NCBI GenBank assembly: GCA_947036815.1
Contig: CAMQRS010000011.1
Span: forward strand, 1 to 43,287
From: an uncultured Erysipelotrichaceae bacterium
Lineage (GTDB): Bacteria > Bacillota_I > Bacilli_A > Erysipelotrichales > Erysipelotrichaceae
Length of the DNA stretch: 43,287 bases
Reading direction: 5' to 3'
Below the pieces are notes generated by a model. The model was not told the origin of the DNA and did not search any database. It saw only the letters and a list, made by a program, of their open reading frames with translations. Shown here piece by piece: positions 1-43,287 of the stretch; the stretch's first letter is position 1, and every line of letters starts with the position of its first letter. The translations under genes and the position numbers were made by a program.

Positions 1-62
1 TTACAGCCTATTTAGTAATAGTTTTTACTCCACCAACACTAGAATTTAAAGAACCGCATAAA

Positions 63-82
63 TACGGACTTTGTACGGACTT
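63..82. repeat. Direct repeats left of attL, possible arm sites of a second element
   Basis: Two copies of tacggactt begin at 63 and 74, a period of 11 bp. The first copy starts 31 bp before the att repeat at 94. At the other prophage end the integrase-side repeats (34875 and 34886, also period 11) start 31 bp before the att repeat at 34906. The layout matches but the repeat sequence differs, as expected for arm-type sites of a different tyrosine integrase using the same tRNA target. No complete gene is visible in positions 1-62. Confidence 0.45.
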
Positions 83-93
83 GACCTTATAAA

Positions 94-153
94 ATAAAAA
101 AAAAGCCTTTAAATAAGGCTTTAACTTTAACTGGCAGGGGCGGCAGGAATTGA
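94..153. other. attL: attL (60-bp att repeat, left copy)
   Basis: This segment matches 34906-34965 over 60 bp with one difference (A at 124, T at 34936). It contains the last 20 bases of tRNA-Trp (to the encoded CCA) and the tRNA terminator hairpin. The tRNA match ends at 153, after which the sequence is phage-specific. The uninterrupted 29-bp match 125-153 is the likely crossover region. Confidence 0.9.
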
Positions 154-241
154 GATAATAACTAATTATTACAAATATAGTTGAATATCATTCGTTTTTA
201 CTGCTTATATTAAACATTAATGACCACTACTTTAATTTTTT

Positions 242-260
242 TATGCCAAAAGTATGCCAA
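242..260. repeat. Integrase arm-type direct repeats, left end
   Basis: The 19-nt string tatgccaaaagtatgccaa is repeated exactly at 34875-34893 beside attR. Each copy holds two 11-bp-period units. Matching repeats on both sides of the phage core are what tyrosine integrases use as arm-binding sites; that role is inferred from position. Confidence 0.65.
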
Positions 261-365
261 TTAAATTTATACATACTGACCATCTTATACCAAGTTACTA
301 GTTCCTGTTGGATGTACTAAGTTAGTCTAATATCTTGAAAAACATAAAAAATCATGATAAAGCAA

Positions 366-506
366 TTAACTTAATTCATTTAATAATGCCTTTTTTAACA
401 TTCTTAATTCTAATTCATCATGCCCTTTAACATATTTAAGCAATAGATCAATAGCTACAAATACTGGTATACCTAAGTGACCCAATTCTAAAATTAGTTT
501 TTCCAT
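366..506 (-). CDS. Small 46-aa protein next to attL
   Basis: ATG at 506 with a strong AGGAGG eight or nine bases upstream. The product has a hydrophobic N-terminal half (MEKLILELGHLGIPVFVAIDL, quoted in part: LGIPVFVAIDLLLKYV) and a charged helical C-terminus ending LLNELS. I recognise no family; a membrane-associated peptide is plausible. It is the last gene before attL on this strand. Its ribosome binding site lies in the 3' arm of the hairpin at 511-550, which also looks like the terminator of the preceding STAS/membrane gene pair, so translation should be poor unless that hairpin is opened or transcription starts inside it. Confidence 0.55.
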   Translation of the reverse strand: MEKLILELGHLGIPVFVAIDLLLKYVKGHDELELRMLKKALLNELS

Positions 507-550
507 AAAAAATACCTCCTACTTATACTTATACATAAGTGGGAGGTATT
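507..550 (-). terminator. Terminator hairpin overlapping an SD
   Basis: Arms 511-525 and 536-550 pair over 15 bp (one G-U) with a 10-nt loop, and on the minus strand a run of six U follows. It can end the 997-1305/558-995 operon. The 3' arm contains the AGGAGG of the 46-aa ORF that starts at 506. Confidence 0.7.
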
Positions 551-557
551 CCTTTGT

Positions 558-995
558 TTATAATTTCTCAGTTATAATTTTTTTTGTCATAGTTCCTAAA
601 TTAGAATAAATTAAAGCCTTGTTTATTATTGTTTCTTCATTCATTAAGTTGTTGGCGCATTCATCGATAACTTGTATACATTGAGTTATTTCATTGTACA
701 ATTTATTCTCATGTTCATTCAAAAAAGAACATCTGCTTTTGAAAATATGTAACACATTTGAAAATTCATTATATCGTTCTTTTGTTAAGCAATTTACAAA
801 TTGATCCGCTGATTCATAAACTTCTTTAATTAAATAATTTCCAAAGGTATTGTAATACAAATTATATAAATTTTGCTTTTTATTCATTCTTTTTTCAGCT
901 GTTTGCGTACTTTTAGCCACCCATATAGATATACCTAGTGCAATAATCGAAATAAGTGGTGATAGATCTTCAAATAGTTCCATCATGATTTTCAT
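558..995 (-). CDS. Membrane-anchored helical protein paired with STAS-like gene
   Basis: The 145-aa product has one N-terminal membrane helix (about residues 12-28, LISIIALGISIWVA) followed by a charged helical domain of about 115 residues with two cysteines (C49 region and C69 region). No family is recognised. It starts one base after the stop of the DUF4325-like gene, so the two are probably translationally coupled. The order STAS-like gene then membrane protein is the same as at 21566-20744, although the two membrane proteins do not look alike beyond N-terminal helices plus a cytoplasmic helical part. The pair has a promoter at 1336-1365 and a terminator at 507-550. Function unknown; membrane output of a switch is inference. 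Confidence 0.75.
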   Translation of the reverse strand: MKIMMELFEDLSPLISIIALGISIWVAKSTQTAEKRMNKKQNLYNLYYNTFGNYLIKEVYESADQFVNCLTKERYNEFSNVLHIFKSRCSFLNEHENKLYNEITQCIQVIDECANNLMNEETIINKALIYSNLGTMTKKIITEKL

Positions 996-996
996 A

Positions 997-1305
997 TTAA
1001 AAATTCAGCGCTCTATATAGTCGTTCTGTCAGCTCTTTATCGTTGCTTTTTAGTTCTAAAAGCTTTAAAGTATTGCTTTTCCCTATTTCGACAATCAAAG
1101 GGCTTATTAATGCTTGCACAAAAGAAATGGATGCACCCTTTAAATTATCGCAAAAAAATATTTCCACTTTTTCCTCATTACTGATCAATTCTAATAAATT
1201 CACACTCTTTAATTTAGGCTCGATATATTCTTCATAAATTTCTTGCCCATGATTCCTTCCAGTTAAAAAACCAACACTATCTTTAATATCTATATATATT
1301 TTCAT
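997..1305 (-). CDS. STAS-like (DUF4325-type) protein
   Basis: A 102-aa soluble protein. ATG at 1305 is chosen because AAGGAG lies six bases upstream; the ATG at 1308 is too close. The middle (FFCDNLKGASISFVQALISP) and the C-terminal IELKSNDKELTERL-like stretch (LLELKSNDKELTERLYRAL) parallel DUF4325 proteins, including the one at 21249-21566 (GYGSSFLEEAFGG, IDFKSNDEPEQIERL). DUF4325 is related to STAS domains of anti-anti-sigma factors. Here it lacks an adjacent ATPase and is followed at once by a membrane protein. Assignment rests on pattern similarity, so the family call is moderate. Confidence 0.6.
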   Translation of the reverse strand: MKIYIDIKDSVGFLTGRNHGQEIYEEYIEPKLKSVNLLELISNEEKVEIFFCDNLKGASISFVQALISPLIVEIGKSNTLKLLELKSNDKELTERLYRALNF

Positions 1306-1335
1306 CATTAGCTCCTTAGTAGTAACTTCATTATT

Positions 1336-1365
1336 ATTATACTATCATATAGCAATATTAATCAA
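1336..1365 (-). promoter_or_regulatory. SigA-type promoter of the left STAS/membrane pair
   Basis: Reading the minus strand, TTGATT (1360-1365), an 18-bp spacer and TATAAT (1336-1341) precede the DUF4325-like gene by about 30 bp. With the terminator at 507-550 this makes the pair a self-contained unit. Confidence 0.65.
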
Positions 1366-1401
1366 GTTATATAAATTTGAATCTTTCTAAATTATAAATC
1401 A

Positions 1402-1509
1402 TTAATATCTTGAGTTTACTAAAATTTGTATTTTGATTATTTCATCGCTTATGTATCCTTTTGTTTTTAAATTCGCAATTCTATTTTGACCATTTCCGTA
1501 TTGTCCGCC
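1402..1509 (-). pseudogene. Relic of a lysin 3' end (CW_7-type repeat)
   Basis: The minus strand encodes GGQYGNGQNRIANLK followed by a segment ending ILVNSRY and a stop. It aligns along its length with the C-terminus of the endolysin at 3472-4440 ([15 protein letters not shown] ... NLVNTKY). An in-frame stop lies just upstream of the first glycine and no start is present. The nucleotide match to the intact lysin is clear but diverged, so this is more likely the tail of a different lysin left by recombination than a recent duplication. Confidence 0.8.
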
Positions 1510-1622
1510 TTAATATATAAAAACATTTTCCTGTGTATATAATATATAGAAAGAAAAACTCCTAAAAAATAGAAATTCTTTTCAAATCACTTTATATATA
1601 CATAAGGAAGGAGGTGTAGATA

Positions 1623-1706
1623 GTGATGGGAATAATAAAAGAAGTTCTTGAAATAATAACAATGCTACTAGCAATAGCGGTTGCAATCAAAGAACTTCTG
1701 AAATAA
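1623..1706 (+). CDS. Small hydrophobic peptide, possible type I toxin
   Basis: A 27-aa ORF with a strong ribosome site (AAGGAGG, eight bases before GTG 1623; ATG follows at 1626). The peptide is MGIIKEVLEIITMLLAIAV plus AIKELLK: one membrane helix with charged ends, the form of type I toxins such as the Fst/holin-like groups. The mRNA has a 10-bp inverted repeat inside the ORF (AGAAGTTCTT 1640-1649 with AAGAACTTCT 1690-1699) and a 20-nt palindrome after it. Inhibitory folding is common in type I toxin mRNAs. I found no convincing antisense promoter, so the toxin role is inference. Confidence 0.5.
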   Translation: MMGIIKEVLEIITMLLAIAVAIKELLK

Positions 1707-1710
1707 AATT

Positions 1711-1730
1711 TAGGGGAGTTAACTCCCCTA
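1711..1730. terminator. 20-nt perfect palindrome after the small peptide
   Basis: TAGGGGAGTTAACTCCCCTA is a perfect palindrome five bases after the peptide stop. It would form a strong hairpin but lacks a U tract on either strand, so it could stabilise the mRNA or end transcription only weakly. Confidence 0.5.
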
Positions 1731-1755
1731 TCCATTATTAATATATCACTATCAT

Positions 1756-1833
1756 ATGTATATGTCAATTGGAGTTATAATAGGTATTTGCATCATTTTA
1801 TTCTTTGCATTAAAAAACAGAAAGGGAAATTAA
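1756..1833 (+). CDS. Possible 25-aa membrane peptide
   Basis: The ORF encodes MYMSIGVIIGICIILFFALK then NRKGN, a single membrane helix with a basic tail. No good ribosome site precedes either ATG (1756 or 1762). It follows the toxin-like peptide and precedes an RHH-like ORF on the same strand. Kept because of its composition and place in an island of tiny + strand ORFs; it may not be translated. Confidence 0.25.
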   Translation: MYMSIGVIIGICIILFFALKNRKGN

Positions 1834-1895
1834 TTCAGTTGGAAAATAAATTTAATCAAAAACAATATATTAACGATTAATGGTCTAAAAAAAAT

Positions 1896-2033
1896 ATGAA
1901 ATCAAGTGGTAGATATTCAAAAGATTTTGTTGATGAATTCACTGAATCTTGTAAAAAGTTAGATATTAAACCTTCTCATGTATTTAAAGAAGCTATGGAA
2001 GAAGTAATCGAAAAAGCGAATAACAGCAAATAA
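1896..2033 (+). CDS. Small ribbon-helix-helix-like protein
   Basis: The 45-aa product starts MKSSGRYSKDFVDEFTE and ends EEVIEKANNSK. A short basic N-terminal strand followed by two amphipathic helices separated by DIKPS fits the RHH DNA-binding or antitoxin pattern. The ribosome binding site is weak. It ends just before the bidirectional terminator at 2036-2065. It may regulate the two membrane peptides upstream, which is inference from position. Confidence 0.45.
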   Translation: MKSSGRYSKDFVDEFTESCKKLDIKPSHVFKEAMEEVIEKANNSK

Positions 2034-2035
2034 AA

Positions 2036-2065
2036 AAAAAACAGATAGATCACTATCTGTTTTTT
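2036..2065. terminator. Bidirectional terminator
   Basis: ACAGATAG (2041-2048), a 4-nt loop and CTATCTGT (2053-2060) are flanked by an A run on the left and a T run on the right. It can serve the RHH-like ORF on the plus strand and the Fic gene on the minus strand. Confidence 0.8.
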
Positions 2066-2105
2066 ATAACCTTTGTTTTATTAACAATTTTTCAATTAAA
2101 ACGCA

Positions 2106-3308
2106 TTACTTTGTCTCACTCAGCTTATCCAAGCATTCCAAATTAATAGAATATTTGTGTTTCCGTCCTTGCTTAACTATATTTAATGATATTTTATTAG
2201 AAACACAGTCTATCACACCTCTAATAGTTGTAGAACTTTTTGATAAAATTTTCTCTAACTCTGAAATCGTTAAGAAAGAGTCTCCGAATAATGCATTTTG
2301 GCATAGAATAAAAATTAACAACCCTTCATTGGAATCCATCTTGAAATGCTCATCTATTACTCCTTCGTAAAATTCAAGCTTTTCGTAAAGTTCTCTCAAC
2401 TTTCCTATTAAATCTCGTGTTCCTTCTAAAAGTAAATCAAGAAACATTAAAACAAAATATGTTACATCTCCTTTGTTTTTAGAATCATTACAAATATCAA
2501 ACGCTTCATAATATTTATTAATATTATTCTTAATTACATAAGATAATCTTAAAGATAATAAAATTCCAACCTCATTTCTTAATAAACCACTGCTTAAAAA
2601 TCTGCTTAGACGACCATTTCCATCATAAAAAGGATGGATATACCCAAATAAATAGTGAAAAATAGATATACGGATTATTTTATTAGAATCTCCATCATTT
2701 AAAAAGTGTAAACTCTCATCCATATAATTAATAATATTCGATTCTGGCATAACTCCCTTGTGCTTTTCTTTTTGAGTTGAAGTTAGCACCGCCACTTGTT
2801 CTTTTCTAAATATTTTTCCATCCGGCTTGTTTGAATTATTTATCTCATCTAATACTATATCGTCATAAAGTTCTCTAATTTGTGAACAAGACTCAATAGA
2901 AAAAGCACCTTCCTCAATCAATTTTATATATTTAGCAGCTAACCCTTTAAATCTAGCTTGTTTATCACTATCTTGATTATTTATTGCTGTCTCTACTTCT
3001 TTTCTTGTACTTACAACTCCCTCTATTTCATTAGTTAATGAAATCTCATCTTTCAAATATTTTGTTATTAAAAAACCGATGGCAATTCTAGGTAATTTAT
3101 ATTCCATTTCACTTATTACATTCACATTTTTAAATATTTTTTCAATTTTATTAAGCATTTCACTAGTGGGTATATAAAAAGCATCATTTTCTTTAATTTT
3201 AACAGGTATTATAATTGTTGTTTCCCCATTTTTTCTCAAAGAATAGATTCTTTCATAATCTTCTGGATTTTTATAATATATTTTAGATAATAATTTATAG
3301 GTTTCCAT
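2106..3308 (-). CDS. Fic domain protein (predicted AMP-transferase)
   Basis: A 400-aa protein with the Fic core HPFYDGNGRLSR (about residues 225-236), which in this family transfers AMP or another nucleotide moiety to hydroxyl side chains. An N-terminal TNEIEG (about 92-97) matches the inhibitory [S/T]xxxE[G/N] helix, so it resembles self-inhibited class II Fic proteins. The C-terminal 80 residues look like a winged-helix domain (LTISELEKILSKSSTTIRGV). ATG at 3308 is chosen for its AAAGGAGG seven bases upstream. A TATAAT at 3362-3367 suggests an own promoter, and a terminator follows at 2036-2065. It lies between lysin and attL, a lysogenic-conversion position. Target unknown; host modification, toxin or phage defence are all possible. 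Confidence 0.9.
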   Translation of the reverse strand: METYKLLSKIYYKNPEDYERIYSLRKNGETTIIIPVKIKENDAFYIPTSEMLNKIEKIFKNVNVISEMEYKLPRIAIGFLITKYLKDEISLTNEIEGVVSTRKEVETAINNQDSDKQARFKGLAAKYIKLIEEGAFSIESCSQIRELYDDIVLDEINNSNKPDGKIFRKEQVAVLTSTQKEKHKGVMPESNIINYMDESLHFLNDGDSNKIIRISIFHYLFGYIHPFYDGNGRLSRFLSSGLLRNEVGILLSLRLSYVIKNNINKYYEAFDICNDSKNKGDVTYFVLMFLDLLLEGTRDLIGKLRELYEKLEFYEGVIDEHFKMDSNEGLLIFILCQNALFGDSFLTISELEKILSKSSTTIRGVIDCVSNKISLNIVKQGRKHKYSINLECLDKLSETK

Positions 3309-3430
3309 ACAAAATCCTCCTTTATTCATTAAAAATCGTTTTTTTTAATAAGTCACCTTGTATTATACACTTTTTTTTATCAAAATATACCTTTTTTTAA
3401 ACATTTAAATTTAATCAAAATTTTTATCAT

Positions 3431-3466
3431 AAAAACACCCTCACTCCAAACTAATGGAATGAAGGT
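3431..3466 (-). terminator. Late-operon terminator after lysin
   Basis: On the minus strand a 12-bp stem (with G-U pairs) around a short loop is followed by GUUUUU. It lies just past the lysin stop and should end the structural and lysis transcript. Confidence 0.8.
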
Positions 3467-3471
3467 TATTT

Positions 3472-4440
3472 TTAATATTTAGTGTTTACTAAGTTTTGAA
3501 TTTTGATTATTTCATCGCTTGTGTATCCAGCTTTTTTCAAATTAACAATACGTGAAGAACCATTTCCGTATTCACCACGAAATACAGCTTTTGCCACTAC
3601 ATTATAATCCTTTTGAACCGCCGCTCCTGGAACCTTGATATTTTGTCCAGGATAAATTAATGAAGGATTCGCAATTCCATTAATTTCTGCTAAAGTTTGA
3701 TAACTCGTACCAAATAATTGCGCGATACCACTTAAAGTATCACCAGATTGTACTATATATGTAGAATTGCTAGGCATTACTGGAGGTTTGGGTTCTGGTG
3801 TAGGCGATATTGAATCCGTATTAGTACCTTTGGCGTAGTTCATCCAAGCATTTACATCGCCGTAAAATTGATTTAAGTCTAAATTTCCAGCCCATCCGTT
3901 TAATACCCCAGAACTAGTCCATTGCCACATAGCAATAGTATCCCAATGTTTTACTACAGGTGCTGTCCCAATATTTGTTATGTCATAATTGCAATCTTTA
4001 ATATTATCTCTGTATTTAGCTACCCACAATCCATAATTTTTAGCTACTGAACTCCAGTCGTGAGCGTTTGCTACTGATTCACTCATGTAGATTAATGGAC
4101 GTACACCTCCGCTTAATTCTGTAAATCTATCTAAAAATGTTTTAGCCCACATTACATCATGAATGTTTTCGGCTTCCCAGTCTAATACCATTACCGCTTT
4201 ACCGATATGATTTTTAACTGTATCGTAGAACCATTGTACTTCTAGTCCTACATCATTTACGGGTCTTGCGAAGTGATACAATCCATAAAGTGCATTTGCA
4301 CCGTTAGATGCAATATGCGCGTCCATTGATACATCTTTAAACCCTACTCCTTCAGTTGCTTTAAATATAGCAAAATCGTGTTCAATTGTTTGTAAGTTTA
4401 TTCTTGCTTGCCAATTTGCGATGTCTATTCCTTTTAACAT
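3472..4440 (-). CDS. Endolysin: GH25 muramidase with LysM and CW_7-type domains
   Basis: A 322-aa lytic enzyme predicted to cut the N-acetylmuramic acid-N-acetylglucosamine bond of peptidoglycan at host lysis. Residues 1-200 are a GH25 domain starting KGIDIANWQ with the acidic VLDWEAE motif (D87, E89). A Pro-rich linker (210-223) leads to one LysM domain (227-271, [13 protein letters not shown]) and a C-terminal CW_7-like repeat (280-320, [18 protein letters not shown]). There is no signal peptide, so release depends on the upstream holin genes. The C-terminal repeat recurs as a relic at 1402-1509. Confidence 0.95.
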
Positions 4441-4442
4441 TA

Positions 4443-4763
4443 TTAATTTTCTCCTTTTTTATTAAATATTTTTAAATCCTGTATATCTTCATTCAACTTT
4501 TCAACCATTCCATTTCCACCGAGCGCATGATACGCCTCATACATTTCAACGAAGTTCTCATAAGCATATGTAGGAATGTATTTTAGTTCGGTATATTTTT
4601 TGTGATATTCAATCAGTTGAACTCTCAAAAGAAGCATAGTTCCTTTTGAGTTTGCATCACGCACTTTTATTTGACTCTTCAACAAGTACACTAAGTAACC
4701 CAATAACAATGGAATCAACGCGCTGTATGTACGCATAATCAAGTCTAATACAGCATTAGTCAT
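4443..4763 (-). CDS. Holin-associated membrane protein
   Basis: A 106-aa protein with one N-terminal membrane helix (about residues 14-28, [16 protein letters not shown]) and a charged C-terminus containing [16 protein letters not shown]. Proteins with this YxxxHxLGGNG ending sit between holin and lysin in many Firmicutes phages and may be a second holin or a holin regulator. It overlaps the r1t-type holin gene by 8 bp and ends 2 bp before lysin, so all three are co-translated. The precise role is not shown by the sequence. Confidence 0.7.
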
Positions 4764-4974
4764 TTATATCATTTGAGACTTCTGGCAATCCTGCAATACT
4801 AGTCAACATAGAAGTCACTCCTGCTAATAAACTTGCTGATAACACGACCTGCCAAGACACATCGCTGATAATAATCGATGTACCGATTAATCCTACTGCT
4901 GTCTGTGCCATCGTTTTTACCGCTCTTCTAGTAGCTGCTTTCATCCAATCATTATTCACTAAATTTGATAACAT
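4756..4974 (-). CDS. Holin, phage r1t type
   Basis: A 72-aa protein with two hydrophobic segments (about 22-40 and 44-62) and the sequence WMKAATRRAVKTMAQTAVG typical of r1t-family holins. These form membrane lesions that release the cytoplasmic endolysin. AGGAAA precedes the ATG. It overlaps the next gene. Confidence 0.85.
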   Translation of the reverse strand: MLSNLVNNDWMKAATRRAVKTMAQTAVGLIGTSIIISDVSWQVVLSASLLAGVTSMLTSIAGLPEVSNDIND

Positions 4975-5034
4975 ACTATTTCCTCTTTCTTTCTATTGAT
5001 AAAAATCAATTGCATATGCTCTAACTATTCTTAC

Positions 5035-5226
5035 TTAATCATTCATAGAATGAACTAAATTATCCGTATATGCTTTTTTATAAAAATCTAATTTATTTAA
5101 GATACTTTTATTTTTGTTGATGATGGTCTCACAATCATTTTGATGCGGTATCGTCACTTCTATTGCGACATCCATTTTATTCTTATATGATTCAATAAAA
5201 ATTTCTTCTAATTCTTGCTTATTCAT
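5035..5226 (-). CDS. Hypothetical 63-aa phage protein
   Basis: A soluble, charged protein (start MNKQELEEIFIESYKNKMDV) lying between the tail tip gene and holin. I recognise no family. A terminator-like hairpin (5273-5293) separates it from the tail tip gene, so lysis genes may depend on read-through. Confidence 0.6.
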   Translation of the reverse strand: MNKQELEEIFIESYKNKMDVAIEVTIPHQNDCETIINKNKSILNKLDFYKKAYTDNLVHSMND

Positions 5227-5272
5227 ATATTTCCATCTTTCTAGTTAAGTTTTAAGTCATTCAAGGACAAAC

Positions 5273-5293
5273 AAAAAAGAGCTTTCGCTCTTT
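5273..5293 (-). terminator. Intergenic terminator between tail tip and lysis genes
   Basis: Minus-strand AAAGAGC-GAAA-GCTCTTTTTT: a 7-bp stem with GNRA-type loop and six U. It could attenuate expression of holin and lysin relative to tail genes. Confidence 0.7.
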
Positions 5294-5316
5294 AGTTTAA
5301 ATTATGCTGCACGTTT

Positions 5317-7404
5317 TTATTTCCATCTACCTATGACCACTATTCCATAATTTATATTAAAAGTATAAGTGGTAGGTCTTACCGCATAATACGCCCCTGT
5401 TTGCAGTCTAGTTCCACTATTATACTCAATTAGATGTGCTAGACTACCTTCATCATATCCTCCACTCGAATAAATCTCTTGAGGGTTCTCTTTAAAAGGA
5501 AACAAAGTTGGATATTTTTTTTTGCTAATGTTTGGCAAATACCCCTCATATAACACACCCCAAGGAGACGTAACAGAAATAGATCCTCTCGTCCAATATC
5601 TTAATATCATTGTCCCATTAGAAAACATAATTCTTTCATCCCAACCCGAAGGTTTATCAGTTCTGACGATGTCACTACCTCCTACGAGTACTCGATTAGC
5701 ATTGACATTAGCGAACGAGGCATCATCCCCTTGTAGAGCTACAGGCTTCCATGCAGTCCATGAGTTGTAATAAGTCCTCACATACACGTCCTGATTAGAG
5801 TAAACATGATACGTCTGAGATATGTAGTTAGTGTCTGGAGCTACTACTGTTAAGTGACCTGCTAGAGCTACTGGATAATTAGATCCAGTAGCTGCATAGC
5901 TGTTACCTGGTTGGAGGTACAGTCCTGTCGTCCTATAAGTATTCAAGTCAGTGTATCCAGGTATCCTATCTTTCTCAACTAAAGTAGTACTCGGCGTCAT
6001 TTGGTACCCATCAACTTGTAATGAACCTCCTAAATTTTCATCATAAAATCCACCAACACTCATTCCTCCTTTTGCAATAGCAAGGCTAGGCATCCCTTTA
6101 GTAATGACAATTTGTTTTCTACTTAGCATAATTCTATCTTGTACTTGCACTACAATGTCAAAATCTTTTTTAGAATCAAAACCAAGGGCTAGCAAATCCC
6201 CTTTTATCAATTGTTCTAAACTAAAATTATTTTGAGTGCTTACAATTAGTTGTGTTTGTCCTTGAGTCCATATATCAGTTCCTAATTCTTTAAACTGATA
6301 ACTCGCTACTACAACATTATCATACAGACCAAAGTCTCCTACCCACATAGTTCCATCGAAAATTAGAGCAGTCTCACTACCAATCCCTCCGTCACCTCGA
6401 GAATAAGATACATTACTTAATATAATATCATTATACTGTATATAACTAGTGGCCACCTTTTGTAAACTACTTGTATTTCCTCGAGAATCTATTGCGTATA
6501 TAGTAATTATATTACTGTCAACTGCCTCTAAGGTAATTACCTTCGCATCCTTAATAATAGTTCTAGTTCCGATAGTAACCTGATAATTAGTTATTGTAGC
6601 GCCTTTTTTTGGCAGTACATTACCTATCGTTACTATAATCCTTGACTTACCTTTTATAATTGTATATTTTGATGAGATTGATAAATTATTTGTTTGCTCC
6701 CATTCAAAATTACTCATTTGAGGATTCGCACTCGATATTGAACCTTTAGAATTTGTTGTATCCGTTCCTATAGCACTTGAGCCATTAAAGGTTGTAATCT
6801 TCGCTGTAAACGTTGCACTATTAACTGTTTTCATTAAGCTGTAAACGGCTGTTTTTTGTTCTGCACTTAATGTAAAGTTTACGTTATTTCTATAATTAGA
6901 AATAGTTTTTATTAATGTATCTCCACAAAACAATTGAAGGGTATCAGTAAATGAGTTTGATTTTTTATTTATTCCTACTTTTATATTGCTATCTACATCA
7001 AAATTAGGAAAATTAGTTATTGCACTTGCTCTTGGTATCGTAGTCAACCAAAGTGTCCCGCTACCACTTCCATGTCCACCCATTCCAGACATAACCATTT
7101 CACCGCTCATAGTGTAGTTTCCTGCACCATCTGAGTTATGAGATACATTGATAGTATCTTCTAAGAACACTTTGGGAGTTGTCGTGAAATTAACATAACC
7201 ATTATTAAATACGATTCCGCCATTTACTTTCACTGTCACACCATGTGAAGCCGTTGTATAACCAGTTGTATAACCATAAACCTTTCTTTTAATAGTTGAG
7301 TAATTACCGGCTACATTTTGACTTAGTTGAGTCGCTTCCCCTTTTAATCGAGTTTGATAACCATAACCATTGCTAAAACAGACAACATCAAATAATACCG
7401 CCAT
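5317..7404 (-). CDS. Tail tip/receptor-binding region protein, DUF859-like
   Basis: A 695-aa structural protein. The N-terminal half (start MAVLFDVVCFSNGYGYQTR, then NVSHNSDGAGNYTMSG) resembles DUF859 minor structural proteins of streptococcal and related phages, built of beta-rich repeats. Around residues 460-560 it has a segment like those in collar or fibre proteins (YRTTGLYLQPGNSY, SWTAWKPVAL), followed by a variable C-terminus. It is immediately downstream of Tal, 2 bp apart, the position of host-recognition proteins. Host-range function is inferred from position and composition. Confidence 0.8.
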   Translation of the reverse strand: MAVLFDVVCFSNGYGYQTRLKGEATQLSQNVAGNYSTIKRKVYGYTTGYTTASHGVTVKVNGGIVFNNGYVNFTTTPKVFLEDTINVSHNSDGAGNYTMSGEMVMSGMGGHGSGSGTLWLTTIPRASAITNFPNFDVDSNIKVGINKKSNSFTDTLQLFCGDTLIKTISNYRNNVNFTLSAEQKTAVYSLMKTVNSATFTAKITTFNGSSAIGTDTTNSKGSISSANPQMSNFEWEQTNNLSISSKYTIIKGKSRIIVTIGNVLPKKGATITNYQVTIGTRTIIKDAKVITLEAVDSNIITIYAIDSRGNTSSLQKVATSYIQYNDIILSNVSYSRGDGGIGSETALIFDGTMWVGDFGLYDNVVVASYQFKELGTDIWTQGQTQLIVSTQNNFSLEQLIKGDLLALGFDSKKDFDIVVQVQDRIMLSRKQIVITKGMPSLAIAKGGMSVGGFYDENLGGSLQVDGYQMTPSTTLVEKDRIPGYTDLNTYRTTGLYLQPGNSYAATGSNYPVALAGHLTVVAPDTNYISQTYHVYSNQDVYVRTYYNSWTAWKPVALQGDDASFANVNANRVLVGGSDIVRTDKPSGWDERIMFSNGTMILRYWTRGSISVTSPWGVLYEGYLPNISKKKYPTLFPFKENPQEIYSSGGYDEGSLAHLIEYNSGTRLQTGAYYAVRPTTYTFNINYGIVVIGRWK

Positions 7405-7406
7405 AA

Positions 7407-9509
7407 TTATTTTCCTCCTATGTAATTTATAGTTGTTTGATTATTTATTTCTTGAATTAAAGTGCCTGATATAGTTGCTTTTTTTCTAACTAATAATTCA
7501 TTCATATTTCCACCGTCTTCATCAAAATCCACAATATATTCATTTGAATTATTTTTAAACCCAATAATATCTGCTTGAGCTGAAAACATTACGTTTGATC
7601 CAGTTGCACTGATCTCCATTCCTCGTCCAATTTTCACAGTATCTGTAAATGTTTCATTCGAGTTCATAGACCATATTTGAGATTCTGTCCGTTGATTTAA
7701 CATTAAATTTGTTAAACACAAAGCACCTACCGTATCACTATTAAATTTAATATCAACAATGGCACTATTGACCTCAAAGGTGTACTTTAGTTTTGTTATA
7801 TTAGTTTCACTTAAGTCATAAGTAGTATCATTAATCGTAACAGTCGTGTTTGCTAGTTCGTAATTTTTTATATAGTCAAAAGAAAGTGTATATATCCCTA
7901 TAGATGTATTAATCTGTTGATGTATTAACGAATCAATTTGAATTGAACTATTGTAAATACTAAGCTTATTTAATTCGATATTATCACCTTTTTTAAACTC
8001 ACCTAACCAACTTTTATCATTAAATAACCCTATGCTATCCCTTACTAAGTTTGTCCCTCCAGTGTTAATTAACGTATTGGTTAACCCTTCGATTGTCACA
8101 GATAAATTCTCAATGCTTTTATTAATTTCTTCCGAAGTTTCCTCTACTATCAATTGTATTGATTTATTTGAACTCAAATCTAGCGAGGATCCAACATCTG
8201 CTGCTAATTTATTTACAGTGATTGCATTCGCTTTAATAAAATCAATATTAAAAGCACCGTCACTCGTAAGTGCATATTCAAAAGGACCTTTGTAACCATT
8301 CGAAGAAAATCCAATCCCACCTAATCCGAATCTCCAAACATTTTCTGCTATTGATTTCGGTAACTTATCAAGTATTAAAATTTCATTATCATCAATATAA
8401 ACAAATCCAGTTTTATTTATATTATTAATAATCTCAGTTTGCTTATTTGATAAGTTAAGGCTATCTTCTGCTTTAGTTATCGCCTCATTTACGGTGTTTT
8501 TTAAATCATTGAATACTTTTTTCACATCCGGACTATAGTTTCCGAATTCAATTGATTTCACTTTCTTAGATAAGCAATCATATGTGTATTTTTGAACTTC
8601 AGTCTTTAGTGTAAATATAGGGTGTTTCACACGTATTATATCTCCTATTTGCAATGATTCATTAATATCACTGTTCACCTCATAATAAAATAAAGGTTCT
8701 ATATTTGAGGTAATATATTTATTTGCTAATTCTCTTAGCTGTTCAATTATTTGTTCCGTAGTATATTCAATTTTATCACCATTTTCATTTTCATATGAGG
8801 TAGAGAAATCAAATGTTACCGTTTTTGTATATAACTTTTCATATTGTCGTTCACTTTTAATGTACTTTTCAGGCAACATTAAACCACTAGGCCCAACTGG
8901 AAATAACTTAGTGCATACAAAACTCCAGTCTTCTATAATTTTAGCATTTTGAATGTTCTTTCCATAAATCAACGTGTAACCATCGTCATTACCAACTTTA
9001 TTCAATAAAGATATTTTAAATTTATCTATATCATATACTCCACCAAAAATACTTTGTGATTTAACAAAGGCTTCTAATAACGTTGTTCTTATAAAGTATT
9101 CTGTTGCTACTCCTGAAACATTTGATGTCGTTATATAAGGGCTTGGATCATCCGTTCTGGTATTAAACCAATTCAAAAACGACACCGGAGATAAGTCAGT
9201 AGGTCTTACATCCACTAATATATAATCAACTGCATCAAACGCTATATGATTTGCAATAATTTTTATTTTTTTAGAATTTTTTTCAACATTACTAATTCTA
9301 AAAGGCTGACCTTTCTTTTCTTTAGTTTCTATAAACAATATTCTTCCTTCTAAAATAACCTCAGTGTAAGTAATGGGAAGTTCGATTTCAACGAACCATC
9401 CGTTTAAGCTCTTATTCTTTGTTTCTAAGCAATATAAAGCATCGTTAATATGTCCTAAGCCATTGTTCAAAAACTTTTTTTCATTCGCCTCATAAAGTAT
9501 CATAGCCAA
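7407..9509 (-). CDS. Tail-associated protein Tal (prophage endopeptidase tail family)
   Basis: A 700-aa baseplate hub protein. The first 370 residues follow the gp27-like Tal N-terminal fold of Firmicutes siphophages (LYEANEKKFLNNGLGHINDA, VEIELPITYTEVILEGRILF), which closes the tail tube end. The rest is a long helical and beta-rich extension (residues 340-700, with LIVEETSEEINKSIENLS) without a recognisable peptidase motif. It overlaps dit by 10 bp and precedes the DUF859-like gene. Confidence 0.85.
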   Translation of the reverse strand: MAMILYEANEKKFLNNGLGHINDALYCLETKNKSLNGWFVEIELPITYTEVILEGRILFIETKEKKGQPFRISNVEKNSKKIKIIANHIAFDAVDYILVDVRPTDLSPVSFLNWFNTRTDDPSPYITTSNVSGVATEYFIRTTLLEAFVKSQSIFGGVYDIDKFKISLLNKVGNDDGYTLIYGKNIQNAKIIEDWSFVCTKLFPVGPSGLMLPEKYIKSERQYEKLYTKTVTFDFSTSYENENGDKIEYTTEQIIEQLRELANKYITSNIEPLFYYEVNSDINESLQIGDIIRVKHPIFTLKTEVQKYTYDCLSKKVKSIEFGNYSPDVKKVFNDLKNTVNEAITKAEDSLNLSNKQTEIINNINKTGFVYIDDNEILILDKLPKSIAENVWRFGLGGIGFSSNGYKGPFEYALTSDGAFNIDFIKANAITVNKLAADVGSSLDLSSNKSIQLIVEETSEEINKSIENLSVTIEGLTNTLINTGGTNLVRDSIGLFNDKSWLGEFKKGDNIELNKLSIYNSSIQIDSLIHQQINTSIGIYTLSFDYIKNYELANTTVTINDTTYDLSETNITKLKYTFEVNSAIVDIKFNSDTVGALCLTNLMLNQRTESQIWSMNSNETFTDTVKIGRGMEISATGSNVMFSAQADIIGFKNNSNEYIVDFDEDGGNMNELLVRKKATISGTLIQEINNQTTINYIGGK

Positions 9510-10162
9510 CAGTCCTTTCTTTTTATGTGTATTTCAACAACTCCATCATGGACTGTTACTATATTAGATCCTGGAATTAAAATAGGATAATTAAACCCAA
9601 TTTCAATATTTTTAGATTTACTTATCCCTTCAAATGTTTCTGTTTTTTTATCACAATCAATAACTACTTCTTTATCTTCATCAAAATGATAAATAAACCT
9701 TGTTCCATTAATCGTCAAATCAACAGACCCACTACCGATTAATTTAACAATTGGTTTAGCTAGCTCATTTCCTGTATTCGCTACTTCATTTTGAACCATT
9801 TGGTAAACATCATTTGATGCATACCAAAAAGGATGTCTAATTATTGGAAGATTAAAAATCACTGAACTTGCATTTCGTGTAATGACGCATTCGTCATATA
9901 CATTAAAATACGTTATTCTATTTCTGAATTTCAATTCAATAGTTCCATTAAAAAAAGATTTTAAATCGTCCAGTTTATTTATATTTAAAACTTGAAGAGC
10001 GATGTTATAAATAACATCAGCTCTTCCGTTTTTTTCATATAACAATCCATCTCTTCCTTCAATTGAAATTTCATTATATCTAATTGCTGCAACAGATAGA
10101 AAATCCTCTTCTAAAGCAATAACTCCTAATTCAATATTTGATATTCCGTTTAAATAAAACAT
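9500..10162 (-). CDS. Distal tail protein Dit
   Basis: A 220-aa protein between tape measure and Tal, where Dit is always found in siphophages of this type. The start (MFYLNGISNIELGVIALEED), the GRDG motif near residue 36 and IRHPFWYA near 108 are typical of the Dit/SPP1 gp19.1 family, which forms the hexameric hub at the tail end. It overlaps both neighbours. Confidence 0.85.
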   Translation of the reverse strand: MFYLNGISNIELGVIALEEDFLSVAAIRYNEISIEGRDGLLYEKNGRADVIYNIALQVLNINKLDDLKSFFNGTIELKFRNRITYFNVYDECVITRNASSVIFNLPIIRHPFWYASNDVYQMVQNEVANTGNELAKPIVKLIGSGSVDLTINGTRFIYHFDEDKEVVIDCDKKTETFEGISKSKNIEIGFNYPILIPGSNIVTVHDGVVEIHIKRKDCWL

Positions 10163-12738
10163 TATGTCACCACTTTAAATATCCTTTCATCAATAAATTT
10201 TCCAAACTCCTTATCATTCATTTCGATTTTCAATGTTTTTAGAGCTTTGATTAGAGCTTGTACTAATTTATCATAATCAATAATATCCACTGGCACAGCA
10301 CCACCACCTCTCGAAAGAGGACTAACTGTTGTTCTATTTCCTTGTTGTGTCAACAGTTCAGGACCCGCTTCTCCGACTAATGCGGTACCTTTTAATAAAG
10401 TACCACCTTTCGCAAGATAAGGTATATCTCCAAAATTGACATTTCCTAAATTAAAGCCGAATTCTTCACCACCAATTGCCGGTATCCAATCTGGAATAGT
10501 AAAAGAAAGAGAATTAATCCCTTTAATGACAAAGTTAATTCCTTTTTCAACAGAATCAACCATTGCATTTATAAATCCAATCACACTGTTGATCGGTACT
10601 TTTACAATTTCTACTATGGTATTAAAAATTGAACTGAAGATATCAATGACATTTTGCCACGCACCCGACCAATTGCCTGTGAACACATTTATTATAAAAT
10701 CTACCACACTAAAAATTACGTCTTTAATAGACCCAAAAATTTTAGTTAAAGCATTTAATAACCCTCCTATTGTATCGATCACAACCTTCACCATATTAGA
10801 AAAATTACTTATAATTAACTCTAAAACACTTACAATAATAGGACCTAAAACATCGATACACCAATTTACAAATGGTTCGATTGCACTCCAAATCTCAGTA
10901 ACCATCAGAACAATTGCTTCGACAAACAAAATGAATTTATCCCACAAAGGCTGAATTGATGAAACCCAAATATCTAATACTGCAGTTTTTATAATTTCTA
11001 TCAGAGGAAGCAATATTGTATTCCAAATATTTTGTAATGTTGCTGAAATCGTTGTAATCGCTGAAACTACTGCATTTTTAAACTGCTCATTTGTATTCCA
11101 TAGCTGTACTATTGCTGCAATAACAGCAACTACTACTGCTATTACAGCGAGAATTGGTGCTAGTATAGCTGTAAACGAAGCTCCTGCGAGCCCTAAACTT
11201 GCACTCACTCCAACTATTGCAGTTTTAACAGCAATAACTAAAGTCATAATAGACCCAATCGCATTGATAACTAGCCCTACACCAATCAATAAAGGCCCTA
11301 ATGCCGCTACTACAATCGCTACAATTGCAACTAGCTCTTGCATTTTAGGTGATAGTTGATTGAACCAATCTGCTAGTTTCTTTATTAATTCCGTTATTCT
11401 TTCAATTATTGGTGCTAATACGCTTAAAAAAGCGCTTCCTAAATCCTCGCCTGCTAGTTTCATGTTATTGAAAGCAACTTTCATTTCATCAGTAGGACTT
11501 TGCATTGCTTCAAAAGAATCACTGACAACACCTTCACTGTTTTCGATTACTTTCATCATCTCTTCAATAGAGAATCTTCCTCCTTGAATTGCATCCGCTA
11601 AATCAGGTCCTGCCTCAGATCCGAATGCTTCAATGGCCAACGATGTAGCTTGGGCAATATCAGGAGCATCCTCTATAGTTTTTAGAGTTTTTTCAAATTC
11701 TACTCTAGCATCTTTACCTTCTCTACCCCAACGAGAAATAGCTTGCTTCATACCTGAAAATGCAATTTCAGTGTTTACTCCCGCTTTTTCCCATTGAGAA
11801 AATATAGCAATTGACTCTTGTGTATCAAATCCAAGCGCACGCATCGGTGCTCCATATTTTGTTAGATTTTCTGTTAATTGCTCTACGCTAATACCTGAAG
11901 CTTGTGAAGCTGTAGTTAATACATCTAAAATCGTAGCGTACTCGCTGGAATCAATTCCCGCATCTCCCATTGCTCTAGAAACTAATGCAATAGATGTAGA
12001 TACATCTGTTTTGTTAACTCGTGCAAATTGAAGGAATTTTTCAGACGCCCCCTCCAGTTCACTACCTGTAAATCCAAACCTTGTATTTAGATCGGCTATT
12101 GAATTAGAAACTTCTAAGCTATCTGCAGGAAATGAGCCATAGACATTCTCAAAAGAATTTGTTAATCCCTCAAGAGTATCTCCAGTCGCTCCTGTTCCTG
12201 ATATGATGTTATCGTAAGCTGCATCAATCTCAAGCCATGCAACACCTGCCGCTACCCCAGTAGCAATGATAGGTGCTGAAACGTTTCTGGTTAAGTTTTC
12301 TCCGGCTTTTTTCGATTTATCTCCAGTTTCCTTTAGTTTCTTAGAGTATTCTTCAAGGTCTGCTGTTCCTGCTTTTATTTTAAGGTTTGTTTCATCCACG
12401 CCTTTTTTGTAATGATTCATCGAAATTGTTGTAGCTGTTAATTGTTGTTGTTTCTTTTGAAGAACTACTTCATTTTTTGATTCACTTTTTTCAAGTTCAT
12501 CAATTTCAATACGTAATACATTCGCTTTGGTTGCACTGTCCCTGTACTGGTTTGATAAATATTGATTGGTAACTCGTAATTTTTCCGAGGACTTTGTTGA
12601 GTCTTCCCAGGTAGTTTTAGCGAGTTTAAATTCATTTCTGTTTTGTTGTAAAGTAGTATTTACAGATTGTACTGATTTTTTAAAATCCACCGCTCCATCT
12701 GCTGTGAATACTAAACCAACTTTTTTAATATCAGACAT
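10162..12738 (-). CDS. Tail tape measure protein
   Basis: The longest gene in the prophage (858 aa). An N-terminal coiled coil (KSVQSVNTTLQQNRNEFKLA) leads to a TP901-type core (SNSIADLNTRFGFTG, SEYATILDVLTTASQASGIS), several hydrophobic segments around 480-680 and a C-terminal GLAKGGTL-like motif (YLAKGGTLLKGTALVGEAGP). It sets tail length and is ejected with DNA. ATG at 12738 has GAGAGAAG upstream, and it overlaps the end of the frameshifted chaperone, as usual; the ATG at 12774 lies within the chaperone extension. Confidence 0.92.
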   Translation of the reverse strand: MSDIKKVGLVFTADGAVDFKKSVQSVNTTLQQNRNEFKLAKTTWEDSTKSSEKLRVTNQYLSNQYRDSATKANVLRIEIDELEKSESKNEVVLQKKQQQLTATTISMNHYKKGVDETNLKIKAGTADLEEYSKKLKETGDKSKKAGENLTRNVSAPIIATGVAAGVAWLEIDAAYDNIISGTGATGDTLEGLTNSFENVYGSFPADSLEVSNSIADLNTRFGFTGSELEGASEKFLQFARVNKTDVSTSIALVSRAMGDAGIDSSEYATILDVLTTASQASGISVEQLTENLTKYGAPMRALGFDTQESIAIFSQWEKAGVNTEIAFSGMKQAISRWGREGKDARVEFEKTLKTIEDAPDIAQATSLAIEAFGSEAGPDLADAIQGGRFSIEEMMKVIENSEGVVSDSFEAMQSPTDEMKVAFNNMKLAGEDLGSAFLSVLAPIIERITELIKKLADWFNQLSPKMQELVAIVAIVVAALGPLLIGVGLVINAIGSIMTLVIAVKTAIVGVSASLGLAGASFTAILAPILAVIAVVVAVIAAIVQLWNTNEQFKNAVVSAITTISATLQNIWNTILLPLIEIIKTAVLDIWVSSIQPLWDKFILFVEAIVLMVTEIWSAIEPFVNWCIDVLGPIIVSVLELIISNFSNMVKVVIDTIGGLLNALTKIFGSIKDVIFSVVDFIINVFTGNWSGAWQNVIDIFSSIFNTIVEIVKVPINSVIGFINAMVDSVEKGINFVIKGINSLSFTIPDWIPAIGGEEFGFNLGNVNFGDIPYLAKGGTLLKGTALVGEAGPELLTQQGNRTTVSPLSRGGGAVPVDIIDYDKLVQALIKALKTLKIEMNDKEFGKFIDERIFKVVT

Positions 12739-13209
12739 TTGACTTCTCTCTTTCCATGAGTTCAAAGACTTCAATTAAAACAAAAAAATCAAACGGGTTA
12801 TACTTCCAAAAATCATCTAATGTTAATCCGATTTTTAACGCAGTACATTTTAATTTTTCCCATTTGATTTCATCAAATTCTTCTATCTCATTATTCGTTT
12901 TTTTTTCAATTTTGAAGCGCGACGTTCAAATTCTTCTAACAATAACTCCAACGTATCATCATCAGCCGGAACTAAAGCCAGTGCTTCTTCCATATCTACT
13001 TTTTTTCCATTTGAACGCAAGATTGCGTAAATGACTTTAGACGCAATCTTCATTTGCAATTTTGGTAATTGATCAAGATTATTAGATTCTTGAAGTTTTC
13101 TCATCTTTTCATCTAACTGATCAATATTGCTTTCGCTCAATATTTTAACTGTTAAAAAATTAAGATTAACTTCCAGTAGAGACCCATCTGATAATCTAAT
13201 ATCTGCCAT
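12731..13209 (-). CDS. Tail assembly chaperone fusion (G-T type) by -1 frameshift
   Basis: Reading begins in the 108-aa ORF at 13209. At the run of nine A (12895-12903) a shift of -1 gives KTNNEIEEFDEIKWEKL, then a T-like domain containing LKIGLTLDDFWKYNPFDFF, ending at TGA 12731-12733 inside the tape measure start. The GLTLxDFW and PxxFF pattern is typical of the second half of such fusions. Position upstream of the tape measure and the slippery A tract match the conserved tail-chaperone frameshift of siphophages. Frame change is read from sequence, not shown experimentally. Confidence 0.8.
12883..13209 (-). CDS. Tail assembly chaperone, unshifted product (G type)
   Basis: A 108-aa protein (MADIRLSDGSLLEVNLNFL) ending with KKKRIMR just after the slippery A tract. 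In lambda-like and Firmicutes siphophages the short and the frameshifted form bind the tape measure during tail assembly and are absent from virions. Located between tail tube and tape measure, start overlapping the tail tube stop. Confidence 0.85.
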   Translation of the reverse strand: MADIRLSDGSLLEVNLNFLTVKILSESNIDQLDEKMRKLQESNNLDQLPKLQMKIASKVIYAILRSNGKKVDMEEALALVPADDDTLELLLEEFERRASKLKKKRIMR

Positions 13210-13874
13210 TAAGCGACTCCTTTCTCATCATTTTGTAAAATACTATTTGAAGCTGGATCCGGAGTTAATAACTTTTCTAAATCAGCATCATCCAGTATCG
13301 GTGCTGTAAAGAAAATTTCTTCATTTAATCCTGCAATAACTTTATTATCTGAACTATAAACTACTGAAATATCTCCCTCATCATTAAAAGGCATCGCCGT
13401 AATAGTTAATGTTTCATTTTGTTCACTGTATGAATCTTCTTTTGTTTTCGTTTCATCCGTATTTGCAGTCAATTGGCATTTCGGATACCATTCTAAATCT
13501 AATGCACCTCCAAAATATTTAACTACTTTCCCGTATGCAAAAAAGGGCCGTTTCCCCGAACCTCCTTTTTTAATCAATCCTAAAGTTGTGACAATATCTC
13601 CTCTCATTTTTGCTCTTGTTGCGGCCGAGAACGCAATTACTTCTACCGAAATTTCTGTAGAAGCTGTAGAGTTCATATTGTCATATATCTTACCTGATGC
13701 AAGCACAGGCGTAGATTCGCTATTCTCTGAAATAGAGACCGATTTAACTGTCTCTGTTTTCTCAACATCCGCTTCGTATACTGCAGTAAACACATCCGTT
13801 TCATTTAATGCAAAACAGATGTGCTGAGCACCTACCGTTTGTTTTAAAGGGGGTCTTTTGGTTGTTGTTGACAT
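13209..13874 (-). CDS. Major tail (tube) protein
   Basis: A 221-aa protein of the phi13/TP901-like tail tube group: STPVLASGKIYDNMNSTAS, TLGLIKKGGSGKRPFFAYG and a C-terminal QNETLTITAMPFNDEG strand region. ATG at 13874 has AAGGA seven bases upstream; the ATG at 13919 has no ribosome site and would overlap the upstream gene. Residues after 190 form an acidic tail (DDADLEKLLTPDPAS). Confidence 0.88.
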   Translation of the reverse strand: MSTTTKRPPLKQTVGAQHICFALNETDVFTAVYEADVEKTETVKSVSISENSESTPVLASGKIYDNMNSTASTEISVEVIAFSAATRAKMRGDIVTTLGLIKKGGSGKRPFFAYGKVVKYFGGALDLEWYPKCQLTANTDETKTKEDSYSEQNETLTITAMPFNDEGDISVVYSSDNKVIAGLNEEIFFTAPILDDADLEKLLTPDPASNSILQNDEKGVA

Positions 13875-13902
13875 AAAATCCTTCTTTCTCCTATTATTTA
13901 GG

Positions 13903-14265
13903 TTATTTATATAATTCACTTACCATTTTATTCAATATCTTATTTTTATTTTTCTCCCAAGTGGGATAAAAATGAGGTTGTGCCTTCATTTTTGATGTTC
14001 CAAACTCTACCATTTTTCCATAATGTTTACCCCATCCTACTTCAACATTTTTTGATTTTTCTCTAAAATCAAAAGAGTCTATCAAATGTGTATATCCTGA
14101 TTTCTTAATCTGTGATTTGGGGTTAGGAATCTTCTTTAGTTCGCTTACAAATTCGCTAGCTCCAACACTTAATACAGTCACTATTTCTTCGTCACTCGCT
14201 TTTTTGCTGAAAACACTAATATCATTAATTAAATCATCCAATTCTTTTGTGTTGTTAATAGACAT
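13903..14265 (-). CDS. HK97 gp10-like tail completion protein
   Basis: A 120-aa protein with SVGASEFVSELKKI, VGWGKHYGKMVEFGTSKM and HFYPTWEKNKNKI, the pattern of HK97 gp10/tail-component proteins, in which the GTxxMxAxPF-like motif is conserved. ATG 14265 is preferred: it begins the family-like part, and the upstream in-frame ATG adds a hydrophobic stretch antisense-like in composition and overlaps the previous gene fully. It overlaps the upstream gene by 11 bp. Confidence 0.8.
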   Translation of the reverse strand: MSINNTKELDDLINDISVFSKKASDEEIVTVLSVGASEFVSELKKIPNPKSQIKKSGYTHLIDSFDFREKSKNVEVGWGKHYGKMVEFGTSKMKAQPHFYPTWEKNKNKILNKMVSELYK

Positions 14266-14605
14266 TTTTTTCTTTAGATTTATCGACAATAATATCGATG
14301 CTAAAATAACTATGAAATACTTTTTCGTTTTCAACAAATTCATGGTAAATGATAGGAGAAGTTTTCTTATCTCTTAGTTTTTTTCTTAATTCAATTAATT
14401 TTATATGTCGCGGCTCTTTACTGTAGAAAGATATTTGATATGTTTCTATATCGGCATATGCATCATCACTGGATTTTATATCTGTCCAAATAAAATCCCA
14501 AAAGACAATTCTAGGGTAACTTTCAGTGTTTGCTGTCGATGTTACTCCTTCGTTGAAAGGTATACCTAAGTCTTTCAAAAGGTTAATTAATTCATCTTTA
14601 TTCAT
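14255..14605 (-). CDS. Tail terminator/neck protein
   Basis: A 116-aa protein (YPRIVFWDFIWTDIKSSDD, ETYQISFYSKEPRHIKLIEL). Proteins with this ...YQIdlyTKepr... pattern occupy the tail terminator slot between head-closure and gp10-like genes in HK97-type siphophages. The assignment is from gene order and pattern, not a catalytic motif. It overlaps both neighbours by a few bases. Confidence 0.65.
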   Translation of the reverse strand: MNKDELINLLKDLGIPFNEGVTSTANTESYPRIVFWDFIWTDIKSSDDAYADIETYQISFYSKEPRHIKLIELRKKLRDKKTSPIIYHEFVENEKVFHSYFSIDIIVDKSKEKNVY

Positions 14606-14924
14606 GATAAACCTCTAACGTCAATTTAGTTTCTTTGTATCCGTCTTTATTTATAAAGTGGTTCACATTATAAATTTTGTGCTTTATTCCATCAATTTCA
14701 ACTACATGTTTATTTGTAATTGTCTTATATTGTGGAATTGTGATTTTAGCACTTACTTCAACTTTAGCTTGTGATAATTCATTTTTTAAAAATTCATTTA
14801 TTCCTTCATCTTTAAAACAAATACTTAGTTGTTGATCAGCTAAAGACTCTTTTTCATATATTCCATTATCACTAATTAATTTATATAGTTTAAATTTTCC
14901 ATCATTATAAACTGGTAAGTTCAT
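14598..14924 (-). CDS. Head closure/head-tail joining protein
   Basis: A 108-aa beta-rich protein (KITIPQYKTITNKHVVEIDG, IYNVNHFINKDGYKETKL). Its size, strand-rich composition and position after the gp6-like adaptor fit a head-closure (stopper) protein. It overlaps the adaptor by 20 bp. I see no motif that proves the family. Confidence 0.6.
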   Translation of the reverse strand: MNLPVYNDGKFKLYKLISDNGIYEKESLADQQLSICFKDEGINEFLKNELSQAKVEVSAKITIPQYKTITNKHVVEIDGIKHKIYNVNHFINKDGYKETKLTLEVYHE

Positions 14925-15195
14925 TTACATCCACTCCTTCCATTTTTGAAAACTGCCAACGTAAAATTGAACTATTGTAATTTTCCCAAAACTCATCTAA
15001 TTTCTTATTGAAAGCATAAAAACAATAATTTTTTAGCAAGGACCTTGCAATTAGATCTATATCAAAATCTGTATTTATTACTAAATTGTTAAACTCAAAA
15101 ACACCTTCTTTGATATATGATTTTAGTGATTCATCACTAAAAAAGGGAGGAATTTGAAATTCGTCCCTTATTTCTTTTGCTAAATTTTCATTCAT
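14905..15195 (-). CDS. Head-tail adaptor, gp6-like
   Basis: A 96-aa helical protein directly after the capsid gene (EIRDEFQIPPFFSDESLKSY, ARSLLKNYCFYAFNKKLDEF). The order capsid, gp6-like adaptor, stopper, gp10-like, terminator, tail tube is typical. The adaptor forms the ring under the portal. Five bases separate it from the capsid stop. Confidence 0.7.
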   Translation of the reverse strand: MNENLAKEIRDEFQIPPFFSDESLKSYIKEGVFEFNNLVINTDFDIDLIARSLLKNYCFYAFNKKLDEFWENYNSSILRWQFSKMEGVDVNELTSL

Positions 15196-15200
15196 CAGTA

Positions 15201-16355
15201 CTATTCAACAGTTTTAGCAGTAGGAGATGCTGTAGCAACAGGTGTCACCTCTTTGATTTTTAGGACCGCCTCTACTAATTTTGTTGGATCGAATATATAT
15301 GCAGTGTTGTCATCAGTCGGTCTTCCGTTTGCATTTGTTTTCGCGATGAACACATTGCAGTCATCAAGTGCTTTTGCTTCTTTATATTCATCAGTTTTAA
15401 TTGCGGACATTCCCATTACATATTCTTGATCAATTGTAAACGCTGCTTTTCCTTCAGGACAGTTAGGTTCTTCAATTACTTCAATAGCAGTTTTAGCAGT
15501 AGATATATACCCTCCTGCTGTCAATAAATATAAAGATGGTTCAATATATTCATATACATCATTAGGATTAGCAATAACATATAGTTTATTGACAGCCCTT
15601 TTCCCGTCTTTCGATAAATATTTTTTAACTGGCGCCAAATTTTTAGGTAAAAAATCTGTAACAGAAGCATTAACAGTTTTATCTTTTTTCGTCCCATCTT
15701 CATTTGATGTTACAGTGTGTTTGAAAATCCCAATAGGTTGATTTACGCCAGTTCCAGTTAAATAACCAAAAACTAAACCGTCTTGCATCGCTTCTACCAA
15801 AATAGCTCTAAAATATTTATCCACAAAAGGTAGTGCAAGTTCTCTAATAGATTTCGGCACTACTAATAAAACATACAGCTTATTAACATCAAGATTTAAT
15901 GATTCAATTTTTGCAGTCAACTCTGACGTCAACTTATCTCCTAGAGCTCCCCAAGATGCAGTTCCAGTTTTAGAACTTGTAATCCATTTCTTCACTCCTG
16001 CAGGTGCCATTTTTACAAGGTTTAACGTTTTGCTCGCTTTTTTAACTTCTGCTAAAGTTTGATCAATGACAGTTGTAGGAATAATATCATCTTGTTCGAA
16101 TGTTACAGATTGTTTAGCCAGTTTCTCATAAAAAGACTTTTCATTTTTTGATAAATTTCTTAATCCTAATGCTTTAACATTTTGTTGTCCTATTTCAAAT
16201 TCTTCGTTTTCAGTTTGAAGTTGTTCAATCAAATCCTTATTTCTAGTTTCATTTAAAAATTCAAATGCTTGTATAATTGCTTCACTTTTATTTTCTCCAT
16301 TCAGTAACTGCAATACTTTTTCTTTGTTTTCTTCGTTAAGTCCGTTTATTTTCAT
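15201..16355 (-). CDS. Major capsid protein, HK97 family
   Basis: A 384-aa protein. Residues 1-95 are a charged helical delta domain (NRKDLIEQLQTENEEFEI-like), expected to be removed by the protease encoded upstream. The rest has HK97-fold signatures: FEQDDIIPTTVIDQTLAEV, GTGVNQPIGIFK and a C-terminal MGMSAIKTDEYKEAKALDD region. GAGGTAAAAAT precedes the ATG. The last 20 residues are low-complexity (VTPVATASPTAKTVE). Confidence 0.93.
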   Translation of the reverse strand: MKINGLNEENKEKVLQLLNGENKSEAIIQAFEFLNETRNKDLIEQLQTENEEFEIGQQNVKALGLRNLSKNEKSFYEKLAKQSVTFEQDDIIPTTVIDQTLAEVKKASKTLNLVKMAPAGVKKWITSSKTGTASWGALGDKLTSELTAKIESLNLDVNKLYVLLVVPKSIRELALPFVDKYFRAILVEAMQDGLVFGYLTGTGVNQPIGIFKHTVTSNEDGTKKDKTVNASVTDFLPKNLAPVKKYLSKDGKRAVNKLYVIANPNDVYEYIEPSLYLLTAGGYISTAKTAIEVIEEPNCPEGKAAFTIDQEYVMGMSAIKTDEYKEAKALDDCNVFIAKTNANGRPTDDNTAYIFDPTKLVEAVLKIKEVTPVATASPTAKTVE

Positions 16356-16374
16356 ATTTTTACCTCATTCTTTC

Positions 16375-17061
16375 TTAACTATTAAAAAAAGCGTCCCAAC
16401 CTTTTATCGGTTTTTGCGCTTGTTTTAAAATATTCATTTCTTGTTCTAAATCCTTTGTTTTCATCACTTGTTTTGCTAGATGCCTTTTATCAATGCTTTG
16501 TTGCGATTGCACTTCATTAATCTTAGTAGCAAATCCAAAATCTAAAGCTTCCATTGATGTTATCCAAGTTTCAGCATCCATCATTTCTTTAATCTTTTCT
16601 TCAGTCAACTTAGAATTTGATTCATAAATTTTTACTGATGGTTGTGTTATTTTTTCTAAGTCTTCTGCTTGTTTACGTAGATCATTGGAATCTCCTGATG
16701 CACAAGTCCATGCATTATGAATCATCAATAAAGACCCTTCATTCATCACTCGCTCTGAACCTGACATAAATATAATTGAAGCGGCACTACAAGCAAATCC
16801 GTCACAAACTGTAGTAACTTTATTCTTAAAAGTTTTTAATAAGTTATATATTGCCAATCCCTCTGCCACTTCACCACCATAAGAGTTTATTCTTACCACC
16901 AAGTCTGTTTCTACCATTGATATTTCTTTTGCTAAATTAAAAGCTCCGACATCTGATTCGCTCCATGGCCAAGAAGTTATATCACCATAAATAAAAAGTT
17001 CAGTTGTATTTTCATTCTTTCCTGGTTGTTTAAATTCAAAATATTTTTTTATTTTTTCCAC
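16375..17061 (-). CDS. Head maturation protease, ClpP-like
   Basis: A 228-aa serine protease of the ClpP/crotonase fold that trims the capsid precursor. INSYGGEVAEGLAIYN, the nucleophile region FACSAASIIFMSG (Ser near residue 93), the histidine in LMIHNAW (about 118) and a downstream acidic residue form the usual triad. GTG start shares its G with the portal stop TAG, and AGGAGGTG lies upstream. Located between portal and capsid, as expected. Confidence 0.92.
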   Translation of the reverse strand: MEKIKKYFEFKQPGKNENTTELFIYGDITSWPWSESDVGAFNLAKEISMVETDLVVRINSYGGEVAEGLAIYNLLKTFKNKVTTVCDGFACSAASIIFMSGSERVMNEGSLLMIHNAWTCASGDSNDLRKQAEDLEKITQPSVKIYESNSKLTEEKIKEMMDAETWITSMEALDFGFATKINEVQSQQSIDKRHLAKQVMKTKDLEQEMNILKQAQKPIKGWDAFFNS

Positions 17062-18197
17062 TATTTTTCACCTCCTCTCAATGTTTCTTCTGTTAACGCG
17101 TAATTTTTTGTAAATCTTCTTTCATTAGCCCAATCTTCATTTAGTTTTGGTAATCCTAATAGGTCTAACACATCATTATGTGACCATCCGTTTTGATAGA
17201 GCTTATCTAAATTACCTGCTGATTCAATCACGTCAATGTGTTTAACATTTAGTTTATTAACCAGTACACGGTCGCCTTCTATATACTTTTCTTTTGAAAT
17301 AAAAGCAAATGACATGCAACTTTCTAGTTCCTTTATGATTGATTTACAAGCATAAGTAATAAACTCATTGTTTGCATCGCTTTTTTCAGTCACATTCCCA
17401 TAAAACACTGTAACGGGTATTCCAAAAGCAACCGCAACTGTTTCATAAACATTGTTTTTAAGTTTCACTATATCCTCAGATGTTAATGAACATTTCATAT
17501 CAATCGCGCTAACGTCAATTCCGTTAGATGCCATAAACCCATACACTTCATCTTTCGATAAATTAGCAGCTATTTTGTCTACATAATCATTACTAGTGAC
17601 TGTATTTCCTTCCTTGTCTTTGAAAGCAGCATTTGTTTGAACAGTTACTTTCACTTTAGGAACTTTTGTATTAAAACCGTGAATCGCCGTTTGAAATACC
17701 CCTTCAATTAAATTTGCATTTGATTTAAGTAAGTTTCTTAATTGGCCATTTGAATGCTTTAAAAGTAAAACTTCGTTTTCATTGAAGGTTCTATTCAAAG
17801 TCAATGTATTATCATTTGAAGTTATAACTACATTTCGATATACTCTTTCTTTCATCACATATTCAGACACATCAAATGTATCTACTAAATATAAGGATCC
17901 GTTAATATTCACTACAAGTGCTTCGTCAAACTTTATCATTTTCATTAATACACTTCTCCAAAATTCAACTGCATTTTGATTTATATTTGGCCTAATATTT
18001 AATATATATTCAACTTGTTTCCTGTCTGAATCCTTTGTTATAACTTTGAAACCACACGATGTTATCACATCTGTTATTTTTTTCACTGCTATTTCAATTG
18101 CAAAGTCAGTTAATCGTTGTTTTTCGTAAGCGCAATCTATTAGCAATTCCATGAAAGTATTATCACTTTGTTTTTCTTTTTTAAATAATTTAAACAT
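17061..18197 (-). CDS. Portal protein, HK97 family
   Basis: A 378-aa portal that forms the dodecameric DNA gate and docks terminase. Family features are RPNINQNAVEFWRSVLMKM, KHSNGQLRNLL and AVAFGIPVTVFYGNVTEKS. Start ATG 18197 has AAGGAGG upstream; the GTG at 18209 overlaps that site. It is slightly short for the family and lies 20 bp after terL. Confidence 0.9.
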   Translation of the reverse strand: MFKLFKKEKQSDNTFMELLIDCAYEKQRLTDFAIEIAVKKITDVITSCGFKVITKDSDRKQVEYILNIRPNINQNAVEFWRSVLMKMIKFDEALVVNINGSLYLVDTFDVSEYVMKERVYRNVVITSNDNTLTLNRTFNENEVLLLKHSNGQLRNLLKSNANLIEGVFQTAIHGFNTKVPKVKVTVQTNAAFKDKEGNTVTSNDYVDKIAANLSKDEVYGFMASNGIDVSAIDMKCSLTSEDIVKLKNNVYETVAVAFGIPVTVFYGNVTEKSDANNEFITYACKSIIKELESCMSFAFISKEKYIEGDRVLVNKLNVKHIDVIESAGNLDKLYQNGWSHNDVLDLLGLPKLNEDWANERRFTKNYALTEETLRGGEK

Positions 18198-18217
18198 TTT
18201 ATTTTTCACCTCCTTTT

Positions 18218-19894
18218 TTAAATATATATTATCACTTCATCTAGTTCTTCTCTTGCTTGCATACTGTGCACAAAAGACATAAAACCATCCGTTTTCCGCA
18301 ATTTTGGTTCAATCTTTGTAAACAGTTTATTTCCAAATTTATCTTCTGTTGTTCCTGTATTGTTTGTGTACCATCGCATAATTGCTGAATTTCCAAAATT
18401 GATTTTTTTATCTGTTAATAACTTTTCAATCAAAGGAGCTATTAAAGCATATACTGAATTACTTCTCCTTATTAATCTAACTATTCCATAAGGATTATCT
18501 TTAGATTCTATAGATATTCCGTATTGAATAAATATTGTTTTGAATAAGGTATACCTGTACGTGTCCATAACTATTTTTTTCACTTGGTATTCTTCCATTT
18601 GTTCGACACACCATTCTACAACCGTTTCAATCGGTATGTTCTCTGTATCAACTACTTCAAAATCTTTAAACCCTTCTTCTCCTGCATTTTGAAAAGGAAA
18701 CTTAATTTTGTCAAAAAAAGGACTTCTTTTGCATATCCATGTTTTTTGAATATATATATATTCGTCTCCTTCTTTAAATAAAAGTCCAGCACTTACAAAA
18801 TCTCGTACATCTGCATAGTCAATTCCTATAATAGCAGCATTATTTTCAAGAGAAGGCATTTTCCTTATAATTTTTTCTTTTGTATTTGAATACGAAGTCG
18901 CTAGAATGTTTTCCCAATTGGCAATTGCACTTTCTTCTTTTGAACTAGGTAAATTCATTCGCTTCGCAATAAATTCTGCTTTTTTCGAAGGAAATAATTT
19001 TATTTCTTGATACGCTTTATTCATCTCAGCTTGTAAAACAGGCATATATTTTAAAGACGGATTCGCTTTATGCCATTTTCCCGGCTGATCAAACTCTTTT
19101 ATATCATCTATACTGCAAAGAAAAGGAAATATATTAGCTAGGTTTTCTCCAGTTCTTAATACTTGTCTAGATACATCTAAATATTCATCTAAAGGACCTT
19201 CACGAACATTTCCATTTGTTGTAATAATGAATGTGCGTGGATGTTTAATTTTCCCCAGTCCTGATGTGAAAACATCAATTTGAGAGCTATCTTCGTATGC
19301 GTGTAGCTCATTTAAAACTACAGCTCCGGTTTTTTTACCATCTTTGGTTTTCGCATTCGATGTATTGTAAATGATTCTTGATTTTGTTTTATAATTCATT
19401 ATTTTTTCTTTTGAAATATAAAACTTATCTTTAAACTTTTGGTTGCCTTCAAGCATGTCGTACACTACTGAGAAAGTATCTTTAGCTTGTTCTTCACTGT
19501 TTGCTACTATATCAATGTGGTATTTTTCTATGCCATGTAGAGGTGTTGTTAAAAAGCTGCACAGTGGCATTAGAAATCCGTCTTTTCCATTTCCACGTCC
19601 CATAAAAATTAAAATTGTACTAAAAAGTGGTACATCATCCACGTACATAAATACAAAGGCATAAATGAATTTTTGATATAAAAACAACGGATAATAATTG
19701 TTTTCACAATAAAAAAGGCAGTTTTTATACATGTTTTCATCAAAAAAAACATCATTTCTTGCCAGTATTGGCATAACGATGTTTTCAATTAATAGTTTTC
19801 TATCTTCGTTTATTTCATTGGGATGCAGTTCACAATATTTAATATAATAATCAATTTCTTTACAAGTAATCACTAGGATCTCCATCTCCTGCAT
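18218..19894 (-). CDS. terL: Terminase large subunit
   Basis: A DNA-packaging ATPase and nuclease of about 551-558 aa. The Walker A-like loop is MGRGNGKDG, the Walker B region GAVVLNELHAY, and the nuclease part has IIGIDYADVRDFVSAG with a downstream acidic residue. It resembles the terminase_1 group found with P27-type small subunits. The start may be GTG at 19873, which has GGAG six bases upstream, rather than ATG 19894. The 5' end overlaps terS by 35 bp or 14 bp accordingly. Confidence 0.93.
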   Translation of the reverse strand: MQEMEILVITCKEIDYYIKYCELHPNEINEDRKLLIENIVMPILARNDVFFDENMYKNCLFYCENNYYPLFLYQKFIYAFVFMYVDDVPLFSTILIFMGRGNGKDGFLMPLCSFLTTPLHGIEKYHIDIVANSEEQAKDTFSVVYDMLEGNQKFKDKFYISKEKIMNYKTKSRIIYNTSNAKTKDGKKTGAVVLNELHAYEDSSQIDVFTSGLGKIKHPRTFIITTNGNVREGPLDEYLDVSRQVLRTGENLANIFPFLCSIDDIKEFDQPGKWHKANPSLKYMPVLQAEMNKAYQEIKLFPSKKAEFIAKRMNLPSSKEESAIANWENILATSYSNTKEKIIRKMPSLENNAAIIGIDYADVRDFVSAGLLFKEGDEYIYIQKTWICKRSPFFDKIKFPFQNAGEEGFKDFEVVDTENIPIETVVEWCVEQMEEYQVKKIVMDTYRYTLFKTIFIQYGISIESKDNPYGIVRLIRRSNSVYALIAPLIEKLLTDKKINFGNSAIMRWYTNNTGTTEDKFGNKLFTKIEPKLRKTDGFMSFVHSMQAREELDEVIIYI

Positions 19895-20177
19895 TAATTG
19901 GTTCTTTTAAATTTAAATCACTCAATATTTTCAACATTTGAGAATTCACTTTTATTAGATTTTGTACGGATTCATTAGGCTTTTCGACATCAATTCCATT
20001 TCCGTTAGTTAGCATGATTCGCAATCCATTTTTATTTATATCAGTTTTTAATTTCTTTTTCATGCCATAAAAATATAAATAATCAGCTACTAAATCACAA
20101 AAGAAAACACCTTCTTTATTTTGTGATTTTAATTGAATCATCAAGGATTCTTCTATATCTTTTTTTGTTATTGCCAC
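19860..20177 (-). CDS. terS: Terminase small subunit, P27 type
   Basis: A 105-aa protein beginning at GTG 20177 (AAGGAG eight bases upstream). LKSQNKEGVFFCDLVADYLY, NKNGLRIMLTNGNGID and LKILSDLNLKEP follow the P27 family, which recognises cos and feeds DNA to TerL. It directly follows the candidate cos region and the HNH gene. Confidence 0.88.
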   Translation of the reverse strand: MAITKKDIEESLMIQLKSQNKEGVFFCDLVADYLYFYGMKKKLKTDINKNGLRIMLTNGNGIDVEKPNESVQNLIKVNSQMLKILSDLNLKEPINAGDGDPSDYL

Positions 20178-20197
20178 ATCCGTTACTCCTTTCTATC

Positions 20198-20293
20198 CAC
20201 CCCCCCCTTACATGTGCGCGCGGATTTTCCTGAACAGTCAACCCTACTTACCCGTTCTTCCCAAAAATTAGTTTAATGAGAATTGTAGGGGGG
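20198..20293. other. Candidate cos site
   Basis: Between HNH and terS lies an unusual 100-bp stretch in an AT-rich phage: a run of C (20198-20207), catgtgcgcgcgg (20211-20223) and a G run (20288-20293). HK97-type phages with HNH plus P27 terminase have their cohesive ends here, often with a short GC-rich overhang. No coding potential is seen. The cut positions cannot be read from sequence alone. Confidence 0.55.
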
Positions 20294-20295
20294 TA

Positions 20296-20646
20296 TTACC
20301 ATTTTTCTTCTGTAGTAGGTTTCTTTTTTTTAATAAACTTAATAAATCCATCCACTCTGCCTTCTACAATCTCGTGACACCTCCAACACAAACTAACAAG
20401 GTTATCATCATCTAATACTAATTCCACATTCTCTTGTGCTGCTACATGATGGTGAACCAGTACAGCTCGTGTTAATCTAATTTTATCTACTGGATAACCT
20501 CCATCATAAACTCCTTTGCATCTTTGACATTCATAACTATCTCGATTAAGAACTTCTATTCTTTTTTCTTTCCATGCTTTAGAACAAAGGAACGAATGAT
20601 AATCTCCTTCCTTTATCTTTGATTTATAATAAACCATTGTATTCAT
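20296..20646 (-). CDS. HNH endonuclease next to terS
   Basis: A 116-aa HNH nuclease with zinc-knuckle cysteines (CQRC near 41-44 and CWRCHE near 91-96) and the catalytic VHHHVAAQEN. Such HNH proteins adjoin terS in HK97-like phages and are needed with terminase for specific cleavage at cos. It lies 97 bp after the STAS/ATPase cassette terminator side and before cos. Confidence 0.9.
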   Translation of the reverse strand: MNTMVYYKSKIKEGDYHSFLCSKAWKEKRIEVLNRDSYECQRCKGVYDGGYPVDKIRLTRAVLVHHHVAAQENVELVLDDDNLVSLCWRCHEIVEGRVDGFIKFIKKKKPTTEEKW

Positions 20647-20672
20647 TTGCTCACCACCTTTCCTTATGGCAC

Positions 20673-20698
20673 AAAAAAAGACACAGGTTATTGTGTCT
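20673..20698 (-). terminator. Terminator of the STAS/ATPase cassette
   Basis: On the minus strand AGACACA, a 6-nt loop and TGTGTCT are followed by seven U. It lies 46 bp after the last cassette gene and before the HNH gene, isolating the cassette from the packaging operon. Confidence 0.85.
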
Positions 20699-20743
20699 AT
20701 ATAAAATGTTTTACCTTTTTTGTAGTTACTAGCAAAGCGAGGA

Positions 20744-21268
20744 TTAGTATATTTTCTTAAATATATTATCTATCCGCACCTCAATTTGACCTTGTTTATT
20801 ATTTATATCTATTAAAACCACTCTCAAAGTCTCTACATTGTCTAAGTGATTACATATCATCATATCTAATTCTTGCGTTTTATCTTTAATAAATTTGACA
20901 TCTTCTTCGATATTAACTTTTTTACTGTAATGTTCTAAAAGTGCTATCTTATTACTTATTCTTCGACTTATCATTGTATAGTCTCTTCTTTCAAAACTAT
21001 CATTAAAAAGTTCTGCATTTATTTTGCTTAATTCTCCCTGAATAATATCTAATGTCTCTTCAATTTTAACATTCAAAATACGCGTATCTGTTTTTTTTTC
21101 AACAAAATAAATAGATATAAACAGTATAGATGCAATGGTAAAGATTTCATAAAAATTCATTTTGAAAAATTTATTATTATTCATATTAATATAAAACATA
21201 CCTATTAGCATTACCACAATTATAACTATAGGTATCCGTTTTACATATTTATTTTGAAGCATCTTCAA
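20744..21268 (-). CDS. Two-helix membrane protein of the STAS/ATPase cassette
   Basis: A 174-aa protein with two membrane helices (about residues 12-29, PIVIIVVMLIGMFYI, and 40-57, EIFTIASILFISIYF) and a cytoplasmic helical domain with coiled-coil character (LDIIQGELSKINAEL, KTQELDMMICNHLDNVETLR). The gene overlaps the DUF4325 gene by 20 bp and ends the operon. No family recognised. By position it could be the membrane effector or sensor of the switch; the left-end STAS-like gene is also followed by a membrane protein. Confidence 0.8.
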   Translation of the reverse strand: MKMLQNKYVKRIPIVIIVVMLIGMFYINMNNNKFFKMNFYEIFTIASILFISIYFVEKKTDTRILNVKIEETLDIIQGELSKINAELFNDSFERRDYTMISRRISNKIALLEHYSKKVNIEEDVKFIKDKTQELDMMICNHLDNVETLRVVLIDINNKQGQIEVRIDNIFKKIY

Positions 21269-21566
21269 TATATTTTTTTAATCTTTCGATTTGTTCAGGT
21301 TCATCATTAGATTTGAAATCTATAATTTCCTTCACTATTTTTGTGGTTTTTATTCTTGCTAGTCCTCCAAAAGCCTCTTCTAAAAAAGAACTTCCATATC
21401 CGTACGTATCATCTAAATCTATTATAATTTTTTCATTAGAAGAAATCGCTGTTTCCAACAATGATTTCAAAACTTCTTCTCTAAACATTTCACCTGAAAA
21501 ATCTCCGTCTGTGTAGAACCTCCCGCCCGGAGTTTCTGTAAACTCTTTGCTAATTTTATATTTCAT
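21249..21566 (-). CDS. STAS-like protein, DUF4325
   Basis: A 105-aa protein with the DUF4325 hallmarks: KIIIDLDDTYGYGSSFLEEA (an STAS strand then the GSSFLxExFG helix) and IDFKSNDEPEQIERLKKYI. STAS domains such as SpoIIAA and RsbV bind GHKL ATPases in partner switching, and their conserved serine is the phosphorylation site. The two serines at about residues 59-60 (GSS) occupy that region. It overlaps the ATPase gene upstream by 11 bp and the membrane gene downstream by 20 bp, so all three should be made in fixed ratio. Confidence 0.85.
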   Translation of the reverse strand: MKYKISKEFTETPGGRFYTDGDFSGEMFREEVLKSLLETAISSNEKIIIDLDDTYGYGSSFLEEAFGGLARIKTTKIVKEIIDFKSNDEPEQIERLKKYIEDASK

Positions 21567-22623
21567 TCTTTGTCCTTCCTCTCTTTAAATCGTTTATATT
21601 TATTTCCCAGTAAAATAAACTTCCTAACAGCTTTTCACTTAATTCTGTAAGTATCATTTGTTCTCTATTGTCTTCATCAAATTCACATAGACACCCACCT
21701 GAAATGATTTTTAAAAATGAAGTTTTATTTTTATCTTTATAATGATTATATATCTCGGGTAACCCTTTTCCTCTATGTGACATATTTGTCCTTGTTCTTG
21801 TAGAATTCCCAGTTAACCCCGATGCAAGTAATATTGAATCTTTTTTTCTCTCATCAGTAAACTTATCTAAAACATTTATAATATAGTCATCATTTTCGTT
21901 GTCCGTCATGTCCATCGTTAATTCGTGGTCAGACATTGTTGCTGGAATACCTAGCCCAGTATCCATAAACGTATATTTTACCTTATCATTAGAATACTCT
22001 GCAAATATAAGCCATTGTTTTTTTACCGTCTCTCCTTTAGTATATGCATGTTGCCCCGTATTAGTCATCATTTCAATCAACATATCATATAAAAATTTTG
22101 TTTCTTTAAAATCCACATTAAGGTTTAAATTTGTAAAATCACAAATATTTTGAGCTAATTCAACATTTGTTTTATTTCCCATTTTCATGCTGAAATAATC
22201 ATTATTTTCTCTTTTTGCCTCTTCTTCAACATCAAAAAAGTCTGTGATTCCAGATGATAAAATAAATTCACTAATCTGTTTGTTTTCTGGACCCAATATA
22301 TTAAATTTCGGCTTATATTGGTTATTTATATTTAATGATAAAGCTACCATGTAAATTACTGCATCAATTGTAATAAAATTGATTTCACTTAAATCATATC
22401 TAATATGCAGAAAGCCTTTATAACGTCTTATGCTTAAAATTATTTGATTAAAATATTTAATAGTTTCTTTTGGATTTTCTATAAAACTAAAAATTTTAGG
22501 TGCTACAAAATTATATTTTTCATATAATTCATCGGGTACATCTGGTTTTTTTTTGTAAGACTGTCGGAGACATTCTTTTATATAATTTTTCTTATTTTCA
22601 TTTTGGCGCATTCTTTTGTTCAT
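21556..22623 (-). CDS. STAS-like/GHKL ATPase fusion
   Basis: A 355-aa protein. Residues about 65-132 look like a STAS domain (HIRYDLSEINFITIDAVIYM, FNILGPENKQISEFILSSG, GITDFFDV). Residues about 160-300 are a GHKL/HATPase domain with N box EMMTNTGQHAY (E184, N188), G1 box DTGLGIP (221-227) and G2 box RGKGLPEI (284-291). It lacks a histidine-kinase dimerisation domain and membrane segments, so it resembles anti-sigma-type serine kinases or Hsp90-like switches rather than sensor kinases. AAAGGAG precedes ATG 22623. First gene of an own transcription unit between the late regulator and HNH. A role in defence, exclusion or host reprogramming is inference. Confidence 0.85.
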   Translation of the reverse strand: MNKRMRQNENKKNYIKECLRQSYKKKPDVPDELYEKYNFVAPKIFSFIENPKETIKYFNQIILSIRRYKGFLHIRYDLSEINFITIDAVIYMVALSLNINNQYKPKFNILGPENKQISEFILSSGITDFFDVEEEAKRENNDYFSMKMGNKTNVELAQNICDFTNLNLNVDFKETKFLYDMLIEMMTNTGQHAYTKGETVKKQWLIFAEYSNDKVKYTFMDTGLGIPATMSDHELTMDMTDNENDDYIINVLDKFTDERKKDSILLASGLTGNSTRTRTNMSHRGKGLPEIYNHYKDKNKTSFLKIISGGCLCEFDEDNREQMILTELSEKLLGSLFYWEININDLKRGRTKNEI

Positions 22624-22650
22624 AATATCTCCTTTTAATATTCTATTATT

Positions 22651-22659
22651 AGTATAACA
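22651..22659 (-). promoter_or_regulatory. Extended -10 promoter of the STAS/ATPase cassette
   Basis: Minus-strand TGTTATACT is an extended -10 element 28 bp before the ATPase ATG. The -35 region is poor, as is often true for extended -10 promoters. Together with the terminator at 20673 it makes the cassette independent of the lytic operon. Confidence 0.5.
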
Positions 22660-22671
22660 AATTTAATAAGT

Positions 22672-22699
22672 AAAGACACCAACTTTCATTGATGTCTTT
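22672..22699 (-). terminator. Hairpin between late regulator and cassette
   Basis: AAAGACATCA and TGGTGTCTTT pair over 10 bp (one G-U) around an 8-nt loop, but only a weak U stretch follows. It may partly insulate the cassette from early-operon transcription. Confidence 0.45.
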
Positions 22700-22730
22700 A
22701 TTTTCATACTATCATAATATCACGTATTTT

Positions 22731-22747
22731 AGTTTACTGAGTAAACT
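22731..22747. repeat. 17-bp palindrome after the late regulator gene
   Basis: AGTTTACT-G-AGTAAACT is a perfect inverted repeat 2 bp beyond the regulator stop, and another AGTAAA follows at 22752. It looks like a protein-binding site, possibly for the adjacent ArpU/RinA-like regulator. Confidence 0.4.
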
Positions 22748-22749
22748 CT

Positions 22750-23175
22750 TTAGTAAATATCGTTTATTATATTTTCGATTTTCTTATACATGCCTTGTTT
22801 TGAATATCCATATTGATTTGCAACATATTCATCTTTTTTTCTGTGATTCAAATATAACTCTTCAATCATTTGTTTATCTCGTTCATTTTTAACGCGCTCT
22901 AGACGTAGTAAAGTAACATCTATATTTCCTCTTAACCTCTTTCTTTCATTAATTAATCGCTGTTCCTGATCCATTAGAATTAATTTATGACTGGACGTAT
23001 TACTTCTACTTCCTTCCCTTACATAAATTTGCTTAATCACCGGGCTTGAAACACCCAATAAATCATTCGCTACTTTTATCAATTCATAGTTTATTTCTTC
23101 AATCTCTTTACGCCACCGCTTTATACTTCTTAAATCACTTTTAAATTGATTAGACTTTTCTTTTTTGTTTAACAT
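22750..23175 (-). CDS. ArpU/RinA-like late transcription regulator
   Basis: A 141-aa helical protein. The C-terminal half (ERDKQMIEELYLNHRKKDEY, QYGYSKQGMYKKIENIIND) is a sigma-region-4-like helix-turn-helix, and the N-terminal half is a coiled coil (RWRKEIEEINYELIKV). Regulators of this group sit at the end of the early operon just before terminase and switch on late genes. No clear ribosome site precedes the ATG; it starts 1 bp after the MazG-like gene and may be coupled. Confidence 0.75.
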   Translation of the reverse strand: MLNKKEKSNQFKSDLRSIKRWRKEIEEINYELIKVANDLLGVSSPVIKQIYVREGSRSNTSSHKLILMDQEQRLINERKRLRGNIDVTLLRLERVKNERDKQMIEELYLNHRKKDEYVANQYGYSKQGMYKKIENIINDIY

Positions 23176-23176
23176 A

Positions 23177-23491
23177 CTAATAACTAACCATCACATTCCC
23201 TTTTACATTCTTATCGATTATTTCCAAAGTTCGATTCAACTTAAAGTTTGCTACATCGTGTAGTTCCATTATGTTTATGTCTTTTATCATTTGTAACTGT
23301 TCTAGCATGATATATACATCTGCTGATTCTTCAATGATACATGTACGATTATCACTATTTGTATCTAATTCCTTTTGAATTTCTACAATTAATTCCTGAA
23401 GCTCTTCTATGATTTTTTTCTTTTGCCCTGTATCTCCATGATACTCTCTTATTTTTTTTATCTTAACAAGTTGTTCTCTAATAAAATTCAT
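23177..23491 (-). CDS. MazG-like nucleotide pyrophosphohydrolase
   Basis: A 104-aa all-helical protein with IIEELQELIVEIQKEL and, after a gap, IIEESADVYIMLEQLQ: the ExxE ... ExxD metal-binding pattern of MazG/all-alpha NTP pyrophosphatases. Phage copies are thought to adjust nucleotide or (p)ppGpp pools in infection. GTGAGGAAG precedes the ATG. Confidence 0.8.
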   Translation of the reverse strand: MNFIREQLVKIKKIREYHGDTGQKKKIIEELQELIVEIQKELDTNSDNRTCIIEESADVYIMLEQLQMIKDINIMELHDVANFKLNRTLEIIDKNVKGNVMVSY

Positions 23492-23521
23492 TGTTTCTTC
23501 CTCACTTCCTAAAAATGTTTA

Positions 23522-24118
23522 TCACTTTCTTTTGTAAATGGTATTAATTAATTTTGCAGTGGTAATTCCTGTTTTAGTCAACTCTGCATTTTGAAACACT
23601 AATCCTTTTTTATTTAATATCAATCTTTCTGAATGACTAATTAAGATTAAATTATCTATATGAAAATTCCTTTTATCTTGATCAGCAAACATAACTGCAT
23701 GCCCTTTCGGTATTGCACCATTAATCTCTTCCCAAATCAATCTATGTTTAAATTTCCAATTTTTTCTACATGGTAAATTTTTATCGTCACTTACCTTAAT
23801 TTTAAGATATCCGTCTTTATCTACAACTTCTGTACCGATGGAACTACAGTTATGAGGTTCATCCCCTTTTTTGTAAGATGTTCTATTACCACCAACATTA
23901 TATAGCCCTTTAGTGCCTTTATTAATCGGTATAGATCCTTTTTCATATCTACCAGTTAATCCACTACTAATCTTATGCCTCGCCTTAAAGCTTTTAATTT
24001 GTTCTACCGACAAAGAAGTAAGGAAATAATCATTAAATCTCTTTGTTAACTCAATATTTCCTAACCCCTTTGCACTCTCTCTGATAAATTGAAGCTGTTC
24101 TTTAGAATATTTATGCAT
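23522..24118 (-). CDS. HNH homing-type endonuclease
   Basis: A 198-aa protein. Residues 1-60 resemble a DNA-binding module (KYSKEQLQFIRESAKGLGN, LSVEQIKSFKARHKISSG) and residues 95-170 an HNH_3 domain (KHRLIWEEINGAIPKGHAV, then DQDKRNFHIDNLILIS). No good ribosome site precedes ATG 24118. It is free-standing in the early region, as mobile HNH genes often are. Confidence 0.85.
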   Translation of the reverse strand: MHKYSKEQLQFIRESAKGLGNIELTKRFNDYFLTSLSVEQIKSFKARHKISSGLTGRYEKGSIPINKGTKGLYNVGGNRTSYKKGDEPHNCSSIGTEVVDKDGYLKIKVSDDKNLPCRKNWKFKHRLIWEEINGAIPKGHAVMFADQDKRNFHIDNLILISHSERLILNKKGLVFQNAELTKTGITTAKLINTIYKRK

Positions 24119-24119
24119 A

Positions 24120-24359
24120 TTATTTTGAATTTTTTTCTACTAGCATTTCAGGTAACTTCGCCGAACCTCGAAAGTCATTTATATATTTTTCTCCTTCAAG
24201 TGCCAATGCAGCATTACTTATAACATTACTAGCTAAACTTGTAATTGCTTTACTTCTTTTAATTTCTTTTTCTAACTCTTCACCAGTTAATTCTTCATCA
24301 TTTAAACGTTCTATCTGTTCAAACAAATGATTGTTTAAATCTACTAATTTATTTTTCAT
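24120..24359 (-). CDS. Conserved phage protein, 79 aa, unknown
   Basis: A charged helical protein (NNHLFEQIERLNDEELTGEE, SKAITSLASNVISNAALALE). Similar small proteins are common in Firmicutes phage early regions and are of unknown role. ATG 24359 has AAGGA eight bases upstream, so it is preferred to 24368. Confidence 0.7.
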   Translation of the reverse strand: MKNKLVDLNNHLFEQIERLNDEELTGEELEKEIKRSKAITSLASNVISNAALALEGEKYINDFRGSAKLPEMLVEKNSK

Positions 24360-24409
24360 TTTCTGCATCCTTTTTTTATTTAAAAATATACATGATTATT
24401 TTACTAAAA

Positions 24410-24511
24410 TCATTCATCTTTCTTTTTGATATTTCCGTTAAAAACAGCGATTACAACCACTATTGTTGTTAATGCTCCTACAAAGGTAAATCCATTTAAA
24501 ATGATTTCCAT
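24410..24511 (-). CDS. Small 33-aa membrane protein
   Basis: GGAGG eight bases before ATG 24511 and a product with one membrane helix (FTFVGALTTIVVVIAVF) and a lysine-rich end. Its ribosome site and helix make it likely real. Role unknown. Confidence 0.55.
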   Translation of the reverse strand: MEIILNGFTFVGALTTIVVVIAVFNGNIKKKDE

Positions 24512-24668
24512 TTATTTTTCCTCCATCTTTTTCTATCTATAAATAAGTTACAAACCACGTAAAACTGTAACGTATTTTTATGTATGCTATAAACCTTAAA
24601 TACTCCTTTATTCATTATGCTTTGCTAACAATATCTTTTATCTTTTCAGTAAAATATGTGACAACTTT

Positions 24669-24911
24669 TTAAATTACGTTAAATGCCTTACTAACCGCTA
24701 CACTCAATGCAACAGTTGCATGATCAACTTCTATTCCCAAATCAACTCCCAAGCATATATTTTTTGATATTCCGTTTACTTTGTAAATTTTTAACATTAG
24801 TTCCCATGTGAAATTCCTGTTATTATTGATAATTAATTTAATTATGTCATTTGTTTCATTCCTACTGTATCCCATAGACATCAGTTGTTTTTTAAAACTT
24901 TTTTGTTTCAT
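24669..24911 (-). CDS. Hypothetical 80-aa phage protein
   Basis: A small basic protein (KKQLMSMGYSRNETNDIIKL) with a short hydrophobic C-terminus (ATVALSVAVSKAF). No family recognised. AAAGGG precedes ATG 24911. Confidence 0.6.
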   Translation of the reverse strand: MKQKSFKKQLMSMGYSRNETNDIIKLIINNNRNFTWELMLKIYKVNGISKNICLGVDLGIEVDHATVALSVAVSKAFNVI

Positions 24912-25026
24912 CTTCTTCACCCTTTCTTATTTATAATAATTTATCAACTAATTCAATATCATTTTATTTAATATTACTTTCATCAGCTGAAACTCACTTC
25001 TGGTTCAGCTTCTACTTCTACATAAT

Positions 25027-25257
25027 CTAACTCCTCTCTATATATCCTAACTCAAACATATCGAATAGGATGTTTGGTAATGCTTTGTAATGCCAATCAT
25101 CCATTTGTATTTCAATGCATCTATCTTTATCTAAATCAATGTGTAAACTTCCTACATTTAAATTAAAACTATAAGTGCATGAATCTTCGTAAACCGTATT
25201 TCTTTCAAATCCTAACACCAGTAACTGCTTTTCAGTTACTTTTTCTTTTAATTTCAT
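25027..25257 (-). CDS. Hypothetical 76-aa phage protein
   Basis: A soluble mixed alpha/beta protein (EKQLLVLGFERNTVYEDSCT, EIQMDDWHYKALPNILFD). The LGFER start resembles many small phage early proteins of unknown function. AAGAAGG precedes the ATG and overlaps the end of the gene upstream. Confidence 0.65.
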   Translation of the reverse strand: MKLKEKVTEKQLLVLGFERNTVYEDSCTYSFNLNVGSLHIDLDKDRCIEIQMDDWHYKALPNILFDMFELGYIERS

Positions 25258-25260
25258 TTG

Positions 25261-25707
25261 TCAGCCTTCTTTCTTGATTAATTGTTCAGCTTCTTCTCTT
25301 GTAAAAAAAACATTATCTCCAATATCAGACATATTTTTTTTAACAACAGTGCCATTTCTAAACAATCCAAAACTGAAATAATCGTTTCTTCCAAAAGTAA
25401 CATAATCTACGATCCACTCATTGATCCTTGTCCTTAGTGGATTAAATTTATAAACAATATTTCCTGGATTAATTTCGTTATTGGGAGCTTTAGGAAAGTT
25501 ACACCAATGTGTATCGTTTTCTATAAATTCAATACCGCTATCTAAATAACAATCTTCGCCATCTCTTAAAAAACAGTCTTCAAATATTTCTCCTGCATAA
25601 TATATTAAAATGTTTTCATTTTCTTCTGGTAATGGTAAACACAACTCTTCTCTATTTGTATCTTTATTCAATTTCATTTCAAATTTATTCCATTTAATCA
25701 TTTGCAT
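25261..25707 (-). CDS. Hypothetical 148-aa phage protein
   Basis: A soluble acidic protein with CYLDSGIEFIENDTHWCNFP and a C-terminal NVFFTREEAEQLIKKEG, an ending common among small phage and plasmid proteins. ATG 25707 has AAAGGAG ten bases upstream; 25734 is an alternative that abuts the upstream stop. Function unknown. Confidence 0.65.
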   Translation of the reverse strand: MQMIKWNKFEMKLNKDTNREELCLPLPEENENILIYYAGEIFEDCFLRDGEDCYLDSGIEFIENDTHWCNFPKAPNNEINPGNIVYKFNPLRTRINEWIVDYVTFGRNDYFSFGLFRNGTVVKKNMSDIGDNVFFTREEAEQLIKKEG

Positions 25708-25734
25708 TATTTTCAAACTCCTTTTATCATTCAT

Positions 25735-26403
25735 TTAATCCCTTATTTCCTTTTGTTCTTCTCCTTTGCTAAATAACTTTCCTTTTTCATATCCAGCATC
25801 ATAATAACTTTTGTTAGTTATTTTATTTCTATTTAAATAATTTAAAGTTGTTTTTGAAAAAACTTTATTATCATAGGCTTCTTTTGTTTCTTCGGAAACA
25901 ACCAACATCAAGCTTAATTCGTTTGATTGTTCTAATTGTTCTTCAAAACCCTCTTCTATTCCTTCGACAAAGCCATAAATAAACGAATCCGACACCCCTT
26001 TACAACTTCCATAATTTTTATAATGATATTGCGCCATCCTCGCAGCTTCTTTGACAGAATATTCGTATGCATTTTTGAAAACATTCACTGCTGCACTCAC
26101 ATTACTTTCTTCTCCAAGAAAAACTGGAAAAATAAAACTTTTTTTTTGCCATGACACAAAATATTTGCATTTAAAGTTTTCAGCAATAACCTCTTGCAAC
26201 TCACTAAAATAGCTTTTTTTAACATTGTAGTCTCTTAACCTAACTTCCACTATTTTTTCTTTTATTCCTAAATCTTTTAAATCAATATTATGTTTGGCCA
26301 TTAATTTTTGAACTTTCAAATAAGCCACTTTCCTTTCATTCAAAGTCCCTTTTTCTGACATTTGCATAAGTTTATTTACTTTATTTATTATATGATTATC
26401 CAC
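25735..26403 (-). CDS. DUF2786 domain protein
   Basis: A 222-aa protein starting NHIINKVNKLMQMSEKGTLN with EAxxAxxKAQxLMAKHNI-like YLKVQKLMAKHNIDLKDLG, the DUF2786 signature. The middle and C-terminus (FLGEESNVSAAVNVFKNAY, DSFIYGFVEGIEEGFEEQLE) fit the second domain that usually accompanies it. GTG 26403 has AAAGGAG seven bases upstream; the ATG 26421 directly after the upstream stop has none. Function unknown; such genes are frequent in phages. Confidence 0.8.
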   Translation of the reverse strand: MDNHIINKVNKLMQMSEKGTLNERKVAYLKVQKLMAKHNIDLKDLGIKEKIVEVRLRDYNVKKSYFSELQEVIAENFKCKYFVSWQKKSFIFPVFLGEESNVSAAVNVFKNAYEYSVKEAARMAQYHYKNYGSCKGVSDSFIYGFVEGIEEGFEEQLEQSNELSLMLVVSEETKEAYDNKVFSKTTLNYLNRNKITNKSYYDAGYEKGKLFSKGEEQKEIRD

Positions 26404-26421
26404 TTCGTCTCTCCTTTTCAT

Positions 26422-27075
26422 TTATTTATGGTAGTTTCCTATATATATATCCTTCCGAGCTTTTTCCACATCATTAGTATTCCACATGATATAAATCAAC
26501 GTTGTTGATACATCGCTGTGATTGTACATTCTTTGAAGTGTTAACAAGTCGCCCTTTTGGTTTGCATAATATTGATATCCAAAAGTCTTTCGTAAACTAT
26601 GCATAGCAAAGGTGTAGTCTATATTGCACTCTTTACGTACCTTTTGCATAATCCTATCTGCTTGTTGTCGGCTTATTGCGCGTATCTCTCCATCCTTTCG
26701 TTGGGACTTAAACAAATAGTCGTGTTGGTTCAAGCCGTTTCTCTTCACATATGCCAAGATGTCCTCATGAAGTTCCTTTTTCATCCTAAAGTTTTGAGTC
26801 TTTCCAGTTTTATTCTCTTTAATAGATACATAACCCTTAAAAACATCAATCACTTGTAGTTGAAGTAAATCTTCCGCTCTAAATGCTGTATTAAAGCCTA
26901 ATAAAACTAGCATCCAGTTCCTGTCTGCCTGGTACAATCTTGTAAGCTTATTTAATTTAGCTGCGTTCTCTTTTTCATTCAATAAATATTCCATTATTTT
27001 TTTTATTTCTTTTATTTCTTTTACAGGAAAGGTTTGATGTTTACCTGTATTTCGATATTTTATTCTTCTAACCAT
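26422..27075 (-). CDS. Second tyrosine recombinase (short, early region)
   Basis: A 217-aa catalytic-domain-only phage recombinase. Visible active-site parts are NTAFRAEDLLQL (Arg I), LRKTFG within HSLRKTFGYQYY (HxxR) and YNHSDVSTTLIYIMW (His and Tyr). The arm-binding N-terminus is missing. It lies in the lytic operon, not beside att, so it is unlikely to be the main integrase. Excision, resolution of concatemers or a role in replication are possible. Confidence 0.85.
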   Translation of the reverse strand: MVRRIKYRNTGKHQTFPVKEIKEIKKIMEYLLNEKENAAKLNKLTRLYQADRNWMLVLLGFNTAFRAEDLLQLQVIDVFKGYVSIKENKTGKTQNFRMKKELHEDILAYVKRNGLNQHDYLFKSQRKDGEIRAISRQQADRIMQKVRKECNIDYTFAMHSLRKTFGYQYYANQKGDLLTLQRMYNHSDVSTTLIYIMWNTNDVEKARKDIYIGNYHK

Positions 27076-27122
27076 GCTATATACATCTTATAGAAGATCG
27101 ATATTCACAACCATGTACATTC

Positions 27123-27290
27123 TTAAGCAGGATCTCTTTTTCTTTCAACAAGTGTTAACACCGCCTTTCTTTTTAATTTATCAAGTTCATACCCTACTAG
27201 TTGATACTTTTTTTCATATGTACTTAGATAAATTGTATTTACTTCCTTGTAGTCATTACAGTCTACTTCTATATGTATAAACTTTTTCAA
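27123..27290 (-). CDS. Small 55-aa protein, TTG start
   Basis: TTG 27290 has AAGGAGG seven bases upstream and overlaps the stop of the replication gene (TTGA). The product starts with KKFIHIEVDCNDYKEVNTI and ends VERKRDPA. It fills the gap between replication gene and recombinase in the operon. No family recognised. Confidence 0.6.
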   Translation of the reverse strand: MKKFIHIEVDCNDYKEVNTIYLSTYEKKYQLVGYELDKLKRKAVLTLVERKRDPA

Positions 27291-27976
27291 TAAGATACCT
27301 CCTTATCCAATACCTTCCTCATGTATGAAAAAGGCTCTTTCGCTTCATATGCAACTGCTTCCCTTAATGCTCCAGTAACTTTATTTATTCCATACATTTC
27401 AATTAAGTTTTTTAACAATTGTATTTCAGTATCATTTAAAATCTTATTGAAATCTGTTAAAAAGTATTGAGCCAACTGCTTTAATTCCTTTACATTACAT
27501 TCCGTTCTGTTTAATTCCATTCCGTTTAATTCCATTGTGTTAAAAGTGTTTGCGATTTTGCCATTTGTGTCTACAATTATTAAATTTTTGTATACACTTT
27601 TTGTAAAATTGGCGCAAATAAAAACATCTATCATGGGAACTTTCGTTTTTCGATGATTCACACTAAGAAAATGTTCTTGTATAGATGCTGAAGTGAGTAT
27701 ACCTTGACTGTTAAACTTGTCTAAATCAAACAGTAGATACTTTAACCCAAAATCAACTATGTCAGATACGAGCTCTGCTTTCACTCTGTTTTTAGCAGAA
27801 AAAACATCGCATATATCTTTATTCCATTTCGCGTAATAACCCTCAATACCGTATATCCTAGATAACAGTTTAACCATTATTGCAAAACCTTTTAAGCCAA
27901 ATCGAGCCTCAAGAATTTCCCAAGAGTCGTCCAGCGTTGTTTTTAACAGAAAGGAAGGTAACCCTGTATATTTCAT
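27287..27976 (-). CDS. DnaD-like replication initiation protein
   Basis: A 229-aa protein. Residues 1-110 match the Lin1244/Lin1753 (DUF4373) N-terminal domain (DSWEILEARFGLKGFAIMVK, LLSRIYGIEGYYAKW) and the C-terminal part a DnaD-type domain (MYGINKVTGALREAVA, FSYMRKVLDKEV). Such proteins initiate phage replication and recruit host helicase. The gene carries 15-bp-period repeats at 27500-27537 in its linker, a place where initiator genes often hold their own origin. GAGGAAC precedes the ATG. Confidence 0.85.
   Translation of the reverse strand: MKYTGLPSFLLKTTLDDSWEILEARFGLKGFAIMVKLLSRIYGIEGYYAKWNKDICDVFSAKNRVKAELVSDIVDFGLKYLLFDLDKFNSQGILTSASIQEHFLSVNHRKTKVPMIDVFICANFTKSVYKNLIIVDTNGKIANTFNTMELNGMELNRTECNVKELKQLAQYFLTDFNKILNDTEIQLLKNLIEMYGINKVTGALREAVAYEAKEPFSYMRKVLDKEVSY
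27500..27537. repeat. Possible iterons inside the replication gene
   Basis: On the minus strand aatggaattaaac occurs twice at a 15-bp period, followed by a degenerate third copy (aacggaatgtaaag). They encode MELNGMELNRTE, a linker of no obvious fold. In many phages initiator-binding iterons lie inside the initiator gene. The repeat could also be a simple coding duplication. Confidence 0.4.
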
Positions 27977-28000
27977 TTTTGGTTCCTCACTTGATGATCC

Positions 28001-28089
28001 ACAGTAAGCAACGCTGAATCGCGTTGTAAAAGTATGGGGTCACATTTACTGTAATTATAATTTAAAGGAGGATTATAATTCAGCGTTGA
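28001..28089. repeat. Nested inverted repeats before the replication gene
   Basis: Three inverted repeats overlap: CAACGCTGAAT (28009-28019) with ATTCAGCGTTG (28078-28088); ACAGTAA (28001-28007) with TTACTGT (28046-28052); AACGC (28010-28014) with GCGTT (28021-28025). They can form mutually exclusive hairpins in the leader of the replication gene. No protein is encoded here that I can support. Confidence 0.5.
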
Positions 28090-28111
28090 TTACCATGGAC
28101 CATCTATTTGT

Positions 28112-28342
28112 TTATTTAATATGTTCTATAATTCGATCTAAATAGTTAATTGCTGCATCTATTTGTTTAGTATCATATAGATATAAATCAATATTTAAAT
28201 CACATTTAGAAGATTCATTCCATTTAGAATGATATAGTCTAATATTTAAAGTATCTTCTTCTTTATCAATGAATACAGTGCCTTTACTTAAATTTATAGC
28301 AACTAACTTCATCAATAGCTTTTCTACTAATTTAAAATTCAT
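28112..28342 (-). CDS. Hypothetical 76-aa phage protein
   Basis: A soluble alpha/beta protein (MKLVAINLSKGTVFIDKEED, DAAINYLDRIIEHI). AAAGGAGG lies four bases before the ATG and overlaps the end of the lysozyme-like reading frame. No family recognised. Confidence 0.65.
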   Translation of the reverse strand: MNFKLVEKLLMKLVAINLSKGTVFIDKEEDTLNIRLYHSKWNESSKCDLNIDLYLYDTKQIDAAINYLDRIIEHIK

Positions 28343-28977
28343 TTTACCTCCTTTTTCAATATAACTTCATGCCATAGTGAAGCAATGGATTTACTATCAT
28401 CTGCTTCACTCCATTTATTCATAATTTCATCAATAGTCACTAGTCCCTCATTGTATAGGACATTTAACGTTACTAACATGTCTTCAAAGCCCTTTACAGG
28501 GTTAATATATGTTCTATAAACACTAGTGCCAGTAGTATCTATAAGTCCTCCAGGATTGTATTGTACAAGCCATGCCAAGCTAATTCCATAGCTTGTTTCA
28601 TTTGCCCAAATCGCATAAACTAAACCAATATTTATATGTGAATAGTCTGCTAACACTGTTTTCAAGTCAGGTAGAATTATAGTAAAGTTCTCATGAAATA
28701 GACTTTCATCTATATATAACTCTTGAGTATCAATTCTTGTATCGATTCCCTTTCATTCATATTTACTCAAAGCATTCATATAAGAGTGATTTGCTATTTT
28801 TAAATTTTGATTTTCTACTCTTAAATCATTTAAATCTTCTTTAAATAGTTTATAATCTGCTACTATTTGTTGATTTTCTTCTATACCTTTTTCAATAATA
28901 TTACATTGATAGACATTACCGACTAAAGAAATAATTAATACACTTACCATTAAAACTGATATTTTATTTATTTTCAT
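28339..28977 (-). pseudogene. Membrane-anchored lysozyme-like protein interrupted by TGA
   Basis: One reading frame of 213 codons runs from ATG 28977 to 28339 with a single in-frame stop, TGA at 28753-28755. The first 74 residues have a membrane anchor (SVLMVSVLIISLVGNVYQ) and a coiled coil (DLNDLRVENQNLKIANHSY). After the stop the frame continues KGIDTRIDTQELY and a glucosaminidase/lysozyme-like domain (WANETSYGISLAW, YNPGGLIDTTG, INPVKGFEDMLVTL, KWSEADDSKSIASLW). No ribosome site supports a restart: the TTG at 28665 lies inside the domain. Most likely a nonsense mutation; stop-codon readthrough cannot be excluded. Confidence 0.75.
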
Positions 28978-29179
28978 ATAACCTCTTTACTTTTTTTATT
29001 TTTTCAACTCTCATCTTCTTTTCAAATTTATTGATAATTTCAACAATAGCAACCATGTCGTTGAATGATTGTGATGCATTAAATTCAGGATCTTTTTTCA
29101 TTTGCAATCCGCAATTTTGTTCGAAATATTTCATTATTTCACTTTTTAAATCAGATGAGTTTATTTTAAGTTCAGCCAT
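28964..29179 (-). CDS. Hypothetical 71-aa early protein
   Basis: A small charged protein (LKSEIMKYFEQNCGLQMKKD, DMVAIVEIINKFEKKM) starting with AAGGAAT upstream. It overlaps the membrane-anchor ORF by 14 bp. No family recognised. Confidence 0.6.
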   Translation of the reverse strand: MAELKINSSDLKSEIMKYFEQNCGLQMKKDPEFNASQSFNDMVAIVEIINKFEKKMRVEKIKKVKRLYENK

Positions 29180-29291
29180 TTTTTTATTCCTTTCTATCGA
29201 TTAAATCGATTAAATCCAATATGGTTGTTTTGATTTTATATTCTTAAATCACCCCCTTGTGTTATACTTAAACTTTAAAAGGAGTACTATC

Positions 29292-29864
29292 ATGAGCGAA
29301 TATAACAATAAATTTTCGGAAGATATTTCTAAGTTAACAAATTTCTTAATTGATGATCAAAAGCGTATTATTGAAATAATATCTAATATTGATTTTTCTT
29401 TCATTAAAGATATAAATGATCAAATAAATGCAAATACTGAGTCAATAATAAATTCAATAAAAATTATCACGGATATCACTGCTATAAATTCTTCAATTTT
29501 TTCAGATATGATAAAAGAATTTGATTTCACTAAGATTGAATACCTTAATCACAGTGAATTAGACAACTCCCAGAAGATTGAAGTTTCTGAACATGCATCA
29601 AATCAGTTGTACGATGTTATCGACAAATTACAAAAAATTATTGATAACACTGCTACACCTGTTGAACGAAAACCTATTTTGACTTTTGAACGTATCGTCG
29701 CTTTGATTACTATTCTGTTAATGCTGCTTGATTATTTTGATTCTAGACCTGAAAGTATCGGAATAACTAATACTGTTATTTGTGAATCACAAGAATGCTT
29801 GAATTACCTCGAAACAATAACAAATGAATATGAATACACTATTGAAACATTTGAAGAAGATTAA
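29292..29864 (+). CDS. Lone plus-strand helical protein with a membrane segment
   Basis: A 190-aa protein inside the minus-strand early region. It is helical (DDQKRIIEIISNIDFSF, SNQLYDVIDKLQKIIDN) with one membrane segment near residues 137-151 (RIVALITILLMLLDYF) and an acidic end containing a CESQEC motif. ATG 29292 has AAAAGGAG seven bases upstream, and an extended -10 (TGTTATACT) lies at 29256-29264. Orientation and own promoter suggest expression in the lysogen. No family recognised; superinfection exclusion would fit but is inference. Confidence 0.7.
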   Translation: MSEYNNKFSEDISKLTNFLIDDQKRIIEIISNIDFSFIKDINDQINANTESIINSIKIITDITAINSSIFSDMIKEFDFTKIEYLNHSELDNSQKIEVSEHASNQLYDVIDKLQKIIDNTATPVERKPILTFERIVALITILLMLLDYFDSRPESIGITNTVICESQECLNYLETITNEYEYTIETFEED

Positions 29865-29873
29865 TTTATGTTT

Positions 29874-30107
29874 TTACAATGTGAGCACAATCACAATCAA
29901 GAGTTCTATCTTTAAATAAAGCAAACTTTTTTTTAATTCATTATTTTCACTTTCAAAACTTTCAATGAATTTTATTAACTTTTTATTTTTGGTAACTTTT
30001 TTTAGTTCTTTAAAATTAATTTTGTTATTAGAAAAGATTTGACAATTTATAGAGATAAAAATAGAAATAATATATATAACTTTTGCTACAGTTAATAATT
30101 CTTGCAT
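29874..30107 (-). CDS. Hypothetical membrane protein, 77 aa
   Basis: Two hydrophobic segments (VAKVIYIISIFISINC at the N-terminus and LLYLKIELLIVIVLTL at the C-terminus) flank a lysine-rich loop. GAGGAGAA precedes the ATG. It converges with the plus-strand gene ending 10 bp away. Role unknown. Confidence 0.6.
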   Translation of the reverse strand: MQELLTVAKVIYIISIFISINCQIFSNNKINFKELKKVTKNKKLIKFIESFESENNELKKSLLYLKIELLIVIVLTL

Positions 30108-30136
30108 TTGTATTGTTCTCCTCTTTTTGATATACT
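30108..30136 (+). promoter_or_regulatory. SigA-type promoter of a possible small RNA
   Basis: TTGTAT (30108-30113), a 17-bp spacer and TATACT (30131-30136) on the plus strand. Only a structured 57-nt stretch and a terminator lie downstream. Confidence 0.55.
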
Positions 30137-30142
30137 ACAAGT

Positions 30143-30199
30143 GTAAATGGCTTAAACTTTACACTTTTGACTCTGTTCGCGCAGAGTCATTTTTTTTTA
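30143..30199 (+). ncRNA. Possible small structured RNA
   Basis: From the promoter above, transcription would start near 30143 and end after the terminator GACTCTG-TTCGCG-CAGAGTC (30170-30189) and its eight U. A first hairpin (AAGTGTAAA/TTTACACTT, 30139-30166) is partly included. The RNA is antisense to the 3' end of the 99-aa gene and the gap before the 77-aa membrane gene. No peptide of note is encoded. Predicted only. Confidence 0.4.
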
Positions 30200-30458
30200 T
30201 ACTTTCTTCTAATTCTGCAAATTTCAATACTTGCTGTTCTGTTAAACCTACATATAGAAGTAGACGTTTTGCTAATATTCTATCTGGAATATTTATTTTC
30301 CCTTCCTGCTCTACTTCTTTCTGTATATTTCTATAAATTTCATAGCCTTTTTTTGTACCGCATTTTAAAAATTTACATACATCACTTTTTGTCGCCAATC
30401 CATTTAACAGAATCTTTCTTCTAACAATATTTATAGAAGTATTCAATTTTCCACTCAT
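30159..30458 (-). CDS. Putative DNA-binding early regulator, 99 aa
   Basis: A basic helical protein with a helix-turn-helix-like stretch (GLATKSDVCKFLKCGTKKGY) and a second helical part (VGLTEQQVLKFAELEESI). AAGGAGC precedes the ATG. It follows the Cro-like gene in the early operon, so an excisionase or regulator is plausible. Its 3' end overlaps a plus-strand terminator. Confidence 0.6.
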   Translation of the reverse strand: MSGKLNTSINIVRRKILLNGLATKSDVCKFLKCGTKKGYEIYRNIQKEVEQEGKINIPDRILAKRLLLYVGLTEQQVLKFAELEESIKKNDSARTESKV

Positions 30459-30518
30459 AATTATTTGCTCCTTCTTATTTTCTGATTTATCACCAATTAA
30501 GTGATTTTTTTAAAACTA

Positions 30519-30758
30519 TTAAAAAGAAGACTTGTTTCTTTTGTAAAATTCGCTTAAAGCGGACTTGTCTCCCAAAAAAATTTGATCACTATGAACACCA
30601 TAAATTTCTGATAATTTTGCAAGATTACCTCTATCTGGAATTTGTAGACCTACCTCCCAATTATAAATTGTTTTCTCAGTTTTTCCTAACATAGTACCAA
30701 TTTCTACTCTTTTGTAGTTGCTATTAACTCTACAAGCTTTTAATGTTAAAATTATCAT
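30519..30758 (-). CDS. Cro-like helix-turn-helix regulator
   Basis: A 79-aa HTH_3 protein (YKRVEIGTMLGKTEKTIYNW, QIPDRGNLAKLSEIYGV). It is the first lytic gene, diverging from the repressor, with AGGAGG upstream. An operator-like copy lies in its 3' end at 30551-30564. Expected to repress the repressor promoter. Confidence 0.85.
   Translation of the reverse strand: MIILTLKACRVNSNYKRVEIGTMLGKTEKTIYNWEVGLQIPDRGNLAKLSEIYGVHSDQIFLGDKSALSEFYKRNKSSF
30551..30564. promoter_or_regulatory. Operator-like site inside the cro-like gene
   Basis: CGCTTAAAGCGGAC differs from the operator CGCTAAAAGCGGAA (30786-30799) at two positions. It may be a distant operator allowing looping or roadblock control; it also encodes protein, so chance cannot be dismissed. 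Confidence 0.4.
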
Positions 30759-30776
30759 TTCACACCTCCTATAAAA

Positions 30777-30805
30777 ACATTAACACGCTAAAAGCGGAAA
30801 GTCAA
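30777..30805 (-). promoter_or_regulatory. Early lytic promoter (PR type)
   Basis: Minus-strand TTGACT (30800-30805), a 17-bp spacer and TAATGT (30777-30782), just upstream of the cro-like ribosome site. The spacer contains an operator copy. Confidence 0.8.
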
Positions 30806-30854
30806 ACAAAAGCGGAATTTTTTTCTTTTTCATTGTTTTTTTCCGTTTTAAGCG
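30786..30854. promoter_or_regulatory. CI/Cro operators (three related sites)
   Basis: CGCTAAAAGCGGAA (30786-30799), AAAAGCGGAA (30808-30817) and TTCCGTTTTAAGCG (30841-30854, opposite orientation) share one motif. The outer two lie exactly in the -35/-10 spacers of the lytic and repressor promoters, so binding at either blocks that promoter. Confidence 0.75.
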
Positions 30855-30861
30855 TTATACT
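30833..30861 (+). promoter_or_regulatory. Repressor promoter (PRM type)
   Basis: TTGTTT (30833-30838), a 17-bp spacer and TATACT (30856-30861) lie 20 bp before the repressor ATG. An operator fills the spacer. Confidence 0.8.
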
Positions 30862-30881
30862 TGTAGTTAGAGGTGAGATAA

Positions 30882-31253
30882 ATGGAACAAATGAATAATT
30901 TAAAAGAAACTCTGTCAACTAATTTAAAATATTATTTAAATATCAATAATAAAACACAATCGGAGGTATGTGAAGATTTAAGCTTTACAACTAGTACAGT
31001 TTCAGATTGGATAAATGCTAAAAAGTACCCACGAATGGATAAAATTCAAATGCTTGCTGATTACTTTGGAATTTTAAAATCTGATTTAACCGAAGTAAAA
31101 GGAGGAGCAAGTTCATATCTAAACAGTAATATCGATGAAACATCTGATGAAATTTTAGTTATCAATAGAGCTGCAAAAAACATGAATGCCGAAGAAAAAA
31201 AGAAAATGTTAGATTTATTAAAAGTAGCATTTTCTGATAAATTTGATAAATAG
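30882..31253 (+). CDS. CI-type repressor, short form
   Basis: A 123-aa protein with an N-terminal HTH_3 domain (NKTQSEVCEDLSFTTSTVSD, WINAKKYPRMDKIQMLADYF) and a short helical C-terminus (NMNAEEKKKMLDLLKVAF). It has no S24 self-cleavage domain. The adjacent ImmA-like protease gene therefore suggests induction by proteolysis in trans, as known for ICEBs1 and related elements. AGAGGTGA precedes the ATG. Confidence 0.9.
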   Translation: MEQMNNLKETLSTNLKYYLNINNKTQSEVCEDLSFTTSTVSDWINAKKYPRMDKIQMLADYFGILKSDLTEVKGGASSYLNSNIDETSDEILVINRAAKNMNAEEKKKMLDLLKVAFSDKFDK

Positions 31254-31271
31254 GAGGATAAAATCATTAAA

Positions 31272-31772
31272 TTGTATGATTGTGCTTATAAAGCATTTGA
31301 AAAAGTGGCTATTGACAATGCTTTGAGTTGGCCAATTGATATTTTTCAATTAGTAAAAAATTATAAAGTATCCTTAATTACATATGATGAGTTAGCATAT
31401 AGAAATAATATGCACATCCTTGATTTTTTAAAATGGATGCCGAGTCAAGATGGAATGTACATGCAATATAAAGGAAATATATGTATCGCATACAATAACA
31501 GGAAATGTACTGAAACACAGAGGTTTACAATTGCCCATGAACTAGGTCATATTATTATGGATCATAAAGAAGATACCGAACAAAATGATAAATACGCTAA
31601 TTGTTTTGCAAGAAATTTACTATGTCCTGCAGATAAGGTTAGCACTAATGATTTAGAATGTTCGTGTGTGATAGCGAATAAGTTCCTTATTAATGATAGA
31701 GCTGCTAAAGTTAGAGTTGACATGATAAAAACAGATTTATACTATATGAAAAAATTAGGTATAGTTTATTAG
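31272..31772 (+). CDS. ImmA/IrrE-type metallopeptidase
   Basis: A 166-aa zinc protease with HELGH at residues 89-93 (FTIAHELGHIIMDH) and CFARNLLCP downstream, typical of ImmA. It is expected to cleave the repressor encoded 19 bp upstream. The start is unclear: TTG 31272 is 14 bases from AGGAGG, while an in-frame ATT at 31266 is spaced eight bases from it. No ATG is suitable. Confidence 0.9.
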   Translation: MYDCAYKAFEKVAIDNALSWPIDIFQLVKNYKVSLITYDELAYRNNMHILDFLKWMPSQDGMYMQYKGNICIAYNNRKCTETQRFTIAHELGHIIMDHKEDTEQNDKYANCFARNLLCPADKVSTNDLECSCVIANKFLINDRAAKVRVDMIKTDLYYMKKLGIVY

Positions 31773-31851
31773 TAACAATTTGTTACTAGATATAAAGAGT
31801 AGTATAGAATGTGAATTAGAAGTATAAATTTTCATAAGAGAGGAAAATAAA

Positions 31852-32277
31852 ATGAAAAAAATAATTATATATTGCTGTATTCCATTAATTATCGGTACAT
31901 TTATTGGCTTTTTTATAAATTTGCTTTGTCCAATAAAAGTAAGATGGTGCATTTTCTTAATATCCGCAACAATCATCATAGGTTTTACTTTGAATTTAAT
32001 TAGAATATATGTTTTCAAGGATACATTATCTACAGATAATGCTATACAAAATAAACACTTAAAGATGATTAATTACAAACTTTTTGGTTGCTATGCAATA
32101 GCCTTGTTATGCATTCCAGGATTCTTGGTTATTTTATTAACAATCACTTTGGAAGATAACGTAGTTGATATAATTCTACTAGTGATTGGGACAATATTTT
32201 CCTATTCATTGTACGAGGGAAATAAAATAGAATTAAAAAAAATAGAACTAGAAGATAAATATTCTGAACAAATATAA
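31852..32277 (+). CDS. Membrane protein in the lysogeny operon
   Basis: A 141-aa protein with four hydrophobic segments (about 5-25, 31-53, 73-97 and 103-120) and a charged C-terminus (KIELKKIELEDKYSEQI). AGAGAGGAAAA precedes the ATG. It lies between immA and the DUF4041 gene, a place for lysogenic-conversion genes. No family recognised; exclusion of other phages is only a possibility. Confidence 0.7.
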   Translation: MKKIIIYCCIPLIIGTFIGFFINLLCPIKVRWCIFLISATIIIGFTLNLIRIYVFKDTLSTDNAIQNKHLKMINYKLFGCYAIALLCIPGFLVILLTITLEDNVVDIILLVIGTIFSYSLYEGNKIELKKIELEDKYSEQI

Positions 32278-32350
32278 CTAAACTTAATGTGCTAATTACT
32301 TATCACAAATAACGAATCAAAAATATTAATTTTCATAAGGGAGGAAAAAA

Positions 32351-33700
32351 ATGGGATTATTTAACAAAAAGGAATTACAACAGATTGACGATTTAACTAA
32401 TGAATTAAACATTCTAAAAAAAGAGCAAGAGACACTTGGTATTACTAATGTAATTCAAGCTAAAGAAAAAATAAATCAATTGGAGAGCGAATTCAATACG
32501 AAGCAAATTGAAGAACAAAAAACACATAATTTAAAATTAAATTTAACTGAAAAAGAAATTTCTATAAAAAAACAAGAAGTTTTAAAATTAGAAAAAAAGG
32601 ATAAAGATCTACAACAGTTAATAATTGAAAAAGAGAAAAATATACAAGATATCGATGAAGTTTTACTTAACGAAAGTTTTGGAATATACAAACCACGTTA
32701 TAATTGCATGAATAGTGAAGAGTACGCTAGTAAAATTAAAGCTAACAGAGAAAATCAAAAATCTATGATAAAAAAGAAACACGCACTAAATTATTTTGAT
32801 GGCTGGGTTTTAGAAAATAGCAAGGCAAAAGGGCAAGCTATGAATAACGATAATATGAAAATGGTATTACGTGCTTATAATAACGAATGCGATGCGTTAA
32901 TAAGTAAAGTGAAGTATAATAATATTGATAGAATAACAAAACAAATTAGAAAAGCAGCTGAAGATATTGATAAATTAAATGTAAGAAATAAAATTAGTAT
33001 TTTATCTTCATTCATAAGGTTGAAAATTGAAGAATTACAACTAGTTTATGAATTCGAATGTATAAAAAAAGAAGAAAAAGAAGCTATACGTGTTGCTAAA
33101 GCTGAAGAACGAGAACAAGTAAAGTTAAATAAAGAGATAGAAGAAGCAAGAAAAAAAGTTATAAAAGAACAAACTCATTACTCTAATGCTAAAGAAAATT
33201 ATCTAAAACAATTGAGTAATGCTAACAACGAAGAAAAGGAAAGTATTATTAGCAAAATAGAAGAATTGGACAATAAGCTAATTGAGATCAATAAGAATAT
33301 ACACGATATTGATTATAGAGAGGCAAACCAACGAGCTGGCTATGTATACGTAATTTCTAACATTGGTTCTTTTGGTAACAACATTTATAAAATTGGAATG
33401 ACAAGAAGACTCGACCCCCAAGATAGAGTTGATGAATTAGGTGACGCTTCTGTACCTTTTACTTTTGATGTCCACGCAATGATTTTTAGTGATGATGCAC
33501 CAAAATTAGAAGCTGCACTTCACAATTCCTTTGATAAAAACAAGGTAAACATGGTTAATGGTCGTAAAGAATTTTTCAATGTTCCGTTAGAAGAAATAGA
33601 AAAAGTTATCAAAGAACATCATGATAAATTAATTGAAATAAACCCTTTACCCAACGCTGAAGAATACAGAGAATCTATTTTATTAAAAAAAAGTATATAA
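32351..33700 (+). CDS. DUF4041 protein with GIY-YIG (T5orf172-type) domain
   Basis: A 449-aa protein. Residues 1-110 are coiled coil; the middle (NSEEYASKIKANRENQKSMI, KMVLRAYNNECDALI) matches DUF4041; residues 320-425 form a GIY-YIG nuclease-like domain (AGYVYVISNIGSFGNNIYKI, GMTRRLDPQDRVDEL, LEAALHNSFDKNKVN, KEFFNV). Such proteins are common beside phage repressors. Nuclease activity in restriction of other phages would fit but is unproven. GGGAGGAAA precedes the ATG, and the leader resembles that of the membrane gene upstream. Confidence 0.85.
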   Translation: MGLFNKKELQQIDDLTNELNILKKEQETLGITNVIQAKEKINQLESEFNTKQIEEQKTHNLKLNLTEKEISIKKQEVLKLEKKDKDLQQLIIEKEKNIQDIDEVLLNESFGIYKPRYNCMNSEEYASKIKANRENQKSMIKKKHALNYFDGWVLENSKAKGQAMNNDNMKMVLRAYNNECDALISKVKYNNIDRITKQIRKAAEDIDKLNVRNKISILSSFIRLKIEELQLVYEFECIKKEEKEAIRVAKAEEREQVKLNKEIEEARKKVIKEQTHYSNAKENYLKQLSNANNEEKESIISKIEELDNKLIEINKNIHDIDYREANQRAGYVYVISNIGSFGNNIYKIGMTRRLDPQDRVDELGDASVPFTFDVHAMIFSDDAPKLEAALHNSFDKNKVNMVNGRKEFFNVPLEEIEKVIKEHHDKLIEINPLPNAEEYRESILLKKSI

Positions 33701-33713
33701 ATTTATATAAAAA

Positions 33714-33737
33714 ACACCCCCACGGCAATGGGAGTGT
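33714..33737 (-). terminator. Minus-facing terminator before int
   Basis: Only on the minus strand is the 8-bp stem fully paired (ACACTCCC/GGGGGTGT with a G-U) and followed by six U. No minus gene lies upstream in the prophage; in the circular phage it would face transcripts crossing attP from the left end. Confidence 0.6.
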
Positions 33738-33738
33738 A

Positions 33739-33781
33739 GTATAGAAAATAAATGTCCTGGAAGACTATCTTTTTTCTATAC
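33739..33781. repeat. Inverted repeat in the int leader
   Basis: GTATAGAAAA (33739-33748) and TTTTCTATAC (33772-33781) form a perfect 10-bp stem 30 bp before the integrase ATG. It may modulate integrase expression. Confidence 0.45.
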
Positions 33782-33811
33782 CTATTTTACCAAAAAAGGA
33801 GTGCAAACACA

Positions 33812-34870
33812 ATGGCAATTAAAAAGGATCTAACATCTGGTAAGTGGTTTTACTATGGTAAGTATATTAATTTCAAAGGCGAAAATAAACAATATAAAAA
33901 ACGTGGCTTCAATACTAAATCCGAAGCTAAAAAAAAAGAGCAACTTTTTCTATTAACTGTTGGAACAGCAAATAAAGAAATGACATTGGATGAGTTATAT
34001 GCAGAATATTCAGTTTTTGCTTCACAATACTTAAAAGACTCAACTCTATATAACGATAAAAAGAAATATAAAAAGATTAGTGATATCTTTGGACATAAAT
34101 TAGTTAATAAAATTACTTCGAAAGATATTTTATTATGGCAACAAGATTTACTACAAAAAGACTACTCTATCTCTTATATTAACTCTATTAGAAACACTTT
34201 TTCTAAATTGTACACTTACTTATATCAAAATCATAATATCGATTACAACCCTTTAAAAAGAGTACCAAGACCTAAAAAACCAAATGATCTAAAAAAGACA
34301 AATGATTTTTGGACTTATCAAGAGTTCTCATCTTTTATAAGTGTTGTAAAAAATCCTGAATATTTAACTTTATTCACACTTGCCTATATGTCTGGATGCC
34401 GTAAAGGGGAACTTTTAGCCTTGCAATGGAATGATTATGATGGCGAGAGTATTAATATTAATAAAACTTTTTCTCCCATAACACTTAAATGTACGCCCCC
34501 TAAAACTAAAAATAGTTACAGGAATATATATTTAGATAACAAAACTGTTAATCTGTTAAACACTCATAAAGAACTATGTAGTTCATACGATGGATATAAT
34601 TTAGACAAATATATATTTGGATTTAACAAACCGATTACTACGACGACTTTAGAAAGAAGTTATAAAAAATACCAGATAGAAGCTAATGTTAAAAAAATAC
34701 GATTTCACGACTTAAGACACAGCCACGCTTCTCTATTAATAGATAAAAAAATGCCTATCACAATTGTAGCCTCTAGACTAGGTGATAATGTAGAAACAGT
34801 TCTTAACACTTATACTCACTTGCTGTCTGAGAACCATACAAAAGTAGTCGATATATTAAATAATTTATAA
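33812..34870 (+). CDS. int: Phage integrase, tyrosine recombinase
   Basis: A 352-aa integrase. The N-terminus (KKDLTSGKWFYYGKYINF) is an AP2-like arm-binding domain, then a core-binding domain, then the catalytic domain with SGCRKGELLALQW (Arg I), PKTKNSYRNIY (Lys), FHDLRHSHASLL (HxxR) and LNTYTHL (Tyr nucleophile). ATG 33812 has AAGGAG ten bases upstream; the ATG 60 bases earlier has none and falls in the leader hairpin. It ends 5 bp before arm-type repeats and 36 bp before attR, the usual layout. Confidence 0.95.
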   Translation: MAIKKDLTSGKWFYYGKYINFKGENKQYKKRGFNTKSEAKKKEQLFLLTVGTANKEMTLDELYAEYSVFASQYLKDSTLYNDKKKYKKISDIFGHKLVNKITSKDILLWQQDLLQKDYSISYINSIRNTFSKLYTYLYQNHNIDYNPLKRVPRPKKPNDLKKTNDFWTYQEFSSFISVVKNPEYLTLFTLAYMSGCRKGELLALQWNDYDGESININKTFSPITLKCTPPKTKNSYRNIYLDNKTVNLLNTHKELCSSYDGYNLDKYIFGFNKPITTTTLERSYKKYQIEANVKKIRFHDLRHSHASLLIDKKMPITIVASRLGDNVETVLNTYTHLLSENHTKVVDILNNL

Positions 34871-34874
34871 AAAG

Positions 34875-34893
34875 TATGCCAAAAGTATGCCAA
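34875..34893. repeat. Integrase arm-type direct repeats, right end
   Basis: Two 11-bp units (gtatgccaaaa) just after the integrase stop, identical over 19 nt to 242-260 near attL. Confidence 0.7.
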
Positions 34894-34905
34894 AACAAAA
34901 TAAAT

Positions 34906-34965
34906 ATAAAAAAAAAGCCTTTAAATAAGGCTTTATCTTTAACTGGCAGGGGCGGCAGGAATTGA
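34906..34965. other. attR: attR (60-bp att repeat, right copy)
   Basis: Matches 94-153 with one difference. It forms the 3' end of the intact tRNA-Trp and its terminator, so integration restored the tRNA gene. Confidence 0.9.
34908..34935 (-). terminator. tRNA-Trp terminator
   Basis: Minus-strand AAGCCTT, short loop and AAGGCTT followed by nine U, just downstream of the tRNA CCA end. The same hairpin is in attL. Confidence 0.8.
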
Positions 34966-35017
34966 ACCCGCATCAGCGGTTTTGGAGACCGTTATACTAC
35001 CATTATACTACGCCCCT
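34944..35017 (-). tRNA. trnW: tRNA-Trp (CCA anticodon)
   Basis: A 74-nt gene with acceptor arms AGGGGCG and CGCCCCT, anticodon loop CTCCAAA (anticodon CCA), TpsiC loop GGTTCAATTCC and an encoded CCA end. Its 3' part (34944-34965) is the phage att site. The gene remains intact on the right side of the prophage. Confidence 0.95.
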
Positions 35018-35037
35018 ATCTCTAGGACTGCTCTAAT

Positions 35038-35066
35038 ATAATAGCATATGAGAAATTATAATTCAA
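35038..35066 (-). promoter_or_regulatory. tRNA-Trp promoter
   Basis: Minus-strand TTGAAT (35061-35066), a 17-bp spacer and TATTAT (35038-35043), 21 bp before the tRNA start. Confidence 0.7.
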
Positions 35067-35080
35067 CTAAAATATAAAAA

Positions 35081-35140
35081 AAACTCTAAACTGATACAAT
35101 CCTACTAATGTAGATAGATTATATAAATAGAAGAGCTTTT
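35081..35140 (-). terminator. Possible terminator after the M42 peptidase gene
   Basis: An imperfect long hairpin (CTCT ... CTAC-atta-GTAG ... AGAG) followed on the minus strand by eight U. The stem is interrupted, so confidence is limited. Confidence 0.4.
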
Positions 35141-35147
35141 TTTTATA

Positions 35148-36182
35148 TTACATATCTAATAAATACGCAATTAATAATTTTGTTGTTTCTACTAACGAGT
35201 TAACATGACAACGTTCTCTACCATGAGAACTTAAACATCCCATACCAAACGCAGCAGCATATACATTGTTTCCCGCTCTAATTGCTGCATTAGCATCAGT
35301 TCCATAGCGATAGAAAACATCTACACAATAATTAGCCTCTACTTTTTTTGCTTGTTCAATAATACGATGAGTTAATCCTCTATCATATGGTGAATATGCA
35401 TCTTTAGCACATATACTAACCTTGTCTTCTGCTCCATGATAATCAGGTCCTATTAACCCGATATCCAATGCTATATATTCTTCTACTTCTTTTGGAATAT
35501 AAGCTCCCCCATGACCAATTTCTTCATACATAGGAAATGCTAGATATGTTGTATATTTAGGTTTCAAATTATTTTCTTTGAAATAATCTAGCATGGCAAA
35601 CACACATCCAACCGCTGCTTTATCATCTATAAATCTTGCTTTAATAAATCCTGTTTCTGTATATTCAAAACGAGGATCAATAGAAATAATATCTCCATGA
35701 TCAATTCCCATTTCAATAACATCTTGTTCGCAATTAACGAATGCATCTAATTTTATTACCATACTATTTTCATCACGAACTAAAGAACGTGCATCATCAT
35801 ACACATGAACCGAGTGTGATGTACAAATCATTAATCCTGTATGTGTCTTCCCATCTCTTGTATGCACATGTACAGTTTCGCCTTCAATACTTGTATATGA
35901 AACTCCACCTAATTGTCTAACAGCTAATGTTCCATCACTATTAATACTTCTTATAATCAATCCTAAAGTATCTAAGTGAGCCCCAACCATTACCGTTTTA
36001 GAAGCGTCTTCACCTTCCATTGTGATATACCCTGTACGTTTGCGATCATACCAAACATCATACCCATATTCTTTTGCCTTCTTTTCTAATAATGGCATTA
36101 CTTCTTCATAATATGCTACTGGACTTGGTGTATTAATAAATTCTCTTGTTACATCGACCAATATTTCTTTATTGATAATCAT
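35148..36182 (-). CDS. M42-family aminopeptidase
   Basis: A 344-aa metallopeptidase of the PepA/FrvX (M42) group, which trims short peptides as large cytoplasmic oligomers. Metal ligands are visible: VGAHLDTLG (His, Asp), ARFIDDKAAVG (bridging Asp), PMYEEIGHGG (catalytic Glu pair), ALDIGLIGPD (Asp) and a C-terminal SSHGRERCHVN (His). AAAGGGG precedes the ATG. It follows the PFL terminator and is clearly paralogous to the gene at 40302-41318. Confidence 0.92.
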   Translation of the reverse strand: MIINKEILVDVTREFINTPSPVAYYEEVMPLLEKKAKEYGYDVWYDRKRTGYITMEGEDASKTVMVGAHLDTLGLIIRSINSDGTLAVRQLGGVSYTSIEGETVHVHTRDGKTHTGLMICTSHSVHVYDDARSLVRDENSMVIKLDAFVNCEQDVIEMGIDHGDIISIDPRFEYTETGFIKARFIDDKAAVGCVFAMLDYFKENNLKPKYTTYLAFPMYEEIGHGGAYIPKEVEEYIALDIGLIGPDYHGAEDKVSICAKDAYSPYDRGLTHRIIEQAKKVEANYCVDVFYRYGTDANAAIRAGNNVYAAAFGMGCLSSHGRERCHVNSLVETTKLLIAYLLDM

Positions 36183-36205
36183 TTAAATCCCCTTTTCTTT
36201 AAAAG

Positions 36206-36230
36206 AAACCCCACTTAAAAAGTGGGGTTT
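36206..36230 (-). terminator. Terminator of the pfl genes
   Basis: AAACCCCACTT and AAGTGGGGTTT form a perfect 11-bp stem with a 3-nt loop, followed on the minus strand by CTTTT. It lies 6 bp after the glycyl-radical domain gene. Confidence 0.85.
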
Positions 36231-36235
36231 AAATA

Positions 36236-36469
36236 TTACATTCCTTCGTGCATCGTTCTGTGAATTACGTCGTCTTGTTGTTCTTTTGTTAATTTGTTAA
36301 AGTTAACTGCATAACCAGAAACACGAATTGTTAATTGTGGATAATTTTCTGGGTGTGCTTGTGCATCTAATAAAGTTTCTCTATCAAATACATTTACATT
36401 TAAATGATGTCCACCACTTGTTGCATATCCATCAATCATCGTTACTAAGTTATCGATTCTATCGTTCAT
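36236..36469 (-). CDS. Separate glycyl-radical domain of pyruvate formate-lyase (GrcA-like)
   Basis: A 77-aa protein equal to the C-terminus of a normal [23 protein letters not shown], then [18 protein letters not shown] with the radical glycine at residue 52. ATG 36469 has GGAGG eight bases upstream, and the stop of the 669-aa body gene lies 12 bp before it. It should be activated by PflA and dock into the body protein. The join falls in a surface linker of the usual enzyme, and a proper ribosome site separates the parts, so this reads as a real split gene, not a frameshift. Confidence 0.9.
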
Positions 36470-36481
36470 CGTCAAAGCCTC

Positions 36482-38491
36482 CTAGTTGTTTTCTTCTTTC
36501 CCTAATGCACCTGGTACAATAGAGAAAGTATTAGAGATTCCATCTCTTGAATATTCATAAGGTAATTTAGCTACTGATTCTAAAGAAGCTACTGCTCCAT
36601 TAGTATCTCTACCATGCATTGGGTTTGCCCCTGGTGCAAATGGTTCTCCAGCTTTTCTTCCATCAGGAGTAGTTCCTGTTTTCTTACCGTATACTACATT
36701 TGAAGTAATCGTTAAGATACTCATTGAAGGAACACCATTTCTGTATGTTTTGTGTTCTTTAATTTTATTCATGAATCCTTTAACTAAATCACTTGCAATA
36801 TCATCTACTCTATCATCGTTATTACCAAATTTAGGGAAATCACCTTCTACTTCATAATCAATTGCAATTCCATCTTCATCACGAATAGCTTTAACTTTTG
36901 CATATTTAATAGCTGATAAAGAATCTGCTGCTACTGATAACCCTGCGATTCCAGTTGCGAAGAATCTTCTTACATCATGATCATGTAAAGCCATTTCAAT
37001 TGATTCGTAAGAATATTTATCATGCATATAGTGAATTACATTTAATGTATTTACATATAATCCAGCTAACCATTCAGTCATTTGTTCGTATCTTGCGATT
37101 ACTGTATCGTAATCTAAGTACTCAGACGTGATTGGTTCCATTCTTGGTGAAACTTGAATTTTTTTCTTTTCATCAACTCCACCATTTATTGCGTACAATA
37201 AACATTTAGCTAAGTTAGCTCTAGCTCCAAAAAATTGCATATCTTTTCCAACTTTCATACAAGAAACACAACAAGCGATACAGTAATCATCACCCATTTC
37301 GATTCTCATTAAGTCGTCATTTTCATATTGAATTGAACTCGTATCAATAGATACTTTTGCACAGAAACGTTTAAAGTTATGTGGTAAACGTGTTGACCAT
37401 AAAACTGTTAAGTTTGGTTCTGGCGCTGGTCCTAAATTTACAAGTGTGTGTAATACACGGAAACTTGATTTCGTAACTAATGTTCTACCATCTAATCCCA
37501 TACCACCGATTGACTCAGTTACCCAAGTTGGATCTCCTGAGAATAAATCGTTGTATTCTGGTGTTCTCATGAATTTAATTAAGCGTAATTTCATAACGAA
37601 GTGATCCACGTATTCTTGTGCATCTGTTTCAGTAATAATTCCTGCTGCTAAATCTCTTTCAAAGTATACATCTAAGAATGTAGTAACACGTCCTAATGAC
37701 ATTGCTGCTCCATTTTGATCTTTTACTGCTGCTAGGTATCCAAAGTAAACAGCTTGAACTGCTTCTTTAGCTGTTAATGATGGTTCTGAAATATCACAAC
37801 CATAAATATTAGCCATTGCTTTTAAACCATTTAATGCTCTTATTTGTTCAGAAACTTCTTCACGTTCACGAATTCTATCTTCACTCATTGATCCAAGTAA
37901 TAGTTTATCTAATAATTCTTTTTTATCTGCAATTAGACGATTCACTCCATATAAAGCAATACGTCTGTAATCTCCTACAATACGTCCACGTCCATAAGCA
38001 TCAGGTAATCCAGTTAAGATAGCAGCACTTCTTGCACGTCTCATTTCTGGTGTATAAGCATCAAAAACTCCTGCATTATGTGTTTTTCTATATTTAGTAA
38101 ATATTTCTTTTACTTCATCTTCAATTTTGAATCCATAAGATTCTAATGCCGTTTCACTCATACGTACTCCACCAAATGGTTGTAAAGAACGTTTGAATGG
38201 TTTATCTGTTTGGAAACCTACAATTGTTTCTAAATCTTTATTCAGATATCCTGCTGCATGTGATGTTAAAGAAGAAACGACTCTAGTATCTGCATCTAAA
38301 ACTCCTCCAGCTTCTCTTTCTAATCTATTTAATTCTGAAACTTGATCCCATAATTTTTTCGTTGCATCCGTAGCTGGTGCTAAGAAAGAATCATCTCCTT
38401 CATATGGTGTATAGTTTTCTTGAATGAAATCTCTAACATTAATTTCTTTACTCCATTTTCCGATTGTAAACCCTTGCCATCCTTTGTACAT
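36482..38491 (-). CDS. pflB: Pyruvate formate-lyase body, lacking the glycyl-radical domain
   Basis: A 669-aa formate C-acetyltransferase missing about 80 C-terminal residues. It converts pyruvate and CoA to acetyl-CoA and formate. The catalytic cysteine pair is C407-C408 in [10 protein letters not shown], and [20 protein letters not shown] and [13 protein letters not shown] are conserved. It ends GKEENN just before the position where intact PFL continues into the radical domain, which follows as its own gene. Activity should depend on that protein and on PflA (38934-39656). A palindrome over a TATAAT and a cre site lie upstream. Confidence 0.95.
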
Positions 38492-38531
38492 AAATTGCCC
38501 TCTTTTCTATATTTATTATAGTTTTACTGCC

Positions 38532-38550
38532 ATAGTGATTATATCACTAT
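38532..38550. promoter_or_regulatory. 19-bp palindrome over the pflB -10 region
   Basis: ATAGTGAT-TAT-ATCACTAT is a perfect inverted repeat; on the minus strand it contains TATAAT. A repressor here would block pflB. It resembles half-sites of Rex (TTGTGA/TCACAA) or Crp/Fnr proteins, but the spacing is one base shorter. Confidence 0.55.
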
Positions 38551-38588
38551 TGTTTTTCTTTTAAAAGTCATATCACCGTTTTTTTAAT

Positions 38589-38602
38589 TGAAAGCGTTAT
38601 CA
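38589..38602. promoter_or_regulatory. cre site (CcpA binding)
   Basis: TGAAAGCGTTATCA fits the CcpA consensus TGWAARCGYTWNCA at every position. It lies 98 bp upstream of the pflB ATG and just after the thioredoxin-like gene stop. CcpA control of pfl is known in other Firmicutes. Confidence 0.75.
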
Positions 38603-38613
38603 ACTTTAGATTA

Positions 38614-38937
38614 TTATCTTTTGCATTCCTCAATTTTTGCATCTACATACATTTCGAAAATTTCAGGTGGTTGATATCCTCTAATCTTACTAATTAACTC
38701 AGCGTTTTTAGTAATCAACACCGATGGAACTAACTCTACATCATAATATTCATTGATATCACAGTTGGTTTCATCTACTTCAATATAAAATACTTTTATC
38801 TCTTCTCTTGTGTTTTCTATATTTTTAACTAATGGATACATTGTTATGCAATTCGCACATCCTTCTCCACCAATCAAAACAAGTGCACACGCTTCATTCG
38901 CTAATACTTCTTTAAAGTTTTCATTCGTTAATTTCAT
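38614..38937 (-). CDS. Thioredoxin-like protein
   Basis: A 107-aa thioredoxin-fold protein with the active-site CANC (C27, C30) in GGEGCANCITMYP and the cis-proline region ELVPSVLITK. The canonical tryptophan before the first Cys is replaced by EG. It overlaps the pflA stop by 4 bp, so it is co-translated with the activase. A role in keeping PflA, PFL cysteines or electron donors reduced is inference. Confidence 0.85.
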   Translation of the reverse strand: MKLTNENFKEVLANEACALVLIGGEGCANCITMYPLVKNIENTREEIKVFYIEVDETNCDINEYYDVELVPSVLITKNAELISKIRGYQPPEIFEMYVDAKIEECKR

Positions 38938-39656
38938 TTTGTTACCCCTAATATTTTTTTCGCTCTCTCTATATCTACTTTAGTCGGTGCCTCTACACCA
39001 ATTAAAGGGTATGCCAACTTCATATTCTCATACTTCACCGTGCCCATCGTATGATAAGGAAGTACTTCCACACATTCTACATTACTTAAGGTACTTATAA
39101 ATTGCTTCGTTTCAGTTAAATATGTTTCATCATTCGTGTAGCCATCTAATAATACATGGCGAATCCACACTGGTTGCTTATGATCATCTAAATATCTAGC
39201 AAATTTAATAATTTTAATATTTTCTAATCCTGTTAATTCTTTGTGGACTTCATTGTTTATATGTTTTAAATCCAATAAAAACAAATCAACCACCTGCAAT
39301 AACTTGCTATATCTTGTATCTGCTTCATCAAAATATATTCCCGATGTATCCACACAAGTATGAATTTTGTGCATCTTCAATTGTTTACATACCTCAATGA
39401 TGAAATCCATCTGAGCTAACGGTTCTCCACCAGTAAACGTGACTCCGCCTTTTTTTATGTAATTTTTATATTTTAATACTTGATTTACTACTTCTTCTAC
39501 ACTGTATTCTTTTCCTTCTTTAAAACTCCATGTATCGGGATTGTGACAGTATTTACAACGCAAGGGACATCCTTGCATAAATACTACAAAACGAACGCCT
39601 GGTCCATCGACTGTACCGAAACTCTCAAATGAATGTATTCTTGCTTTCACGCACAC
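38934..39656 (-). CDS. pflA: Pyruvate formate-lyase activating enzyme (radical SAM)
   Basis: A 240-aa radical SAM enzyme that makes the glycyl radical on PFL. The CxxxCxxC cluster motif is C30, C34, C37 (QGCPLRCKYCHNP), with FGTVDGPGVRFV before and TFTGGEPLAQ after. GTG 39656 is chosen: AAAGGAG lies five bases upstream, while the longer frame from 39710 would cross a TATAAT at about 39676-39681, its likely promoter. A second GTG follows at 39650. Divergent from pyrR. Confidence 0.93.
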   Translation of the reverse strand: MCVKARIHSFESFGTVDGPGVRFVVFMQGCPLRCKYCHNPDTWSFKEGKEYSVEEVVNQVLKYKNYIKKGGVTFTGGEPLAQMDFIIEVCKQLKMHKIHTCVDTSGIYFDEADTRYSKLLQVVDLFLLDLKHINNEVHKELTGLENIKIIKFARYLDDHKQPVWIRHVLLDGYTNDETYLTETKQFISTLSNVECVEVLPYHTMGTVKYENMKLAYPLIGVEAPTKVDIERAKKILGVTK

Positions 39657-39730
39657 TTCAACTCCTTTAATTTCCACGCATATTATATCATAAACAAATT
39701 TACTTTTCACTTAATTCGCTTCAAAGTAAA

Positions 39731-39759
39731 TTGCTTTTTATAGTATTTGTATTTATACT
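39731..39759 (+). promoter_or_regulatory. pyrR promoter
   Basis: TTGCTT (39731-39736), a 17-bp spacer and TATACT (39754-39759), 26 bp before the pyrR ATG. Confidence 0.65.
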
Positions 39760-39785
39760 ATAATTATCAAATTTAGGAGCAAATA

Positions 39786-40292
39786 ATGAAAGAAATATTA
39801 GATCAAGCAGGAATTAGACGTTCTTTAGTTAGAATTACTCATGAAATTCTCGAAAGAAACAAAGGTATAGATAACATTGTTCTTGTAGGAATAGAAACTA
39901 GAGGGGCTAGTATCGCTAAACGTTTACAAGAAAACATCACTTTATTCGAAGGTAAGACGATTCCCTATATCTCACTTAACGTTAGTTATTGGAGAGATGA
40001 TGCGAAAGCAAGTGATAAACTACCGTATGAAACAATGGATGTACAAGATAAAAAAATCATACTAGTGGATGATGTATTGTTTAAAGGTAGAACAGTGAGA
40101 GCTGCAATGGATGCCATTATGTATTATGGTAGAGCAAAAGAAATTCAATTAGCTGTCTTAGTTGACAGAGGACATCGTGAATTGCCGATTCGTGCAGACT
40201 ACATTGGTAAAAATATACCGAGTGCTTTGAATGAAAATATTCGCGTACATTTATTAGAAAATGATACAGAAGATGGTGTTTACATCAAATAG
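39786..40292 (+). CDS. pyrR: PyrR, pyrimidine regulator/uracil phosphoribosyltransferase
   Basis: A 168-aa PyrR: GIRRSLVRITHEILERNKG, VGIETRGASIAKRL, SYWRDDA and the PRPP loop ILVDDVLFKGRTVRAAMDA. It binds pyr mRNA leaders to promote termination when UMP is high and has uracil phosphoribosyltransferase activity. No pyr operon or PyrR-type attenuator is in the window. AGGAGC precedes the ATG; the next gene starts 9 bp after. Confidence 0.93.
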   Translation: MKEILDQAGIRRSLVRITHEILERNKGIDNIVLVGIETRGASIAKRLQENITLFEGKTIPYISLNVSYWRDDAKASDKLPYETMDVQDKKIILVDDVLFKGRTVRAAMDAIMYYGRAKEIQLAVLVDRGHRELPIRADYIGKNIPSALNENIRVHLLENDTEDGVYIK

Positions 40293-40301
40293 GAGAAAAA
40301 A

Positions 40302-41318
40302 ATGAAAAATTATATTATGGAACTTGCAAAAAGCATTTTAGAAATAGATAGTCCTACTGGATTCTCTAAAAAGGTAATTCCTTTTATTGAAGAACAAGCA
40401 ACTCAACTTGGGTATTCTTGTACAAAGAATGAAAAAGGGAATCTACATATTCATGTATCTGGAACAAGTAATAAAACAATCGGGTTATGCGCCCATGTAG
40501 ATACGTTAGGATTAATGGTACGAAGCATTAATAGTGATGGAACATTATCTTTCACGAATATTGGAGGACCAATTATCCCTACCCTAGATGCAGAATACTG
40601 TCGCATATTAACTAGAGATAACAATATTTACACAGGAACAATTTTAGCAAATGCTGCTGCTGCACATGTACACGAAGAAGCATCAAGTGCACAACGTAAA
40701 TGCGAAACGATGAACATTCGTATTGACGAAGTAGTAAAAAGTAAAGAAGATACGCAAAAATTAGGAATCAACAACGGTGATTTTATTGCGATTGATCCAA
40801 AAACAGTCCTTACAAAGAGTGGCTTTATAAAATCACGATTCTTAGATGATAAATTAAGTGTAGCCATTTTATTAGGAGTCCTAAAGCAATTAAAAGAAAC
40901 AAACATTAAACCGAAAGATAACATTATAATCATTATATCTACCTACGAAGAAGTAGGACATGGTTCAGCGTATCTACCAAGTGAAATAAGCGAACTAATC
41001 GCTGTAGATATGGGATGTATTGGAAAAGACTTAGCATGTACAGAATACGATGTAAGCATATGTGCAAAAGATTCTAGTGGTCCTTACGATTATGATATGA
41101 CTTCTAAATTCATTGAATTAGCTAAGGAAAATAACATTTCATACGCAGTTGATATCTATCCATATTATGGAAGTGATGTTAGTGCTGCCCTACGAGGTGG
41201 AAATAATATTAAAGGAGCTTTGATTGGTCCAGGCGTACACGCTAGTCATGGAATGGAAAGAAGCCACGCTTCAGCAGTACAAAACACATTTAATTTAATC
41301 ATGGCATACATAAAATAA
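40302..41318 (+). CDS. M42-family aminopeptidase, second copy
   Basis: A 338-aa paralogue of the gene at 35148-36182 with the same ligands: LCAHVDTLGLMVRSINSDGT, RFLDDKLSVA, STYEEVGHGS, AVDMGCIGKD and HASHGMERSHAS. It follows pyrR by 9 bp with AGGAGA upstream and is probably co-transcribed. The two peptidases flank the pfl/pyrR block in opposite orientation. Confidence 0.92.
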   Translation: MKNYIMELAKSILEIDSPTGFSKKVIPFIEEQATQLGYSCTKNEKGNLHIHVSGTSNKTIGLCAHVDTLGLMVRSINSDGTLSFTNIGGPIIPTLDAEYCRILTRDNNIYTGTILANAAAAHVHEEASSAQRKCETMNIRIDEVVKSKEDTQKLGINNGDFIAIDPKTVLTKSGFIKSRFLDDKLSVAILLGVLKQLKETNIKPKDNIIIIISTYEEVGHGSAYLPSEISELIAVDMGCIGKDLACTEYDVSICAKDSSGPYDYDMTSKFIELAKENNISYAVDIYPYYGSDVSAALRGGNNIKGALIGPGVHASHGMERSHASAVQNTFNLIMAYIK

Positions 41319-41321
41319 AGC

Positions 41322-41346
41322 AAAAGACATATTCGTGTCTTTTTTT
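41322..41346 (+). terminator. Terminator after pyrR-peptidase operon
   Basis: AAAAGACA, a short loop and TGTCTTTTTTT: a strong intrinsic terminator 4 bp after the stop. Confidence 0.85.
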
Positions 41347-41416
41347 GATGTGAAGTCCTTTATTTTCTGAAACTATATTTCTTTTTTCATCGTTATCGAT
41401 TCACTAATTGATTTTA

Positions 41417-41425
41417 TGGTATAAT
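41417..41425 (+). promoter_or_regulatory. Extended -10 promoter of pepF
   Basis: TGGTATAAT (TGn plus TATAAT) 21 bp before the pepF ATG; no good -35 is seen. Confidence 0.6.
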
Positions 41426-41445
41426 ATAACGTAGTGAGGTACTAT

Positions 41446-43200
41446 ATGAACACAAATTGGAACTTAGATATTTTATACAAAGGGTATGATGACCCTGCAT
41501 TTAGCAATGATATTAAAAACATTGATAACATCGCTAAAAAGATGACAGATTTTTCTAGTAAATTAGGAGCAGAAGATGTAATTACAACAGTAAAAACAAT
41601 CATTGAATATTCTAGTGAGTTATACTCTACTGTAAAAAACCTAACTGCTTTTTTACAATTAAAGCAAGCGACAAATACATCAGATAAAGATGCTATTAAC
41701 TATTTAAATGCGATACATATTAAATCGAGTAACTTAACTAAGGTAATGATTCAAATTCATCAATACATTGAGAACATAGATGATTTAGATGCCCTTATTA
41801 AAAGTGATGAAACATTGAACAATCATGCATACTACTTAACAAAGGTAAAAGCAAAAGGAAAATACCAACTAACTGATGAAGTAGAAGAAATTATTTCTAA
41901 AATGAATCTAACCGGTGCTCATGCATGGGCTGAACAGTTTGATTTATTAACAAGTAGTTTAGAAGTTGAGATGAACGATAAAACATTAACCTTATCAGAA
42001 GTTAGAAATTTAGCTTATGACCCAAACAGTAAGGTGCGTAAAGCTGCCTATGAAGCTGAATTAAAAGGCTATGAAAAAATAAAAGATCCGATTGCCTATT
42101 CATTAAACAACATCAAAGGTCAAGTAAATATGCTATGTGATATGCGTGGTTATGAATCAGCACTTGATGAGGCTTTATTCCATGCAGATATGAAAAAAGA
42201 AACACTTGATGCAATGCTAGACGCAATGAAAGAATACATGCCTAAATTTAGACAGTACTTAAAAAGAAAAGGTAGTCTACTAGGACATAAAAACGGACTT
42301 CCTTGGTATGATTTATTTGCTGTTATCTCTGAAGACGATACAAAATATACTGTTGAAGAAGCAAAAGAGTACTTATTAAAACATTTCCGTACTTTCTCTC
42401 CTGATTTAACACAGATGGTGGAACAAGCATTTGATGAAGCATGGATTGACTTCTATCCTAAAAAAGGTAAAGTTGGTGGTGCCTTCTGTTACAATCTAAC
42501 AGAGCAAGAACAATCAAGAATATTAGGTAATTATGATGGTTTTCTTACTGATATTGTTACATTAGCTCATGAGTTAGGTCATGCATATCATGGTCAACAA
42601 ATACAAAGTCATTTACCATTAAACACAGATTACTCGATGCCAGTAGCAGAAACAGCAAGTACATTCAATGAAAACATCATTATGAATGCTGCTATTGAAG
42701 AAGCAAGCGGACATGCGAAAATAGCTTTGTTGGAATCTCAATTACAAGATACCACACAAATTATTTTAGATATTTACTCTCGTTACTTATTTGAAGACGA
42801 AGTGTTTACTCGAAGAAAGAATGAGTTCTTGTTTGCTGATCAATTACAAGAGATTATGATTAAAGCGCAAAAGGAAGCATACGGTGATGGACTGGACGAA
42901 AACTTCCTACATCCTTATATGTGGACATGTAAAGGACATTATTATTCTGAAGAATTAAGTTACTATAATTTCCCATATGCATTTGGAGGATTATTTGCTC
43001 GCGGTTTATACGCTCTTTACCTAGAAGATAAAGAAGCCTTCTTACCAAAATATAGAGCTTTGTTATTTAATACTACGATTATGAGCGTTGAAGATTGTGC
43101 AGCCTCAATCGGTATCGACTTAACACAAAAAGAATTTTGGTTGAAATCATTAGCTAGCTATAGCAAAGTGATCGACTCATTCCTAGAAGCTACAAAATAA
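41446..43200 (+). CDS. pepF: Oligoendopeptidase F, M3 family
   Basis: A 584-aa zinc oligopeptidase. The M3 motif HELGH is at residues 375-379 (TLAHELGHAYHGQQI) and the third ligand region is VAETASTFNENI. The N-terminal helical lobe (LYSTVKNLTAFLQLKQATNT) and FSPDLTQMVEQAFDEAWID are typical. ATG 41446 has GAGG upstream; the GTG at 41434 overlaps that ribosome site. With two M42 aminopeptidases nearby it completes a peptide-degrading set. Confidence 0.94.
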   Translation: MNTNWNLDILYKGYDDPAFSNDIKNIDNIAKKMTDFSSKLGAEDVITTVKTIIEYSSELYSTVKNLTAFLQLKQATNTSDKDAINYLNAIHIKSSNLTKVMIQIHQYIENIDDLDALIKSDETLNNHAYYLTKVKAKGKYQLTDEVEEIISKMNLTGAHAWAEQFDLLTSSLEVEMNDKTLTLSEVRNLAYDPNSKVRKAAYEAELKGYEKIKDPIAYSLNNIKGQVNMLCDMRGYESALDEALFHADMKKETLDAMLDAMKEYMPKFRQYLKRKGSLLGHKNGLPWYDLFAVISEDDTKYTVEEAKEYLLKHFRTFSPDLTQMVEQAFDEAWIDFYPKKGKVGGAFCYNLTEQEQSRILGNYDGFLTDIVTLAHELGHAYHGQQIQSHLPLNTDYSMPVAETASTFNENIIMNAAIEEASGHAKIALLESQLQDTTQIILDIYSRYLFEDEVFTRRKNEFLFADQLQEIMIKAQKEAYGDGLDENFLHPYMWTCKGHYYSEELSYYNFPYAFGGLFARGLYALYLEDKEAFLPKYRALLFNTTIMSVEDCAASIGIDLTQKEFWLKSLASYSKVIDSFLEATK

Positions 43201-43287
43201 TATAATATAAAATAAACACCTCTTCAAATAAACTGATACTTGTCAAGTAGACACGAGTTTCAAAAATAATCAAATGCAGACTTACGA
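43201..43287. other. Noncoding right edge
   Basis: No gene start, hairpin or terminator is evident in these 87 bases. The stretch acttgtcaagtagacacg has a look of a transposon end but nothing else supports that. Confidence 0.3.

Follow-up and report, generated by a model that had tools for sequence, protein, structure and literature searches.

A STAS-like and membrane-protein gene pair at a prophage end, possibly derived from a mobile kinase-STAS-membrane protein cassette

The DNA analyzed here, referred to as the window, is a stretch of 43,287 nucleotides from an uncultured Erysipelotrichaceae bacterium (contig CAMQRS010000011.1, assembly GCA_947036815.1). It contains a prophage bounded by a 63-bp direct repeat (91-153 and 34903-34965, 97%) that overlaps the 3' end of tRNA-Trp, and these bounds place two adjacent genes, hereafter the left pair (Table 1), close inside the left attachment site, in agreement with an earlier note on this DNA, which had located them at a prophage end. 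Positions near an attachment site, beyond the endolysin, are a usual place for accessory prophage genes.

Table 1. Coordinates of the left pair, its neighboring features, the prophage ends and the right-hand cassette
Feature	Position	Strand	Description
STAS gene	997-1308	minus	DUF4325/STAS-like protein, 103 aa
Membrane-protein gene	558-995	minus	single-pass membrane protein, 145 aa; presumed effector
Hairpin 3' of the left pair	511-550	minus	possible (bidirectional) terminator
Promoter-like TTGATT-18-TATAAT	1336-1365	minus	upstream of the left STAS gene; 10/12 match
Endolysin 3'-end remnant	1402-1507	minus	93 bp upstream of the left STAS gene
Left attachment-site repeat	91-153	not assigned	tRNA-Trp 3' end and its terminator
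tRNA-Trp	34944-35017		right prophage end
Resident endolysin gene	3472-4440		left pair sits beyond it
Type-A cassette (complete)	20744-22623	minus	ATPase 21556-22623, STAS 21249-21566, membrane protein 20744-21268

The two left genes are real. Both reading frames are open, a single base separates them, and the STAS gene has a good Shine-Dalgarno sequence, AAGGAGCTA, before its ATG; when positions 1-3000 of the window were shuffled, open reading frames of 145 codons or more turned up in 1 of 500 shuffles, and those of 103 codons or more in 15 of 500. The earlier note credited the pair with its own promoter and terminator. The hairpin 3' of the pair, with a 16-pair stem (scan hit on the plus strand) followed by TTTT on the minus strand, is a possible terminator and well above chance (6 terminators found by the scan versus 0.6 expected). 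The promoter-like site at 1365-1336 is plausible, but such matches are no commoner here than in shuffles. A small open reading frame on the minus strand (366-506, MEKLILELGHLGIPVFVAIDLLLKYVKGHDELELRMLKKALLNELS, as read by hand) has its Shine-Dalgarno sequence inside the 3' arm of the same hairpin.

Single-sequence searches with the left STAS protein gave no match in the phages, plasmids, viral_contigs and genome_contigs collections. When 294 genomes from the same order were searched, a single true relative emerged, in an Anaerorhabdus furcosa prophage, where the genes for an ATPase (371 aa), a STAS protein (106 aa) and a membrane protein (146 aa) follow one another; the two STAS proteins match at 34% (pairwise BLASTP, 4e-8). 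Further relatives were collected by means of profiles, starting from this locus, and we call the resulting family, in which intact members consist of kinase, STAS and membrane protein, type B. The triple was also found in a faecal phage record, in Lachnospiraceae and Oscillospiraceae MAGs, in IMG/VR contigs and on plasmids of Lactococcus cremoris, Enterococcus faecium and Lachnospira eligens. Among 304 genomes of the order the type-B STAS and membrane proteins are limited to the genome of the window and to A. furcosa. Outside the window 20 distinct loci were found, all in the order ATPase - STAS - membrane protein, with the reservation that two of the ATPases are partial frames near contig starts. 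One candidate (L005) and most weak matches were judged to be noise, being long unrelated frames or frames with stops, and L035 is a distant ATPase-STAS fusion. In two other distant relatives (L056, 478-1428, minus; L058, 1791-2693, plus), the membrane protein has 300-316 aa, with an extra C-terminal region; in L030 (MT837898; 2116-2560, plus), the membrane-protein frame breaks at approximately 2390, and family-like sequence seems to be continued in another frame.

Against type-B profiles from which the left proteins were excluded, the left STAS protein scores 50.6 bits (20 relatives; best of 5000 shuffles, 11.0), and the left membrane protein scores 37.5 bits (18 relatives; best of 5000 shuffles, 17.2). 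The left pair was thus recovered as type B in the tests for the STAS protein and for a membrane protein encoded directly downstream of it, and the earlier description of a STAS-like gene followed after one base by a membrane-protein gene is borne out. The Pfam model DUF4325 (PF14213) remains below threshold for the divergent left STAS protein itself (E = 0.02, 15.1 bits, cut-off 23); the link to DUF4325 is made via the family, 13 of whose 21 STAS members match the model at E<=0.01 (best, 2.3e-10).

The serine and phenylalanine that are S62-F63 in the left STAS protein are invariant in 21/21 family members, and G17 and G21 are retained as well. Two sequence patterns had been reported as shared with the right-hand STAS protein; (G)xSFxxA reduces to this family-invariant S-F, and KSND..ERL is not conserved within the family of the left protein. 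In the AlphaFold2 model (pLDDT 91), S62-F63 falls at the beginning of helix 2 (residues 61-75). Foldseek searches with this model gave no match at E<=0.001; VIA-align placed SLC26 STAS domains and SpoIIAA near the top, at Z scores of 4.4-4.8 that are close to those of ClpP. Profile searches of PDB sequences gave no match for the STAS protein or the ATPase, and no credible one for the membrane protein. The latter has an N-terminal transmembrane helix (residues ~11-29; hydropathy peak of 1.67 at residue 11), and its model (pLDDT 86) consists of helices 2-68, 72-88, 97-119 and 123-144, the C-terminal region being helical. No toxic domain was recognized in it, and structure searches matched generic helical bundles only; matches to PDC-S49 (E = 5e-5) and to proteins of ~460 aa were set aside as helical similarity.

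A complete cassette of another kind, here type A, lies farther to the right in the window. It matches DUF4325 at 7.1e-12, and its relatives L028 and L029 have the same three-gene order, carry kinases that are 60-61% identical, and occupy the same position ahead of the terminase genes. Since type-B cassettes are also found before the terminase genes (L062, L065 and L070), both types occur in the same accessory slots; the slot of the left pair, at the prophage end after the lysis genes, holds intact type-B cassettes in L084, L078 and L030. As had been pointed out, the left pair repeats the order of the last two genes of the right-hand cassette, with no ATPase adjacent. The right-hand cassette and its relatives (L028, L029 and L060) share with type B the order ATPase - STAS - membrane protein, DUF4325 and carriage by prophages; however, no homology is detectable between the ATPases or the membrane proteins of the two types, and that between the STAS proteins is remote. 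The profile alignments that the earlier note had proposed gave a split answer, with a remote likeness between the left and right STAS proteins (hhalign E = 2.8e-4, probability 41%) and no detectable homology between the membrane proteins (hhalign probability 0.2%; BLASTP E = 0.79). The type-A membrane protein scores -7.3 bits against the type-B profile, and the ATPases of the two types give no more than a weak alignment across the ATPase core (hhalign probability 1%). Because membrane proteins, ATPases and STAS proteins all diverge, the left genes are not copies of those in the right-hand cassette, and the idea of a second copy of the right-hand system gives way to that of a separate family.

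The earlier note also suggested that the left pair might use the right-hand ATPase. In that case one kinase, acting on the left STAS protein as well, would serve two switches in the prophage. Both cassettes do lie within one prophage, the right ATPase retains its DTGLG and GKGL motifs, and the left STAS protein scores highest of all tested type-B STAS proteins against the right-type profile (15.1 bits; best shuffle, 12.1), but the types are separate in all three proteins, and each family otherwise has its own kinase. With only a remote homology between the STAS proteins and none detectable between the membrane proteins, we consider such action in trans very unlikely, and the case for a ready use of this ATPase is weak. 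Matches of the right ATPase to Shiga toxin B were dismissed as chance, since they are short, lie within an ATPase and fall far short of the cut-offs.

Immediately upstream of the left STAS gene there is no ATPase or kinase gene; the endolysin remnant lies there instead, a 78-bp repeat with 82% identity to the resident endolysin's 3' end (3472-3549). A type-B ATPase was not found in the genome of the window (97.5% complete) by a search that was positive in 4 control genomes. It should be noted that some loci were found with the ATPase, and the fair count is therefore that of loci from STAS-profile searches; as all 12 distinct loci so obtained carry the ATPase, the constancy of the kinase is not due to ATPase-based searching. 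Apart from the pair in the window, none of the type-B loci found lacks the kinase. Of the readings offered earlier, that of a remnant of a related system fits best. With the endolysin remnant directly upstream, the pair seems, judging from this one junction, to have once followed an endolysin directly, with no kinase between them, and the block with the present endolysin, the Fic gene and the small open reading frames may be a later arrival.

This block contains, between the endolysin and the left pair, a gene for a Fic-domain protein (2106-3329, minus; Pfam Fic, 2.3e-13; PADLOC SoFic, 6.5e-37), and a Fic gene also adjoins a type-B cassette on an E. faecium plasmid (L072). A small hydrophobic open reading frame, MGIIKEVLEIITMLLAIAVAIKELLK (~1624-1707, plus), is accompanied by a terminator-like hairpin at 1711-1730 and, on the opposite strand, by an 11/12 promoter match at 1768-1740; this arrangement looks like a type I toxin with an antisense RNA.

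One explanation of the kinase-less state is plain decay, with the pair a non-functional leftover of a kinase deletion that persists only because the event is recent. Its being the only such case among the type-B loci found and its position beside a gene fragment (1402-1507) would agree with this, as would the long branch (1.89) and the ~9-residue insertion of the left STAS protein, which may also fit a changed use. However, neither frame is broken, the ribosome-binding site is good, a terminator-like hairpin is present, the residues S62-F63, G17 and G21 are retained, and the membrane protein still scores as a family member, and we regard decay as rather doubtful.

Recent work demonstrated control of immune operons and of a VapC toxin by kinase-STAS pairs (PMC13373217). 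By the logic of its parts, VapKSC is the nearest system described so far and consists of a CapK-like kinase (VapK), a STAS protein (VapS) and a VapC toxin (PMC13373217, EMBO J 2026); VapS binds and blocks VapC, there is evidence that phosphorylation frees VapC, and the operon protects against a phage (PMC13373217). Intact type-B cassettes resemble it in the order kinase - STAS - third gene, in a STAS protein whose invariant serine is predicted to lie where helix 2 begins, and in their defence-gene neighbors, which were seen at 7/20 type-B loci (raw count): SduA (Shedu); HsdR with a PD-T4-1-like gene; HsdRMS; AbiD twice; Drt4/AbiU/AbiLi; and a type II restriction-modification pair. They differ in that the third gene encodes a single-pass membrane protein rather than a PIN nuclease (the left pair gave no PIN match, its third-gene product being a transmembrane helix with a helical bundle), and in that the STAS protein is DUF4325-like, of ~95-105 aa, and shows no evident C-terminal inhibitory tail like that of VapS; the pair in the window differs further in having no kinase. 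The phosphorylated serine is S54 in CapS and S48 in VapS (PMC13373217), and S62 of the left STAS protein, according to its model, sits where the serine of SpoIIAA, CapS and VapS is phosphorylated. The CapK/CapS regulators of immune operons likewise combine a GHKL kinase with a STAS protein that has a conserved phospho-serine, but CapS is a transcriptional repressor with a winged helix-turn-helix (PMC13373217), whereas type-B STAS proteins have no DNA-binding domain, and their partner is a constant gene that lies downstream. SpoIIAB/SpoIIAA (RsbW/RsbV) shares the serine site and, with intact cassettes, a GHKL partner (HATPase_c_2 is weakly matched by 2/17 type-B ATPases); the likeness in STAS fold is limited to the VIA-align match of the left protein to SpoIIAA 1thn_B (Z = 4.5, 85 residues, 3.7 A), and the type-B unit has a membrane protein and no sigma factor.

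The type-B ATPases retain the Glu and Asn of the N-box (E..N) and a GGxGL box; their kinase activity is unsure, because NFS stands in place of the canonical DxGxG. PADLOC has no model for this kinase. By eye, the N-termini of the type-B ATPases seem STAS-like, as in VapK.

The reading that we favor, tentatively and as possible rather than probable, is that the left pair descends, with loss of the kinase, from a mobile cassette of GHKL ATPase/kinase, STAS protein and single-pass membrane protein that works as an inhibitor-effector switch. In the intact cassette, the STAS protein would bind the membrane protein and keep it inactive; the kinase would sense infection or damage and phosphorylate the conserved serine (S62 in the left STAS protein), and the freed membrane protein would harm the membrane and stop phage growth. 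This parallels VapK-VapS-VapC, where the effector is an RNase. As the kinase is gone, the left pair would no longer be triggerable through its own kinase, and in this prophage the STAS and membrane proteins may form a silent inhibitor-effector pair with its trigger lost; loss of the kinase with both other genes kept is what such a pair would allow. The constant three-gene order of the relatives, the missing type-B ATPase, the invariant serine, the retained ATPase boxes, the defence-gene neighbors and the recurrence of the prophage-end slot speak for this reading; the unrecognized function of the membrane protein, the NFS in place of DxGxG, and the long branch and insertion of the left STAS protein speak against it. 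Family membership, gene order, the serine, the missing kinase and the neighbors are observed, whereas binding, inhibition, phosphorylation, toxicity and defence are inferences. Alternatively, the membrane protein could be a sensor or anchor that reports envelope events to the STAS protein and the kinase, with the output elsewhere. The lack of a recognized toxic domain is consistent with this, and a transmembrane helix with a helical bundle suits a sensor too, but the cassette has no other constant output gene, and the third gene of VapKSC encodes the effector (PMC13373217); we hold a sensor role to be quite unlikely.

If the inhibitor-effector reading is kept, the type-B family would put a kinase-STAS switch on a membrane effector, in phages and on plasmids of Lactococcus, Enterococcus and Lachnospira. 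The left pair, with its kinase missing, offers a natural experiment for telling the roles of the parts from one another. Being the only case found in which the kinase is lost and both other genes are kept, it asks directly whether the STAS and membrane proteins are a self-contained inhibitor-effector unit. In a bolder version, which we consider unlikely, the pair would be a stand-alone, kinase-independent unit of STAS inhibitor and membrane toxin (a two-gene toxin-antitoxin system, or a means of immunity to intact cassettes that enter the cell). Its source would be an antiphage family, so far undescribed, whose membrane effector is controlled by a GHKL kinase together with a STAS protein. In Francisella phage KIRK, Fhv_0046-0048 (PMC7924643) encode consecutively, next to CI, a 293-aa protein, a DUF4325 protein and a transmembrane protein, possibly another ATPase-STAS-membrane protein cassette, outside Firmicutes.
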